Of a DNA stretch of 60,041 bases, positions 1-60,041 are shown in pieces. The translations under genes were made by a program, and so were the position numbers. Source of the stretch: Comamonadaceae bacterium (GTDB lineage: Bacteria; Pseudomonadota; Gammaproteobacteria; Burkholderiales; Rhodocyclaceae); assembly GCA_029255645.1 (NCBI GenBank), contig JANLJE010000027.1, positions 1 to 60,041 of the forward strand, given 5' to 3'. Below the pieces are notes generated by a model that did no database searches, had not been told where the DNA came from, and was given only the letters and a program-made list of their open reading frames with translations. The first letter of the stretch is position 1. Each line of letters opens with the position of its first letter.

Positions 1-309
1 GTTTACTTCCTGGATTTACAAGACATAATCCCAATTCATTCACTTTTGTTGCAGGCTTACATGATCGAGCGCATTTTTTTGTCGATCCTGTCGTCGATCC
101 TGTCGCTGGAGCCCTGAACCCCATGTGCTGCGGGCATGGGGCGTCAGGAGCGGATGCGAATGTCGCATAGATGCGCCTGTCACAATTGAGTACATTTGCA
201 GGAACTTGGTGCAAGCCTGCTGTGCGAAACTGATCAACGAACTGGCCTCAAGACTTGGACTACCAGGTAATCCGGGTCGCAGGTGCGGCGATAATAATCA
301 GGAGGCAAT
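1..309. other. Gene-free leader region
   Basis: I see no credible gene here; the only open frames are short and lack ribosome binding sites. An exact 12-bp tandem duplication (TCGATCCTGTCG) lies at 82-105. The last bases hold the GGAGG ribosome binding site (301-305) of the downstream ligase gene. A promoter for the acyl-CoA oxidation cluster presumably lies in this stretch, but I could not pick convincing -35/-10 boxes. Confidence 0.5.
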
Positions 310-1953
310 GTGCAAGCGCAAAATCCCTATGCAACCGGTCTGGACCGGAATGCAGCCAATTACGTACCGCTGTCCCCTCTTAGCTACATCAAGCGGACAG
401 CCTTTATTTATCCCAATCGTATTTCCGTCATCCAGGGCGAGCGTCAATTCACCTGGAAGGAAACCTATACCCGTTGTCGCCAGCTGGCTTCGGCCCTGAA
501 AAACCGGGGCGTCAAGGCCAATGAAACCGTGGCGGTGATGTTGCCCAATATTTCCGCCATGTATGAAGCCCACTTCGGCATTCCGATGCTGGGCGCGGTG
601 CTGAACACCCTGAACACCCGTCTGGATGCGGAGACCATCGCCTTCATGCTGCAGCACGGCGAAGCCAAGGTGCTGATCACTGATCCGGAATTTTCTCCGG
701 TGGTGGAACGGGCCCTGGAATTGCTGGAGGGGCCAAAACCCCTGGTGATCGACGTGCTTGATCCGGAATTCACAGGTGGCAAGTCCCTGGGTGAGAAGGA
801 CTACGAGGCTTTCCTGGCGGAAGGCGACCCGGATTTCGAGTGGTCCCTGCCGGCTGACGAGTGGGATGCCATCGCCCTCAATTACACCTCCGGCACCACC
901 GGCAACCCCAAGGGCGTGGTCTATCACCATCGGGGCGCCTACCTGAACGCTGCCTCCAACATCATTTCCTGGGGGATGCCGCCCCACGCCGTGTATTTGT
1001 GGACCCTGCCCATGTTCCACTGCAACGGCTGGTGCTTTCCCTGGACCATGGCAGCCAATGGGGGCACCAATGTCTGCCTGCGCAAGGTGGATGCGGCGAC
1101 GATTTTTGATCTGATCAAGAAGCACCAGGTCAGCCATTTCTGTAGCGCGCCGATCGTCATGGGCATGATGATCAACGCTCCGGAAGAACTGCGCAGCAGC
1201 ATCGATCATCCCCTGAATGCACTGGTGGCAGGAGCTGCGCCTCCGGCTGCCATCATCGAAGGCATGGAGCGCCTGGGTGTCAACCTGACCCACGTCTATG
1301 GCTTGACGGAAACCTATGGTCCGGCTTCGGTCTGCGCCAAGCACCCGGAATGGGACAAGCTGCCCATCGAACTGCGAGCCGCTCGCAACGGTCGTCAGGG
1401 CGTGCCCTATCACATGCAGGAGTCCATCGCCGTGCTCGACCCGGTGAGCCTGGAGCCGGTGCCCTGGGACGGCGAAACCATGGGCGAGATCATGTTCCGC
1501 GGCAACCTGGTCATGAAGGGCTACCTGAAGAACGAGAAGGCGACCCAGGAAGCCTTTCAAGGCGGCTGGTTCCACACCGGCGACCTGGCGGTGGTGCACA
1601 GCGACGGCTATGTCAAGATCAAGGACCGCTCCAAGGACGTGATCATTTCCGGTGGCGAGAACATCTCCTCCCTGGAAGTGGAGGATGTGCTGTATCGCCA
1701 TCCGGCTGTAATCGCGGCCGCCGTGGTGGCCAAGCCCGACGAGAAATGGGGTGAGGTGCCCTGCGCCTTCGTGGAGCTGAAAGAGGGGGCCCGCGCCACC
1801 GAGGCGGATATCATCGAGCACTGCCGGGCCCACCTGGCCCGCTTCAAGGTACCCAAGTCGGTGGTCTTCGGGGCCCTGCCCAAGACCTCCACGGGCAAGA
1901 TCCAGAAATACATCCTGCGCCAGCACGCCAAGTCCGTGCTGGCCATTGAATAG
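310..1953 (+). CDS. AMP-forming acyl-CoA synthetase (DmdB/AlkK-like)
   Basis: Activates a carboxylic acid to its CoA thioester through an acyl-adenylate. The 547-residue protein shows the full adenylate-forming set: P-loop YTSGTTGNPKGV (about 192-203), YGLTETYGP (about 331-339), GWFHTGDLA (about 419) and the C-terminal lysine motif STGKIQKY (about 528). The GTG start is chosen because GGAGG sits four bases upstream. Length and N-terminus resemble medium-chain acyl-CoA and methylmercaptopropionate-CoA ligases (DmdB type). It leads a cluster with ETF, an acyl-CoA dehydrogenase and ETF-QO, so it probably feeds that dehydrogenase. The exact acid substrate cannot be read from sequence. Confidence 0.9.
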   Translation: MQAQNPYATGLDRNAANYVPLSPLSYIKRTAFIYPNRISVIQGERQFTWKETYTRCRQLASALKNRGVKANETVAVMLPNISAMYEAHFGIPMLGAVLNTLNTRLDAETIAFMLQHGEAKVLITDPEFSPVVERALELLEGPKPLVIDVLDPEFTGGKSLGEKDYEAFLAEGDPDFEWSLPADEWDAIALNYTSGTTGNPKGVVYHHRGAYLNAASNIISWGMPPHAVYLWTLPMFHCNGWCFPWTMAANGGTNVCLRKVDAATIFDLIKKHQVSHFCSAPIVMGMMINAPEELRSSIDHPLNALVAGAAPPAAIIEGMERLGVNLTHVYGLTETYGPASVCAKHPEWDKLPIELRAARNGRQGVPYHMQESIAVLDPVSLEPVPWDGETMGEIMFRGNLVMKGYLKNEKATQEAFQGGWFHTGDLAVVHSDGYVKIKDRSKDVIISGGENISSLEVEDVLYRHPAVIAAAVVAKPDEKWGEVPCAFVELKEGARATEADIIEHCRAHLARFKVPKSVVFGALPKTSTGKIQKYILRQHAKSVLAIE

Positions 1954-1979
1954 CATCGATGAGCGGACAGGCAACACAT

Positions 1980-1997
1980 GCCCGCCTCGCTGCGGGC
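1980..1997. other. Short GC hairpin before etfB
   Basis: GCCCGC (1980-1985) and GCGGGC (1992-1997) form a six-pair stem with a six-base loop between the ligase and etfB. There is no T-run, so it is more likely an mRNA processing or stability element than a terminator. Confidence 0.3.
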
Positions 1998-2026
1998 GGC
2001 GATAGAGAACTCCAGGAGTATCACAG

Positions 2027-2776
2027 ATGAAAGTATTGGTTCCCGTCAAACGGGTGGTGGATTACAACGTCAAGGTGCGCGTCAAGGCTGACCAGTCCGG
2101 AGTGGACCTGGCCAACGTCAAGATGAGCATGAACCCCTTCGACGAAATTGCCGTGGAAGAAGCCGTGCGCCTCAAGGAAGCCGGCATCGCCACGGAAGTG
2201 GTGGTGGTCAGTTGCGGCGTGGGTGCCTGCCAGGAAACCCTGCGCACGGCTCTGGCCATCGGTGCCGACCGGGCGATTCTGGTGGAAACCGAGGTGGAAT
2301 TGCAGCCCTTGGCCGTGGCCAAGCTGCTCAAGGCCGTCTGTGCCACGGAGCAGCCCCAACTCGTGATTTGCGGCAAGCAGGCCATCGACGACGATGCCAA
2401 CCAGACCGGCCAGATGCTGGCCGCCCTGCAAGGTTGGCCCCAGGCCGCCTTTGCCTCGAAAGTGGTGATTGCCGGTGGCAAGGCCACGGTGACCCGGGAA
2501 ATCGACGGCGGCCTGGAAACCCTGGAAGTCTTTCTGCCGGCTGTGGTGACCACCGACCTGCGCCTCAACGAACCCCGTTACGCCAGCCTGCCCAACATCA
2601 TGAAGGCCAAGAAAAAGCCGCTGGAAACGACCAACCCGGCCATGCTGGGCGTGGATGTGGCGCCGCGCCTGACCACCCTGAAGGTGGTCGAGCCAGCCAA
2701 GCGCCAAGGTGGGACCAAGGTGGCCGATGTGGCCGATCTGGTGAATAAACTGAAGAACGAAGCGAAGGTGATCTGA
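2027..2776 (+). CDS. etfB: Electron transfer flavoprotein beta subunit
   Basis: Beta subunit of the soluble ETF heterodimer, which takes electrons from acyl-CoA dehydrogenases and passes them to ETF:quinone oxidoreductase. The 249 residues match the family length. The ETF-beta signature is clear at about 157-195 (REIDGGLE, then [16 protein letters not shown]), and DDDANQTGQ lies in the nucleotide-binding half. A ribosome binding site AGGAG (2014-2018) precedes the ATG. The stop overlaps the etfA start by one base (TGATG), so the two subunits are probably translationally coupled. Confidence 0.96.
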
Positions 2777-3717
2777 TGGCTATCCTCGTCATTGCCGAAC
2801 ACGACCACGCCAGCCTCAAGGCGGCGACGCTCAACACGCTGGCGGCGGCTGCCAGGATTGGTGGCGCGAATGGGGGCGATATTCATCTGCTGGTGGCCGG
2901 CTCTGCCGCCACTGCCGCGGCCCAGCAGGCTGCCGCCTGTGCCGGTGTGGCCAAGGTGCTGCTGGCCGATGCGCCGCATTACCTCGATCAGACCGCCGAA
3001 AACGTGGCGGCCCTGGTGGTATCCCTGGCCTCCGGCTATTCCCACATCCTGGCTCCTGCCACCACCTCCGGCAAGAACTTCATGCCCCGGGTAGCGGCCT
3101 TGCTGGACGTGGCCCAGATTTCCGAAATCACCGGCGTCGAATCCGCCGATACCTTCGTGCGCCCCATCTACGCGGGCAATGCCCTGGCCACCGTCCAGAG
3201 CAGCGACGCGGTGAAGGTCATCACCGTGCGCAGCACCGCTTTTGAAGCCGTGGCCAGTGGTGGCAGCGCCGCCATCGAAGCCGTGGCCGCCGCCGCCGAC
3301 CTGGGTCAGACCCGGCGGGTCAGCCAGGAGTTGACGGTTTCCGCCCGCCCCGAACTGGGCGCCGCCAAGGTGATCGTTTCCGGCGGCCGGGGCCTGGGCA
3401 GCAGCGACAAGTTCAAGGCCCTGCTCGAACCCCTGGCCGACAAGCTGGGCGCCGCCCTGGGCGCCTCCCGGGCGGCGGTGGATGCGGGCTTCGTGCCCAA
3501 CGACTTTCAAGTCGGCCAGACCGGCAAGGTCGTCGCGCCCCAGCTCTACATCGCCATCGGCATTTCCGGCGCCATCCAGCACCTGGCCGGCATGAAGGAT
3601 TCCAAGGTCATCGTGGCCATCAACAAGGATCCGGACGCCCCCATCTTCCAGGTCGCCGACTATGGCCTGGTGGCTGACCTGAACGAGGCCGTGCCCCAGC
3701 TGATCGCCGCCCTCTGA
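2776..3717 (+). CDS. etfA: Electron transfer flavoprotein alpha subunit
   Basis: FAD-binding alpha subunit of ETF. It is 313 residues, with a variable N-terminal domain and the conserved C-terminal FAD domain, seen as [10 protein letters not shown] and then the run from [11 protein letters not shown] through [12 protein letters not shown] to NKDPDAPIF. It starts inside the etfB stop codon. With the dehydrogenase and ETF-QO downstream it completes an electron route from acyl-CoA to quinone. The form looks like the ordinary electron-accepting ETF; no FixAB-type nitrogenase or bifurcation partners are nearby. Confidence 0.96.
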
Positions 3718-3762
3718 GGGGCGCCTTCCTTCGAGGGGCGCCGCCCTTTTCATCCCTTTGCG

Positions 3763-3781
3763 CCGGACCTCCGGGGTCCGG
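3763..3781. other. Hairpin between etfA and acyl-CoA dehydrogenase
   Basis: CCGGACC (3763-3769) pairs perfectly with GGTCCGG (3775-3781) across a five-base loop. No T-run follows, and the downstream gene starts at 3805 with its own GGAG. It may tune relative expression or mRNA stability within the operon. Confidence 0.35.
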
Positions 3782-3804
3782 CCGCGACCGATAACGGAGA
3801 AACC

Positions 3805-5610
3805 ATGAGCACCTACATCGCTCCCGTGCGCGACATGCGCTTTGTCCTCAACGAACTGGCCGGCCTGGAAGAGATCACCGGCTTGCCCGGTTTTGAGGAG
3901 ACCGACCCGGAACTGGTGGAAACCATCCTCGATGAGGCCGGCAAGTTTGCCGCCGAAGTCATCGATCCCATCAATCCCAAGGGGGACCGCCAAGGGGCCG
4001 TATGCAAGGACGGTGAGGTCACCACCTCCCCCGGCTACAAGGAAGCCTTCCAGCTCTTTTGCGAGACTGGCTGGCATGCCATGCCCGCCAGCCCCGAGTA
4101 TGGCGGCCAGGGCCTGCCGCAGCTGGTGAGCATGGCCGTCTCGGAAATGTGGAAGTCGGCCAGCGTCGCCTTCGCCCTTTGCCCCATGCTCACCCACGGC
4201 GCCATCGAGGCCATCCGCCATCACGGTTCCGATGAACTGAAGGCCAAGTACCTGCCCAACATGGTGGCGGGTACCTGGACCGGCACCATGAACCTCACCG
4301 AGCCCCAGGCCGGTTCCGACCTGTCTGCCGTGCGCAGCAAGGCCGTGCCCCAGGCCGACGGCAGCTACCGGATCAGCGGCACCAAGATCTTCATCACCTG
4401 GGGCGAGCACGACATGGCGGAGAACATCATCCACCTGGTGCTGGCCCGGCTGCCCGATGCGCCCCCGGGCGTGAAGGGCATTTCCCTGTTTCTGGTGCCC
4501 AAGTTCCTGGTAAACGACGACGGCAGCCTGGGCGAGCGGAACGACCTGGTGTGCGCCTCGATCGAGCATAAGCTGGGCATCCATGCCAGCCCCACGGCAG
4601 TGATGTCCTTCGGCGAGAAGGAAGGCGCCATCGGCTGGATGATCGGCGAGGCCCACAAGGGGCTGGGCTACATGTTCACCATGATGAACCACGCCCGCCT
4701 CAATGTCGGCCTGGAAGGAGTAGGCGTCTCCGAGCGAGCCTACCAGCACGCCCTCGCCTATGCCCGGGAGCGGGTCCAGGGTGCCCCCATCGGCGACAAG
4801 TCCGGCATTCCCAAGCCGATCTTGCACCACCCGGATGTGCGCCGCATGTTGATGGACATGAAGTCCCGCACCGAAGCCATGCGCGCCCTGGCCTACTGGG
4901 TTGCCGGCCACCTCGACAAGGCCCATGCCCATCCGGACGCCGGCATGCGCCAGCAGAGCCAGGCCTATGTCGAACTATTGACCCCGGTGGTGAAGGGCTG
5001 GTGCACCGAAAGCGCCGTGGAGATCGCCTCCACCGGCATCCAGATCCACGGCGGCGTCGGCTTCGTGGAAGAAACCGGGGCCGCCCAGTATTTCCGCGAT
5101 GCCCGCATCACCCCCATCTACGAGGGCACCACCGCCATCCAGGCCAACGACCTGATCGGCCGCAAGCTGGCGCGGGAAAAGAACGAGGCCGGGGAGACCG
5201 GTTTTACTGCCCGGGCGCTCCAGGCCGAAATCGCCGCCTTTGCCGATCAGCTTGCCGGCGACGTGAAACTGGCCGACATCGGCCGCCCCCTCCAGGCCGG
5301 CATCGCCGCCTTGAAGGAGGCAACCGACTGGCTGCTGCAGACCTACGACCGCCAGCCCCAGGCCGCCGCCGCCGGCGCCGTGCCCTACCTGAAGCTGACC
5401 GGCATCGTGGTGGGGGGCTGGTTGATGGCGAAGGCCGCCCGGATCGCCCAGGGCTACCTGGACGCTGGCAGCAGCGACGACTTCTACAAGGCCAAGCTGG
5501 CGACTGCCCGCTATTTCGTCCAGCATCAGTTGCCCCAGTCCCAGGGCCTGGCCACCGCCATTACCGGCGGCAGCGGCGCGGTGCTGGAACTGCCCGAAAC
5601 CCTCTTTTAA
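3805..5610 (+). CDS. Acyl-CoA dehydrogenase, long DmdC-type
   Basis: FAD-dependent alpha,beta-dehydrogenation of an acyl-CoA with ETF as acceptor. At 601 residues it is longer than the usual 380-residue enzymes and fits the group containing 3-methylmercaptopropionyl-CoA dehydrogenase (DmdC), with an additional C-terminal helical domain. TEPQAGSDLSAV and the catalytic glutamate region IYEGTT (Glu about 440) are visible, as is IHGGVGF. It stands between etfA and ETF-QO. DmdC-like proteins are widespread in bacteria that do not use DMSP, so a general medium-chain or branched substrate is equally possible. Confidence 0.9.
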   Translation: MSTYIAPVRDMRFVLNELAGLEEITGLPGFEETDPELVETILDEAGKFAAEVIDPINPKGDRQGAVCKDGEVTTSPGYKEAFQLFCETGWHAMPASPEYGGQGLPQLVSMAVSEMWKSASVAFALCPMLTHGAIEAIRHHGSDELKAKYLPNMVAGTWTGTMNLTEPQAGSDLSAVRSKAVPQADGSYRISGTKIFITWGEHDMAENIIHLVLARLPDAPPGVKGISLFLVPKFLVNDDGSLGERNDLVCASIEHKLGIHASPTAVMSFGEKEGAIGWMIGEAHKGLGYMFTMMNHARLNVGLEGVGVSERAYQHALAYARERVQGAPIGDKSGIPKPILHHPDVRRMLMDMKSRTEAMRALAYWVAGHLDKAHAHPDAGMRQQSQAYVELLTPVVKGWCTESAVEIASTGIQIHGGVGFVEETGAAQYFRDARITPIYEGTTAIQANDLIGRKLAREKNEAGETGFTARALQAEIAAFADQLAGDVKLADIGRPLQAGIAALKEATDWLLQTYDRQPQAAAAGAVPYLKLTGIVVGGWLMAKAARIAQGYLDAGSSDDFYKAKLATARYFVQHQLPQSQGLATAITGGSGAVLELPETLF

Positions 5611-5619
5611 GGCACGGCC

Positions 5620-7272
5620 ATGAGCACTGAACGGGAGTTCATGGAATACGACGTGGTGATCGTCGGCGCCGGCCCCTCGGGCTTGTCCGCAGCGATTCGC
5701 CTCAAGCAGCTGGCGGAAGCCGCTGGCCGGGAGTTGTCGGTCTGCGTACTGGAAAAGGGCTCGGAAGTGGGCGCCCATATCCTCTCCGGTGCCTGTTTCG
5801 AACCCCGGGCTCTGGACGAACTGTTCCCGGACTGGAGGGAGCGGGGCGCGCCCTTGCATACGCCGGCCACCGAAGACCATTTCCTGTTCCTCACAACAAG
5901 TGGTGCCCATGCGCTGCCGAACCCGCCCCAGATGCACAATCAGGGCAATTACATCATCAGCCTGGGCAACCTGTGCCGCTGGCTGGGTGAACAGGCCGAA
6001 GCCCTGGGGGTGGAAATCTATCCCGGCTTCGCCGTGGCCGAAGTGCTGTACCACGCCGACGGCAGCGTCAAGGGCGTCGCCACTGGCGACATGGGGATCG
6101 GCAAGGATGGCAAGCCCACCGGCAACTATCAGCCGGGCATGGAATTGCACGCCCGCCAGACCTTCTTTTCGGAAGGCTGCCGGGGCTCCCTGACCGGCGA
6201 ACTGTTCGAGCGCTTTGAGCTATGCAAGGAGGCTCAGCCCCAGACCTACGGCATCGGCATCAAGGAACTCTGGGAAGTGGACCCGGCCCGGCATCGGCCC
6301 GGCAAGATCGTGCACACCATCGGCTGGCCCCTGAGCACCGACACCTACGGCGGCTCCTTCCTCTATCACCTGGAAAACAACCAGGTGGCGGTGGGCTTCG
6401 TGATCGGCCTCGACTACAAGAATCCCTGGCTGTCGCCCTTCGAGGAATTCCAGCGTTTCAAGACGCATCCCTCTGTGCGCGACACCTTTGCCGGTGGCCG
6501 GCGCATTGCCTACGGGGCCCGGGCCCTGTCGGAAGGGGGATTCCAGTCCATTCCCAAGCTGACTTTTCCGGGCGGCCTGCTGATTGGCGACACCGCCGGC
6601 TTTCTCAATGTCCCCAAGATCAAGGGCTGTCATACGGCCATGAAGTCCGGCATGCTGGCAGCCGAGGCGGTGTTCGAGCATCTGGGGCTCGAAGGGGCTG
6701 GGCATGAAGGGGCGGGGAATGAAGTCACCGCCTATCCGGAACGGATGAAGGCCAGCTGGCTGTGGCCGGAGCTTCACGGCGTGCGCAACATTCGTCCCGG
6801 CTTCAAGTGGGGCCTCTGGCCCGGTCTGGCCCTGGCGGCAGTGGATACCTACCTGTTCCGCGGCAAGGCGCCATGGACTCTTGGCCATCACGCCGACCAT
6901 ACGGCCCTGGAAGAAAAATCCCGGCACCGCCCGATCAACTATCCCAAGCCCGATGGGGTGCTGACCTTCGACCGGCTTTCCTCGGTGTTTCTCTCCAATA
7001 CCCATCACGAGGAAAACCAGCGCTGCCATCTGCAACTCAAGGATGAGAGTGTGCCGGTGCGCATCAATCTGGCCCGCTATGGCGCGCCGGAAACCCGCTA
7101 CTGCCCGGCGGGAGTGTATGAAATCCTGGGTGAGGAGGAGGGCCAGCCCCGCCTCCAGATCAATGCCCAGAACTGCGTGCACTGCAAGACTTGCGACATC
7201 AAGGACCCGACTCAGAACATTCACTGGGTGGTGCCGGAGGGTGGGGGCGGACCCAACTATCCCAATATGTGA
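5620..7272 (+). CDS. Electron transfer flavoprotein-ubiquinone oxidoreductase
   Basis: Membrane-associated flavo-iron-sulfur protein that moves electrons from reduced ETF to ubiquinone. It is 550 residues. The N-terminal FAD motif VGAGPSG lies at about 15-21, and the C-terminal 4Fe-4S ligands are C495 and the CVHCKTC cluster (C519, C522, C525) followed by DIKDPTQNIHW, the standard family ending. The ATG at 5620 is used; a second in-frame ATG at 5641 also fits. It follows the dehydrogenase by nine bases and closes the operon, with a hairpin and terminator downstream. Confidence 0.96.
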   Translation: MSTEREFMEYDVVIVGAGPSGLSAAIRLKQLAEAAGRELSVCVLEKGSEVGAHILSGACFEPRALDELFPDWRERGAPLHTPATEDHFLFLTTSGAHALPNPPQMHNQGNYIISLGNLCRWLGEQAEALGVEIYPGFAVAEVLYHADGSVKGVATGDMGIGKDGKPTGNYQPGMELHARQTFFSEGCRGSLTGELFERFELCKEAQPQTYGIGIKELWEVDPARHRPGKIVHTIGWPLSTDTYGGSFLYHLENNQVAVGFVIGLDYKNPWLSPFEEFQRFKTHPSVRDTFAGGRRIAYGARALSEGGFQSIPKLTFPGGLLIGDTAGFLNVPKIKGCHTAMKSGMLAAEAVFEHLGLEGAGHEGAGNEVTAYPERMKASWLWPELHGVRNIRPGFKWGLWPGLALAAVDTYLFRGKAPWTLGHHADHTALEEKSRHRPINYPKPDGVLTFDRLSSVFLSNTHHEENQRCHLQLKDESVPVRINLARYGAPETRYCPAGVYEILGEEEGQPRLQINAQNCVHCKTCDIKDPTQNIHWVVPEGGGGPNYPNM

Positions 7273-7275
7273 TTT

Positions 7276-7308
7276 CCCCGCCTCGTAACCGTGTCGTACG
7301 AGGCGGGG
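7276..7308. other. Strong hairpin after ETF-QO
   Basis: CCCCGCCTCGTA (7276-7287) pairs perfectly with TACGAGGCGGGG (7297-7308). It begins three bases after the ETF-QO stop. It lacks a T-run, so it probably protects the 3' end of the mRNA upstream of the true terminator. Confidence 0.5.
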
Positions 7309-7402
7309 CCCGGTCGTCGCCAGGCCCCGGCCAAGTCGTTTCTCGGGGTTTTTGCTGGGCTTCGAGGTCGTTCGGATCCTTCGATTCCAGGGGGCAGTTT
7401 TG

Positions 7403-7425
7403 ATGGGGCTGCCAGCCCCATTTTT
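7403..7425 (+). terminator. Rho-independent terminator of the ETF operon
   Basis: ATGGGGCT (7403-7410), a three-base loop and AGCCCCAT (7414-7421) form a stem that runs into TTTT. It serves rightward transcription leaving the ETF-QO gene. Confidence 0.75.
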
Positions 7426-7455
7426 CGTTGACGGGGACTGCCGTCAACGAAAAAA
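7421..7455. terminator. Bidirectional terminator
   Basis: CGTTGACGG (7426-7434) and CCGTCAACG (7441-7449) form a nine-pair stem flanked by TTTTT on the left and AAAAAA on the right. It can therefore act on both strands, between the convergent ETF operon and ackA. Confidence 0.75.
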
Positions 7456-7481
7456 GCCGGAACTCCTTCAGGAATTCCGGC
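7450..7481 (-). terminator. Rho-independent terminator of ackA
   Basis: Read on the minus strand, GCCGGAA and TTCCGGC form a stem with inner GG/CC pairs (7456-7481), followed by TTTTTT (7455-7450). It lies 19 bases beyond the ackA stop. Confidence 0.75.
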
Positions 7482-7499
7482 GGGTGCTGGAGCGTTGCC

Positions 7500-8684
7500 T
7501 TACAGGTTCAGCAGGGTCTGGGTGTGGTGGGCAATCATCCATTCCTCATTGGTGGGGATCACCAGTACATCCACGGTGCTGTCCGGGGCGCTGATGCGGA
7601 TGTCGTGCCGGGCATTGGCCTCCGGAGACAGCTTGATCCCCAGCCAGCCGGACTGGAGGGCGACGCGGCGGCGCACTTCGGCCGCGTGTTCGCCGATGCC
7701 GCCGGTGAATACCACGGCATCCAGACCGCCGGCTGCCGCGGCCATGGAGCCCAGCTCCCGGACGATGCGGTAGCAGTACAGATCCACGGCTTCATTGGCT
7801 TCCGGCTTGTCGCTGGCGAGCAGGGTGCGCATGTCCTGGCTGATGCCGGAAACGCCCAGGAGGCCGGATTCCTTGTAAAGCAGCTGGGTCAGTTCCTTGA
7901 CCCCCATGCCTTTGTTTTCCATCAGGTACAGGATCACGCCCGGGTCCAGGCTGCCGGTGCGGGTGCCCATGACCAGGCCATCCACGGCGGTGAAGCCCAT
8001 GGTCGATGCGACGCCCTTTTGATTGACCATGGCGGCCATGCTGGAACCATTGCCGAGGTGGCAGATCACCACCCGGCCATTGGCGCGGGGGGAATGCTGG
8101 GGCAGGGTCCGGGCGATGTATTCATAAGAGAGACCGTGGAAACCGTAACGCCGCACGCCTTCGGCGGTGATGTGGCGTGGCAGGCCGAAGATCTGGGCTA
8201 CGTCGGGCTGGTGGCGGTGGAAGGCGGTGTCGAAACAGGCGACCTGGGGCACGGCAGGCATCAGGGCCTGGATGGCGTAGGCGCCGGCCAGGTTGTGGGG
8301 CTGATGCAGGGGAGCCAGGGGCGTCAGGGCTGCCAGCTGTTCCAGGGTGGCGTCATCCAGTTTGATGGGTTTGGCATAACGCTGGCCCCCATGGACCACC
8401 CGATGGCCCACCGCAATGATTTCGCGGCCGGCGCTGTGTTCGGCATACCACTTGAACAGGTAATCGAAGGCCTGCTGGTGACTGGGGTTTTCGGTGGGCA
8501 GCTTGTCGTCCGCCACTTTGATGCCTGCATGATCCTTGGCCAGCAGCTTGGTGGCGGCGGTGCCGATGCCGTCGATCTGCCCGGAAACCAGTGCCGTGGC
8601 AGAGAGCGGATGGGTCAGGGAAAAGACCGCGAACTTGATGGAGGACGAGCCCGCATTGATGGTGAGGATGGCCTTGTTGTTCAT
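7500..8684 (-). CDS. ackA: Acetate/butyrate kinase family protein (acetate kinase)
   Basis: Interconverts acyl phosphate plus ADP with carboxylate plus ATP. The 394 residues fit acetate kinase. The family motifs are TINAGSSSIKF at the N-terminus, GHRVVHGG, CFDTAFH, YGFHGLSYEY, HLGNGSSM and GTRTGSLDPG. It starts only three bases after the maoC-pta stop, so the two enzymes are co-translated. Together they link acyl-CoA to acyl phosphate to ATP. Acetate is the likely substrate, but propionate or butyrate cannot be excluded given the PTA/PTB-type partner. Confidence 0.93.
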   Translation of the reverse strand: MNNKAILTINAGSSSIKFAVFSLTHPLSATALVSGQIDGIGTAATKLLAKDHAGIKVADDKLPTENPSHQQAFDYLFKWYAEHSAGREIIAVGHRVVHGGQRYAKPIKLDDATLEQLAALTPLAPLHQPHNLAGAYAIQALMPAVPQVACFDTAFHRHQPDVAQIFGLPRHITAEGVRRYGFHGLSYEYIARTLPQHSPRANGRVVICHLGNGSSMAAMVNQKGVASTMGFTAVDGLVMGTRTGSLDPGVILYLMENKGMGVKELTQLLYKESGLLGVSGISQDMRTLLASDKPEANEAVDLYCYRIVRELGSMAAAAGGLDAVVFTGGIGEHAAEVRRRVALQSGWLGIKLSPEANARHDIRISAPDSTVDVLVIPTNEEWMIAHHTQTLLNL

Positions 8685-8687
8685 GGC

Positions 8688-10103
8688 TCAGGCCCCGCTT
8701 TTCTTGCGGTTGGCGTGGGCGATCAGGGCGGCTACGGCACAGGAGGCGGTACGGGTTTCGGCGGTGTCGGCCCGGGAGGTGAGCACGATGGGTACCTTGG
8801 CACCCAGCACCACGCCGGCGGTCAGGGCGTTGGCCAGGTATTCCAGCTGCTTGGCGACCATGTTGCCGGATTCCAGGTCGGGCACCACCAGGATTTCGGC
8901 ATGGCCGGCGACCGAGGACTTGATGCCCTTGGTGATGGCAGCCTCGATGGACACCGCGTTGTCGAAGGCCAGGGGGCCGTCCAGGGTGCCGCCCTTGATC
9001 TGGCCGCGATCCGCCATCTTGCACAGGGCGGCGGCGTCCAGGGTGGATTGAATCTTGGGATTCACGGTTTCCACAGCGGAAAGAATCGCGACCTTGGGGT
9101 CGGGGATGCCGAGGATGTGGGCCAGGTCGATGGCGTTCTGGATGATGTCCACTTTCTCTTCGAGGGTGGGGGCGATGTTGATGGCAGCATCGGTGATCAG
9201 CAGGGGGCGGTGGTAGGTCGGTACGTCCATCAGGAACACGTGGCTGATGCGGCGGGCGGTGCGCAGGCCGTTGGCCCGGGACACTACTTCACCCATCAGT
9301 TCGTCGGTGTGCAGGCTGCCCTTCATCAAGGCTTCAGCGTCGCCGGTGCGTACCAGGGTCACGGCCAGGGCGGCGGATTCGTGGCTGTGCTTGGTATCGA
9401 CGATGCGGATGCCGGAGATGTCGATGTCGAATTCCTCGGCCACGGCGCGGATCTTGGATTCGGGACCGACGAGGATGGGCTCGATGATGCCTTCCTGGGC
9501 GGCCATCACGGGACCCTTGAGGGATTCCCGGTCGCAGGGATGGGCCACGGCCATGGGAATGGGCTCCAGGCCCTTGACCCGGGAGATCAGGCGGTTGAAG
9601 CGTTCTTCCTTGTTGTCGAAGGTCACGTCGGGCATGTGCATGGCCTGGCGTTCCACCTTCTGGGTGGGAGCCAGGACTTCAGCGCTGCCCTGGACGACAG
9701 GCAGGCCATCCTGGTTGAGGCAGAGGCAATCCAGGATGATGTGCTTGTTGTGCTCGAACTTCTGCTTGGCGGTAATGGTGATGGTGATGGTGTCACCCAC
9801 TCGCACCGGCCGGGCAAAATGCAGGGACTGGTCGATCAGGATGGTGCCTGGCCCGGGGAACTGGGTGCCGAGCACGGTGGAAATCAGGGAGCCGCTCCAC
9901 ATGCCGTGTGCCACCACTTCCCGGAAGATGCCGCTATGGGCAAATTCCGGGTCCACCACGGCCGGGTTGACGTCGCCGGTCATGATGGCAAACAGCTTGA
10001 TGTCGTCGGCGTGAAGGGTGCGGGTCAGCGAGGCATTGTCGCCGATCTGGATTTCGTCAAAGGTGCGGTTGACGATCATGCGTTGTTGTTGGTTGATATG
10101 CAT
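8688..10103 (-). CDS. MaoC-like domain fused to phosphate acetyl/butyryltransferase
   Basis: Two-domain protein of 471 residues. Residues about 12-135 form a MaoC/PhaJ-type hotdog domain (FAHSGIFREVVAHGMWSGSL region) expected to act on enoyl-CoA. Residues about 155-465 form a PTA/PTB phosphotransacylase (PIPMAVAHPCDRESLKGPV and the ALLITDAAINIAP-like stretch). Such fusions are known and annotated as bifunctional enoyl-CoA hydratase/phosphate acetyltransferase. Between fabI and ackA it suggests processing of short (R)-hydroxyacyl, crotonyl or acetyl-CoA units, plausibly from PHA turnover. Substrate preference is inference. Confidence 0.9.
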   Translation of the reverse strand: MHINQQQRMIVNRTFDEIQIGDNASLTRTLHADDIKLFAIMTGDVNPAVVDPEFAHSGIFREVVAHGMWSGSLISTVLGTQFPGPGTILIDQSLHFARPVRVGDTITITITAKQKFEHNKHIILDCLCLNQDGLPVVQGSAEVLAPTQKVERQAMHMPDVTFDNKEERFNRLISRVKGLEPIPMAVAHPCDRESLKGPVMAAQEGIIEPILVGPESKIRAVAEEFDIDISGIRIVDTKHSHESAALAVTLVRTGDAEALMKGSLHTDELMGEVVSRANGLRTARRISHVFLMDVPTYHRPLLITDAAINIAPTLEEKVDIIQNAIDLAHILGIPDPKVAILSAVETVNPKIQSTLDAAALCKMADRGQIKGGTLDGPLAFDNAVSIEAAITKGIKSSVAGHAEILVVPDLESGNMVAKQLEYLANALTAGVVLGAKVPIVLTSRADTAETRTASCAVAALIAHANRKKSGA

Positions 10104-10128
10104 GGAGAGTTTTTCCTGAAAAGATTGA

Positions 10129-10893
10129 TCAGCCGACGATGTGGTAGCCGCCGTCGATATGAATGGTGCTGCCGGTCAGGCTCTTGGCCACGTCGCTGAC
10201 CAGATAGGCAGCAAGGGCGCCGATGTCTTCGATGGAGACCAGCGTGTGCAGGGGCGCCCGTTCGACGGCATTTTCCATCAGTTTATCGAATTCCTTGATG
10301 CCGGAAGCGGCACGGGTGGCCAGGGGGCCCGGGGAAATGGCGTGCACCCGGATGCCCTTGGGACCCAGTTCGGCGGCCAGGTAGCGGGACACGGACTGGA
10401 GGGCTGCCTTGACCGGGCCCATGATGCCGTAGTTTTCAATCACTTCATCGGCACCCATGTAGCTCATGGTGAGCAGGCAGCCGCCGTCCGCCATCAGGGG
10501 CTCGGCCAGCTTGGCCATGCGCACGAAGGAATGACAGGAAATGTCCATGGCGCGCAGGAAGCCTTCCCGGCTGGAGTCGGTCACACGGCCATGCAGGTCA
10601 TTCATGGGTGCGAAGGCGATGGAGTGCACCAGGAAATCCAGCTTGCCCCACTTTTCCTCGATCTGTTTGAACAGGGCTTCAAGTTGCTCGGGGTGTTCCA
10701 CGTCCAGGGGGGCGATGATGTCGGCGCCCAGGATTTCGGCCAGAGGTCGCACATAGGTTTCGGACTTGGCATTGATATAAGTGATGGCCAGATCGGCGCC
10801 ACAGAGGTCAAACGCCTTGGCGCAGCCATAGGCAATGCTGTGGTTGTTGGCGACACCGACGATCAGGCCCTTTTTGCCGTGCAGATTGAACAT
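10129..10893 (-). CDS. fabI: Enoyl-[acyl-carrier-protein] reductase (NADH)
   Basis: Reduces trans-2-enoyl-ACP in the last step of each fatty acid elongation round. It is 254 residues with the atypical SDR layout of FabI: N-terminal GVANNHSIAYG cofactor site, Y145, and the catalytic pair Y155 and K162 (ENYGIMGPVKA), then SPGPLATRAASGI near the substrate loop. It is first in a three-gene minus-strand group with maoC-pta and ackA. A long dyad lies 44-64 bases upstream of the start and may be an operator. A second fabI elsewhere in the genome is possible, so this copy may be specialised. Confidence 0.93.
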   Translation of the reverse strand: MFNLHGKKGLIVGVANNHSIAYGCAKAFDLCGADLAITYINAKSETYVRPLAEILGADIIAPLDVEHPEQLEALFKQIEEKWGKLDFLVHSIAFAPMNDLHGRVTDSSREGFLRAMDISCHSFVRMAKLAEPLMADGGCLLTMSYMGADEVIENYGIMGPVKAALQSVSRYLAAELGPKGIRVHAISPGPLATRAASGIKEFDKLMENAVERAPLHTLVSIEDIGALAAYLVSDVAKSLTGSTIHIDGGYHIVG

Positions 10894-10936
10894 GCTGGAG
10901 ATGCTCCCTTTTTGGTTGAGTCAGCGACAGTATAGG

Positions 10937-10957
10937 TTTTATTGCGCCGCAACAAAA
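10937..10957. promoter_or_regulatory. Dyad upstream of fabI, possible PhaR-type operator
   Basis: Arms TTTTATTGC (10937-10945) and GCAACAAAA (10949-10957) are complementary at eight of nine positions around a three-base centre. Read on the minus strand it contains TGCGGCGCAA, close to TGCAGCACGA upstream of phaC and TGCGGCACGA upstream of the phasin. Assignment to PhaR is inference. Confidence 0.45.
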
Positions 10958-11121
10958 TGTTCTTTGGTGTGTGCTCTCCCGTACTGCGTTTGCTAGCTTA
11001 TCGGAGTTTTTGCGTATGCATATGAAGGAATTGTTAATGGCAGAGTTTTGATTCGAGTCATAAAAATGTGATGGAAGCCGGCTATGCTTGCCCGGTCAAA
11101 CCCGGGACGAGGGAAGGAGAT

Positions 11122-12996
11122 ATGGTGAATTCAGGTGGACTGCAAAGCATCCTGCGTAAATACGAGGGTAATCCCCACAATCTGTTGCAGATCTTGCGTG
11201 AGGTGCAAGAAGAGGAGGGCTGGATCAGCCCGGATAGGGTGGCGGCCCTGGAAACCGCCCTGGCCGTACCCCGCTCCAAGATCATCGGGGCTGCCAGTTT
11301 CTACGCCTTCTTGCATCTGCAGCCCGTGGGGCGCTACCGCATCCTCTTTTCCGACAACATCACCGACCGCATGCTGGGTAACCAGGCCCTCATGGAGCAG
11401 CTCTGCCAGCTACTCTGGGTCGAGCCGGGCAAGGTGTCGGAAGACGGTCTGGTGAGCATCACCACCACCTCCTGCACCGGCATGTGCGACCAGGGGCCGG
11501 CCCTGCTGGTCAATGGCCGGGCCATTACCCGGGTGGATGAGGCCCGTATCGTCGAAATCGCCGAACTGGTGCGCAATCAGGCGCCTTTGAGCGAGTGGCC
11601 CGAGGAATATTTCCGGGTGGAGGACAACATCCGGCGTCGGGATATTCTGCTCGACAGCCATTTCGAGCCTGGCTCCAGCCTGCGAGCCCTGCACGCCCGG
11701 GTGGAAACCGAGGGCATGCAGGCGTCCAATACCCGCTCCTGGCGCGAAGGTCTGCCGCGCGGGCTGGTGGGGCCGGCTACCATGCTCGATGAGATCAAGC
11801 GTGCCAACCTGCGCGGCCGTGGCGGCGCAGGGTTTACCACGGGTTTGAAGTGGGAGGCCTGCCGGAACGCGCCCCTGGCCGAGGGTCAGGATCGTATCGT
11901 CGTCTGCAATGCAGATGAAGGCGAACCCGGCACCTTCAAGGACCGGGTGCTGCTGACTTCCTACGCCGACATGGTGTTCGAGGGCATGACCCTGGCGGCC
12001 TACGCCGTAGGTGCCCGTCGGGGTTTCCTCTACCTGCGCGGCGAGTATCGTTACCTGCTCGAACACCTGGAGGGGGTGCTGGCCCGGCGTCGGCGCGACA
12101 ATCTGCTCGGTCACAGCATCATCGGCATTCCCGGGGCGGATTTCGACATCAAGATTCACGTCGGTTTCGGTGCCTATGTCTGCGGCGAGGAGTCGGCCCT
12201 GATCGAGTCCCTGGAGGGCAAGCGCGGCACCCCACGCAACCGGCCACCCTTCCCGGTCACCCATGGCTATCTGGATCAGCCCACCATCGTCAATAACGTG
12301 GAAACCTTCGCCGCCGCGGCCCTGATCGCCCTGAACGGGGGAGAGTGGTACAAGAATATCGGCACCGCCCAGTCGGCCGGCAGCAAGATCTTGTCGGTGT
12401 CCGGCGACTGCGAACGCCCCGGGATCTATGAATTCCCCTTCGGCGTCCGGGTGGTCGAGGTGCTGGAAGCCTGTGGCGCCAGGAATACCCAGGCCGTGCA
12501 GGTGAGCGGGCCTTCCGGCTTTACCATCGCCGCGCACGAGTTTGAGCGCAGGATCTGCTTCGAGGACATTCCCACCGCGGGGGCCTTCATGGTGTTCGAC
12601 CAGACTCGGGACATGTTTGAAGTGGCACGTAACTTCGTGCATTTCTTTGCCCACGAAAGCTGCGGCTTCTGCACCCCCTGCCGGGTCGGGACCTCGCTTC
12701 TCAAGAATCTGATGGACAAGCTTCATAACGGCCACGGTTCTCCCTATGATTTCGAGGAGATCGAGAAGCTCAATCACATCCTGCAGGCCATGAGCCATTG
12801 CGGCCTGGGCCACTCCGCCTGCAACCCGGTGCTCGACACCATCGGGAAATTCCGCCCGGCCTACGATGCCCGTATGGCTCATCAGGATTTCACCCCCGCC
12901 TTCGATCTCGACCGGGCCCTGTCCCAGGCCCGCCAGATGACCCGTCGTGATGATGAACAGGCCCACTTCGCCGCTGAACATGGAGCTGCCCAATGA
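11122..12996 (+). CDS. hoxF: NAD-reducing hydrogenase diaphorase subunit HoxF
   Basis: NADH/FMN-binding subunit of a group 3d bidirectional hydrogenase, built as a NuoE-NuoF fusion of about 624 residues. The NuoF part shows GRGGAGFTTGLKW (FMN/NADH), NADEGEPGTFKDR, GAYVCGEESALI and the 4Fe-4S ligands CGFCTPC plus HSAC. The NuoE part keeps SCTGMCDQGP, but the first cysteine pair is replaced (FSDNITDRM), so its 2Fe-2S cluster is probably absent. ATG 11122 is chosen over an in-frame ATG 54 bases upstream because AAGGAG (11114-11119) lies just before it; GTG at 11125 has better spacing and is also possible. The stop overlaps hoxU. Confidence 0.93.
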   Translation: MVNSGGLQSILRKYEGNPHNLLQILREVQEEEGWISPDRVAALETALAVPRSKIIGAASFYAFLHLQPVGRYRILFSDNITDRMLGNQALMEQLCQLLWVEPGKVSEDGLVSITTTSCTGMCDQGPALLVNGRAITRVDEARIVEIAELVRNQAPLSEWPEEYFRVEDNIRRRDILLDSHFEPGSSLRALHARVETEGMQASNTRSWREGLPRGLVGPATMLDEIKRANLRGRGGAGFTTGLKWEACRNAPLAEGQDRIVVCNADEGEPGTFKDRVLLTSYADMVFEGMTLAAYAVGARRGFLYLRGEYRYLLEHLEGVLARRRRDNLLGHSIIGIPGADFDIKIHVGFGAYVCGEESALIESLEGKRGTPRNRPPFPVTHGYLDQPTIVNNVETFAAAALIALNGGEWYKNIGTAQSAGSKILSVSGDCERPGIYEFPFGVRVVEVLEACGARNTQAVQVSGPSGFTIAAHEFERRICFEDIPTAGAFMVFDQTRDMFEVARNFVHFFAHESCGFCTPCRVGTSLLKNLMDKLHNGHGSPYDFEEIEKLNHILQAMSHCGLGHSACNPVLDTIGKFRPAYDARMAHQDFTPAFDLDRALSQARQMTRRDDEQAHFAAEHGAAQ

Positions 12997-13712
12997 GTGA
13001 AACCTTTGTCCTGGATGGCCAGGAAATCCCCTTTGCCCCCGGTCAGACCATCATTCAGGCCGCTTCGGCCGCCGGCGTCTATATCCCCCGGCTCTGCTAT
13101 CACCCGGAGTTCAAGCCGCATGGCTCCTGCAAGCTGTGTACCGTCAAGGTCAATGGCCGGCACACGGCCTCCTGCACCTTCAAGGCCGCACCGGGTTTGC
13201 AGGTGGAGAGCAATACCGAGGATTTGAACGCCGAACGGCGCACCCTGGTGCAGATGCTGTTCGTCGAGGGCAATCATTTCTGTCCGTCCTGTGAGAAGAG
13301 TGGCGATTGCCAGCTGCAGGCCACGGCTTATGAGCTCGGCATGATGTCGCCGCATTTCGATCACTTCTTCCCGGATCGGCCGGTGGATGCCTCGCACCCG
13401 GAATTGCTGCTCGATTTCAACCGCTGCATCCTCTGTTCCCTTTGCGTGCGGGCCAGCCGCGATGTGGACAAGAAGAACGTGTTTGCCCTGGCGGGTCGGG
13501 GTATCGACTCCCATCTGATCGTCAATGCCGCCTCGGGCCGGCTCGCCGATACCAACGTGGCGCTCGAAGACAAGGCGGTGCAGGTTTGTCCGGTGGGGGT
13601 GATCCTGAAGAAACGCCAGGGTTTCAAAGTGCCGATTGGCCAGCGCACCTATGATGAGGTGCCCATTTCCGGTCACGTGCCGGCCCCTGCCGCCCTGACC
13701 GAGGAGATCTGA
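12993..13712 (+). CDS. hoxU: NAD-reducing hydrogenase diaphorase subunit HoxU
   Basis: Iron-sulfur electron-transfer subunit bridging HoxF and the hydrogenase dimer, homologous to the N-terminus of NuoG. It has 239 residues. Cysteine groups run in the expected order: RLCYH...GSCKLC...ASC (2Fe-2S), FCPSCEKSGDC (4Fe-4S with a His/Cys mix) and CILCSLC with a later VQVCPVG (4Fe-4S). The start overlaps the hoxF stop as ATGA, indicating translational coupling, and hoxY follows one base after the stop. Confidence 0.95.
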   Translation: MSETFVLDGQEIPFAPGQTIIQAASAAGVYIPRLCYHPEFKPHGSCKLCTVKVNGRHTASCTFKAAPGLQVESNTEDLNAERRTLVQMLFVEGNHFCPSCEKSGDCQLQATAYELGMMSPHFDHFFPDRPVDASHPELLLDFNRCILCSLCVRASRDVDKKNVFALAGRGIDSHLIVNAASGRLADTNVALEDKAVQVCPVGVILKKRQGFKVPIGQRTYDEVPISGHVPAPAALTEEI

Positions 13713-13713
13713 G

Positions 13714-14265
13714 ATGGAAGTCACCGAAAAGAAAAAGCTCAAGGTCGCCACCACGTCGCTGGCGGGCTGCTTCGGCTGCCACATGTCTTTCCTGGACATC
13801 GATGAGCGCCTCTTTGATCTGCTTGAACGGGTGGAATTCGACCGTTCGCCGATCACGGACATCAAGGAAGTCGGGGTGTGCGACATCGGCCTCATCGAAG
13901 GCGGGCTGTGCAATGCCGAGAACGTGCATGTGCTGCGCGAATTCCGCAAGCAGTGCAAGGTGCTGATTGCGCTCGGGGCCTGCGCGGTGAACGGCGGCCT
14001 GCCGGCGCAGCGCAACCATCTGCCGCTCACCGACATTCTTTCCGAGGTTTACCTGTCCAGCCCGGGCCTGGGTAACGGCCTGATTCCCAGTGATCCGGAA
14101 CTGCCCCTGCCTTTGAACCAGGTGCATCCCATCCATGAGGTGGTGAAGGTGGATGTGTTCATTCCCGGTTGTCCGCCCTCCGGCGACGCGATCTGGAAGG
14201 TGTTGACCGATTTGCTGTCCGGCAAGGCCCCCAGCCTGGGCCACGGACTGATTCACTACGACTGA
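13714..14265 (+). CDS. hoxY: NAD-reducing hydrogenase small subunit HoxY
   Basis: Small subunit carrying the proximal 4Fe-4S cluster next to the NiFe site. It is 183 residues, the short soluble form without signal peptide or C-terminal membrane anchor, so the enzyme is cytoplasmic. Ligand regions are LAGCFGCHM near the N-terminus, EGGLCN, LGACAVNGG and PGCPPSGDAIW. It is sandwiched between hoxU and hoxH. Confidence 0.95.
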   Translation: MEVTEKKKLKVATTSLAGCFGCHMSFLDIDERLFDLLERVEFDRSPITDIKEVGVCDIGLIEGGLCNAENVHVLREFRKQCKVLIALGACAVNGGLPAQRNHLPLTDILSEVYLSSPGLGNGLIPSDPELPLPLNQVHPIHEVVKVDVFIPGCPPSGDAIWKVLTDLLSGKAPSLGHGLIHYD

Positions 14266-14275
14266 GAGGGCGACC

Positions 14276-15772
14276 ATGAGCTTTGATCTCGAAACCGCCG
14301 AGCATCCCGAAAAATTGCGCCGTGTCGCCATCGACCCCGTCTCCCGGGTCGAAGGCCACGGCAAGGTAACCCTTCTCCTGGACGACCAGAACAAGGTGCA
14401 TCAGGTGCGCCTGCACATCGTCGAGTTCAGGGGCTTCGAACGCTTCATCCAGGGGCGCCCGTACTGGGAAGTGCCGGTGATGGTGCAGCGCCTGTGCGGC
14501 ATCTGTCCCGTCTCCCACCATCTGGCCGCCGCCAAGGCCCTGGACCGGGTGCTGGGCATCAAAAAGCTGACGCCCACGGCGGAGAAGATCCGCCGCCTGA
14601 TGCACTACGGTCAGATGTTGCAATCCCACGCCCTGCATTTCTTCCACCTGTCCTCGCCGGACCTGCTCTTTGGCTTCGATTCCGACGTGGCCCGGCGCAA
14701 CATCGTCGGGGTCGCCGGGAAATACCCGGAAATCGCGAAGAAGGGCGTCCTGCTGCGCAAGTTTGGCCAGGAAGTGATCCGCCACACGGCCGGCAAGCGC
14801 GTGCATGGCACCGGCGCCATCCCCGGCGGGGTGAACAAATCCCTGAGCCGCGCCGAGCGGGATGAACTCTTGCAGGACATCTACCAGATCGTCGCCTGGA
14901 GCCGCGAGGCCGTGCATCTGGCCATGGAACTGCACACCAGCAATCCGGCCCTCTACAACAGCTTCGGCATCTTTCGTTCCAGCATGATGTCCATCGTTGG
15001 CAACAACGGCGACCTGGACTTCTACCATGGCAGCCTGCGGGCCCGGGACGACAACGGCGGCATCCTCTTTGATGGGGTGGATTACCAAGGCTACAACGAC
15101 ATCCTCGAAGAGGAAGTGAAGCCCTGGAGCTACATGAAGTTCCCCTACATCAAGTCCCTGGGCAAGGAGCGGGGCTGGTACAAGGTCGGGCCCCTGGCCC
15201 GGGTGCAGAACTGCAACCAGATTCCCACCCCCCTGGCCGAGGCCGAGCGGCGGGAGTTCGTCGATTATGCCGGTGGCACCCCCATGCATGCTCCCCTGGC
15301 GTACCACTGGACCCGCATGATCGAGCTGCTGCATGCGGCCGAGGTCATCAAGGACCTGCTCCACGACGACGACATCCTGGGTGCCGAGCTGATGACCGAA
15401 GGGGTGCGCCAGCAAGAAGGGGTCGGCGTGATCGAAGCGCCCCGCGGCACCCTGTTCCATCACTACCAGGTAGACGAGAACGATCTCATCACCATGTGCA
15501 ATCTGATTGTCTCCACCACCCACAACAACCAGGCCATGAACGAAGCGGTGCGGCATGTGGCGCGTCGCTACCTGCACGGCAAGGAAATCACCGAGGGCCT
15601 GCTCAACCACATCGAGGTGGCCATCCGCGCCTTCGACCCCTGTCTTTCCTGCGCCACCCATGCCCTGGGCAAGATGCCCCTGGAGGTGGAACTGGTCGAT
15701 GTCGAAGGACGGCCATTGGACCGCCTGGCCAAGAACGGCGACGGCAGTTTCTGCGCCAGCCTGGCGGACTGA
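14276..15772 (+). CDS. hoxH: NAD-reducing hydrogenase large subunit HoxH (NiFe)
   Basis: Catalytic NiFe subunit, 498 residues. The N-terminal L1 motif RLCGICPVSHH supplies C74 and C77 and the C-terminal L2 motif DPCLSCATH supplies C456 and C459. H462 is followed by a 36-residue tail, the expected precursor extension cut off by the endopeptidase during maturation; the hoxW protease gene lies immediately downstream. No hyp maturation genes are in the window, so nickel and Fe(CN)2CO insertion depends on genes elsewhere. Confidence 0.96.
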   Translation: MSFDLETAEHPEKLRRVAIDPVSRVEGHGKVTLLLDDQNKVHQVRLHIVEFRGFERFIQGRPYWEVPVMVQRLCGICPVSHHLAAAKALDRVLGIKKLTPTAEKIRRLMHYGQMLQSHALHFFHLSSPDLLFGFDSDVARRNIVGVAGKYPEIAKKGVLLRKFGQEVIRHTAGKRVHGTGAIPGGVNKSLSRAERDELLQDIYQIVAWSREAVHLAMELHTSNPALYNSFGIFRSSMMSIVGNNGDLDFYHGSLRARDDNGGILFDGVDYQGYNDILEEEVKPWSYMKFPYIKSLGKERGWYKVGPLARVQNCNQIPTPLAEAERREFVDYAGGTPMHAPLAYHWTRMIELLHAAEVIKDLLHDDDILGAELMTEGVRQQEGVGVIEAPRGTLFHHYQVDENDLITMCNLIVSTTHNNQAMNEAVRHVARRYLHGKEITEGLLNHIEVAIRAFDPCLSCATHALGKMPLEVELVDVEGRPLDRLAKNGDGSFCASLAD

Positions 15773-15782
15773 GCCTTACCGC

Positions 15783-16271
15783 ATGCCGCCCGACGTGGTC
15801 ATCTTCGCCATCGGCAATCCCAGCCGGGGGGACGATGCCATCGGCCCGCTGCTCATGGAACGCTTGCGGGACTGGCTCCCTGGCCAGGCCGGCGGCGCCC
15901 GTTTCGAACTGGTGGAGGATTTCCAGCTCCAGGTGGAACACGCCCTGGACCTGGAAGGCAAGTCGCTCGCCCTGTTCATCGACGCCGGCAGCGGCACCCC
16001 GGTGCCGTTTCACTTCGGCCCGCTCCAGCCAGCGGCGGATTTCACCCATACTTCCCATGCCTTGGGGCCGGCAACCGTGCTGCATGTGTATCAGAAGCTC
16101 CAAGGGCGCGAATCGCCACCGTCCTTCGTGCTTTGTGTGCGGGGTGAAGCCTTCGACCTGGGGGCGCCTTTGAGCGAGGTGGCTCAGGCGCATCTGGAAC
16201 AGGCATGGGTGCTGGTGCGACGCTTGTGCGCCAAGCCTGGAGTGGCCGATTGGCATGGTCTGGCCCGGTGA
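15783..16271 (+). CDS. hoxW: Hydrogenase maturation endopeptidase HoxW
   Basis: Nickel-dependent protease of the HybD/HoxW family that removes the HoxH C-terminal tail. The 162-residue product begins MPPDVVIFAIGNPSRGDDAIG, with the family N-terminal GNxxRGDD motif, a central VEDFQLQVEHALDL and IDAGSG. The start is set at 15783 because homologous proteases begin just before this motif; a longer open frame runs back into hoxH but has no support. It is ten bases from the hoxH stop and last in the operon. Confidence 0.9.
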   Translation: MPPDVVIFAIGNPSRGDDAIGPLLMERLRDWLPGQAGGARFELVEDFQLQVEHALDLEGKSLALFIDAGSGTPVPFHFGPLQPAADFTHTSHALGPATVLHVYQKLQGRESPPSFVLCVRGEAFDLGAPLSEVAQAHLEQAWVLVRRLCAKPGVADWHGLAR

Positions 16272-16322
16272 GGGCCAGGGCGGCAACAAGGCGGCAAGGG
16301 TGAGGCAGATGAAGGGGGGGCA

Positions 16323-16341
16323 GGGTGGCCTCGAACCACCC
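16323..16341. other. Hairpin between convergent hoxW and usp
   Basis: GGGTGG (16323-16328) pairs with CCACCC (16336-16341). It lies in the short gap between convergent genes but lacks a T-run on either strand, so it is only a weak terminator candidate. Confidence 0.3.
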
Positions 16342-16347
16342 CGGGGG

Positions 16348-16791
16348 TCAGCGATAAACCAGAACGGGAATTCTGGAGTGGGTCAGCACCTTGTTGGTCT
16401 CGCTACCCAGCAACAGGCCGCTGATGCCCCTGCGGCCATGCGAGGCCATGAAGATCAGGTCACAGCCGGCCTTTTCGGCGGCATTGATGATGGCTTCGTA
16501 GGGAATGTCGCTGGTGGTGCTCATGGTCTGGCAATCCACACCGGCTTCGTCGCATTGCTTCTTGACGAAATCGAGAACCTCCCTGGCCTGCTGGTCGGCC
16601 ATCTCGGCGAATTTTTCCGGAGTGGTGGGATCGATCAGGGCGCCTTCGCCGAAATAGGTGACGGGGTATTCGGGTTTGGCAAAAAAGGCGGTGATCCTGG
16701 CGCCCGTCTCCTTGGCAAAGGCCACGGCGCGGCGTACGGTGTCTTCGGACAACTGGGAGCCGTCGGTAGGAACCAGAATATGCTTGAACAT
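16348..16791 (-). CDS. Universal stress protein, UspA family
   Basis: Small ATP-binding stress protein of 147 residues. It begins MFKHILVPTDGS and carries the nucleotide motif GRRGISGLLLGSETNKVL near the C-terminus (G-x2-G-x9-G-S/T), so ATP binding is likely. The start at 16791 is preferred over 16803 because GAGG lies six bases upstream only of the former. It is divergent from phaC, with a dyad between the two genes. Role is inferred from family: survival under starvation or low oxygen. Confidence 0.88.
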   Translation of the reverse strand: MFKHILVPTDGSQLSEDTVRRAVAFAKETGARITAFFAKPEYPVTYFGEGALIDPTTPEKFAEMADQQAREVLDFVKKQCDEAGVDCQTMSTTSDIPYEAIINAAEKAGCDLIFMASHGRRGISGLLLGSETNKVLTHSRIPVLVYR

Positions 16792-16810
16792 GTTGGGCCT
16801 CATGAGTGTT

Positions 16811-16827
16811 TGTTGTGCAGCACGACA
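16811..16827. promoter_or_regulatory. Dyad between usp and phaC, possible PhaR-type operator
   Basis: TGTTGTGC (16811-16818) and GCACGACA (16820-16827) match at seven of eight pairs around a central A. The core TGCAGCACGA (16816-16825) recurs with one change (TGCGGCACGA) upstream of the phasin gene. It lies 95 bases before phaC and 20 before usp, so it could regulate both. Confidence 0.45.
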
Positions 16828-16921
16828 GGGTTCATCCTACCTCAGCCGGCTGGAAAATCAAGCCGGAACGATCGTGGATTGCCTGTGGTATAAAAGTGAT
16901 CCAACCTTGGGAGAAATTCCT

Positions 16922-18676
16922 ATGAGTGCCAGCGTTCTTTCCTCCAAAGACCACAAAGGGTTCAGCCTGGATGCGGTCAGCCCCCTTGAAATGCTGGGGG
17001 ATAACCTGAGCAGGCATCTGGACCCGTTCGGTGTGACCACCTCCATGCTCAATGCCCAGGTGGCCTGGTTGATGCACCCCCAGGAAATGGTGCGGGCCAT
17101 GTCTTCCCTGTCCGGCGACCTGATGGCCCTGCAGGCCCATGTGATGCGGCGCGCCTTCGGGATTCCCTCCTCCGATGTGATCCAGCCCAATGCGGATGAC
17201 GCGCGTTTTGCCGACCAGGTCTGGGAAAACGCGCCGACCTGGGACATCATCAAGGAGTGGTATCTGGCGTTCACGCACCGGCTCCAGGACATGTACTACG
17301 AAACCCCGGGCCTGTCCGACAGGGAGCGGCGCCGGGCGGCGTTCTGGTTGCGTAAATGGTTGAATGCGGTGGCACCCACCAATTTCTTCTGGGCCAATCC
17401 GGTGGCACAGCATAAATATGTGGAAAGCCACGGCAAGAGCCTGGCGAACGGTTTTCGTAATTTCATGCGGGATGCCCAGGTCCGCAACATCCAGATGGTG
17501 GAAGACAATGCCTTCGAAGTGGGCCGGGATCTGGCGGTGACGCCGGGCAAGGTGATCTTCCGCAACCGCTTGCTGGAAATCATCCATTACACCCCCACCA
17601 CCGGGCAGGTGCACTCGGTGCCCTTGCTGATCATCACGCCCTGGATCAACAAGTTCTACATCCTCGACCTGAATCCCAAGAAGAGCATGGCCAAATATCT
17701 GGTGGATCAGGGCTTTTCGGTCTTCATCACCAGCTGGAAGAACCCGACGCCGGAGATGTCCGCCATCACTTTCGACGACTATCTGCGTGAAGGGGTGCAT
17801 GAGGCCGTGGAAGTCGTGCGGGATTTCTGTCAGGTACCCAAGGTGCATCTGGTGGGATACTGCATTGGCGGCACCCTGGTTTCCACCTATATGGCCTGGG
17901 CCAATCGTCAGTTTGGCGCCGACAAGGTGCCGGTGGCGGACTGGACCTTGTTTACCACCCTGACGGATTTTTCTCATCCTGGTGATATCGAGGTCTTCAT
18001 CGACGAGACCAGTGTTCGCGCCCTGGAAGAAGCCATGGCCAAGAAAGGCTATCTGGAAGGCAATGAGATGGCATCGGCCTTCCGCATGCTGCGTTCCAAC
18101 AGCCTGGTCTGGCATTACTGGGTGCACAGCTACCTTTATGGCGAGGCCTTGCCGCCGTTCGATGTGCTGTTCTGGAACATGGATACCACGCGCATGCCCT
18201 ATGCCATGCACAGTTTCTACCTGCGCGAGATGTATCTGCACAACAACCTGATCAAGCGCGACAAACTCACCATCGCCGGTCAGGCCATCGACCTGCGCCG
18301 CATTACCCAGCCGCTCTATGCGGTGACGGCGGAAGACGATCATATTGCCCCCTGGGCCCAGTGCTATCGCATCCGCCGGTATGTGAATGTGGATGCGCCG
18401 GTACGTTTTGTACTCTCCACTTCCGGCCACATCCTGGGCATCGTCAATCCCCCCGTGAATCCGCCCAAGCGCGCCTATTGGGCCGGTGAGCCCCAGCCCA
18501 ACGAGCATTACGAGGACTGGCTAAAGCGCAGCCAGAAGCAGCCTGGTACCTGGTGGGAGGACTGGATTCGCTGGCTGCAGGAGCGGGGTGGCGAACTTAT
18601 TGACGCCCTGCCGGTCGAAACCCGCAAGTATCCAGCCCTGGCAGATGCGCCGGGGACTTATGTTCTGGAAAAATGA
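16922..18676 (+). CDS. phaC: Class I polyhydroxyalkanoate synthase
   Basis: Polymerises (R)-3-hydroxyacyl-CoA into PHA on granules. It is 584 residues, typical for class I. The lipase-like box GYCIGG contains the nucleophile C314; D473 (EDDHI) and H503 (SGHILG) complete the triad. The ATG at 16922 is chosen because GGGAGA precedes it and the N-terminus then matches family length; the open frame extends further upstream without support. No phaA or phaB lie beside it. A phasin gene is encoded about 14 kb downstream. Confidence 0.95.
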   Translation: MSASVLSSKDHKGFSLDAVSPLEMLGDNLSRHLDPFGVTTSMLNAQVAWLMHPQEMVRAMSSLSGDLMALQAHVMRRAFGIPSSDVIQPNADDARFADQVWENAPTWDIIKEWYLAFTHRLQDMYYETPGLSDRERRRAAFWLRKWLNAVAPTNFFWANPVAQHKYVESHGKSLANGFRNFMRDAQVRNIQMVEDNAFEVGRDLAVTPGKVIFRNRLLEIIHYTPTTGQVHSVPLLIITPWINKFYILDLNPKKSMAKYLVDQGFSVFITSWKNPTPEMSAITFDDYLREGVHEAVEVVRDFCQVPKVHLVGYCIGGTLVSTYMAWANRQFGADKVPVADWTLFTTLTDFSHPGDIEVFIDETSVRALEEAMAKKGYLEGNEMASAFRMLRSNSLVWHYWVHSYLYGEALPPFDVLFWNMDTTRMPYAMHSFYLREMYLHNNLIKRDKLTIAGQAIDLRRITQPLYAVTAEDDHIAPWAQCYRIRRYVNVDAPVRFVLSTSGHILGIVNPPVNPPKRAYWAGEPQPNEHYEDWLKRSQKQPGTWWEDWIRWLQERGGELIDALPVETRKYPALADAPGTYVLEK

Positions 18677-18710
18677 TTTGTCTGAAAAGACTGCTTGGGT
18701 CAAACGGGGG

Positions 18711-18745
18711 GGCGGATTTTCTGCTACCCTTGGCCGCCTTTTTTT
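18711..18745 (+). terminator. Possible terminator after phaC
   Basis: GGCGG (18711-18715) and CCGCC (18734-18738) form a short stem with a long loop, followed by seven Ts (18739-18745). It lies 35 bases after the phaC stop and just before the next gene on the same strand. Weak stem, good T-run. Confidence 0.45.
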
Positions 18746-18761
18746 ATTGGGTTATAACTTG

Positions 18762-19943
18762 ATGCCTGCCTTGCCGTCCCCGTTCCCTCTGCTGAAAGTC
18801 AAAAACAAGTCACTCCTGCCCATCGTGCAAGGGGGGATGGGGGTCGGAATCTCGGCTCATAAGCTGGTGGGGGCGGTGGCAGCCGAAAATGCGGTAGGCA
18901 CGGTGGCAAGTGTCGACCTGCGCCGCCATCACCCGGACCTGATGGAAATGACCTCCCGTATCAAGGATCGGGATGCCAACAAGCTGGCCATCTGGAAGGC
19001 CAATTGCATCGCCCTGGATCGGGAGATCAAGGGCGCTCAGGAGATCGCCAAAGGCCGGGGCTTGATCGCCGTCAATGTGATGCGGGCGGTGTCCCAGTAT
19101 CAGGAGTATGTTCGCCAGTCCTGTGCCTCCGGGGCCGACGCCATCGTGATGGGGGCCGGCTTGCCGCTGGATCTGCCGGAACTGACTGCTGATTTCCCCG
19201 ATGTAGCCCTGTTTCCCATCCTTTCCGACGTGCGCGGCGTGGTGCTGACCCTGAAGAAATGGATGCGCAAGAACAAACTGCCGGATGCCATCGTGATCGA
19301 GCACCCGGCCTATGCGGGCGGCCACCTGGGGGCCGCCAGGAAGGATGAGCTGGAAGACGAACGCTTCGACTTCGAGGTGGTGATACCCGGGGTGCTGCAA
19401 GCCTTCAAGGATCTGGGCATCGAATCCGAGAACATTCCCCTGATCCCCGCCGGTGGTATCAACAGCCACGAGAAAGTGCTGGACATGTTCAAGCTGGGGG
19501 CCTCCGCCGTGCAGCTTGGCACCGCCTTTGCCGTCTCCGAGGAAGGCGATGCCCATATCGAATTCAAGAAAATCCTTGCCGGCGCCAAACGTGAGGATGT
19601 GGTGGAATTCATGAGCTGTGCCGGCCTGCCGGCCCGGGCCGTGCGCACTCCCTGGCTGGAAAAATACCTGGCCCGGGAAGAACGCCTGATGAAGGCGGCC
19701 GAAACCAAGGATCACCAGTGTACCCTGGCCTGGGACTGCCTGGTGTCCTGCGGTCTGCGGGATGCCAACCCCAAGCATGGTCAGTTCTGTATCGACCATC
19801 AGCTGGCCGCCGCCGTACGCGGCGACGTGCAGAAGGGTCTGTTCTTCCGGGGCAAGGCCAGTCTGCCCTTCGGTTCGGCGATCCGCCCGGTCCATGAACT
19901 GATCCACTACCTGCTCAGCGGGGAAAAGCCCCAGCTCGCATGA
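18762..19943 (+). CDS. Nitronate monooxygenase-like FMN oxidoreductase
   Basis: TIM-barrel flavoprotein of the nitronate monooxygenase / FabK-like superfamily, 393 residues. Visible elements are IVQGGMGVGISAHKLVGAV at the N-terminus, HPAYAGGHLGA, and the FMN phosphate site IPAGGINSHEKV with GASAVQLGTAF. The C-terminal quarter has several cysteines (KDHQCTLAWDCLVSCGLRD), unusual for a simple oxidase. The start at 18762 drops an unlikely N-terminal extension overlapping phaC. Its stop overlaps the next gene as ATGA, so it is coupled to the chemoreceptor-like and di-iron genes that follow. Real substrate unknown. Confidence 0.8.
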   Translation: MPALPSPFPLLKVKNKSLLPIVQGGMGVGISAHKLVGAVAAENAVGTVASVDLRRHHPDLMEMTSRIKDRDANKLAIWKANCIALDREIKGAQEIAKGRGLIAVNVMRAVSQYQEYVRQSCASGADAIVMGAGLPLDLPELTADFPDVALFPILSDVRGVVLTLKKWMRKNKLPDAIVIEHPAYAGGHLGAARKDELEDERFDFEVVIPGVLQAFKDLGIESENIPLIPAGGINSHEKVLDMFKLGASAVQLGTAFAVSEEGDAHIEFKKILAGAKREDVVEFMSCAGLPARAVRTPWLEKYLAREERLMKAAETKDHQCTLAWDCLVSCGLRDANPKHGQFCIDHQLAAAVRGDVQKGLFFRGKASLPFGSAIRPVHELIHYLLSGEKPQLA

Positions 19944-20581
19944 CGCAAATTCCAGGCACCGGGAATCGGGTCCTGATCCCCTGTTCGGCAGGGCAGGACC
20001 TGGTCCGCATCGTTCAGATCAACGAGGAAATAAAATCCATCGTTGCCGTGGCATTCAAGATCAACATCATGGCCTTGAATGCCATTTTTCTGGCCAAGCG
20101 AGCCGGCACCACGGCCTTGGGGTTTGGTGTGCTCTCCAACGAGCTGCGCGTCTTTTCCCAGGATCTGAAGACGGCCATGGGCGGCCTCGGCGGCGCGATC
20201 CACAAGGCCGTCACCGAAGTTTCGGTATTGCTCCAGGATCAGCGGGTCCTGCGCTTGCTGCAGGAAGCCGAACGCCTGAGCGGCGGCAATGCCCGGGTAC
20301 GGGAGGCTGTGCTGGCGCGGCAGGAGAAGCTGGAAAGCCACAAGGCAAACCTGGCTCAGCAACGGCGCCAGCTGAAGCTGGTGCTGGGCAATGTCGCTCA
20401 ACTGGTCGAACTGGGCGGGGTGCTGGCCAAATCGGCCAAGATCGAGGCCGCCTACGGGCAAGCCTTCTCCTTTGCCTTGTCCCAGGTGTCCGGTGAATTT
20501 GATGGCGTGGTGGAGGAAATCCGCCTCTCCCTCAGTCATTTGAACAAGTCTGGTTTTTTTGCCCGAGGTAGGTCGCAATGA
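19940..20581 (+). CDS. Small soluble protein with chemoreceptor signalling-tip motif
   Basis: 213 residues, no membrane segment or signal peptide, predicted almost all helical. Residues 44-70 align without gaps to the cytoplasmic tip of methyl-accepting chemotaxis proteins: MALNAIFLAKRAG then GFGVLSNELR, keeping the LNA, RAG, GF, V, E and R positions. A long helical segment rich in Gln/Leu follows (about 80-200). There is no sensory domain or HAMP, and no obvious methylation helices. It is coupled by ATGA overlaps to the flavoprotein before and the di-iron protein after. I infer a cytosolic signalling partner of the latter; docking to CheA/CheW is untested. Confidence 0.75.
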   Translation: MTQIPGTGNRVLIPCSAGQDLVRIVQINEEIKSIVAVAFKINIMALNAIFLAKRAGTTALGFGVLSNELRVFSQDLKTAMGGLGGAIHKAVTEVSVLLQDQRVLRLLQEAERLSGGNARVREAVLARQEKLESHKANLAQQRRQLKLVLGNVAQLVELGGVLAKSAKIEAAYGQAFSFALSQVSGEFDGVVEEIRLSLSHLNKSGFFARGRSQ

Positions 20582-21318
20582 AGGCAAGCCAATGTTTTTT
20601 TCAGGATGGCGAACACAAATGGGTGGCCATCGTCCGCGATCCCGACCGGCCGGATGCCCTGATTGACACCAACGAATACCTGGTGGCCTGCAACGGTTCC
20701 GGCCTGCTGCTGGACCCGGGCGGCGCCGAAATTTTTCCCGCCGTGTTTTCCGCCCTGTCCTCCGGATTTGATCCGGCATCCCTGGTGGGGCTGTTCGCTT
20801 CCCATCAGGATCCGGACATCATTTCTTCCCTGGCCCTGTGGCTGGAGTTCAACCCCAGGCTGCCCTGTTATGTGAGCTGGCTCTGGGCTTCCTTCATTCC
20901 CCATTTCGGGGGCAGCGCCGAGAGTTTCGTTGCCATTCCCGATGAGGGTATGGAGATCAATCTGAATGGCCTGCCGCTTCAGGCGGTGCCGGCGCACTAC
21001 CTGCATGCATCGGGAAATTTCCATCTTTACGATGCCCGGGCCAAGGTGCTGTTTTCCGGCGACGTGGGAGCGGCGTTGCTGCCTTCCAGGACGGAAGGGC
21101 TGTTCGTGGAAAACTTCGATGCCCACATCCGCCATGCCGAAGCCTTCCATCGCCGCTGGATGGGCTCCAATGAAGCCAAGCGGGCCTGGTGCGAACGGGT
21201 TTCCCGGCTCAAGATCGACATGCTCTGCCCCCAGCACGGCGCCATTTACCAGAATCAGGATGTAGAGCGTTTCATCAACTGGTTTGACGGCCTCAGGGTG
21301 GGTGTAGCCGTCGGCTGA
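20578..21318 (+). CDS. ODP-like di-iron metallo-beta-lactamase-fold protein
   Basis: 246-residue stand-alone metallo-beta-lactamase domain of the flavodiiron/ODP group, lacking the flavodoxin domain. Likely di-iron ligands are all present in order: H76, D78 and D80 (SHQDPDI), H143 (HYLHASGNF), D162 (FSGDVGA) and H220 (CPQHGAIY). The second acidic ligand is Asp rather than the usual Glu. In Treponema denticola a protein of this type (ODP) senses oxygen and iron for a soluble chemoreceptor. The gene overlaps the chemoreceptor-tip gene as ATGA, which strongly suggests a comparable pair. An enzymatic oxygen or NO reductase role is the alternative. Confidence 0.82.
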   Translation: MKASQCFFQDGEHKWVAIVRDPDRPDALIDTNEYLVACNGSGLLLDPGGAEIFPAVFSALSSGFDPASLVGLFASHQDPDIISSLALWLEFNPRLPCYVSWLWASFIPHFGGSAESFVAIPDEGMEINLNGLPLQAVPAHYLHASGNFHLYDARAKVLFSGDVGAALLPSRTEGLFVENFDAHIRHAEAFHRRWMGSNEAKRAWCERVSRLKIDMLCPQHGAIYQNQDVERFINWFDGLRVGVAVG

Positions 21319-21599
21319 ATCGGCCGCACTTCCCCGCCAGGGGTTGATCCTGTCCTGATCATCATCACAATGACCCGCCCTGGCCGTGGCGGGAGACTGT
21401 GCCCCTGTTTTTCATCGTGTTGCACCGGATGCTGCCGTTCTTTACAGCCCCGGTCATTCCCCAGCTCGAAGCCTGGCAGCCCGATGGAGCCCTGTTCCTG
21501 ATTGCCGGAGATCGTTGGCATTGCCTCCTGGTGTTGCAGGGGGCTGTGCTGTAGCGCTCTCTGGGTGAGTTCTGGCCGGCGGTGCTTTTGCCGATATCA
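21319..21599. other. Intergenic region without recognised features
   Basis: This 281-base gap separates the convergent di-iron gene and the exonuclease gene. Small open frames are present on both strands, but none has a ribosome binding site or recognisable product. I see no clear terminator. Confidence 0.4.
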
Positions 21600-22991
21600 T
21601 CAGCGCGGCACTGACGCATCAGCCCATGCCCTGGGGTGCTTGAGTGGCTCGAATCGTCCCAGCTGGCGCACCAGCAGGCGGTAGATGTCTTGATCGAAGG
21701 CCGGGCGTGAGGTGTTCAGGAGGGAGGGGAGGTCGCTCGTGTCACGGATGCTGCCCAGGTAGCGCCAGGCATCTACGAGGTGGGCTTCGTCGCCTTCCCG
21801 CAGCAGGGCCGGGCCGTTGTAGGGCCAGGGCTGGAGCTTGTGGCGGATGAGGGCGCCGATCAGCCGCATGCTGTGCTGGGCCGGGGTTTCCCGGCCGATG
21901 CAGGCGCCCTTGCAGCGTTTGGCCGTGATGCCGCAGCAGGGCTTGCCCGGGGCGGTCTGTTCCAGCCCCAGAAGGGTGTCGCAGAGGCCTTGTTCCGTCG
22001 CCAGGGCGCGCAGGATTTCCAGGGCTTCGCGCGGGCTCTTGAAGAGGCCGTAGCAGGGGGTGTCCAGGGTGAAATCCTGCGCATGGGCCTCGACCAGGCA
22101 GGGTTTCAGCCTGCCTTCACCGAGGTCGTCCAGCCGCCAGGTCAGGAGGACGGAGCTGGATTTCCGCGGGCGGTTGTGGAGTGGCTGGAGTGTTTTGACC
22201 AGGCGATCTTCCAGGAGTCGGGCGCCAATGTCGCCCGGACATTCCTGCCAGTCGAGTCGACGAATCTCCTGATGCATGCGCAAATTCCGGGGGCTGGTGA
22301 AATGGCTGAAGACCTGCTTGCGCAGGTTCTTGGCGCGGCCCACATGGAGGGCCTGGTCGTCGGTGCCGAAGAAGCTGTACACCCCGGCTGCCTCGGGCAG
22401 GGCATCGACGGCCCGGGCCTCCAGGTGCGGCGGCAGGCGGGTCTGGCTTATCTGGTTTTTCATGGCCGCGGCGATGGCGGCGGACCCGGGCTCGGCCTGA
22501 AGGGTCTGCCAGAACTGGTGGATCAGGCTGGCGTCCGCCAGGGCCCGGTGGCGGCAAGGCGCGGTCAGTCCGTGGCGCTGCATCAGCGCATCGAGGTTGT
22601 GCTTCTGGTGTTCCGGAAACAGCTGGCGCGACAGCTTCACCGTGCACAGGGTGTCGGCCTGGAAGCGTAGCCCGGACCGGGCGAATTCCTGCTTGAGAAA
22701 GCCGTAATCGAAGCGGGCATTGTGGGCAATGAACAGCCGTCCCTGGAGCCTGGCGAAGAGCGGGTCCGCCAGTTCGGCAAAGGTGGGGGCTGTAGCCACC
22801 ATGGCGTTGCTGATGCCCGTCAGTTGCTCGATGAAGGGGCTGATCTCCACGCCCGGGTTCACCAGGCTGCTCCAGCTTTCCTCCTGTTCGCCATCCATCA
22901 GCACCATGCCGATTTCGGTGATGCGATCCGTGAGCGGGTTGGTGCCGGTGGTTTCCAGGTCCACGAAGGCGAGGGCGGCGGGAATTTCCAT
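21600..22991 (-). CDS. DnaQ-type 3'-5' exonuclease fused to UvrC/Cho-like GIY-YIG domain
   Basis: 463-residue two-domain nuclease. Residues 1-180 form a DEDDh exonuclease: VDLETTG (D11, E13), HNARFDYGFL (about 91-100) and HRALADA (about 147-153). Residues about 200-290 form a GIY-YIG endonuclease like the UvrC N-terminus: GVYSFFG, LHVGRAKNLRKQV, and a Glu in LLEDRLVKTLQPLHN. The first GIY tyrosine context is somewhat degenerate. A C-terminal tail has several cysteines (CCGITAKRCKGAC). This architecture is known in proteobacteria as a DNA polymerase III epsilon-like/Cho fusion. A role in excision repair is inferred. Confidence 0.88.
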   Translation of the reverse strand: MEIPAALAFVDLETTGTNPLTDRITEIGMVLMDGEQEESWSSLVNPGVEISPFIEQLTGISNAMVATAPTFAELADPLFARLQGRLFIAHNARFDYGFLKQEFARSGLRFQADTLCTVKLSRQLFPEHQKHNLDALMQRHGLTAPCRHRALADASLIHQFWQTLQAEPGSAAIAAAMKNQISQTRLPPHLEARAVDALPEAAGVYSFFGTDDQALHVGRAKNLRKQVFSHFTSPRNLRMHQEIRRLDWQECPGDIGARLLEDRLVKTLQPLHNRPRKSSSVLLTWRLDDLGEGRLKPCLVEAHAQDFTLDTPCYGLFKSPREALEILRALATEQGLCDTLLGLEQTAPGKPCCGITAKRCKGACIGRETPAQHSMRLIGALIRHKLQPWPYNGPALLREGDEAHLVDAWRYLGSIRDTSDLPSLLNTSRPAFDQDIYRLLVRQLGRFEPLKHPRAWADASVPR

Positions 22992-23078
22992 GGTGAATGG
23001 CCTGATGACCGGGGCGAAAGCTGTCGCTATGGTCTATATTGAAGTACAGGATATGTGTTGCATTGAAAGGAGAACATC

Positions 23079-23282
23079 ATGGGTGGCTTCGACGTTCATT
23101 TTGAACCCTGCGCGGCAGTGGGGGAAATGGTCATTACCGACCAGACTCAGTTGGAATGTGCGCATGAGCACGAATGCCCGCCGGGTCGGCAATGTCCTCT
23201 GGATGGTGATTTTGCCGAGGTTTCCGGGCTGGTGGAGGAGATTCCGCCCGAACTCCATGTGCAGGTGCCTCTTCACCATTGA
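23079..23282 (+). CDS. Small Cys/His-rich hypothetical protein
   Basis: 67-residue product, not assigned to a family. Support for a real gene is a strong ribosome binding site AAAGGAGA (23066-23073) at good spacing and a promoter-sized gap from the divergent exonuclease gene. It contains C11 and a cluster C27, H29, H31, C33, C39 (ECAHEHECPPGRQC), then an acidic segment and a terminal HH. The C-x5-C-x5-C spacing with histidines suggests metal or iron-sulfur binding. No membrane segment or signal peptide. Confidence 0.6.
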   Translation: MGGFDVHFEPCAAVGEMVITDQTQLECAHEHECPPGRQCPLDGDFAEVSGLVEEIPPELHVQVPLHH

Positions 23283-23295
23283 GCACCATTGAGGC

Positions 23296-24105
23296 TCAGG
23301 CCTGCAGACGGAGGGTCCGATGGGGCTGGATGGTCTGCAGCAGGGAGGTGAAGATTTTCGGGGTGCCGGCTACCAGATTGCCGGTGTTCAGGTAATTGGC
23401 TTCGCCAGAAAGGTCGCTGACCAAGCCGCCCGCTTCGGAAATCAGGAGGGTGCCGGCAGCCATGTCCCAGGGAGCCAGGCCGAATTCCCAGAAACCGTCC
23501 AGACGGCCTGCGGCCACATAGGCCAGGTCCAGGGCAGCAGCACCGGGACGGCGCAGGCCTGCGGTCTTCTGGGTGAGTTCCTTGAAGATTGCCAGGTAGG
23601 CGTCTTCATGGTCGAAGACCCGGTAAGGAAAGCCGGTGCCGATCAAGGCTTCCTGCAGCTTCAGACGCTTGGAAACGCGGATGCGCCGTTCATTGAGGAA
23701 GGCGCCACCGCCTTTGCTGGCGGTGAACAGTTCGTTGCGGTTGGGGTCGAAGACCACGGCTTGTTCCACCTGGTTGCCCTTGGCCAGGGCAATGGAGATG
23801 GCATACTGGGGAAAGCCGTGGATGAAATTGGTGGTGCCGTCCAGCGGGTCGATGATCCACTGGTATTCAGACTCGCCGCCCTGTCCCGGGGTCTGGCCCG
23901 ACTCCTCTGCTAGAATCCCGTAATCAGGATAGGCCTCCTGGAGGATTTCGATGATGGCCGCTTCGGCGGCCTTGTCCACCTCGGTGACGAAATCATTGGG
24001 CTGCTTGCTTTGCACCTGGATCAGGTTCAGGTCCAGGGAGGCGCGGTTGATGATCTGGCTGGCGCGGCGCGCTGCCTTGGTGGCGATGTTGATGGTTGGA
24101 TGCAT
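23296..24105 (-). CDS. suhB: Inositol-1-monophosphatase family protein
   Basis: Mg-dependent phosphatase of the IMPase family, 269 residues; in E. coli SuhB also joins rRNA antitermination complexes. Metal-binding motifs are [20 protein letters not shown] and [15 protein letters not shown]. Start placed at 24105 ([14 protein letters not shown]), which matches the family N-terminus closely; the open frame extends 11 codons upstream. It is divergent from trmJ, an arrangement also seen in other proteobacteria, and ends close to the small Cys/His gene. Confidence 0.93.
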
Positions 24106-24185
24106 GTAGTTTAAAGAACCCCGGGGCAGCGTTGCCATGTCGGTGACGCTGCCCGTATTGTTTTCGACGAAGCCGCCATTTTAAT

Positions 24186-24932
24186 ATGAACCCGACCGAC
24201 GTGCTTGATCGTATCTCCATCGTGCTTTCCCGTACCAGTCATCCAGGCAATATCGGATCAGCGGCCCGGGCCATGAAAACCATGGGTTTGTCCCGTCTGG
24301 TGCTGGTATCCCCGAAATGTTTTCCCGATCCTGAGGCCGACACCCTGGCTTCCGGAGCTTCCGATATTCTGGTTTCGGCCCGGGTGGTGGATAGTCTGGA
24401 TGCCGCCCTGGCGGATTTTGTCTTCAGCCTGGCGGTCTCGGCTCGCTCCCGGGACCTGGGGCCACCGCCCATGCTGGCCCGGGAAGGGGCGGGCGCCCTG
24501 CTGCAAGAGGCTGCGGCGGGCAAAGAGGTGGCCCTGGTGTTTGGCCATGAAACCTCCGGCTTGTCCAATGACGAGGTTCAGCGTTGCCATGGGGCAGTGA
24601 TGATCGCTGCCGATCCGGGCTTCAGTTCTCTCAATCTGGCGGCTGCCGTGCAGGTATTGTGCTACGAATTGCGCCTGGCGGCCTATGCCGGTGCCCCGCC
24701 TCTGCCGGCGGGAATTACTCCCTTTGTCTCCCCGCCCGCGACCCATCGGGAACAGGAAGGTTTCTACCGCCACCTGGAGCAGGTGATGGTCGCTTCCGGC
24801 TTTCTGGATCCCGCCCAGCCAAAGCGCCTGCTCCCCAAATTGCGGCGGATGTTCGGGCGGGCACGATTGGAGCGGGATGAGGTGAATATCCTGCGGGGGG
24901 TGCTGACCGCCGTGGAAGCCTGGAGAAAATGA
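24186..24932 (+). CDS. trmJ: tRNA (cytidine/uridine-32) 2'-O-methyltransferase
   Basis: SPOUT-family methyltransferase that 2'-O-methylates position 32 of several tRNAs using S-adenosylmethionine. The 248 residues include HPGNIGSAARAMKTMG at the N-terminus, LVFGHETSGLSNDEV and SLNLAAAVQVL, the knot motifs of the family, plus a C-terminal helical extension typical of TrmJ rather than TrmL. It precedes cysE and the isc operon, a common proteobacterial order. Confidence 0.94.
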   Translation: MNPTDVLDRISIVLSRTSHPGNIGSAARAMKTMGLSRLVLVSPKCFPDPEADTLASGASDILVSARVVDSLDAALADFVFSLAVSARSRDLGPPPMLAREGAGALLQEAAAGKEVALVFGHETSGLSNDEVQRCHGAVMIAADPGFSSLNLAAAVQVLCYELRLAAYAGAPPLPAGITPFVSPPATHREQEGFYRHLEQVMVASGFLDPAQPKRLLPKLRRMFGRARLERDEVNILRGVLTAVEAWRK

Positions 24933-25003
24933 ATCGCTATTCTTGATGGAAATAGTCGGGTATTTTACAATCCGGTCCCCAGAAGCAAGGAGTATCACCT
25001 CTC

Positions 25004-25753
25004 ATGTTCCAGACCCTGTGCGAAGATGTTCGATCGGTTTTTGACCGGGACCCTGCTGCGCGTTCGTTCTGGGAGGTGCTCACCTGCTATCCGGGCATCC
25101 ATGCCTTGATCCTGCATCGTCTGGCCCACTGGCTCTGGGGGCATCGCCTGCGCTGGCTGGCCCGGTTTACGGCCCATCTTTCCCGCTGGCTGACGGGCAT
25201 CGAGATTCATCCGGGGGCATCCATCGGACGGCGTTTTTTTATCGACCATGGCATGGGCGTGGTGATTGGGGAAACCGCCGTCATCGGGGACGACGTCACC
25301 CTCTATCACGGCGTCACCCTGGGCGGCACTTCCTGGAACAAGGGCAAGCGCCATCCCACGCTGGCGGACGGGGTGGTGGTGGGCGCGGGGGCCAAGGTGC
25401 TCGGTCCCATCACCGTGGGCGCGGGAGCCAAGGTGGGCTCCAATGCGGTGGTGACCCGGGATGTGCCGGCCGGAGCCACGGCGGTGGGCATCCCTGCCCG
25501 TATTCTTGATGAAGCGCAACGGGAGCGTGAGGCTCAGGCCGCCAGGCTGGGTTTTTCCGCCTATGCGGTAGGGCAGGATCATGATGATCCCCTGGCCCAG
25601 GCCATTCACGGGCTGCTGGACCATGCGGCGGAAACAGACCGGCGTCTGGTGCTGCTGCTGGCGCATCTGGAAGAGGCCGGGGTGAAGGTGGCCGATGTGG
25701 TGGAAAGTGCCGATGAATTCGATTCCGAATACCTGAGTAAAATAGTTGACTAA
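25004..25753 (+). CDS. cysE: Serine O-acetyltransferase
   Basis: Acetylates L-serine with acetyl-CoA in the first step of cysteine synthesis. 249 residues with an N-terminal helical domain and a left-handed beta-helix of hexapeptide repeats, including [39 protein letters not shown] and [17 protein letters not shown] (24987-24992) lies 11 bases upstream of the start. Its last codons contain the -35 box of the isc promoter, so the genes are tightly packed. Supplying cysteine for iron-sulfur assembly is a natural pairing. Confidence 0.95.
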
Positions 25754-25775
25754 TGTCGGTCGGAGCCGCTATAGT
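25746..25775 (+). promoter_or_regulatory. isc operon promoter
   Basis: TTGACT (25746-25751), an 18-base spacer and TATAGT (25770-25775) make a good sigma-70 promoter. The -35 overlaps the cysE stop codon. The sequence ATAGTTGAC occurs at 25742-25750 and again at 25771-25779, exactly 29 bases apart, overlapping both promoter elements. Confidence 0.65.
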
Positions 25776-25795
25776 TGACCTTGACGCTAAGGTAT
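25771..25795 (+). promoter_or_regulatory. IscR type 1 binding site (probable)
   Basis: The 25-bp stretch has half-sites ATAGTTGAC and AGGTAT at the spacing of type 1 IscR sites (ATASYYGAC...RRSTAT). It overlaps the -10 region of the isc promoter, which fits the known autorepression of iscR by the 2Fe-2S form of IscR. Confidence 0.65.
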
Positions 25796-25811
25796 TTAAG
25801 GAGAGAGCACC

Positions 25812-26330
25812 ATGCGCTTGACCACCAAGGGACGTTTTGCCGTAACTGCCATGATGGACCTGGCTTTGCGGGATGAGAATGCACCGGTCGCCCTGGCCGG
25901 CATCAGCGAACGCCAGAATATTTCCCTTTCCTATCTGGAGCAGCTGTTTGGCAAGTTGCGCCGCCATGCCCTGGTGGAAAGCGTGCGGGGCCCCGGTGGC
26001 GGCTATCGTCTGGCCCGGGCCATGGACGATATCAGCGTGGCCGACATCATCCGTGCGGTGGACGAGCATCTGGATGCCACTCAGTGCGGCGGTCATGAAA
26101 ACTGCCATGAAGACCACCGCTGCATGACTCATGAACTGTGGACCACCTTGAACCGCAAGATGTACGACTACCTGGCCTCGGTATCCCTGGGCGGCCTGGT
26201 GAATCAGCATCTTGCCCGGCAGGCCGATGGTCAGGAAGCGCGGGTCGTGCTGGAGGACCCGCGTGCCACCCCCGCTCCTGCCCTGCGCCCGGCCAAGGCC
26301 GGCAAGCAGCGGGTTTCCCTGGTCGCCTGA
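25812..26330 (+). CDS. iscR: Iron-sulfur cluster regulator IscR
   Basis: Rrf2-family 2Fe-2S transcription factor that represses the isc operon when cluster supply is adequate. 172 residues: N-terminal winged helix (MRLTTKGRFAVTAMMDLAL), GPGGGYRLAR wing, and cluster ligands C92, C98 and C104 with H107. It starts the isc operon just after an IscR-box-like promoter, with AAGGAGA as ribosome binding site. The C-terminal tail after residue 135 is proline/alanine-rich and probably disordered. Confidence 0.96.
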   Translation: MRLTTKGRFAVTAMMDLALRDENAPVALAGISERQNISLSYLEQLFGKLRRHALVESVRGPGGGYRLARAMDDISVADIIRAVDEHLDATQCGGHENCHEDHRCMTHELWTTLNRKMYDYLASVSLGGLVNQHLARQADGQEARVVLEDPRATPAPALRPAKAGKQRVSLVA

Positions 26331-26343
26331 GCCCGAGACCGCC

Positions 26344-27534
26344 GTGTTCGCTCCCGTCTATCTCGATTACAACGCCACCACCCCCCTCGATGCCCGGGTG
26401 CTGGAGGCCATGCTGCCCTATCTGCGCGAGCAGTACGGTAATGCTTCCAGCCGCCACGAGTACGGCCGGGCGGCGCGGCGGGCGGTGGATGCGGCACGCC
26501 AGCAGGTGGCTGCCGCAGTGGGGGCCCATCCTACCGAGGTGTTGTTCACCAGTGGTGGCAGCGAAGCCAACAACCTGTTCCTCAAGGGCGCGGCGGCGGC
26601 TTTTCGCAAGGCGGGCGTCCTGGCCGTCAGCGCCATCGAACATCCCTGTGTGCGCAACACGGCCCGGCAACTGGAGCGGCAGGGCTGGCAGGTTTTTGAA
26701 CTGGCGGTGGATGAGGCCGGGCGGGTTCTGGATTTTGCGCTGGATTTTGCGCCCGAACAAAAGCCCCGGATGATTTCCGTGATGCTGGCCAACAATGAAA
26801 CCGGGGTCATTCAGGATCTGCCCGCGCTGGCCGCGCGTGCCAGACCCTCCGGTACCCGCTTGCATACGGACGCGGTTCAGGCTTTGGGCAAACTGCCCGT
26901 GGATTTTCGCGCGCTCAACCAGGCCGGGGTCCATGCCATGACGGTTTCTGCCCACAAGATCTACGGTCCCAAGGGGGCGGCGGCCCTGATCGTGGACAAG
27001 CGGGTCGAGCTGGTCCCCCTGATTGCCGGCGGCGGCCAGGAACGGGGCTTGCGCTCGGGGACCGAGAACGTGGCGGCCATCGTCGGCTTTGGCCTGGCTT
27101 GCGAACTGGCGGTGTCCCGGCTCGCCACCCTGCCGATCCGCCTGGCCGGGTTGCGGGGCCGGCTCGAAGCCGGGCTGCAGGCCCTGGGGGCCGTGATCTT
27201 TGGTGGCGCGGCCGAGCGGCTGCCCAATACCAGTTACTTCGCTTTTCCTGACCTGGATGGGGAAACCCTGGTGGGCAAGCTGGATCGGGCCGGTTTCGCC
27301 GTGGCCAGCGGTTCCGCCTGTTCCAGTGCCCATCCCGAACCTTCCCATGTGCTCCAGGCCATGGGGGTATCCGGGCAACTCTCCCGGGGTGCCGTGCGCG
27401 TCAGCCTGGGGGCGGAAACTTCGGAAGAAAATATTGATCAATTCCTCGAGGCCCTGGCAAGCACCGTAGTCGGCCTCAAGAACCTGACGGCACTCAGCAC
27501 CAAGACCGTCTGCATTAACGGAGCGACAGCATGA
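26344..27534 (+). CDS. Cysteine desulfurase, NifS-like (second isc desulfurase)
   Basis: PLP enzyme releasing sulfur from cysteine, 396 residues. PLP lysine K205 lies in [10 protein letters not shown] and the persulfide cysteine C326 in [17 protein letters not shown] at 26344 is chosen because the product then starts [15 protein letters not shown], the family N-terminus; the open frame runs further back inside iscR. The stop overlaps the iscS start as ATGA. A second desulfurase between iscR and iscS occurs in several betaproteobacteria; why both are kept is unclear. Confidence 0.92.
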
Positions 27535-28742
27535 AATTGCCCATCTACCTGGATTATTCCGCCACCACCCCGGTGGACCCCCGCGTGGCGGAGAAAATGA
27601 TTCCCTATCTGACCGAGAAATTCGGCAACCCGGCTTCCCGTTCGCACAGCTTCGGCTGGGAGGCGGAAGCTGCCGTGGAAACGGCGCGGGAGCAGGTCGC
27701 GGCGTTGGTGAAGGCGGACCCCAAGGAAATCGTCTGGACTTCCGGTGCCACCGAATCCAATAACCTGGCCATCAAGGGCGCCGCCAACTTCTATGGCGGC
27801 ACCAAAGGCAAGCATCTGATCACCGTCAAGACCGAGCACAAGGCGGTGCTCGACACCATGCGGGAAATGGAGCGCCATGGGTTCGAGGTGACCTATCTGG
27901 ACGTGCAGGAAAATGGCCTGATCGACCTGGAAGTCTTCAAGGCCGCCCTGCGCCCCGACACCTGCCTCGTCTCGGTGATGTTCGTGAACAACGAGATCGG
28001 CGTCATCCAGCCGATTGCCGAGATCGGCGAAATCTGCCGGGAGAAGGGCATTCTCTTCCATGTCGATGCGGCCCAGGCCACTGGCAAGGTGGAGATCGAC
28101 CTGGACCAGCTGAAGGTGGACCTGATGAGCCTTTCCGCCCACAAGACCTATGGCCCCAAGGGCATCGGCGCCCTCTATGTGCGCCGGAAGCCCAGGGTGC
28201 GCCTGGAGGCCCAGATGCACGGCGGCGGCCATGAACGGGGCTTTCGTTCCGGCACCCTGGCGACCCACCAGATCGTGGGCATGGGCGAGGCCTTCCGCAT
28301 TGCCCAGGAAGAAATGGCCGCGGAAAATGTCCGCATCGGCAAGCTGCGCGACCGGCTTCTGAAGGGGCTGTCCGGCATCGACTGCGTCTATGTGAATGGC
28401 GACCTGGAGCAGCGCGTGCCGCACAACCTGAACATCAGCTTTGCCTATGTGGAAGGGGAATCCCTGCTCATGGCCATCAAGGATCTGGCGGTGTCTTCCG
28501 GTTCTGCCTGCACCTCCGCCAGCCTGGAACCTTCCTACGTGCTGCGCGCCCTGGGGCGGGACGATGAGCTGGCCCACAGTTCCATCCGTTTCACCCTCGG
28601 CCGTTTCAATACCGAGGCCGAGATCGACTACGCCATCGACCTGCTGCACCAGAAGATCGGCAAGCTGCGGGAGATGTCTCCCCTGTGGGAAATGGTCCAG
28701 GACGGCGTCGACCTGAGTACCGTCCAGTGGGCTGCCCACTAA
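27531..28742 (+). CDS. iscS: Cysteine desulfurase IscS
   Basis: Main sulfur donor for iron-sulfur assembly and tRNA thiolation. 403 residues, starting [22 protein letters not shown] lysine K205 in [10 protein letters not shown] and active-site C327 in [14 protein letters not shown] on the mobile loop. The C-terminus ([14 protein letters not shown] and onward) matches IscS group I enzymes. It overlaps the upstream NifS-like gene by four bases and is 22 bases from iscU. Confidence 0.97.
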
Positions 28743-28764
28743 ACCAGAATTCAAGGAGAACAAC

Positions 28765-29148
28765 ATGAGCTACAGCGTAAAAGTGATCGACCACTACGAG
28801 AACCCCCGCAACGTGGGGGGCTTCGACAAGGACGATGCGGATGTGGGGACCGGTATGGTGGGCGCTCCGGCCTGCGGCGACGTGATGAAGCTGCAGATCA
28901 AGGTGGGCCAGGACGGGGTGATCGAAGATGCCAAGTTCAAGACCTACGGCTGCGGTTCCGCCATTGCCTCCTCCAGCCTGGTGACCGAGTGGGTCAAGGG
29001 CAAGACCGTGGATCAGGCCCTGGCGATCAAGAATACCCAGATTGCCGAGGAACTGGCCCTGCCACCGGTTAAAATCCACTGCTCCATCCTGGCCGAGGAC
29101 GCCATCAAGGCTGCCGTGGCCGATTACAAGAAGAAGCATTCCGAGTGA
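28765..29148 (+). CDS. iscU: Iron-sulfur cluster scaffold IscU
   Basis: Scaffold on which 2Fe-2S clusters are built. 127 residues with all three cysteine ligands C37, C63 and C106 and D39 in ACGD. The HscA recognition motif LPPVK is at 99-103, consistent with the hscBA genes downstream. Ribosome binding site AAGGAG precedes the start. Standard length and no oddities. Confidence 0.98.
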   Translation: MSYSVKVIDHYENPRNVGGFDKDDADVGTGMVGAPACGDVMKLQIKVGQDGVIEDAKFKTYGCGSAIASSSLVTEWVKGKTVDQALAIKNTQIAEELALPPVKIHCSILAEDAIKAAVADYKKKHSE

Positions 29149-29156
29149 GGTGAATC

Positions 29157-29480
29157 ATGGCAGTGACCTTGACCGAAAAAGCGGCCGAGCACGTCTCCAG
29201 CTTTCTGGAAAAGCGCGGCAAGGGTGTCGGCCTGCGCCTGGGCGTCCGCACCAGCGGCTGCTCCGGCATGGCCTACAAGCTCGAGTTCGTCGATGAGGTG
29301 GATGGCGAGGATGAGGTTTATGAAAGCCACGGCATCAAGGTATTCGTGGATGCCAGGAGCCTGCCCTACATCGATGGCACCGAGCTGGACTACACCCGGG
29401 AAGGTTTGAACGAAGGTTTCAAGTTCAATAATCCCAACATAAAGGACCAGTGCGGCTGCGGCGAAAGCTTCAACGTCTGA
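29157..29480 (+). CDS. iscA: A-type iron-sulfur carrier IscA
   Basis: Carries iron or assembled clusters to target proteins. 107 residues with C35 (SGCSGMAY) and the C-terminal pair C99 and C101 (QCGCGESF), the canonical A-type ligands. Eight bases separate it from iscU. Operon order iscS-iscU-iscA-hscB-hscA-fdx-iscX is the classic proteobacterial one. Confidence 0.97.
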
Positions 29481-29548
29481 GCCCGTTTGGCAGGGCGGTG
29501 TTGCTGCGGGCTTGCCATGCTCCAGGCACGGTCTTCGCCCTTGCGCCC

Positions 29549-29583
29549 AACCCTTCCAACCCGCCCAACCCGCCCAACCCGCC
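29549..29583. repeat. 9-bp tandem repeat between iscA and hscB
   Basis: Units AACCCTTCC, AACCCGCCC, AACCCGCCC and AACCCGCC follow one another at 29549-29583. They lie in the 158-base gap inside the otherwise compact isc operon. A minus-strand frame reads them as Gly-Arg-Val repeats, but that frame is not a credible gene. Confidence 0.8.
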
Positions 29584-29638
29584 TTCGCTTTGAGCGCAGG
29601 GCAGCGTTCAAGCGCTGCGTTTGATCAGAGGTGACCCT

Positions 29639-30181
29639 GTGGACCTGAGCACCGATTTCTTTTCCCTGTTCCATCTGCCCCGGGCTTTCCGGATCGATCT
29701 GGCGGAACTGGACGCCCGCTACCTGGAAATTCAGGCCCGGGTGCATCCGGACCGCTTTGCCCATGCGGGGGAGGGGGAGCGGCGGCTTTCCATGCAGTGG
29801 GCTACCCGGGCCAATGAGGGGTACCAGACCCTGAAAAAACCCCTGGAGCGGGCCAAATACCTGCTGCATCTGGCCGGCTACGATCTGCAAGCCGAAAGCA
29901 ATACCGCCATGGCTCCCGAGTTCCTGATGGAGCAGATGGAGTGGCGCGAGGCGGTGATGGAGGCCAGGCGCGGCGGCGATCACCATGAGCTGGAACACCT
30001 GCACCACCGCCTGCGCCAGGATCTGCGCGGCCGCTACGAGGAACTGGCCGTCCTGCTGGACGATGAACAGGACCTGGAAGCCGCCACCGAGCTGGTGCGC
30101 CGGCTGATGTTCCTGGAAAAACTGTTGCTGGAAATTGATGATGCCCTGGCTTCCCTGGAAGACGGGGAGATGGATAACTGA
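29639..30181 (+). CDS. hscB: Co-chaperone HscB (J-domain)
   Basis: J-protein that delivers IscU to HscA and stimulates its ATPase. About 180 residues from the GTG at 29639; the J-domain HPD motif is at 36-38 (RVHPDRF) and a C-terminal three-helix bundle contacts IscU. The GTG is chosen over a TTG 18 bases upstream because AGAGGTGA sits right before it. The stop is two bases from the hscA start. Confidence 0.93.
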
Positions 30182-30182
30182 C

Positions 30183-32069
30183 ATGGCTCTCTTTCAAATC
30201 GCCGAACCCGGCGAATCCGCCGCCCCCCACCAGCACAAGCTGGCGGTAGGCATCGACCTGGGCACCACCAATTCCCTGGTGGCGACTGTCAGGAGTGGCA
30301 TGGCCGTGGTGCTGAACGACGAGCAGGGCCGGCCGCTTTTGCCCTCCGTCGTGCGCTACCTGCCCGACGGGCAGGTGGAAGTGGGCTACGCCGCCCAGGC
30401 CTGGCAGGCCAAGGACCCGAAGAACACCATTGTGTCGGTGAAGCGCTTCATGGGCCGGGGCCGGAAGGACATCGCCCATGTCGAGTCGCTGCCCTATGAT
30501 TTTGTCGATGGGCCGGGCATGGTGCGGGTGAAGACCTGCGCCGGGGTGAAGAGTCCGGTGGAGGTTTCCGCCGAAATCCTCAAGGTGGCCAAGGCCCGGG
30601 CCGAAGCCCATCTGGGGGGCGAACTGGTCGGCGCGGTGATCACCGTGCCCGCCTACTTCGACGATGCCCAGCGCCAGGCCACCAAGGATGCCGCCCGGCT
30701 GGCCGGGATCAATGTGCTGCGGCTCCTGAACGAACCCACGGCGGCGGCCATCGCCTACGGCCTGGACAATGCGGCCGAGGGCATCTACGCCGTCTATGAC
30801 CTGGGCGGCGGCACCTTCGACATTTCCATCCTCAAGCTCTCCAGGGGGGTGTTCGAGGTGCTGGCCACCGGTGGCGATTCCGCCCTGGGCGGCGACGACT
30901 TCGACCAGCGCATCTTCTGCTGGGTGCTGGAGCGGGCCGAACTGCCGCCCCTGTCCCCCGAGGATGCCCGGCTGATCATGACCCGGGCCCGGGAAGCCAA
31001 GGAGTTCCTCACCCGCCACACGGAAGCCCCGATCACCGTGAAGCTCGGTAGCGGTCACACCATCGATCTCACTCTGGACGTGGACACTTTCGCCGCGATC
31101 ACCCGGAATCTGGTGACCAAGACCCTGCAGGCCGTGCGCAAGGCCTTGCGCGATGCAGGCCTGCGTCCCGAGGAACTGAAAGGCGTGGTGATGGTGGGCG
31201 GCTCTACCCGGATGCCCCAGGTGCAGCGGGCCGTGGCGGAATTTTTTGGCCAGGAACCGCTGAACAATCTCGACCCGGACAAGGTGGTCGCCCTGGGCGC
31301 TGCCACCCAGGCCAACCTGCTGGTCGGCAACAAGACCGGCGGCGACGACTGGCTGCTGCTTGACGTGATTCCCCTGTCCCTGGGGCTGGAGACCATGGGC
31401 GGCCTGGTGGAAAAGGTGATTCCCCGCAACGCCACGATTCCCGCCGCCCGGGCCCAGGATTTCACCACTTTCAAGGATGGCCAGACGGCCATGGCCATCC
31501 ACGTCGTCCAGGGCGAGCGGGAGCTGGTCTCCGACTGCCGCAGCCTGGCCCGCTTCGAATTGCGCGGCATTCCTCCCATGGTGGCGGGGGCGGCGCGCAT
31601 CCGGGTCACCTTCCAGGTCGATGCCGATGGCCTGCTGGCCGTCTCGGCCCGGGAGCAGACCACGGGGGTGGAAGCCAGCATCGCGGTCAAGCCATCCTAC
31701 GGTCTTTCGGATGACGAGATCGCCGCCATGCTCAAGGATTCCCTGTCCCACGCCAAGGACGATGCCCAGCGCCGGGCCTTGAAGGAAGCCCAGGTCGAGG
31801 CCCAGCGCCTGATCGAAGCGACCCAGGCCGCCCTGAAGGAAGATGCCCACTTGCTTGACGCAGAGGAGATCCGCCGCATCGAAGCCAGTATCGCCAAGTT
31901 GCAGGCCTCGATGCTGGGGGACAACCGCCGCCAGATCAACTTGGCCATGGACGATCTGGGCCATGAAACCCAGGAGTTCGCCCACCGGCGCATGGACCAG
32001 AGCGTCAAGCGTGCCCTGGCGGGGCGCAAGCTAGATGAATTGAATGCAGAGGAGGAGAGTCCGTCATGA
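30183..32069 (+). CDS. hscA: Fe-S protein assembly chaperone HscA
   Basis: Hsp70-family ATPase specialised for releasing clusters from IscU through its LPPVK motif. 628 residues; the N-terminal ATPase has [26 protein letters not shown] and [11 protein letters not shown], followed by a substrate-binding domain and a short helical lid without the DnaK EEVD-like tail. It begins two bases after hscB and its stop overlaps fdx as ATGA. Confidence 0.97.
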
Positions 32070-32407
32070 CCCAGATCATCGTGTTGCCCCATGTGGAAGT
32101 CTGCCCCGATGGGGCTGTGATCGAAGCGGAGCCAGGCCAGTCCATCTGCGAGGCCCTGCTCGCCAATGGCATCGAGATCGAGCATTCCTGCGAGATGTCC
32201 TGCGCCTGCACGACCTGCCATGTGATCGTGCGGGAGGGCTTCGATTCCCTCCCTCCCGCCGAGGAGGCGGAAGAGGATCTGCTCGACAAGGCCTGGGGCC
32301 TGGAGCCCCAGTCGCGCCTTTCCTGCCAGGCCATCGTCAAGGACGCCCCCCTGGTGGTGGAGATTCCCCGCTACAGCATCAATATGGCCCGGGAAGGCAA
32401 GCACTGA
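32066..32407 (+). CDS. fdx: ISC-type 2Fe-2S ferredoxin
   Basis: Adrenodoxin-like ferredoxin supplying electrons during cluster assembly. 113 residues with ligands C42, C48, C51 and C87 ([12 protein letters not shown] and SCQAI), exactly the positions of E. coli Fdx, plus the extra C46 found in ISC ferredoxins. It overlaps hscA by four bases. Confidence 0.97.
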
Positions 32408-32418
32408 GGAGCGCCATC

Positions 32419-32613
32419 ATGAAATGGACCGACATCAACGACATTGCCATCGAACTGTCCGAAGCCCATCCGGAACAGGATCCCCGGCGGATCAATTTCG
32501 TCGATCTGCGCAACTGGGTGCTGGCCCTGCCGGATTTTGACGATGATCCCCGGCACTGTGGCGAGAAAATTCTCGAAGCGATTCAACAAGCCTGGATCGA
32601 CGAAGTGAGCTGA
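32419..32613 (+). CDS. iscX: Iron-sulfur assembly protein IscX
   Basis: Small acidic protein of 64 residues that binds IscS and modulates sulfur transfer; iron binding has been proposed. The MKWTDINDIA start, the DPRRINFVDLRNWV helix and the acidic patch DFDDDP are diagnostic. Last gene of the isc operon. The stop codon lies inside a 9-bp tandem repeat. Confidence 0.96.
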   Translation: MKWTDINDIAIELSEAHPEQDPRRINFVDLRNWVLALPDFDDDPRHCGEKILEAIQQAWIDEVS

Positions 32614-32630
32614 GTGAGCTGAGTGAGCTG
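32604..32630. repeat. 9-bp tandem repeat across the iscX stop codon
   Basis: Three exact copies of AGTGAGCTG (32604-32612, 32613-32621, 32622-32630). The first copy with the next base forms the last codons and UGA of iscX, and further copies add extra in-frame UGA codons downstream. Confidence 0.9.
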
Positions 32631-32648
32631 AACGTACCCGGCAGACGT

Positions 32649-32677
32649 AACAACGGCGGCTCGAGGCCGCCGTCGTT
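32649..32677. terminator. Hairpin between iscX and phasin gene
   Basis: AACAACGGCGGC (32649-32660) pairs with GCCGCCGTCGTT (32666-32677) with one mismatch and a five-base loop. It stands between convergent genes and probably ends isc transcription, although the T-run is poor. Confidence 0.5.
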
Positions 32678-32695
32678 CATGCAGATCAGCCGGCA

Positions 32696-33295
32696 TCAGC
32701 TTTTGGGCTGGGCCTTGGTGGCGGCCTTGCGGGTGGCGGAACCGCTGCTGGCCTTGCTGGCCTCGCTGGTCTCGCTGCTGGTGCCGATGCTGGAAAATGC
32801 CTTGAGGTTGCTGTCCGTGATCTGGGCCATTTGCTGGGCCATGAAATTCATCCGGTCGAAGACCTGGGAACTGGCCTGGAGCATCGATTTCAGGGCAGTG
32901 GCGAAAACATCACCCCCCGCGGGCAGATTGCTCGTCGTGGCCTCGATGGCGGACTCGGCGTTTTCGGAGAGGGACTTGTAATGGGATTCCATCACACTGG
33001 TGATGTCCTTTTGCATGTTGAGGACCAGCTCATACAGGTTGTGATAGTAGGAGCGGGTACGTTCCAGACCGGGTTCGGCGATGGTGGCCTGAACCGCCAG
33101 GGCCTGCTTGGGATCCTTGGCTTCCAGCAGGTTGCTTGCGTTTTCGGCACCCGCTTGAATCCCCTCGCGCATGGCGCTCAGATTCAGGGTGGCCAGTTTT
33201 TCGATGTTGTCCAGCGTACTGCGCATCAGGGCTAGCATGGCCTCTGCATTGGCTTTCTGGGCAGCGGCAATTTGTTCGGATTTGGGCGTATTCAT
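32696..33295 (-). CDS. phaP: Phasin family protein
   Basis: PHA granule-associated protein of 199 residues. Sequence is amphipathic helical, with the phasin-2 pattern from NTPKSEQIAAAQKANAEAM through the mid-region, and an Ala/Ser/Lys-rich tail (SETSEASKASSGSATRKAA) like the C-termini of granule proteins. Start at 33295 is set by AGAGGAG just upstream; the open frame extends 25 codons further without support. It supports the view that phaC is active here. Upstream it carries a TGCGGCACGA element resembling that of phaC. Confidence 0.9.
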   Translation of the reverse strand: MNTPKSEQIAAAQKANAEAMLALMRSTLDNIEKLATLNLSAMREGIQAGAENASNLLEAKDPKQALAVQATIAEPGLERTRSYYHNLYELVLNMQKDITSVMESHYKSLSENAESAIEATTSNLPAGGDVFATALKSMLQASSQVFDRMNFMAQQMAQITDSNLKAFSSIGTSSETSEASKASSGSATRKAATKAQPKS

Positions 33296-33327
33296 GAAGA
33301 CTCCTCTCTGTTGATGTTGGGCGTTCT

Positions 33328-33337
33328 TGCGGCACGA
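33328..33337. promoter_or_regulatory. PhaR-like motif upstream of phasin
   Basis: TGCGGCACGA occurs 33-42 bases before the phasin start, differing by one base from TGCAGCACGA upstream of phaC and by two from TGCGGCGCAA upstream of fabI. A full dyad is not evident here, so this is the weakest of the three. Confidence 0.3.
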
Positions 33338-33350
33338 TGATAGCAGGCCT

Positions 33351-34226
33351 TCATGAAGAATACATGTCACTCCCTGTTGCCTGATCCAGTAGATTCAGGA
33401 TGCCGTCCAGACCACTGAAGTTGAGGGCGACGCTGGCCTTGGCCCGGGTGGCGGGCTTGGCGTGATAGGCCACCGAGAGGCCGGCCTCGGCCAGCATCGG
33501 CAGGTCGTTGGCGCCGTCCCCCACGGCGATCACCTGTGCCGTGTCGAGCCCCAGCTCATTCTTGAGCCGCGCCAGATGGCGGGCCTTGGCCGAGGCATCG
33601 ACGATATTGCCCAGCACCCGGCCGGTGAGCTTGCCGCCCGATATTTCCAGTTCGTTCGAGGTGGCGAAATCAAAGCCCAGTTCGATGCGCAGGCGCTCGG
33701 TGAAGTAGGTGAAGCCGCCGGACAAGAGGGCGGTGCGTAGCCCCGCGTTTTGTGCCGCTTGCAGCAGTTCGCGGGCGCCGGGAGAAAGCCGCAGGCGTTC
33801 CTCATAGACCCGGGCGAGGACCCGGGCATCGAGCCCTGCGAGCAGGGCGAGGCGGCGCCGGAGGCTTTCGCGGTAGTCGATCTCGCCCTGCATGGCGGCT
33901 TCGGTGACCGCTGCGACCTCGGCCTTCCTGCCGGCAAAATCGGCCAGTTCATCGATGCATTCGATCTCGATCAGGGTGGAATCCATGTCGAAGGCGATCA
34001 GGCCGAAATCCTGGAGGCGCAGGCCCGCCGGCATGAAGGCCCAGTCCAGGCGCTCTGCTTCGATCGCGGGGATCAGGGCATCGAAGGCCGGGGTGCGGCG
34101 GGCATCCGGCAGGCGGGTGGCCTTGGGCGGGCGGGGTTCGATGCCGCCGGCGCCCGTGGCGGCCACGAGCTTTTCCAGCAGGAAGGTAGGCAGGGCGTTG
34201 CCCTGCAGGATGAGGGTGGTGGTCAT
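33351..34226 (-). CDS. serB: Phosphoserine phosphatase
   Basis: Last step of serine synthesis, dephosphorylating O-phospho-L-serine. HAD-superfamily enzyme of 291 residues: FDMDSTLIEIECIDELA (nucleophile Asp), LLSGGFTYF and GDGANDLPML. An N-terminal region of about 80 residues precedes the HAD core, as in other proteobacterial SerB. Start at 34226 (MTTTLILQG) removes a long unsupported frame antisense to the permease gene. It reads towards the phasin gene with a 55-base gap; serC lies at 58706 in the same window. Confidence 0.95.
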   Translation of the reverse strand: MTTTLILQGNALPTFLLEKLVAATGAGGIEPRPPKATRLPDARRTPAFDALIPAIEAERLDWAFMPAGLRLQDFGLIAFDMDSTLIEIECIDELADFAGRKAEVAAVTEAAMQGEIDYRESLRRRLALLAGLDARVLARVYEERLRLSPGARELLQAAQNAGLRTALLSGGFTYFTERLRIELGFDFATSNELEISGGKLTGRVLGNIVDASAKARHLARLKNELGLDTAQVIAVGDGANDLPMLAEAGLSVAYHAKPATRAKASVALNFSGLDGILNLLDQATGSDMYSS

Positions 34227-34316
34227 GGCAAGAAATGGGGTTTGATCCGGAGACCGCCATTTTAGCTTGCCGGGGGGCTGTCGCTTGCGGCCCGGATGGT
34301 TTATAAACTCCCTCCG

Positions 34317-35294
34317 ATGCTCGCTTACATCTTTCGCCGCCTTCTCTATGCCGTGCCCATCCTGATCGGGGTCAACCTGCTCACCTTTGCCCTGTTCTTC
34401 GTGGTCAATACCCCGGATGACATGGCCCGGATGCAGCTCGGCGTCAAGCATGTGACCCCCGAGGCCATCCAGAAATGGAAGGCGGAGCGGGGTTACGACC
34501 GGCCCTTGTTCTGGAACCCGGAGGCGGCTGGCCTGGCCAGGGCCACCGATACCATCTTTTTTGACAAGTCGGTCCGCATGTTCGTCGGCGACTTCGGCCG
34601 CGCCGAGGATGGCCGGGACATCGCCCGGGAGATCCGTACCCGGATGGGGCCCTCCCTGGCGATTGCGCTGCCCACCTTTTTGCTGGGGCTTTGCGTCAGC
34701 ATCAGCCTCGCCCTGATCCTCGCCTTCTTCCGGGCCAGCGCCCTGGATTTCTGGGGGGTGGTGAGCTGCGTTGCGCTCATGTCGATTTCCGGCCTGTTCT
34801 ACATCATCGGCGGCCAGTATCTGGTGGCCAAGGTCTGGAAGCTGGTGCCCATCTCCGGCTTCGGCGAAGGGCTCGATGCCTGGCGCTTTCTCGTGCTGCC
34901 GGTGTTGATCGGCGTCGTGGCCGGCCTCGGTTCCTCCACCCGCTGGTACCGCACCCTCTTTCTCGAAGAGGTGAACAAGGATTATGTGCGCACGGCCCGG
35001 GCCAAGGGGCTGCCGGAGACCCGGGTGTTCTTCCGCCACATCCTCAAGAACGCCATGATTCCCATCCTCACCGGGGTGGTGGTGGTGATTCCCCTACTGT
35101 TCATGGGTTCGCTGCTTACCGAATCCTTCTTCGGCATCCCGGGCTTGGGTAGTTACACCATCGATGCCATCAATGCCCAGGATTTCGCCGTGGTGCGCTC
35201 GATGGTCTTCATCGGTTCGGTGCTCTACATCGTCGGGCTGATGCTCACCGATATTTCCTACACCCTGGTGGACCCCCGGATCCGCTTCGAATGA
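34317..35294 (+). CDS. Peptide/oligopeptide ABC transporter permease (YejB/DppB-like)
   Basis: Inner-membrane permease of about 325 residues starting MLAYIFRRLLYAVPILIGVN, the typical first transmembrane helix of DppB/YejB proteins. The coupling-loop region DYVRTARAKGLPETRVFFRHILKN is clear. Start at 34317 is chosen by homology; an ATG at 34296 is also in frame, and neither has a good ribosome binding site. TTTATAAA just upstream suggests a short leader. Its stop overlaps the second permease as ATGA. No substrate-binding protein gene is nearby. Confidence 0.88.
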   Translation: MLAYIFRRLLYAVPILIGVNLLTFALFFVVNTPDDMARMQLGVKHVTPEAIQKWKAERGYDRPLFWNPEAAGLARATDTIFFDKSVRMFVGDFGRAEDGRDIAREIRTRMGPSLAIALPTFLLGLCVSISLALILAFFRASALDFWGVVSCVALMSISGLFYIIGGQYLVAKVWKLVPISGFGEGLDAWRFLVLPVLIGVVAGLGSSTRWYRTLFLEEVNKDYVRTARAKGLPETRVFFRHILKNAMIPILTGVVVVIPLLFMGSLLTESFFGIPGLGSYTIDAINAQDFAVVRSMVFIGSVLYIVGLMLTDISYTLVDPRIRFE

Positions 35295-36691
35295 TGTCCT
35301 TTCAGCCCGTCCTGCTCTGGACCGATGTTTTGCTCTGGCTGCTCCTCGGCTGCGGCGTGGGGCTGGGCATCGTCTCCGCCCACACGCTGCGCCAGGCCTG
35401 GTCGCGGCTGGGCAAGAACACCGTGGCCATGGCCACGGCCACCCTGCTGTCGGCCTTTTTGCTGGTCGGGCTACTCGATTCCCTGCACTACCGGGAACGC
35501 TTGCCGCCGGCCCCGGGCGAGGTGCGGGTGGTCTATGGGGTCGAGGTGCGCTCCGTCCTGGACGGCTTACTCAGGCAGCTCCGCGAGCAGAGCGAAAAGA
35601 CCTATTCCGCCCCTTTTGCCACCCGGCTCTATGCCAAGGAAACCCTGGAGACCCCGGCCGGCCCGGTGCAGGGCTACCCGCGCCTCAAATATGGCGGCGC
35701 CCACCTGGGCGAGCACGAGGCGAAGCGGGACAAGGATGTGCTGCAGCGCGCCTTTGCCTCCGGGGTGCTCGCCTTTTTGCTCTGGCTGGGGCTCGCCGCC
35801 GGGCTTACGGCCCTGCTCGCCCGGCGCCAGGGGGCTTCCCACCACGAGACCTGGCAGGCCATCTGGCAAGGCGAGACGGCCTTTGCCTGGCGCGGCGTGC
35901 TGCTTGCCCTGGGCGGGCTCCTGCTGGTGTTTTTGCCTATGGCGCTTTGGGCCGGGGATTACCATGTGCTGGGCACGGACAAGGTGGGGCAGGATGTCTT
36001 TTATCAGGTGCTAAAGAGCATCCGCACCGCCCTCGTGATCGGGCTCGTCACGACGCTGGTGATGCTGCCTTTGGCGGTGGTGCTGGGCATCGTCGCCGGT
36101 TATTTCCGCGGCTGGGCCGATGACCTGATCCAGTACGTTTATACGGTGCTCAATTCCATTCCCGGCGTGCTCCTGATTGCCGCCGCCGTGCTCATGATGC
36201 AGGTACTGATCGACACCCATCCGCAGTGGTTCGCCACGGCGGCGGAACGGGCCGATCTGCGCCTTCTCGCCCTTTGCGTCATTCTCGGCATGACCAGCTG
36301 GACGGGCCTTGCCCGGCTCTTGCGCGGCGAAAGCCTGAAACTGAGGGAACTCGAATACATCCAGGCGGCGCGGGCCTTTGGCGTCTCCTCGGCGCGCATC
36401 ATCGGCCGCCATCTCCTCCCCAATCTGATGCACATCGTGGTGATCGCCCTGGTGATGGATTTTTCCAGCCTGGTGCTGGCCGAGGCGGTGCTCTCCTATG
36501 TCGGGATCGGCGTGGACCCGAGCATGATCAGCTTTGGCACGATGATCAACAATGCCCGCATGGAGCTTGGCCGGGAGCCGGTGGTGTGGTGGTCGCTGGC
36601 GGCGGCCTTCGTCTTCATGTTCGTGCTGGTGCTTTCGGCCAACCTTTTTGCGGATGCGGTACGCGATGCCTTCGACCCCCGTCTCGACTGA
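35291..36691 (+). CDS. Peptide ABC transporter permease with extended N-terminus (YejE/DppC-like)
   Basis: 466 residues, over 100 longer than ordinary DppC/YejE permeases. The C-terminal half is standard: HVLGTDKVGQDVF, then EYIQAARAFGVSSARIIGRHLLPN and SYVGIGVDP. The extra N-terminal part holds two predicted membrane helices around a soluble segment (about 65-150) that should face the periplasm. It overlaps the first permease by four bases and the ATPase gene by 26. Substrate unknown; oligopeptides by family. Confidence 0.87.
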   Translation: MMSFQPVLLWTDVLLWLLLGCGVGLGIVSAHTLRQAWSRLGKNTVAMATATLLSAFLLVGLLDSLHYRERLPPAPGEVRVVYGVEVRSVLDGLLRQLREQSEKTYSAPFATRLYAKETLETPAGPVQGYPRLKYGGAHLGEHEAKRDKDVLQRAFASGVLAFLLWLGLAAGLTALLARRQGASHHETWQAIWQGETAFAWRGVLLALGGLLLVFLPMALWAGDYHVLGTDKVGQDVFYQVLKSIRTALVIGLVTTLVMLPLAVVLGIVAGYFRGWADDLIQYVYTVLNSIPGVLLIAAAVLMMQVLIDTHPQWFATAAERADLRLLALCVILGMTSWTGLARLLRGESLKLRELEYIQAARAFGVSSARIIGRHLLPNLMHIVVIALVMDFSSLVLAEAVLSYVGIGVDPSMISFGTMINNARMELGREPVVWWSLAAAFVFMFVLVLSANLFADAVRDAFDPRLD

Positions 36692-38699
36692 AGCCCTGCT
36701 CGCGGTGCGCGGGCTCTCCCTCGCCATCCAGAAAACCGGGCCGGGGCGGCCGCGTCAGGTGCCCGCCGTCACCGACCTGGGCTTTGCGATCAAGCCCGGC
36801 GAGACCCTGGCCCTGGTGGGGGAATCCGGCTGCGGCAAATCCTTGAGCGCCCTCGCCCTGATGCGGCTCTTGCCCCCGGCCATCCGCATCACGGCCGGCC
36901 AGGTCCGTTTTCAGGGGCGCGAGCTGCTGGATCTGCCCGAGGCCGCCATGCGCGAGCTGCGCGGCCGGGGCATGGCGATGATCTTCCAGGAGCCGGCCAC
37001 CAGCCTCAATCCCGTGCTCACCGTGGGCGCCCAGATCGGCGAAGTGCTGCTCCGCCACGCGGCCCTCGAAGGCCGCAATCTCGATGGCCGGGCCGTGCGC
37101 GAGCGGGTCGAAGCGCTGCTGCGCCAGGTGGGCATCGCCGACCCGGCGCGGCGCCTGGACGAATACCCCTTCCAGTTTTCCGGCGGCATGAAGCAGCGGG
37201 TGATGATCGCCATCGCGCTTGCCGCCGAGCCGCAGCTTTTGATTGCCGACGAGCCCACCACCGCCCTCGATGTGACGGTCCAGGCCCAGATCCTCGACCT
37301 TTTGGCAAAGCTCCAGGCCGAACGCGGCATGGCGATGCTGCTCATCACCCACGACCTGGGCATCGTCGCCCGCATGGCTCACCGGGTCGGCGTCATGTAT
37401 GCCGGTCAGCTCGTCGAACTGGCAAGCCGCGAGGCTTTCTTCCAGGCCCCCGCCCATCCTTACAGCCAGGCCCTGTTCGCCGCCCTGCCCGAAGCGGTGG
37501 CGCGGGGCCAGCGCCTCAAGGCCCTGGCGGGGCAGGTGCCGGCTCTGGCGGCCATGCCCGCCGCCTGCCGCTTCGCCGCGCGCTGCGAACGTCGCCAGCC
37601 CGTCTGCGAAACCGAGGCGCCAGGGCTGATGCCCGTGGGCGATGAGGGCGGGGTGCGCTGCCATTTTCCCGGACCGCGGCCCGGATCGGCCGCCGTGGAA
37701 ATCTTGCCGGTGCCGCTGCCAGCGTTGCCAGTAGCGGCCCGGCCGTTACTGGAAATCGAAGCGCTGAAGGTGCATTTCCCCATCCGCAAGGGTTTTTTGC
37801 AGCGGGTGTGCGGCCATGTGCGGGCGGTGGATGGGGTGAGCCTCGAGCTCAGCCCGGGCCGCACCCTCGCCCTGGTGGGGGAGTCCGGCTGCGGCAAGAC
37901 CACGGTGGCCAAGGCCCTGATGCAGCTCCTGCCGCGTAGCGGCGGGGAAGTGCGCTGGCAGGGGACTTTGATCGAGGCCAAGGACAAGCGGCAGATCCAG
38001 GCTCTGCGGCGCAAGATGCAGATGGTGTTCCAGGACCCCTTTGCCTCCCTCAATCCCCGCATGCGGGTGGGCGACATTCTGCTGGAGGGGATGCTCGCCC
38101 TGGGCGTTGCCGCTTCAGCCGAGGCCGGCCGGCCGGCCTGCGTCGCCCTCCTTGAACAGGTGGGCATGAAGGCGGAAGCCCTGGAGCGCTACCCGCACGA
38201 GTTTTCCGGCGGCCAGCGCCAGCGCATCGCCATTGCCCGGGCCCTGGCCGTGGCGCCGCAACTCTTGCTCTGCGATGAGCCGACCTCGGCCCTGGATGTG
38301 TCGGTCCAGGCCCAGATCCTCAACCTGCTGCGCGACCTGCAGGCCGAACTCAAGGTGGCCTACCTCTTCATCACTCACAACTTTGCCGTGGTGGAATACC
38401 TGGCCCAGGAGGTGGCGGTGATGTATCTGGGCCGGGTGGTGGAGCAGGGACCGGTCGAGCAGGTGCTCACGGCCCCGGCCCATCCCTACACCGAGGCGCT
38501 GCTCTCGGCCGTGCCTCGCATCAGCGGCGGGCGCCCGATCCTGCGCCTGCAGGGGGAAACCCCGTCGCCCGCCCATCCGCCGGAAGGCTGCCACTTCCAT
38601 CCCCGTTGTCCGAAGGCCCTGGAGCAGTGCCGTAACGCTTACCCGCCGTTACGACCACTGCCAGGCGGGGTGCAGGTGGCCTGCCATCTGGCCTGCTAG
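36666..38699 (+). CDS. Peptide ABC transporter, fused double ATP-binding protein (YejF-like)
   Basis: 677 residues with two complete nucleotide-binding domains. Domain 1 has GESGCGKS, FSGGMKQR and IADEPTTALD; domain 2 has GESGCGKTT, FSGGQRQR and CDEPTSALD. Each is followed by an oligopeptide/dipeptide C-terminal module with cysteine-containing HPRC or AARC segments. The fusion is characteristic of YejF and related transporters. Start at 36666 is preferred; 36654 is also in frame. Together with the two permeases it forms one importer whose binding protein is encoded elsewhere. Confidence 0.9.
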   Translation: MPSTPVSTEALLAVRGLSLAIQKTGPGRPRQVPAVTDLGFAIKPGETLALVGESGCGKSLSALALMRLLPPAIRITAGQVRFQGRELLDLPEAAMRELRGRGMAMIFQEPATSLNPVLTVGAQIGEVLLRHAALEGRNLDGRAVRERVEALLRQVGIADPARRLDEYPFQFSGGMKQRVMIAIALAAEPQLLIADEPTTALDVTVQAQILDLLAKLQAERGMAMLLITHDLGIVARMAHRVGVMYAGQLVELASREAFFQAPAHPYSQALFAALPEAVARGQRLKALAGQVPALAAMPAACRFAARCERRQPVCETEAPGLMPVGDEGGVRCHFPGPRPGSAAVEILPVPLPALPVAARPLLEIEALKVHFPIRKGFLQRVCGHVRAVDGVSLELSPGRTLALVGESGCGKTTVAKALMQLLPRSGGEVRWQGTLIEAKDKRQIQALRRKMQMVFQDPFASLNPRMRVGDILLEGMLALGVAASAEAGRPACVALLEQVGMKAEALERYPHEFSGGQRQRIAIARALAVAPQLLLCDEPTSALDVSVQAQILNLLRDLQAELKVAYLFITHNFAVVEYLAQEVAVMYLGRVVEQGPVEQVLTAPAHPYTEALLSAVPRISGGRPILRLQGETPSPAHPPEGCHFHPRCPKALEQCRNAYPPLRPLPGGVQVACHLAC

Positions 38700-38714
38700 C
38701 GGCTACGCGGATGA

Positions 38715-40382
38715 TCAGCTGTCGAGCCGGATGGTGAGGGTGGACCCGACCTTGAGATGGCTGCCGGCAAGGCTGTTCCAGCGCTTGATGTCGTCGAGTT
38801 CGACGTTGTAGCGCCGGGCGATGGAAAAGAGCGTATCCCCCTTTTTCACCTTGTGATGCGCGACCTTGGCAGCCGCCGGCTTCCTGCTGCGGCTGTCGGC
38901 CTTGGTCATCTTTTTGGCCTCTTCCTTCTTCACCTTTTTCCCAGGCGCCTCACGGCTTGCCCTGGGGGCGGGTTCATCCTTTACGGCCTGTCTCCGGGCG
39001 AGGATCGTGGCCCCGTCTCTCACCTTGAGCCGGGTGCCGGCGCTCAGTTTTTTGCCCTTCAGTTTGTTGAGCTGCCGCAGTTCGGTCGTGCTGATGCCGT
39101 ACTTGCGGGCGATGGCCTGCAGGGTGTCGCCCTTTTTGACCTTGTGGAACTGCGCCGGGGTGGCGGGAATTTCGGCCAGCACGGGCAGGGTGGGGGGCAG
39201 CAAGATGGCGGGATCGCCTTGCGCATCCTCTTCCTGGGTCGGGACCAGCAGGGTCTGGCCGGGCCGGACGCGGATGTGGCCCTCCAGGCCGTTGACCCGT
39301 TTCAGGTCGGCCAGGGTGATGCCAAAGCGGGGCGCTATCTGTTCGAGCTGCTCGCCGGGCTGAAGGGCATAGGTCTTCCAGTTGCTCAAGGGTTCGTCGT
39401 GGGCGGCGAGCCCAGTCTTGAAGCTTTCGTACTGGTGGGCAGGAATCACCAGCATCGAATCGGCCTGGATGACAGGGCGGTGGTGGGATGGGTTGAGGGC
39501 CGTGAATTCTTCCACACTCAGACCCGCGAACTGGGCGGCCAGCTTGATGTCGATGGGGGCTTCCGTTACCACGGTACGGAAATAGGGGCGGTTGGGGATC
39601 GAGGCGATCCCGAGTTCCACCATCAGGCGGGGATTGCTGAAAATGTTCTTGAGCGCCTGCAACTTGGGAACGTAATGCCGGGTCTCGTTGGGCATGGAGA
39701 GGTTGGAGTAGTCACCTGGCAGGCCCTTCGCCTCATTTTTGGCGATGGCGCGGCCCACCGCCCCTTCGCCCCAGTTGTAGGAAGCCAGGGCCAGATGCCA
39801 GTCGCCATGCAGTTCATAGATGGACTGCAGGTAATCCAGGGCGGCGCTGGTGGAAGCGACGATATCCTGGCGCTGATCGTGCCACCAGTTCTGCTCCAGA
39901 TTGAAGGTCCTGCCGGTGGAGGGAATGAACTGCCACAGCCCCGAGGCGTGGGCGGAAGAATAGGCCATGGGGTTGTAGGCGCTCTCCACCATGGGTAGCA
40001 GGGCCAGTTCCGTGGGCATGCCGCGCCGTTCCAGCTCATCGACGATGTGGTGCAGGTAGGGACGGCTGCGTTCCACCATGCGCCGCAGTCCTTCCGGATG
40101 GGACTGGTAGTACTGCTGATGGCGCAGCACCAGTTCGTCGTTGAGGTTGGGCATGGCAAAGCCGTTGCGGATCCTGACCCACAGGTTTTCCGTCGGGGCG
40201 GTGAGATCGACGGCCTGGGAAATTTCTGGCGGCTGAGCGATTTCCTCCCTTTCCAGGGGGGCATGGGAATCGGGATCGGCGTGCAGCTGAGGGGCAAACA
40301 GGCTGCAGGAGAAGGCCAGCAGGAGTGCTTGAAGGCTGACCGGGCGCAGGGGGAAAAAATTACCACGCAGCCGCTTCTTCAT
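38715..40382 (-). CDS. mltD: Membrane-bound lytic murein transglycosylase D with three LysM domains
   Basis: Cleaves peptidoglycan glycan strands to 1,6-anhydromuropeptides. 555 residues: signal sequence (1-36, LLAFSCSLFAPQLHA), SLT domain with catalytic E133 (MVESAYNPMAYSSAHASG), then three LysM modules at about 340-385, 415-460 and 508-553, separated by a Lys/Pro-rich linker. The C in LAFSC is not a canonical lipobox, so lipidation is uncertain. It lies convergent with the transporter ATPase gene, 15 bases apart. Confidence 0.93.
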   Translation of the reverse strand: MKKRLRGNFFPLRPVSLQALLLAFSCSLFAPQLHADPDSHAPLEREEIAQPPEISQAVDLTAPTENLWVRIRNGFAMPNLNDELVLRHQQYYQSHPEGLRRMVERSRPYLHHIVDELERRGMPTELALLPMVESAYNPMAYSSAHASGLWQFIPSTGRTFNLEQNWWHDQRQDIVASTSAALDYLQSIYELHGDWHLALASYNWGEGAVGRAIAKNEAKGLPGDYSNLSMPNETRHYVPKLQALKNIFSNPRLMVELGIASIPNRPYFRTVVTEAPIDIKLAAQFAGLSVEEFTALNPSHHRPVIQADSMLVIPAHQYESFKTGLAAHDEPLSNWKTYALQPGEQLEQIAPRFGITLADLKRVNGLEGHIRVRPGQTLLVPTQEEDAQGDPAILLPPTLPVLAEIPATPAQFHKVKKGDTLQAIARKYGISTTELRQLNKLKGKKLSAGTRLKVRDGATILARRQAVKDEPAPRASREAPGKKVKKEEAKKMTKADSRSRKPAAAKVAHHKVKKGDTLFSIARRYNVELDDIKRWNSLAGSHLKVGSTLTIRLDS

Positions 40383-40562
40383 CGAGTGTCCTTTGTCCTG
40401 AATTTTGTCGGGCGGGCAGATTGCCGGGATAACCCGCCTCGAAGGGGGAGGATTATAGTCCTGCCACGGCTGGGTGATAAGCCGGTGAGTTCAAATTCGA
40501 AGTGCAACACCGACCCGGAGGTCAATGTGTTGTGTTGGGCAAGAACGCCAGCCGCAAGATGA

Positions 40563-40588
40563 GACGGGCCCCATGAACGGGGCCCGTC
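40563..40588 (-). terminator. Hairpin terminator downstream of fccB relic
   Basis: GACGGGCCCC (40563-40572) pairs perfectly with GGGGCCCGTC (40579-40588) over a six-base loop. On the minus strand it follows the restored stop of the fccB relic at 40618 by 30 bases. The T-rich tail is imperfect. Confidence 0.5.
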
Positions 40589-40617
40589 GGCATGCTGCGG
40601 TGTCGAGGGCGGCTTGT

Positions 40618-40869
40618 CAGCCGAGGGTATCTTTCCAGATGGTGGTGGCCCAGGCCCGGGTGTAGAGGCCTTCTTCCTCCGAGGCTTCCCTTGAGACGCC
40701 GCCGGAGCCTTCCACGACCAGGGGCACCTTCTTTTCCGGGTGGTAGCGGTGCACCGAAGCCTTTGGCGGCCAGGGCGGCGCCGGGCACGGCGGCCAGGGT
40801 GAGAGAGGCGGCGGCGGAGGCGCCGATGCCCTGCAACAGGCGACGACGTTCAGGATTGAATTTGTTCAT
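40618..40869 (-). pseudogene. Relic of flavocytochrome c sulfide dehydrogenase flavoprotein (fccB)
   Basis: The first 35 codons encode a clean twin-arginine signal (RRRLLQGIGASAAASLTLAA). After about 40765 the annotated frame turns into low-complexity residues. The next frame instead reads VHRYHPEKKVPLVVEGSGGV and ends ...WATTIWKDTLG before a stop at 40618. That ending fits the C-terminus of FccB-type flavoproteins (GAGGVS...W..I..D.FG). So the 5' and 3' ends of a roughly 420-codon gene appear joined out of frame, with the FAD domains deleted. The family assignment is from memory of conserved ends and is moderately secure. Confidence 0.6.
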
Positions 40870-40881
40870 GACAGGCTTCCC

Positions 40882-40958
40882 TTATTTCTGCTTGGAAAAG
40901 TAGTCCGCCAGGAGGACGATTTCCCCGAGCCCGGAGAAGGGTTGCCCGCGCGACTCTA
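40882..40958 (-). pseudogene. Relic of a cytochrome c subunit 3' end (fccA-like)
   Basis: In one frame the minus strand reads ESRGQPFSGLGEIVLLADYF then SKQK and a TAA at 40882-40884, twelve bases before the fccB relic start. The pattern G.PFSG..EI..LADYF is that of cytochrome c subunits such as FccA. Everything upstream, including the haem motif, is missing and replaced by the end of the sensor kinase gene. It marks the left edge of an inserted or rearranged segment. Confidence 0.5.
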
Positions 40959-42293
40959 TTAGCAATTTGATCCAGGCAGGGAAATCTCCGCGACCAAGCC
41001 GCCGCCTTCTCTGGGCCTCAATTCAAGGGTGCCGCCGAAGCGCTCCACAATCGCCCGCACAATCGAAATGCCCAGGCCCGCGCCATCCTTGCTCTTCCGA
41101 CCTTGATCACCACGCCAGAAACGCTGACCAATTTGGGATGCCTGCTCGGTAGTGAGTCCGGGGCCACGGTCTGTCACAGCAATCAAGCATCGCTGCGCGC
41201 CCTGATCCAAGAACACACCGACCTCGATCGCGGCATCTCTGGGCGAGTAGCGTATTGCGTTATCAACCAGATTGCGAAACGCCGTTTCCAGCATCGACTT
41301 GGGCACTGGAGTTCCGATGTCCTCGCCGCTGATGTTGAGCACCAAGCGCTCACCTTCTTCAGCTTTCCATTGCTCCAGCACGCCACGGACGGAAGCGACC
41401 ACAGAGGTGCAACCATCTGCCTTGTCGGCGGGTGCCTCGGCACGAGCCAGTGTCATCATCTGGTCCAGCGTGCGCCGCAGGCGTTTAACCCCTTCCTCCG
41501 CACTGGAAAGCGAAGACGCCACTTCGTCGCCTTCACTGATTCGGGCCACCTGCAGGTGGGTATCGATCACGGTCAACGGCGTCCTCAGTTCGTGCGCCGC
41601 GGCATCGGTAAATGCCCGCTGGCTGGAGAGTGCCCGTGCCAAGCGCTTGAGAAGACCATTCATTGCATCCAGAACCGGACGCAGTTCCGAAGGCGAATGG
41701 TTGACGGCAATCGGGGATATATCGTCCGCGTGTTTGTCGCGTAACTGCTGCGACAGGCCTTTCAGTGGGGCCAGCCCCCGGCCGATGCCGATCCAAAGCG
41801 CAGCCAAGCCGCCAAGAAAGGCAATCAGAAATGGCACGCCAGCCACGCTCAGCAGTTCGTGGATCAGCATGTTTCGCTGATCCACGCGATCCGCTGTGGT
41901 GATCTGGTAGCCATTGGCACGAAGAACGTAGATTCTCCACTGGCGCCCCAGAATATCCCGCGTGCTAAAGCCTGCGGGTAATGACTCGAATTCCGAATGA
42001 GGTCCAGTGGTCGTTCGTGCCAGGATCTCTCCGTGCAAGGACCGGATTTCGCAGGCGATACCCTCCTTGCCGCTGACGCGCACGGCCTCGGCGAAGTCGG
42101 AGGCTGCCGAATTCGGAGCCAGCGCCGCGCGCTCAAGAAGCCCCGCCACCATGCGTGCCGACATGGCAAGACGACCATCGAGGGTTCGATCAAGATTGGA
42201 GTGGACGCCGCGCATCATCCAGGCCGCGGCAGAGCCCCACAGAACCAGCAGCGAAATACCGGCAATCAGAACGGCGCGAAGGCGCAGACTCAT
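40959..42293 (-). CDS. Two-component sensor histidine kinase (QseC/PmrB type)
   Basis: 444-residue membrane kinase. Two transmembrane helices (about 6-26 and 145-167) flank a periplasmic domain of about 115 residues; a HAMP-like segment and the H-box DAAAHELRTPLT (H234) follow, then N-box NLVDNAIRYS and G-boxes DRGPGL and GAGLGISI. The start at 42293 overlaps the response regulator stop as ATGA; the open frame begins five codons earlier. It is cotranscribed with the regulator and divergent from dsbD, suggesting control of the Dsb genes. Confidence 0.9.
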   Translation of the reverse strand: MSLRLRAVLIAGISLLVLWGSAAAWMMRGVHSNLDRTLDGRLAMSARMVAGLLERAALAPNSAASDFAEAVRVSGKEGIACEIRSLHGEILARTTTGPHSEFESLPAGFSTRDILGRQWRIYVLRANGYQITTADRVDQRNMLIHELLSVAGVPFLIAFLGGLAALWIGIGRGLAPLKGLSQQLRDKHADDISPIAVNHSPSELRPVLDAMNGLLKRLARALSSQRAFTDAAAHELRTPLTVIDTHLQVARISEGDEVASSLSSAEEGVKRLRRTLDQMMTLARAEAPADKADGCTSVVASVRGVLEQWKAEEGERLVLNISGEDIGTPVPKSMLETAFRNLVDNAIRYSPRDAAIEVGVFLDQGAQRCLIAVTDRGPGLTTEQASQIGQRFWRGDQGRKSKDGAGLGISIVRAIVERFGGTLELRPREGGGLVAEISLPGSNC

Positions 42294-42958
42294 GACGCGA
42301 GCCTCCATCCCAGCCGATAGCCGAGCCCACGGACTGTCTCGATCGCTTCGGAGCCTAGCTTGCGGCGGATGTTGTGGATATGCACGTTGACCGCATTGCT
42401 GCCGATCTCTTCCCCGAGTCCGTACAAGCGCTCATTCAGCAGAGCGGGCGCAACCCATCGGCCATCGGCATTGGCAAGCTGGGCCAGCAGATCGACCTCG
42501 CGACGCGACAAGGTGGCGGACTCGCCATGGAACCAAGCCAGTCCGCTCTCCGGCTCCAGTCGCAGGGGGCCGGCCAAGATGACCTGGGCAGCACGGCCTT
42601 GTGTGCGTCTGACCAGCGCGTGCAACCGAGCCGCGAGTTCACGCAGGTCGAACGGCTTGACCATGTAGTCATCGGCTCCTTCATGCAGTCCCTTGAGCCT
42701 GTGTTCGATGGCATCCCGCGCCGTGAGGATCAAGACGGGCAACTGAGGCTCGACAGCTCGCATGCTGGCCAGCAACTCCATGCCATCCCGGTCAGGCAGG
42801 CCGAGATCGAGTACCAGGGCATGGAAGGTTTCTTCCATGTGCACGGTTTCCGCGTCTTGTGCCGTGCCGACATGCTGGACCGCGATGCCGTGCTTGCGCA
42901 AACCGGCCACAATGCCCTTGCCAATCAGCTCGTCGTCCTCTACCAGCAGCACCCGCAT
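42290..42958 (-). CDS. OmpR-family response regulator (QseB/PmrA type)
   Basis: 222 residues from the ATG at 42958, where the protein begins MRVLLVEDDE, the standard receiver N-terminus. Phosphoacceptor D51 (VLDLGLPDRDG), K in MVKPFD, and a C-terminal winged helix with NAVNVHIHNIRRKLG and VRGLGYRLG. Upstream in-frame codons are unsupported. It precedes the kinase gene and diverges from dsbD over a 146-base promoter region. Confidence 0.92.
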   Translation of the reverse strand: MRVLLVEDDELIGKGIVAGLRKHGIAVQHVGTAQDAETVHMEETFHALVLDLGLPDRDGMELLASMRAVEPQLPVLILTARDAIEHRLKGLHEGADDYMVKPFDLRELAARLHALVRRTQGRAAQVILAGPLRLEPESGLAWFHGESATLSRREVDLLAQLANADGRWVAPALLNERLYGLGEEIGSNAVNVHIHNIRRKLGSEAIETVRGLGYRLGWRLAS

Positions 42959-43104
42959 TTCCGCTTCACCTTGCCTCGAACAAATGGTCATGTTAGGCCA
43001 AAAATCAGCCTCGCGTCAGCGAGTAGATACGCCCTCGCGGCACTTTAGTTTCGCTTAATCGAGCGGGCGCATCATCCAGGCAGCTTTGTTTGGAGGATTC
43101 GGAT

Positions 43105-44943
43105 ATGGTTTTTTATCGGCGCCTGGTTGCGGTCTTTCTACTGTGTTGTTGTGCGATCGGCAGTGTGTGGGCGGAGGGCCTTCTCCCCTCCTGGGGCAGT
43201 AGTGAACGGCAATTTCTGGACGTTGCCGAAGTCTTCAAGCTGGAGCCTGCGCACAAGCAAGGCGATTCGTTCTCGGCCGCAGGGCATATCGCCGATGGTT
43301 ACTACGTTTATCGCCACGCCATCAAATTGATTGATGCGCAGGGCCATGAGGTCAGCCTGACCCTTCCGACAGGAACTGCCAAACACGATGAGTTCTTTGG
43401 CGACACGGAAATCTATATGGGTGATGCGCTTGATCTGCGCTTTCTCGCCACTGCTCCCGGTCCACTGACACTCCACTGGCAAGGGTGTGCGGAGGCAGGC
43501 ATCTGCTATCCCCCGCAGACCATGAATGTGACGCTGCCGGCAGTGGCGGCAGGCGCATCCACAGCCGGCGATGGCCCCGCACAGCAGAGCCCGACTGCGG
43601 CGCCTGCCCATCCGGGCAGCGCGGGCAGGGCGACCGAGATGGCCGAGGATCAGGCGGCAGCGCAACGACTTGCAGCGCTGGGTCCCGTATGGGGAACGCT
43701 GCTGTTCTTCGGCTTCGGGCTGGCGCTGGCCTTCACGCCGTGCTCGCTGCCGATGATTCCCATCGTCTCCGCCATGGTCGTAGGCAGCCAGGCCAAGCCG
43801 CGACGGGCTTTCTTGCTCTCCCTGTCCTATGTCCTGGCGATGGCTGGCACCTATGCGGTGGTGGGTGTGGCCGCAGGCCTGGCCGGCGCCAACCTGCAGG
43901 CCACACTGCAATCGCCTTGGTTGCTGGGGGCGTTTGCAGCCTTGTTCCTCGTCCTGGCGAGTTCACTGTTCGGCCTGTTCGAGTTGCAGTTGCCTTCGGC
44001 CCTGATCAATCGCGTCGAATCCGCCGGCAGAGATCGTTCGGGCGGAAGCATCCCCGGCGCGGCTGTGCTGGGCTTCCTCTCGGCGCTCCTGGTCGGGCCT
44101 TGCATGACCGCTCCATTGGCAGGCGCATTGCTGTACATCGGGCAGACCGGCAGCGCGATCCACGGCGCAATGGCGTTGTTCGCGCTGGGTTTGGGCATGG
44201 GATTGCCCCTGCTGGCCATCGCCATGTTTGGTGCCCGGGTCCTGCCGCGTCCTGGCGCGTGGATGGACCGCGTGCGCGTGGCATTCGGCTACGTCATGGT
44301 GGGCATGGCCGTGATGATGCTGACGCGCTTCCTGCCCGGCACGGTGAGCCTGGTTCTCTGGGGAGCTTGGGTCTTGTCGGTGGCGATTGGCCTGATCGCC
44401 TGGGGCCAGGCCGTGGCAGCGAAGCATCGGCTGGCATGGACGCTACGGTCCGGTGCTGTCTTTGCCGGCTTGTGGTCCGTCCTGATGCTGGTCGGCGCTG
44501 CGTCTGGCGGCGAATCCGCGTTGCAGCCGTTGGCACATCTGCGCGGTGAATCGGTTTCAACAGCACCTGCTGCGGCCGGTGTCGCTTACGCACAGGCGAA
44601 ATCGGTCGAGGACGTGGATGCACATCTGGCACAGGCGGCTTTGCGCGGTCAATGGACCCTGATCGACTTCTACGCCGACTGGTGCGTCAGTTGCCATGTG
44701 ATCGAACGCAATGTATTCGACGACGCCGCTGTCGCGGCCCGACTGGCCCGTATGCAGGTGGTGCGGCCAGACGTGACGCGCAATGACACGACCGACCAGG
44801 CTCTGCTCAAGCGCTGGGGCGTCATGGGGCCGCCCACGCTTATTCTTGTTGGTCCGGACGGCACGGAGCGCCGGGATCTGCGCGCAGTCGGTGAGATTGA
44901 TGCCCGCGCCTTCCTGGATCGCCTGGATAAGGCAGGTTCCTGA
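43105..44943 (+). CDS. dsbD: Thiol:disulfide interchange protein DsbD
   Basis: Carries reducing power from cytoplasmic thioredoxin to periplasmic partners. 612 residues: signal peptide, N-terminal alpha domain (C128 and C134, CAEAGICYPP), eight-helix membrane domain with C213 (FTPCSLP) and C333 (GPCMTAP), and C-terminal thioredoxin domain WCVSC (C527, C530). ATG 43105 is chosen because GGAGG (43092-43096) lies eight bases upstream. First of three overlapping or adjacent Dsb genes divergent from a two-component system. Confidence 0.94.
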   Translation: MVFYRRLVAVFLLCCCAIGSVWAEGLLPSWGSSERQFLDVAEVFKLEPAHKQGDSFSAAGHIADGYYVYRHAIKLIDAQGHEVSLTLPTGTAKHDEFFGDTEIYMGDALDLRFLATAPGPLTLHWQGCAEAGICYPPQTMNVTLPAVAAGASTAGDGPAQQSPTAAPAHPGSAGRATEMAEDQAAAQRLAALGPVWGTLLFFGFGLALAFTPCSLPMIPIVSAMVVGSQAKPRRAFLLSLSYVLAMAGTYAVVGVAAGLAGANLQATLQSPWLLGAFAALFLVLASSLFGLFELQLPSALINRVESAGRDRSGGSIPGAAVLGFLSALLVGPCMTAPLAGALLYIGQTGSAIHGAMALFALGLGMGLPLLAIAMFGARVLPRPGAWMDRVRVAFGYVMVGMAVMMLTRFLPGTVSLVLWGAWVLSVAIGLIAWGQAVAAKHRLAWTLRSGAVFAGLWSVLMLVGAASGGESALQPLAHLRGESVSTAPAAAGVAYAQAKSVEDVDAHLAQAALRGQWTLIDFYADWCVSCHVIERNVFDDAAVAARLARMQVVRPDVTRNDTTDQALLKRWGVMGPPTLILVGPDGTERRDLRAVGEIDARAFLDRLDKAGS

Positions 44944-45779
44944 TGATCAGCATAGGTCCATTCTCCGCCCAGGTTGTTGCCGGCTTCGCCGCCGTACTGC
45001 TGTCCTGGGCAATGGCTCGCAGGGTTGCCAGGCGCTTGCCCGACGCTCCGTACAAGGCGGCCGGTGGAATGCTTCTGGATGCTGTGTTCTGGGGATTCGT
45101 GGCAGCGCGCCTCGGTTTCATCGCCCTGTGGTGGGAAGAGTACGCAAAGTCGCCGATGTCCATGATTTCCATCGGCGATCAAGGCTTCTCTTGGTGGATC
45201 GGTGTCCTGGCAGCGTTGGGGGTCATCTGGTGGCGTAGCCGTGCAAGCCGGGCGCTGCGCCGCCCTGTGCTGGTGGGCATCACCGCCGGACTCTTGACCT
45301 GGTTTGCCGCAGGGGGCGTACTCGATCTGTTGCAGCGCTCGGCGCCGCCATTGCCGGCACTGGCACTCGCAACGCTCGATGAACAGCCTGTCGTCTTGAA
45401 TTCCTATACCGGGCGGCCGGTCGTGCTCAACCTCTGGGCTTCATGGTGTCCACCATGCCGTCGCGAGATGCCGGTGTTCGAGCAGGCGCAAGTGCAGTAT
45501 CCCGATATCGCTTTCGTCATGGTCAACCAAGGAGAGAGCGCCCAGCAGGCACGCGCCTTTCTTGAAAGCCAAGGTCTGCAGCTCAAGGACGTGCTGCTCG
45601 ACCCGGCCTCCCAAACCATGCAGGCGGTCGCATCGCGAGGCCTGCCCACCACCTTGTTCTTCGATGAGCACGGACGCCTGGTGGATACCCACTTGGGCGA
45701 ACTCTCGATGGCCAGCCTCAAAAACACGGTGTTGCGCCGTTTCGCGCAATCCCGACAGATCAAGACAGATAAGGAGTAA
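44943..45779 (+). CDS. TlpA-like thioredoxin with multi-helix membrane domain
   Basis: 278 residues. The first 135 form about four membrane helices with weak resemblance to the prolipoprotein diacylglyceryl transferase fold (GGMLLDAVFWGFVAARLGF). The last 140 form a periplasmic TlpA/ResA thioredoxin with WCPPC (C169, C172) and cis-Pro GLPTTLFFDEHG. Start overlaps the dsbD stop by one base. It is probably reduced by DsbD and passes electrons to DsbG or a cytochrome-maturation target. The membrane part could itself relay electrons, but it shows no conserved cysteine pair. Confidence 0.85.
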   Translation: MISIGPFSAQVVAGFAAVLLSWAMARRVARRLPDAPYKAAGGMLLDAVFWGFVAARLGFIALWWEEYAKSPMSMISIGDQGFSWWIGVLAALGVIWWRSRASRALRRPVLVGITAGLLTWFAAGGVLDLLQRSAPPLPALALATLDEQPVVLNSYTGRPVVLNLWASWCPPCRREMPVFEQAQVQYPDIAFVMVNQGESAQQARAFLESQGLQLKDVLLDPASQTMQAVASRGLPTTLFFDEHGRLVDTHLGELSMASLKNTVLRRFAQSRQIKTDKE

Positions 45780-45781
45780 CC

Positions 45782-46555
45782 ATGTTTGCACAGCGCTCGC
45801 GCATTTCTTTCCTTTTGGCTGCCAGCCTCATGTGGGTCACCGGCTGCAGTCAGGCGGAATCTGCTGACCAGCCACCAGTTCTGAAGGCGCTGGAAGGCCA
45901 GGGGCTGACCGTCATGCAGGAGTTCAAGGTGGAAGGCGGTCTGCGCGCTTTCGCCGCAGTCGCCGGTGACAGGCCGATTGCCATTTACATCACGAGCGAT
46001 GGCAATGCCATCGTGGGTACACGTCTGAACGCCAAGGGGGAGCCAGTTGACGAGGCGGCCCTGAACAATCTGGCGGCCAAGCCGATCAGCGACAAGGAAT
46101 GGGCGCAGCTCCAATCTGCAACCTCTGTCCGGGACGGAAAAGCGGACGCTCCACGCATCGTATATGCCTTTTCCGATGCCAACTGTCCCTATTGCCATCG
46201 CTTCTGGGAAGCCGCACGCCCCTGGGTTGATGCCGGTAAGGTCCAGATTCGGCACATCATGGTGGGAATCATCAAAGAAGACAGCCCCGCCAAGGCAGCG
46301 GCAATCCTTGGTGCCGCTGATCCCTCGGCCGCATTACTGGAAAACGAGCGGAAGTACGCTCAGGGTGGAATTACTCCAGCCAAGAGCGTTCCTGCAAATG
46401 TGCGCAAGACTCTCGATGACAACCAGATGCTTATGTTGAGCATGGGCTTTCGTGGAACTCCGGGCATTGTTGTTCGTGGTCCCGATGGCGTGCTCAAAAA
46501 ATACAACGGCATGCCTCAAGGGCCCCAATTGGCTGAAGTGCTGGGACCACGTTGA
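45782..46555 (+). CDS. dsbG: DsbG/DsbC-like thiol:disulfide interchange lipoprotein
   Basis: 257 residues with a lipoprotein signal ending VTGC (C22), so it is probably anchored in the membrane rather than free like E. coli DsbG. An N-terminal dimerisation domain is followed by a thioredoxin fold with CPYC (C135, C138) and the cis-Pro segment GTPGIVV. Starts three bases after the tlpA-like stop. The dsbD-tlpA-dsbG set should isomerise or protect periplasmic thiols; similar trios occur on genomic islands. Confidence 0.88.
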   Translation: MFAQRSRISFLLAASLMWVTGCSQAESADQPPVLKALEGQGLTVMQEFKVEGGLRAFAAVAGDRPIAIYITSDGNAIVGTRLNAKGEPVDEAALNNLAAKPISDKEWAQLQSATSVRDGKADAPRIVYAFSDANCPYCHRFWEAARPWVDAGKVQIRHIMVGIIKEDSPAKAAAILGAADPSAALLENERKYAQGGITPAKSVPANVRKTLDDNQMLMLSMGFRGTPGIVVRGPDGVLKKYNGMPQGPQLAEVLGPR

Positions 46556-46608
46556 AACTTCCTCTCTCGTGCGCGGACGGGATGTGCGCTTTATTGTGGT
46601 CCCCGTTT

Positions 46609-46642
46609 TCATGACAGCGGTTCAATCCGTGCGCTGTCATGA
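46609..46642. other. Inverted repeat over the orfA start codon
   Basis: TCATGACAGCG (46609-46619) and CGCTGTCATGA (46632-46642) form a perfect 11-pair hairpin that buries the ATG at 46639 of the transposase orfA. Such hairpins can block translation of transposase from read-through transcripts. Confidence 0.6.
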
Positions 46643-46800
46643 GGAAGGCGATGCTGGGCGAAGCAAGGAAGCGGAAGGTTGACCGTCCTGAGTTCAAGGC
46701 CAGCGTGTGTTTGGTGGCCTGGCGTGGGTTGAAGACGATCCATGAGATTGGCCAGCATGAGATTGCCCAGGAGTGCGGCGTGCATCCCTGCGTGCATCCC
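46639..46800 (+). pseudogene. IS3 transposase orfA fragment
   Basis: Reads MRKAMLGEARKRKVDRPEFK then WRGLKTIHEIGQ and QECGVHP, the helix-turn-helix start of IS3-type OrfA (K..Y..EFKA..ALEALRGEKT..EIA..YGVHP). A small internal duplication (HEIGQHEIAQE) and loss of the rest make it non-functional. The frame then runs into the orfB remnant without the usual overlap. Confidence 0.7.
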
Positions 46801-47239
46801 GGCATACATCCGCCTGCCCCGCGGCTTCGCCTATCGGGTGGCGATCATCGGCGGGTATTCGCGGCGGGTACTCCGCTGGTGGATCAGTAACCGCAGGAAA
46901 GCGCTGTTCTGCGTCGATGGCCTAAAGGATGCCTGGCGCCACCCCGGCCGGCCGGAAGTCTTCAACCGCGACCCGGGCGCGCAGTTCACCCGCGCCGCCT
47001 TTACCGACATCCTGAAACGGGAAGGCGTGCTCATCCGCAAGGAGGGTCGGGGGCGCGCCTTCGACAACCGCTTCGTCGAGCGGCTCTGGCGCAGCGTCAA
47101 GCACGAAGACGTGGATCTGAAGGGCGATGCCTCGATGGGCGAATCGATGCTCGGCCTGACCGCGTATTTCGGTATTGCGCCTTCTACAACGCCAAGCGTC
47201 CGCACCCGTCGCTGGGGCAGAAAATGGGGCAGAAAATGA
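46790..47239 (+). pseudogene. IS3 transposase orfB fragment (rve core)
   Basis: C-terminal integrase-core remnant: AIIGGYSRRVL, FNRDPGAQFTRAAF and RGRAFDNRFVERLWRSVKHE. The first catalytic Asp (normally in IDWYSRR) is Gly, so the DDE triad is broken. Near 47175 the reading frame shifts; the expected ending FYNAKRPHPSLGQ continues in another frame to about 47240. The 5' half of orfB is missing. Confidence 0.75.
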
Positions 47240-47464
47240 GGTAGAAAGCGCCCGATATTGTCTATCGGAGCGGCGCCGGCGACGGTGCCATGAACGTGGC
47301 CAAGTCTGGCGGCGTGAGGGAGGCATCTCTCACCAAGGCAAGTTCAGAGGCCACGGCAACAACCGCAGCAAAGGCAAAACCGGGGGCAGCGCCTTCCAGC
47401 TGCGAGTGAAGTCGAATGTGCAACTTGAACTGACGGCAGGACTGTCTTGACTCAGGGGGTCACT

Positions 47465-47712
47465 TCACAGAACGCCCTCCTTCTCTGCACAACCGCCGGA
47501 TTTACGCCACTTCGCCTTGAACACGAGAGCTTCGCGGTCATTCGCCCGCTCGCCCTGCTCGGCAGCGCCTTCTATCCGGTTCTTGTCTATCGGCTCGCAG
47601 ATTACGCACCAGGCTTCCCCCCACGTTCGGTCACCCTCACGCAGTTGCGTTTCACTTCGCTCGCTGTGATCAACTTACGGAGGGACTTGAGCCGCTGCCC
47701 CATGCTGGGCGC
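47465..47712. other. Unassigned sequence between IS remnant and tRNA operon
   Basis: No convincing gene. One plus-strand frame (RSVTLTQLRFTSLAVINLRR near its end) is of a kind often seen as short hypothetical proteins beside mobile elements, and CTTCCCCCCACGTTCGG with CATGCTGGGCGC looks like a mobile-element tail. I could not name the element. Confidence 0.3.
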
Positions 47713-47743
47713 AAAAAAACCCGCTGATTCACAACGGGTTTTT
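47713..47743 (-). terminator. Terminator of the tRNA operon (bidirectional)
   Basis: AAAAACCCG (47715-47723) and CGGGTTTTT (47735-47743) give a stem with A and T tracts on both sides. On the minus strand it follows tRNA-Asp by seven bases. Confidence 0.8.
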
Positions 47744-47749
47744 GAATGT

Positions 47750-47826
47750 TGGCGGAGTGGACGGGACTCGAACCCGCGACCCCCGGCGTGACAGGCCGGT
47801 ATTCTAACCAACTGAACTACCACTCC
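47750..47826 (-). tRNA. tRNA-Asp (GTC)
   Basis: Minus-strand cloverleaf with acceptor GGAGTGG / CCACTCC, anticodon GTC in CCTGTCACG, T-loop GTTCGAGTC and discriminator G. The CCA end is encoded (47752-47750). Last gene of an Ala-Glu-Asp tRNA operon. Confidence 0.95.
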
Positions 47827-47865
47827 TTGCTGCTCACCTCGACATGTCGGGGTGACTTGAAACCT

Positions 47866-47941
47866 TGGCGTCCCCACGGGGATTCGAACCCCGGTACCTA
47901 CCGTGAAAGGGTAGTGTCCTAGGCCTCTAGACGATGGGGAC
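47866..47941 (-). tRNA. tRNA-Glu (TTC)
   Basis: Minus-strand cloverleaf with acceptor GTCCCCA / TGGGGAC, anticodon TTC (CCTTTCACGG), T-loop GTTCGAATC, discriminator G and encoded CCA. Middle gene of the tRNA operon. Confidence 0.95.
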
Positions 47942-48010
47942 CCGGACTCAGCAGATCGGCGTTTCTGCCCATTTCTTTCGATACTTCTTTCGAGCTTTTT
48001 TCGAGCTTTT

Positions 48011-48086
<76 letters not shown>

Positions 48087-48104
48087 GCCTCGAAAGAAGG
48101 CCGC

Positions 48105-48133
48105 ATTATAGAGAGCACTTTATGGGTTGTAAA
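48105..48133 (-). promoter_or_regulatory. Promoter of tRNA-Ala-Glu-Asp operon
   Basis: On the minus strand TTTACA (48133-48128), a 17-base spacer and TATAAT (48110-48105), followed by the GC-rich GCGG discriminator typical of stringently controlled stable-RNA promoters. It lies 18 bases before the tRNA-Ala 5' end. Confidence 0.8.
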
Positions 48134-48186
48134 CCCTTTTCATTGCTGATGCTCCATTTTCTGCGGATTTCCTTGGTTTTCAACAT

Positions 48187-48214
48187 TTACTCCCGGTAAG
48201 TTACTCCCGGTAAG
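48187..48214. repeat. 14-bp tandem duplication at the gltX stop codon
   Basis: TTACTCCCGGTAAG occurs twice back to back (48187-48200 and 48201-48214). The second copy contains the last codons and stop of gltX, so the first is a duplicate of the gene end. Confidence 0.9.
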
Positions 48215-49592
48215 GCGCCAGTCGGGCCAGAGCGGTTTCCCGGCCGATCAGGGACACTACGGCATCCACGGAGGGGGTCTGGGTCTGTCCCGTCAGCAGT
48301 ACCCGCAGGGGCATGGCCAGCTTCGGCATTTTCAAGCCATGCCTGGCAACGGTCGCCTTGATCAGGGCTGCGATTGCGGGGGTTTCCCAAGCTACCTGTT
48401 CCAGACCCACGGCAAAATCCGCAATGGCAGGTCTGGCTTCGTCACTCAGGTGCTGGGCCAATAGTTCCGGGCTGGGGTGGATGTCGATATAGAAGACTTC
48501 CAGGGCATCGGCGAGCAGATTCAGGGTGTTGCAGCGATCCACATAGAGGGCCACGGCCTGGGCCAGATCGGGACCCTTGCCGGTGTCTATGCCGCGAGCC
48601 TGGAGGCGGGCGGCAATCCTGGCGGCCAGGGCTTCCGGCGGCATTTGCTTCATGTAGTGGTGATTCAGCCACAGCAGTTTTTCCGTGTTGAACTGGGCGG
48701 CAGAAGGCGTGATGTGGTCGAGATCGAACCATTCGGTAAATTGTTCCCGGGAGAAGATTTCGTCATCGCCATGGGACCAGCCCAGACGGGCCAGGTAGTT
48801 GTTGACGGCTTCCGGCAAAAAGCCGTCTTCGTCGTACTGCATCACGGAGACAGCGCCATGGCGCTTGGAAAGCTTGGTGCCGTCGTCGCCGAGAATCATG
48901 GAAAGGTGGGCGTACTGGGGCACGGTGGCGCCCAGGGCCTTGAGGATGTTGATCTGGCGCGGGGTGTTGTTGACATGGTCATCACCGCGAATGACATGGG
49001 TGATCCCCATATCCCAGTCATCGACTACGACGCAGAAATTGTAGGTGGGGGTGCCATCGGTCCGGGCGATGATCAGGTCGTCGAGTTCGGCGTTGGCAAA
49101 CTCGATGTGACCCTTGACCAGGTCATCCCAGGCTACCGCGCCTTCTCGTGGACTCTTGAAGCGGATCACCGGGGCAACGCCGGCCGGGGGTTGGGGCAGG
49201 GTCTTGCCGGCTTCGGGACGCCAGCGGCCATCGTAACGGGGTTTTTCACCGCGGGCGCGCTGGGCTTCGCGCAGGGCATCCAGTTCTTCCGCGGACATGT
49301 AGCAGGGGTAAGCCGTGCCCGCAGCCAGCATCTGCTGGATGACTTCCTTGTAACGATCCATGCGCTGCATCTGGTAGTAGGGGCCTTCGTCGTAATCCAG
49401 ACCCAGCCAGGCCATCCCGTCGAGAATGGCCTGTACGGCTTCCGGGGTGGAGCGGACTACATCGGTATCTTCGATGCGCAGGATGAACTGGCCGCCGTGG
49501 TGGCGGGCATAGGCCCAGGAGAACAGGGCAGTGCGGGCGCCGCCGATGTGGAGAAAGCCGGTGGGGCTAGGAGCGAAACGGGTACGGACCAT
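48201..49592 (-). CDS. gltX: Glutamyl-tRNA synthetase
   Basis: Charges tRNA-Glu with glutamate. Class I synthetase of 463 residues with [18 protein letters not shown] (HIGH-type motif) at the N-terminus and [11 protein letters not shown] (KMSKS-type). The start at 49592 ([12 protein letters not shown]) matches the family; the open frame extends 46 codons upstream without support and into tRNA-proximal sequence. It lies upstream of the operon containing tRNA-Glu on the same strand and divergent from tRNA-Val. Confidence 0.96.
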
Positions 49593-49645
49593 GATGAGCA
49601 ATTCTGTCTGGCAAAAAGGACCCCATTGTATACGAGCGAAAAAGT

Positions 49646-49674
49646 TTGACGGCACTCTACGGCTATGATTAAAT
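49646..49674 (+). promoter_or_regulatory. Promoter of tRNA-Val
   Basis: TTGACG (49646-49651), 17 bases, TTAAAT (49669-49674), then a GC-rich discriminator GCGCGCC. It ends 19 bases before the tRNA. Confidence 0.75.
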
Positions 49675-49693
49675 GCGCGCCTTCCGAGACATC

Positions 49694-49770
49694 GGGTGGT
49701 TAGCTCAGTTGGTATGAGCACTGCCTTCACACGGCAGGGGTCACTGGTTCGAGTCCAGTACCACCCACCA
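49694..49770 (+). tRNA. tRNA-Val (CAC)
   Basis: Plus-strand cloverleaf: acceptor GGGTGGT / ACCACCC, anticodon loop TTCACAC giving CAC, stem CTGCC/GGCAG, T-loop GTTCGAGTC, discriminator A and encoded CCA. Single gene with its own promoter and terminator. Confidence 0.95.
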
Positions 49771-49798
49771 ATAAACCCTTGTGAATCAAGGTGTTGTT

Positions 49799-49831
49799 AA
49801 AAAAGCCCGACTAAAATGGCCGGGCTTTTTT
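49799..49831 (+). terminator. Terminator of tRNA-Val
   Basis: AAAAAAGCCCG (49799-49809) and CGGGCTTTTTT (49821-49831) form a stem followed by the T-run, 28 bases after the tRNA. Confidence 0.85.
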
Positions 49832-49908
49832 CGCCCTTTTTTCGCCCTTTTTCCGCCCTTTTCCCGGGTTCATCGGGTTCATCGGGTTCATCGGGTTCAT
49901 CGGGTTCA
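49832..49908. repeat. Two adjacent short tandem repeat arrays
   Basis: Three degenerate copies of a CGCCCTTTTT unit (about 49832-49862) are followed by four exact copies of GGGTTCATC (49866-49901) and a partial fifth to 49908. The first array looks like an amplification of the terminator tail. Confidence 0.85.
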
Positions 49909-49947
49909 ATGTCCCGGATTTTTCCCAAGCTGCCGCCAATCAATCGC

Positions 49948-49971
49948 CAGCCGGTGGTCATCCGCCGGCTG
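49948..49971. terminator. Possible terminator of the MFS gene
   Basis: CAGCCGG (49948-49954) pairs with CCGGCTG (49965-49971), followed on the plus strand by AGGGCTTTT. It is about 70 bases beyond the MFS stop; direction uncertain. Confidence 0.35.
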
Positions 49972-50040
49972 AGGGCTTTTGTGGCTGACGCGTGACGGTG
50001 ACGCCTGAAGTGGTCTTGAGCCGGTTCTCGAGTGTCTCAT

Positions 50041-51324
50041 TTACCCGGGTTTGCCCGTCCCTGGGTGGCCTTGATTGCATCCGTCTGCCCGGGGCGCCAG
50101 GGGTCGCGCTTGCGGTCGGTAAAGGAGCAACCCGATTGCCGCGAGAGCGGCGAATGCGGCTCCGGCGCTGAAGGTGGCTGCGGCGCCAAACAGGCTCCAT
50201 AAGGCCCCCGCAATGATGCTGGCCAGCAAGAGCGCGCCGCCGCTGGCCAGATTGAAAATTCCGAAGGCCGTGCCGCGCAGCTCGGCAGGCGCCGTGTCGG
50301 CCACCAGTTTTGCGAGCAAGCCCTGGGTGAACGCCATGTGCAGACCCCAGCATGCCGCGCCGAGGAAGGCCAGCCAGGGCGACGCCGCCAGGGCCAGCAC
50401 GACATCGGCAATGACGAGCACCCCGAGCCCGAACAGCAAGAGCGTTCGCGCCGAAAGCCGGTCGGCTGCCGCGCCCGCCGGATAGGCCGAGGCCGCGTAA
50501 ACCACATTCATGACGATCATGATGATGGGCACCTGGCCGACCGCGAGTCCAAGGTCCTGCGCGCGCAGGATCAGAAATGCCTCACTGAAGCGCGCGAGGG
50601 TAAAAACCGCTCCGAGCACGACGACGAGCCAATAGTGCAGCGGCAGGCGCCTGGCATCCGCCAGCGTCGGACGATCTCGGCCGCCCGGGGCCGGTGCCGG
50701 GGATTCGGGCTCGCGCACCGCGACGATCAGCAGCAGCAGCGCGATCAGCGCCGGCGCCACCGCCACCCAGAGCACGGCCTTGATGTCGTTCGCGAACCAG
50801 AGCATGAGTCCCACCGCCAGCAAGGGCCCGATAAAGGCCCCGGCGGTGTCGAGGGCCTGGCGCAGGCCGTAGGCGCCGCCGCGCAACTTTGTCGGCGTGA
50901 TGTCGGCGATCAGCGCGTCGCGCGGCGCGCCGCGAATGCCTTTGCCGATGCGGTCCGCAAAGCGCGCGCCAAAAACCCACCCGATCGTGGTGGCGAGCGG
51001 AAACACCGGCTTGGTCATGGCGCTCAGCCCGTACCCCAGCACGACGAGAACCTTGCGTTTCCTGAAGTAATCGCTGATGGCGCCGGAAAACACCTTTGTG
51101 ATCGCGGCGGTGGCTTCGGCCATTCCTTCGATGAGGCCGATCGTCATCATGGAGGCGCCGAGTACCGTGGCCATGAAGATCGGCAGCAGGCTATGGACGA
51201 GCTCGGAGGAAATGTCCATGAACATCGAGACGAACCCCAGCACCCAGATTTCCCTCGGCAGGGCGCGATAGATGCTTCGGGCGGAGGCGGGTGATTCAGG
51301 CTTGCCCGGTTGCGATGACATCAT
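50041..51324 (-). CDS. Major facilitator superfamily transporter
   Basis: 427 residues with about 12 hydrophobic segments in two halves joined by a charged, proline-rich loop (PESPAPAPGGRDRP). The N-half shows the MFS motif-A-like GAISDYFRKRKVLVVLGYG and DRIGKGIRGAPRDALIADI, a pattern of the group often annotated simply as MFS transporter next to stress genes. Substrate unknown. Start may be 51324 or 51321 (two consecutive ATGs). Four 16-bp repeats lie 36-99 bases upstream, in promoter position. Confidence 0.85.
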   Translation of the reverse strand: MMSSQPGKPESPASARSIYRALPREIWVLGFVSMFMDISSELVHSLLPIFMATVLGASMMTIGLIEGMAEATAAITKVFSGAISDYFRKRKVLVVLGYGLSAMTKPVFPLATTIGWVFGARFADRIGKGIRGAPRDALIADITPTKLRGGAYGLRQALDTAGAFIGPLLAVGLMLWFANDIKAVLWVAVAPALIALLLLIVAVREPESPAPAPGGRDRPTLADARRLPLHYWLVVVLGAVFTLARFSEAFLILRAQDLGLAVGQVPIIMIVMNVVYAASAYPAGAAADRLSARTLLLFGLGVLVIADVVLALAASPWLAFLGAACWGLHMAFTQGLLAKLVADTAPAELRGTAFGIFNLASGGALLLASIIAGALWSLFGAAATFSAGAAFAALAAIGLLLYRPQARPLAPRADGCNQGHPGTGKPG

Positions 51325-51359
51325 GAAGCTCCATTTTGGCGGTATGGCGCCAGTTCAAG

Positions 51360-51423
51360 GTAAGGACGCAAAGTGGTAAGGACTCAATGTGGTAAGGACG
51401 CCAAGTAGTAAGGACTCAAAGTC
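51360..51423. repeat. Four 16-bp direct repeats upstream of the MFS gene
   Basis: GTAAGGACGCAAAGTG, GTAAGGACTCAATGTG, GTAAGGACGCCAAGTA and GTAAGGACTCAAAGTC follow without gaps. Units 1 and 3 share GACGC and units 2 and 4 share GACTC, so the array arose from a 32-bp double unit. Location between divergent genes suggests protein binding sites. Confidence 0.9.
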
Positions 51424-51735
51424 AAAGGGGCGGCGCGGCTTGCGCGGCGTTCGTGTGGACTGTCGGTGGACTGCCGGTGCGGACGCCGCTGATTGTAGCG
51501 GGATCATTTCAGAGTTTCAGAGCGCAGGCTTGCGGGGCTCCCGGCTGACTCATGACCGGTTTTGCCGTCGCGCAACCCTTCAAGCAGCAGCTCGCGCGAT
51601 CCGGATGCGGGGCGATTCCGGCCAGACTTGATGTAATATCATGATTCTTTTTGAAAAATCCAAGATCCGGCGGCACCCCGCTACAGTTTGATTGTACTTC
51701 GGGACCAGGCCCCTTCGACTTCTTTGAGCCTCGCC
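51424..51735. other. Intergenic region before the mini-secretin gene
   Basis: No gene recognised. A TAATAT at 51634-51639 could be a -10 box for the secretin-like gene. Small open frames lack ribosome binding sites. Confidence 0.35.
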
Positions 51736-52563
51736 ATGAACTTTTTGTCCTTGAAACTTGAACTCGCCCGTTTTTTCCGGAGTGTGATGCTGCTGGTTTT
51801 TCTGGCAGCCATGGGCATGGCGTGGGGGCAGCAAAGCCTGGAAATCCTTGAACTCAAGCATCGTACTGCCGCCGAGGTGTTGCCGGCCCTGCAACCTTTG
51901 CTGGAGCCGGGAGCGAGCCTCTCGGGCATGAATGACCAGTTGTTTTTGCGGGCATCGGCGCGCAACCGCGCGGATATCAAGCAGGCCCTGGCGGTATTGG
52001 ATGTGCCTCAGCGGCGCTTGCTGATCCGGGTGAGTACGGATCGCAGCACGGTGGAGCAGGATCGTGCCGCGCGGCTTGCCCTCGCCGCCCGCATTCCGGG
52101 GGAGAGCCGGGTTGGCGCGAGGATTTACGATAGCCGCAGCGCCGGTAGCGCAAGCGGCACCCAAATGGTGCAGACCGTGGATGGCGGCCGGGCCTTCATT
52201 CAGGTGGGGACTTCGGTGGCCATTCCCATGCGCCATGTGGTGCTGACCCCGGGAGGTGCGGTCGTGAGCGAGGGGGTGGAATATCGGGATATTGCCCAGG
52301 GGTTTTATGTGGAACCCAGGGTATCCGGCAACCGGGTGACTCTGGACATCAGCCAGCAGATGGATACGCCGGGCAATCGTGGCCCCGGGAGTGCCCATGT
52401 CCAACGTCTGGGCACCACTGTTTCTGGCCGTCTGGGAGAGTGGATGCAATTGGGTGGGAGCGGACAATCTGCGCTGGAGCGGGGCAGGGGCATCGTCTCC
52501 CTTTCCACGGATGAATCACGTTCTGAGCGCAGCATCTGGCTGCTGGTGGAAGAGTTGCCCTGA
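51736..52563 (+). CDS. Stand-alone mini-secretin (type II/III secretion domain protein)
   Basis: About 275 residues with a signal peptide (MNFLSLKLELARFFRSVMLL, ending near WGQQ). Then one secretin N1-type repeat (LEILELKHRTAAEVLPALQP to LDVPQRRLLIRV) and a short secretin core (VDGGRAFIQVGTSVAIP, YVEPRVSGNRVTLDISQQ, LGEWMQLGG). Real PilQ/GspD secretins exceed 600 residues. No pilus or secretion genes adjoin it. The start at 51736 is chosen for the signal peptide; the open frame begins 16 codons earlier. Function unknown. Confidence 0.75.
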   Translation: MNFLSLKLELARFFRSVMLLVFLAAMGMAWGQQSLEILELKHRTAAEVLPALQPLLEPGASLSGMNDQLFLRASARNRADIKQALAVLDVPQRRLLIRVSTDRSTVEQDRAARLALAARIPGESRVGARIYDSRSAGSASGTQMVQTVDGGRAFIQVGTSVAIPMRHVVLTPGGAVVSEGVEYRDIAQGFYVEPRVSGNRVTLDISQQMDTPGNRGPGSAHVQRLGTTVSGRLGEWMQLGGSGQSALERGRGIVSLSTDESRSERSIWLLVEELP

Positions 52564-52631
52564 CCGGCAGGGGGAACCCTTTGGCAGTGGGCGGGTCTCC
52601 TGCATGGACTCTTTGAGAACTACCGCTCGAC

Positions 52632-54173
52632 ATGCTGATCTTTGACAATGCCTTTTGCCGGGAACTCCCCGGCGATGCGGATGAACGTAACGTAGCTCGC
52701 CAGGTTCACGGGGCCTGCTGGTCCCGGGTGATGCCCACGCCTGTGGCTGCGCCGCGCCTTCTGGCCTATTCCCGGGAGATGGCCGGGCGCTTGGGGCTGC
52801 AAGAAGGATGGCTCGGGGCGCCTGAAAACCTGGCGGCCTTCGCGGGTAACGCCATCCTGCCGGGCATGGAGCCTTATGCCTCCTGCTATGGCGGGCATCA
52901 GTTCGGGCATTGGGCCGGGCAGTTGGGGGATGGGCGGGCGATCAGCCTGGGCGAGGTCGTGAATGAGGCCGGGGAGCGCTGGGAGCTGCAGCTCAAGGGG
53001 GCCGGGCCGACGCCCTTTTCGCGCCGGGCGGATGGACGGGCGGTGCTGCGTTCCTCGCTGCGGGAATTTCTGTGCAGCGAGGCCATGCACCACCTCGGGG
53101 TGCCGACGACTCGGGCGCTGACCTTGGTCGGCACCGGGGAGGAGGTGCTGCGCGACATGTTCTATGACGGCCATCCCGAACTCGAGCCGGGGGCGGTCGT
53201 GTGCCGCGTGGCGCCGTCCTTCCTGCGTTTCGGCCACTTCGAGTTGCCGGCCGCGCGGGGGGATCTGGCGCTACTGCGGCGCCTTGTGGATTTTGCCGTG
53301 TTGCATCACTTTCCTGCGTGGCAGGGCAAGCCCCTGGAAGACTGGTTTCAGGAAGTCTGCGAGCGCACCGGCAGGCTGGTGGCGCGCTGGATGCAGGTGG
53401 GCTTCGTGCATGGGGTGATGAATACGGACAATATGTCCCTTCTTGGACTGACGATCGACTACGGCCCCTACGGCTGGGTGGAGGATTTCGATCCGGGCTG
53501 GACGCCCAACACCACCGATGCGGCAGGGCGCCGCTACTGTTTCGGGCGGCAGCCGGAAATCGCCCGCTGGAATCTCGAACGTCTGGCTGAAGCCCTGGCG
53601 CTGCTCCATCCGGGAGGGGATCTGTCGTCCTCTTTACGGCATTATGACGAAGCCTATCATGCCGAGCTCGCCCGCCTCTTCGCCGGGAAACTCGGCTTGG
53701 CCGAATGGAAGGATGGAGATGCGGAGCTCCTCAGAGAGCTCTTTGAGCTGATGCAGGAAGGGGAGTTGGACATGACGGAATTTTTCCGTCAGCTTCCTCA
53801 TGTCGATGACGAGGAAGCGGCCTTGGCGCACCTGGCGCAGGCGGCCTACCGTCCGGAACGCTGGCAGGGTGTGGCGATGGGCCTACACGCATGGCTTGGG
53901 CGTTACCGCCAGCGCCTGGCCCAGGAGGGGCTCGCGGCCGGGGCGCGCCGTACTGCCATGAACACCTTCAATCCCCGCTATGTGCTGCGCAACTATCAGG
54001 CGCAGCAGGCGATCGATGCGGCTGAAGCGGGAGATGTCAGCCGGATCGAGGCGCTGCTGGAGGTCCTGCGTCGTCCCTACGAGGAGCAGCCGGGCCAAGA
54101 GGCTTTTGCCGCCAAGCGGCCTGAATGGGCCAGGAGCAGGGCAGGTTGCTCCATGCTCTCCTGTAGTTCATGA
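52632..54173 (+). CDS. selO: Protein adenylyltransferase SelO (YdiU)
   Basis: Pseudokinase-fold enzyme that AMPylates proteins on Ser/Thr/Tyr. 513 residues: YGGHQFGHWAGQLGDGRAI, ELQLKGAGPTPFSRRADGR (inverted ATP site), HGVMNTDNMSLLGLTIDYGP and FNPRYVLRNY. It ends CSMLSCSS, where the Cys occupies the selenocysteine position of eukaryotic SelO, so the redox C-terminus is kept. Lies after the mini-secretin gene and convergent with ubiG. Confidence 0.95.
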   Translation: MLIFDNAFCRELPGDADERNVARQVHGACWSRVMPTPVAAPRLLAYSREMAGRLGLQEGWLGAPENLAAFAGNAILPGMEPYASCYGGHQFGHWAGQLGDGRAISLGEVVNEAGERWELQLKGAGPTPFSRRADGRAVLRSSLREFLCSEAMHHLGVPTTRALTLVGTGEEVLRDMFYDGHPELEPGAVVCRVAPSFLRFGHFELPAARGDLALLRRLVDFAVLHHFPAWQGKPLEDWFQEVCERTGRLVARWMQVGFVHGVMNTDNMSLLGLTIDYGPYGWVEDFDPGWTPNTTDAAGRRYCFGRQPEIARWNLERLAEALALLHPGGDLSSSLRHYDEAYHAELARLFAGKLGLAEWKDGDAELLRELFELMQEGELDMTEFFRQLPHVDDEEAALAHLAQAAYRPERWQGVAMGLHAWLGRYRQRLAQEGLAAGARRTAMNTFNPRYVLRNYQAQQAIDAAEAGDVSRIEALLEVLRRPYEEQPGQEAFAAKRPEWARSRAGCSMLSCSS

Positions 54174-54177
54174 GGGA

Positions 54178-54876
54178 TCACGCCTCCCGGGTGCTGCTCA
54201 GCAGGTAATTGATGCTGATGTCCTGTCCCAGGCGGTAGGTCTTGCTAAAAGGGTTGTAACTCATGCCGGTCGGGGCTTCGGGCGTGAGGCCTGCTTCCCG
54301 GCACCCGCGTGAGAGTTCCGAAGGCTTGAGGAAGCGGGCGTAGTCGTGGGTGCCCCTGGGCAGCATTTGCAGGATGTATTCCGCGCCGATGACGGCAAAG
54401 AGATAGGCCTTGGGGTTGCGGTTGAGGGTGGAAAAGAAAACCTTGCCGCCGGGTTTGACCAGTTGCGCACAGGCGCGGATGGTGCGGATCGGGTCGGGAA
54501 CGTGTTCCAGCATTTCCAGGCAGGTGACGACATCGAAAGCAGCCGGGCTTTCCTCGGCCATGGCCTCTGCGGAAATGTTCCGGTAAGTCAGCTGTAAACC
54601 ACTTTCCAGCATGTGCAGGCGGGCGACTCCCAGCGCTTTCTCCGAGAGATCGATGCCGGTCACCCATGCGCCCCGGGCTGCCATGCCCTCGGAAAGCAGG
54701 CCGCCGCCACAACCCACGTCAATCACGGTTTTTCCGGCCAAGTCGATCTGGCGGTCGATCCAGTCGAGGCGCAGGGGGTTGATTTCATGCAAGGGCCGGA
54801 ATTCGCTGTTGGGGTCCCACCAACGATGGGCGAGTTCGCCAAACTTGTGCAGTTCTTTCGGGTCGGAATTGGTCAT
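54178..54876 (-). CDS. ubiG: 3-demethylubiquinone-9 3-O-methyltransferase
   Basis: SAM-dependent enzyme performing both O-methylations in ubiquinone synthesis. 232 residues with [20 protein letters not shown], the SAM motif [26 protein letters not shown] and [12 protein letters not shown]. Ubiquinone is the acceptor for the ETF-QO encoded earlier in the window. Convergent with selO (four bases apart) and downstream of the OmpA-family gene on the same strand, behind its terminator. Confidence 0.95.
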
Positions 54877-54912
54877 TGGGATACTCGGTGGCAGCTTGGG
54901 TCAGTTGAAATG

Positions 54913-54939
54913 AAAAAGCCCTGCGCGAGCAGGGCTTTT
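54913..54939 (-). terminator. Terminator of OmpA-family gene
   Basis: AAAAGCCCTGC (54914-54924), loop GCGA, GCAGGGCTTTT (54929-54939): a perfect hairpin with A and T tracts, 18 bases beyond the stop of the OmpA-family gene. It can act on both strands. Confidence 0.9.
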
Positions 54940-54956
54940 GCACGGCACGGCAGATC

Positions 54957-55634
54957 TTACTTGGTGCCGATCACTTCGATATCGACGCGACGATCGGGTT
55001 GCAGGCAGTCGACCAGCTTCTTGTTGCGGCCGCTTTCAGCGCCCATGTTCTTGCACTTGTCGCCGGTCACGGGCTGGGTTTCACCCTTGCCTTCGGTGTA
55101 AACACGGTTGGCTTCGATGCCCTTGCCAACCAGGTATTCCTTGACGGCGGCGGCACGCTTTTCAGACAGCTTCTGGTTGTAGGAGTCCTTGCCGATGCGG
55201 TCGGTGTGACCCACGGCCAGGATGACTTCCAGCTTCAGTTCCTTGGCCTTGGTCAGCACTTCGTCCAGCTTGGCCTTGCCTTCGGGGCGCAGCACGGCCT
55301 TGTCGAAGTCGAACAGGGCGTCAGCGGCCAGCGTGATCTTGTCGCCAGAAGGCTTCACGCCAGAGGAGGCTGCAGTACTACTCTTGGCCGCAGTTTTGGA
55401 GCACTTTTCAGCGGGCAGCAGATCCTTGTCGCACTCGCAGCCAGCAGGATCGTTGGCGGCAGCAGCAGGGGTCCAGTAACCGGTGCGCCAGCACAGGCCG
55501 GTACCGCTGGTGGCGACGGCATCGCGCTGGTCGATGATGTAAACACGCTCCTGAGCCTGAGCAACGCCGGCTGCCATGCCAATGCTGGTCAGTAGGGCCA
55601 TGGCGATAGATTTCTTGGCAAATTTCTTGATCAT
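54957..55634 (-). CDS. OmpA-family peptidoglycan-associated protein
   Basis: 225 residues. Cleavable signal peptide (1-28, ending VAQAQ), a short Cys-containing region (LCWRTGYW, GCECDKDLLPAEKC) and a C-terminal OmpA-like domain (ALFDFDKAVLRPEGKAKLDE, VGHTDRIGKDSYNQKLSEKR, PDRRVDIEV) that binds peptidoglycan. There is no beta-barrel, so it is periplasmic rather than an integral porin. AGGAAAA precedes the start. This gene between gyrA and ubiG is common in betaproteobacteria. Confidence 0.92.
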   Translation of the reverse strand: MIKKFAKKSIAMALLTSIGMAAGVAQAQERVYIIDQRDAVATSGTGLCWRTGYWTPAAAANDPAGCECDKDLLPAEKCSKTAAKSSTAASSGVKPSGDKITLAADALFDFDKAVLRPEGKAKLDEVLTKAKELKLEVILAVGHTDRIGKDSYNQKLSEKRAAAVKEYLVGKGIEANRVYTEGKGETQPVTGDKCKNMGAESGRNKKLVDCLQPDRRVDIEVIGTK

Positions 55635-56093
55635 CTTATGTTTTCCTCGCAGATTATGAAAAGACAGAACGTCTCGAATCAGGCCTTTGCCATGAAAAGC
55701 ATCTCATCATGGCTCAATCTTCAGGCTAGACCTGATCCTATTCTGCCATAGGCGCGCCGAGTTTTTCAAACTCACTTCATCCGCATTGACTCCCTTTTTG
55801 CTGAAAACACAACACTTGCCATGTACCCGGACCTGGCTGACGTGTTCCCGGCCGGCGCAACAATGCGGCAGGCGGGAGATGAGATCGAAGCCGGGCGCAA
55901 GTTCGCGTGTGCTTATATGAATGGCGTACAGGCCGGCGGATTTGCGTGCCGGGCTGAGGGACCCGGCCGGGCATGCCTGCATGGCGTCTGGCATGGGAGG
56001 CTTGGCAGGTATCGAGCATGCTAAAATGGCAAATTCCGTTTACATCAACCCATAAAGATCTGCCGGCCATCTTGCCCAGGCAGTAGAGAGACC
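55635..56093. other. Intergenic region between OmpA-family gene and gyrA
   Basis: 459 bases with no gene I can support; a 67-codon plus-strand frame (55821-56024) lacks a ribosome binding site. A small palindrome TCAGGCTAGACCTGA lies at 55721-55735. TAAAAT at 56022-56027 may be the gyrA -10 box. Promoters for both divergent genes must lie here. Confidence 0.45.
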
Positions 56094-58705
<2,612 letters not shown>

Positions 58706-58706
<1 letters not shown>

Positions 58707-59830
58707 TGCATCGAGTCTGGAATTTCAGCGCCGGTCCGGCGGCCCTGCCCACCGAGGTCCTGCTGCAGGTGCAAGAAGAACTGCTGGACTGGCAGGGCGC
58801 CGGTTGCAGCGTCATGGAAATGAGCCACCGCGGCAAGGAATTCACCGGCATCATCGAGGCCGCCGAGGCGGATCTGCGCGAGCTGCTGGACATTCCTGCC
58901 GATTACGAGGTGCTGTTCCTCCAGGGCGGCGCCACCCTGCAGTTTGCCCAGGTGCCGATGAATCTGCTGGCCGGCCTTGCGGACGAGCAATCGGCCGACT
59001 ACATCGTGACCGGCGCCTGGTCGAAGAAGGCGCTCCAGGAAGCCCGGCGCATCGGCCAGGTGCGCCAGGCGGCTTCCGTGGAAGTAAAGGGTGAGGTGGC
59101 CGATGGCTTTACCCGTCTGCCGCGGGCCGGGGAACTGGACCTGGACCCGGATGCCGCCTATCTGCATGTCTGTACCAACGAGACCATCCACGGGGTGGAG
59201 CTGCACGATGACGCGGCCCTGGCGGCCTGGGTCCCGGCAGGGGTGCCGCTGGTGGCCGACATGAGTTCCCATATCCTCTCCCGCCCCCTGGCGCTGCGCC
59301 ATTACGGCCTGATCTACGCCGGGGCGCAGAAAAACATCGGTCCGGCCGGGCTGACCCTGGTGATCGTGCGGCAGGATCTGCTCGGCCGGGCGCCGGCGGG
59401 CATTCCCACACTGATGGACTATCAGGTCATGGCGGAGAACGGCTCCATGCTCAACACCCCGCCCACCTTCGCCATCTATGTCGCCGGGCTGGTGTTCCAG
59501 TGGCTCAAGCGCCAGGGTGGCCTCGCCGCGATGCAGGCGATCAACCGGGAAAAGGCGGCGCTGCTCTATGCCGCGATCGATGCCAGCCAAGGCTTCTACC
59601 AGAATCCGGTGGCGGCCGATTGCCGCTCCTTCATGAACATTCCCTTTACCCTGGCGCGGCCCGGGCTCGATGCCGAATTCCTCGCCCAGGCCAGGGCCGC
59701 CGGACTTTTGGGCCTGAAGGGGCACAAATCCGTGGGCGGCGTGCGTGCCTCCCTTTACAATGCCATGCCCCTGGACGGCGTCCGGGCCCTGGTCCATTTC
59801 ATGAACGATTTCGCCGCCAGGCACCCCTAA
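58706..59830 (+). CDS. serC: Phosphoserine aminotransferase
   Basis: PLP enzyme of serine and pyridoxal phosphate synthesis. 374 residues starting RVWNFSAGPAALPTEVL; PLP lysine K209 in YAGAQKNIGPAG; MSHRGKEFTGI and LYNAMPLDGV near the ends are diagnostic. Overlaps gyrA and precedes pheA, the usual betaproteobacterial gyrA-serC-pheA order. With serB at 33351 it covers two of the three serine-pathway steps. Confidence 0.97.
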
Positions 59831-59836
59831 GCACTT

Positions 59837-60041
59837 ATGAGCGATTCACTGCAACAGGAACTGGCGGGCGTCCGCCAGGAAATCGACCGCATCGATGCCC
59901 AATTGCTGGAGCTTCTCAACCGCCGCGCCCGCTGTGCCCAGCAGGTGGGCGAAATCAAGGCCCGGCACGGCGAGGCCGGCCACATCTACCGGCCCGAGCG
60001 CGAGGCCCAGGTGCTGCGCCGCCTGCAGGAACTCAATCAGG
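59837..60041 (+). CDS. pheA: Chorismate mutase/prephenate dehydratase, 5' part
   Basis: Partial gene cut by the window end; 68 codons are visible. The sequence MSDSLQQELAGVRQEIDRID then LNRRARCAQQVGEIKA and YRPEREAQVL is the AroQ chorismate mutase domain of the bifunctional P-protein for phenylalanine synthesis. It begins six bases after the serC stop. The prephenate dehydratase domain would lie beyond the window. Confidence 0.92.
   Translation, partial: MSDSLQQELAGVRQEIDRIDAQLLELLNRRARCAQQVGEIKARHGEAGHIYRPEREAQVLRRLQELNQ

Follow-up and report, generated by a model that had tools for sequence, protein, structure and literature searches.

A short chemoreceptor-tip relative and an oxygen-binding di-iron protein encoded as a conserved gene pair: a candidate cytosolic sensor in Rhodocyclales-type bacteria

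Oxygen-binding di-iron proteins (ODPs) have already been connected to chemoreceptors in other bacteria. According to the account in PMC7666581, the Treponema denticola ODP TDE2498 is coupled to TDE2496, a receptor without sensing and transmembrane parts that is able to modulate CheA, and PMC7319448 credits Muok et al. 2019 with ODP-MCP operons in two gene orders as well as ODPs fused to or located beside other signalling genes. As PMC4692393 describes it, one chain with two tip hairpins can replace a receptor dimer, both in an engineered single-chain Tsr and in natural soluble MCP signalling domains, of which Rhodospirillum centenum and a few further sources provide examples. Bacillus subtilis YfmS is presented as a soluble chemoreceptor in PMC7542364, and PMC13401364 presents DcrH as an MCP whose C-terminal hemerythrin domain ties di-iron oxygen sensing to chemotaxis. 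A first-pass annotation of the locus studied here had pointed to a Treponema ODP feeding a soluble chemoreceptor, which matches the TDE2498/TDE2496 account, but its statement that no system of this composition had been described must be withdrawn in view of that account and of the ODP-MCP operons.

The window analyzed here, a stretch of 60,041 nucleotides from a Comamonadaceae bacterium, contains an ODP gene paired with a gene for a reduced receptor homologue, like TDE2498/TDE2496 as described, and resembles the operons credited to Muok et al. in that an ODP appears to have been recruited to signal transduction. Compared by description rather than by alignment, the partner differs from TDE2496 in being only ~210 amino acids long with ~40 residues before the tip motif, in having a second conserved block, in the replacement of E385 (Tsr numbering) and in its Rhodocyclales-type hosts. 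DcrH differs as a single polypeptide with another di-iron domain and a membrane-bound receptor. Judged from sequence, the pair looks like a stripped-down relative of the Treponema sensor, and what is new is the extreme shortening, the variant tip without E385 and the second conserved block. Searches of open-licence papers brought up none evidently devoted to this pair.

The three genes run on one strand and overlap by ATGA at 19940-19943 (NMO/tip) and 20578-20581 (tip/ODP), so that the coordinates, both overlaps and the call of a 213-residue middle protein in the first-pass annotation are correct (Table 1).

Table 1. Genes, conserved blocks and expected metal ligands in the window (ligand counts refer to 72 aligned ODPs, the window's own included)
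Feature	Position	Strand	Remarks
phaC, upstream of NMO	16922..18676	+	PF07167 PhaC_N 193 bits; start codon picked by eye
NMO-family flavoprotein gene	18762..19943	+	393 aa; PF03060 110.2 bits; ATGA overlap with tip gene
Tip gene	19940..20581	+	213 aa, predicted all-helical; receptor-tip relative; first in conserved pair
Conserved block 1 (residues 36-75), matching the chemoreceptor tip in alignment	20045..20164	+	mean column entropy 0.42 bits
Conserved block 2 (residues 151-190), containing VLAKSAKIEAAYG	20390..20509	+	mean column entropy 0.65 bits; helix break at 173
ODP gene	20578..21318	+	stand-alone oxygen-binding di-iron protein, 246 aa; PF19583 242.8 bits
HQDPD motif (residues 76-80) with the expected iron ligands H76, D78, D80	20803..20817	+	72/72 invariant
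H143, expected di-iron ligand	21004..21006	+	72/72 invariant
D162, expected di-iron ligand	21061..21063	+	72/72 invariant
H220, expected di-iron ligand	21235..21237	+	72/72 invariant

By its sequence the last gene encodes a true ODP, predicted to bind iron and O2. The PF19583 match (curated cut-off 27.2 bits) spans residues 29-221 and the whole profile, 1-194 of 194, and phmmer pairs the protein with the solved ODPs 6qrq and 6qnm at 5.1e-67 and 1.8e-62, with 42% identity to each over the matched stretch and HQDPDV present in both. These results uphold the earlier identification of the di-iron protein, whose six proposed ligands are all at the positions given for them and invariant. Flavodiiron proteins carry a further His beyond the ODP ligand set; the window protein has the H-x-D-x-D, H, D, H set with no such addition, and position 81 is I, V, T or C and never His in the 72 aligned ODPs. 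Nor does it have the flavodoxin domain that follows the metallo-beta-lactamase domain in that family, as Pfam reported solely PF19583 and PF00753 at E <= 1. H140 is likewise invariant.

As had been proposed, the middle protein is related to the tip of chemoreceptors. Its PF00015 match of 29.9 bits (E 5.9e-7; 30.8 bits in a genome-wide search) is below the curated cut-off of 34.6 and covers residues 26-93 (profile 34-101), which supports the gapless match to the CheA/CheW-binding tip reported at residues 44-70 and shows the actual span to be longer. PF00015 is matched by 61/61 aligned tip relatives at E <= 0.01 (best 2.5e-10), and the tip profile aligns to the MCPs of its own genome with P 2.1e-5 in hhalign; on sequence grounds the match is genuine, though weak in the single sequence. 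Pfam returned neither a sensor nor a HAMP family, in line with the first description, the other row being a sub-threshold HL_N-beta match (E 0.22). Judged by length (213 aa), the ~40 residues before the tip motif do not provide the long methylation-region helices that flank the tip of an MCP.

Structure models give a less even picture. The full-length AF2 model (pLDDT 88.6, pTM 0.78) has helices at 16-113, 118-172 and 174-202, so residues 16-113 form one helix in the secondary-structure line and the turn expected at residues 56-58 of the first block is absent, while the N half modeled alone breaks at 56-58 with low confidence (pLDDT 76, pTM 0.43). Foldseek returned nothing at E <= 0.001 for either model. 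The first row for the N half, at E 0.047, is 6s1k_E, one of the receptor chains in the core signalling unit from E. coli, and row 8 is 9a72, an integrative YfmS-CheW model (E 0.62) in which YfmS, with 286 residues, is longer than the tip protein; for the full-length model designed four-helix bundles rank first and 2ch7_A ranks 10 (E 0.13). The N-half model thus resembles receptor tips, with weak E-values.

At the level of single residues, several receptor-tip positions are conserved. In Tsr numbering N376, N381, G390, G395, F396, V398, E402 and R404 are kept in 61/61 tips of a closer set and 22/22 of a wider set, and R388 in 61/61 and 19/22. The position of E385, an important glutamate of the receptor tip, is L in all 61 closer tips, and in the 22 wider rows L occurs there 19 times, V twice and A once, with the glutamate present in 13/13 MCP rows from the same genome, and the A387 position is K in 61/61 closer and 20/22 wider tips. 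Because both positions are replaced, the tip may be unable to make the usual contacts within trimers or with the kinase.

Conservation of the tip-ODP pair is strict. The ODP gene lies directly 3' of the tip gene in 80/80 loci (the best 80 of 152, in named genomes), at -4 to +52 nt in the 71 of these where the gap was measured, and in 22/22 tip-bearing genomes among 100 relatives (-4 to +19 nt); the two sets overlap. A neighbourhood search had been suggested for all three genes, with tip homologues never found beside the di-iron gene counting against the idea; the search instead placed an ODP next to every tip gene among the best 80 of 152 loci, and it is this pair, not the three-gene set, that is conserved. 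Carriers are Dechloromonas, Azonexus, Azospira, Zoogloea and relatives. Across a phylum-wide draw of 398 genomes, with at most seven candidates scored per genome, only G000 and G072 gave a match above 200 bits, the next one reaching 65 bits. A short match in G153 was rejected as an ordinary MCP piece with no ODP beside it.

Among the 100 relatives, 32 of 54 strong ODP matches (>150 bits) have no tip gene, and a crude neighbour reading by longest ORFs and motif search placed an MCP motif beside one of these tip-less ODPs (L224). Tip-linked ODPs (22 rows) fall to one side of a branch with support 100/97 in an unrooted tree. The gene for a sister ODP in genome G074 overlaps that of a 226-aa protein, helical by eye, for which Pfam gave no family at E <= 0.01.

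The distribution of the pair also tracks that of one CheA class. In Fisher tests that ignore shared ancestry, CheA was present in 22/22 genomes with the pair and 62/78 without it (0.019), and the CheA class matching PF02895 at E < 1e-17 was present in 19/22 and 23/78, respectively (2.8e-6), or 12/14 and 9/26 within the family outside the genus of the window (0.0028). Three of the 22 pair-bearing genomes (G019, G022, G057) lack the CheA class of contig C35. That contig, which belongs to the window's own genome, carries a cluster of CheB, CheD, two PAS-bearing MCPs, CheW, CheA, a response regulator, a third MCP and MotB; genome-wide there are 16 MCP matches over the cut-off, 4 CheA and 3 flagellin_N matches, and CheW is also present. 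An Aer-like reading of the PAS-bearing receptors was considered and set aside, since they have 4HB/TarH or Cache sensor domains as well; this makes an oxygen role of the C35 array less direct and slightly lowers our confidence in the sensor reading given below.

Given ODP identity, tip kinship and constant adjacency, the likeliest reading is that the two proteins sense oxygen or iron in the cytosol. The sensing system first proposed survives for tip and ODP, found together in every tip locus examined, and not for the flavoprotein. We think it reasonably probable that the two proteins form a cytosolic sensor that acts through the tip protein on a chemoreceptor array, so that swimming follows oxygen. 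By analogy with T. denticola, the ODP di-iron site would take up O2, and perhaps also report Fe(II) or NO, and its state would alter its contact with the short helical tip protein; the latter, by its receptor-like end, would enter or attach to a chemoreceptor array (most likely that of the C35 CheA) and shift CheA activity so that swimming tracks oxygen. The O2- or NO-related genes found around the pair in relatives favour this reading as well. Weighing against it are the changed E385 and A387 positions, the three pair-bearing genomes that lack the C35 CheA class, the less direct oxygen role of the C35 array, the location of FNR-type boxes mainly away from the pair, and the position of the pair behind phaC in 73/80 loci (best 80 of 152). 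If true, this would be a very small receptor-like unit that lets a soluble sensor plug into an existing chemoreceptor array, and its small size would help in working out what portion of a chemoreceptor is required for control of CheA.

The second conserved block allows a more specific and more doubtful version of the two-protein sensor. It is possibly a second, diverged hairpin. It retains an IEAA-like motif, the Glu of which is invariant, and it aligns to the MCP tip in the expected register as the second alternative hhalign alignment (P 0.056). That comparison is suggestive at most, as 6/200 column shuffles reached the observed score of 19.5 (shuffle maximum 26.6), and a comparison of N-half and C-half profiles gave no significant internal duplication in hhalign. 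Unlike in R. centenum-type single chains, the putative second hairpin has diverged past clear sequence recognition. Within a trimer of dimers, one subunit of each receptor lies at the axis while its partner faces CheA/CheW, and each hairpin could therefore serve one position; the first keeps N376, N381 and F396, mostly R388, and never E385. We tentatively suggest, while regarding it as rather unlikely, that the tip protein is a natural one-chain stand-in of ~190 residues for the tip of a receptor dimer, in which the turns at 56-58 and at 172-174 would lie together at the conserved end of a putative four-helix bundle, the hairpins specialized for one dimer-subunit position each and the whole an ODP-switched plug-in unit in an existing receptor array. 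Such a protein would be a system for asking what each receptor-dimer subunit does.

The best surviving alternative to a sensor is that the ODP is an O2 or NO reductase-like enzyme with the helical protein as its partner or scaffold, the receptor-like hairpin having been co-opted for assembly with no role in chemotaxis. ODPs and flavodiiron proteins share the metallo-beta-lactamase fold, the E385 and A387 positions of the tips are altered, hemerythrin, DUF2249 and NnrS-like genes lie downstream in 66, 64 and 64 of 80 loci (best 80 of 152), and the sister ODP in G074 has its own overlapping helical neighbour, all of which would suit an enzyme. The retained tip residues, a distribution that follows a CheA class, and an ODP with neither a flavodoxin domain nor a His at position 81 argue the other way, and we judge this explanation unlikely.

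Presumed transcription with phaC, which is upstream in 73/80 loci (best 80 of 152), could instead point to metabolic control by the pair, over polyhydroxyalkanoate synthesis or some different step. This we regard as highly improbable: in five Zoogloea loci (L187, L197, L198, L199, L201) another gene replaces phaC and the pair is retained, neither protein has a family pointing to polyhydroxyalkanoate, and the pair was not seen in 16 of 19 same-genus relatives (several of them incomplete genomes), 14 of which have the NMO gene following phaC.

The upstream flavoprotein belongs to the NMO family (PF03060 cut-off 28 bits) and had been proposed as a third member of the sensor. Of the 80 loci (best 80 of 152), 6 have a close NMO upstream (66-94% identity) and another 11 have a different NMO-superfamily gene there (30-32%); one of the other 63 loci has a contig end 45 bases upstream, so that among the 79 pairs whose upstream sequence is available 62 have no NMO in that place. 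The NMO gene itself occurs in 19/19 same-genus relatives, and in G043, G047 and G072 the close NMO is located elsewhere in the genome. That the flavoprotein re-reduces the ODP di-iron site as part of the sensor, as the ATGA coupling in the window and the two different NMO-superfamily genes in the upstream place might suggest, is therefore scarcely credible, since most pairs have no upstream NMO and the phaC-NMO order persists in 14/16 genomes without a seen pair; gene order assigns the flavoprotein to the phaC unit, as a neighbour of the sensor genes, and the three-part flavin/di-iron picture is corrected to a tip-ODP pair.

In relatives the genes around the pair include several related to O2 or NO, namely FixG, FixH, hemerythrin, DUF2249, NnrS and HemN. 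No FNR-type box with at most one mismatch was located just before phaC, NMO, tip or ODP in the window. Across the best 80 of 152 loci, those boxes that lay no more than 250 bases from a gene start had as their nearest gene HHE (34), hemN (23), c13 (18), usp (10), a beta-CASP gene (6), NnrS (3), and the distant NMO, c14 and phaC (2 each), placing them chiefly at the downstream hemerythrin and hemN units rather than at the pair.

The window is one contig of a genome measuring 2.93 Mb, with completeness 99.85 and contamination 2.91, and its coordinates bear out the run of three overlapping forward-strand genes read in the first-pass annotation. The last of these, described there as a stand-alone di-iron protein, is by its sequence an oxygen-binding di-iron protein (ODP). 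It scores 242.8 bits on its Pfam profile (cut-off 27.2) and matches the solved ODPs 6qrq and 6qnm at 5.1e-67 and 1.8e-62 by phmmer, being 42% identical to each over the part that is matched. The named ligands H76, D78, D80, H143, D162 and H220, together with H140, are invariant in all 72 aligned sequences (the window's ODP and those of 71 of 80 related loci; at the other nine our rule gave no start for the tip gene, and they were left out). Residue 81 varies among I, V, T and C. A second stand-alone ODP of the same genome is 34% identical to that of the window; a crude reading found no MCP motif beside it, and its closest kin in the tree come from six same-genus relatives.

Coordinates of the genes and sites discussed, in the window, on other contigs (C) of the same genome and at other loci (L); NMO, nitronate monooxygenase family
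Feature	Sequence	Position	Strand	Remarks
NMO-family flavoprotein gene	window	18762-19943	+	ATGA overlap with tip gene
Tip gene, 213 aa	window	19940-20581	+	ATGA overlaps with NMO gene and ODP gene
ODP gene, 246 aa	window	20578-21318	+	PF19583; ATGA overlap with tip gene
Open frame	window	46742-47239	+	by eye a piece of an integrase-type transposase
Second ODP gene	C31 (L202)	8377-8961
Chemotaxis cluster	C35			CheB, CheD, two PAS-bearing MCPs, CheW, CheA, response regulator, third MCP, MotB
MCP gene	C39	12321-12695
MCP gene	C41	30274-30648
Gene for 226-aa protein	L205 (genome G074)	2293-2973	+	ATGA-coupled to ODP gene
ODP gene and flanks	L224	1253-5956		flanked by PAS-type MCP gene and gene with GGDEF motif
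TTGAT-N4-ATCAA box	L122	2684
TTGAT-N4-ATCAA box	L123	5207
TTGAT-N4-ATCAA box	L124	6442

The neighbourhood search suggested for the trio was run, and tip homologues co-occur with an ODP gene at every tip locus examined. When a collection of named genomes was scanned with the tip alignment, 152 stretches were found to encode a relative; at all of the best 80, mostly from Azonexus, Dechloromonas, Azospira, Zoogloea and other Rhodocyclales or unplaced Betaproteobacteria by title, an ODP gene lies directly downstream of the tip gene. Among 100 related genomes, our own included, 22 carry the tip (called at E < 1e-18, next match 3e-9) and in all 22 the ODP gene comes next, separated by -4 to +19 nt; the two sets have genomes in common. 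These 22 tip-linked ODPs fall on one side of a tree branch with support 100/97. In a phylum-wide sample of 398 genomes, with at most 7 candidates scored per genome, the tip was found in our own genome and G072 only. Adjoining the tip-linked ODPs in the tree is the ODP of G074, 50% identical to the window's, whose 226-aa neighbor is helical by eye, has no Pfam match and may represent another type of ODP partner.

Residues 26-93 of the tip protein match the chemoreceptor signalling domain at 29.9 bits, under the 34.6 cut-off, and 61 of 61 relatives match it, upholding the view of the middle protein as a relative of the chemoreceptor tip. For comparison we used 13 MCP rows, two of them near copies, drawn from 16 loci of the same genome, of which we left out two that lacked the motif searched for and one that was an identical copy; Tsr numbering was obtained via alignment to one of the genome's MCPs. 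Two MCP genes, on C39 and C41, share scores, open-frame length and identical tip stretches. All 61 tips keep N376, N381, R388, G390, G395, F396, V398, E402 and R404, with F373 in 56, and all 61 carry T375 to I, A383 to I, E385 to L, A387 to K and G393 to A. E385 is important for trimer contacts. Across a more diverse set of 22 tips its position is never E (L in 19, V in 2, A in 1), position A387 is K in 20 and position R388 is R in 19. Lengths in this set are 195-221 aa, including one CTG start chosen by rule; a start giving 185-225 aa was found at 71 of the 80 loci and none under that rule at nine.

The models and the conservation pattern are compatible with a four-helix bundle whose two turns share the same conserved end, which would make the tip protein a one-chain version of a receptor dimer tip. 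The full-length model (helices 16-113, 118-172 and 174-202; pLDDT 88.6, pTM 0.78) gives no Foldseek match with E <= 0.001; designed four-helix bundles of one chain head the list, the first with TM 0.47, and rank 10 is held by T. maritima MCP 2ch7. Modelled alone, at low confidence, the N-half breaks at 56-58, and its top Foldseek row is one of the receptor chains in the E. coli core signalling unit; six further chemoreceptors appear among the leading 12 rows (E 0.05-0.9). Two blocks have the lowest column entropy, 36-75 (0.42) and 151-190 (0.65), each surrounding one expected turn; in 101-150 it is ~2.2. Against the one-chain dimer, however, the full model lacks the break at 56-58 and a half-to-half profile comparison was not significant; the C block against MCP tips gave an at most suggestive P of 0.056, its score reached by 6 of 200 shuffles. 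Natural one-chain MCP signalling domains have been described in R. centenum and in a few further cases (PMC4692393).

The flavoprotein does not hold its place as the third member of the system. Upstream of the tip gene, at the best 80 of 152 loci, a close NMO (66-94% identical to the window's) occurs at 6 and a distant one (30-32%) at 11; leaving out L133, whose sequence ends 45 bases upstream, 62 of 79 pairs of tip and ODP genes have no NMO there. The close NMO is present in all 19 same-genus relatives, 16 of which show no pair (several genomes are incomplete), and lies behind phaC in 14 of these 16; at the other two, no phaC was found within the 1.5 kb examined. The close NMO is therefore a companion of phaC. 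Distant NMOs lie between phaC and the tip gene at L135, L179, L180, L183, L184, L186, L189, L192, L195, L196 and L200, and the same slot is used by two NMO subfamilies.

By analogy, the most likely working mode runs from ODP through the tip protein to the CheA/CheW array: the ODP would take up O2 and signal to the short tip protein, which would act on the array. T. denticola is reported to couple an ODP to an MCP homologue that lacks sensing and membrane parts and can modulate CheA (PMC7666581), and its ODP reportedly contacts its receptors directly, in a way that depends on conformation (PMC6978683). The first-pass annotation knew of no such composition, but the principle is the same and is already known. 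What may be new here is how extremely the tip protein is shortened, its variant tip and second conserved block, and how strictly the two genes are paired in this group; these pairs may have been noted earlier by Muok et al. 2019.

In the genome, 16 matches to MCP score above the cut-off, and there are 4 to CheA and 3 to flagellin_N. Among the 100 relatives, CheA is present in 22/22 genomes with the pair vs 62/78 without, shared ancestry uncorrected. The CheA class defined by PF02895 at E < 1e-17, whose member here lies on C35, occurs in 19/22 vs 23/78 and, in the family outside our genus, in 12/14 vs 9/26, both likewise uncorrected for shared ancestry. Of the three pair genomes without this class, two are incomplete (57% and 85%) and G022 is complete. 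Both PAS-bearing MCPs on C35 carry 4HB/TarH or Cache sensor domains and share F373 with the tip family, a position that is D in 6 of the 13 MCP rows.

Neighbors were counted over the same best 80 of 152 loci, some cut by contig or locus ends. Upstream of the pair lie phaC (73/80) and FixG/FixH (20/80), and downstream hemerythrin (66/80) and DUF2249 (64/80); an NnrS-like membrane protein, named by eye and with no Pfam match, occurs in 64/80, NnrS in 16/80, SirB in 70/80 and HemN in 23/80. FNR-type boxes, scored with at most one mismatch, sit chiefly before the hemerythrin gene (34), hemN (23), c13 (18) and usp (10), and because they sit mainly before those genes, the downstream O2/NO genes are probably units separate from the pair. 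The window is without NnrS and SirB between the ODP gene and the next gene; three close relatives, L122-L124, have both, and each carries a perfect TTGAT-N4-ATCAA box between the ODP and NnrS genes.
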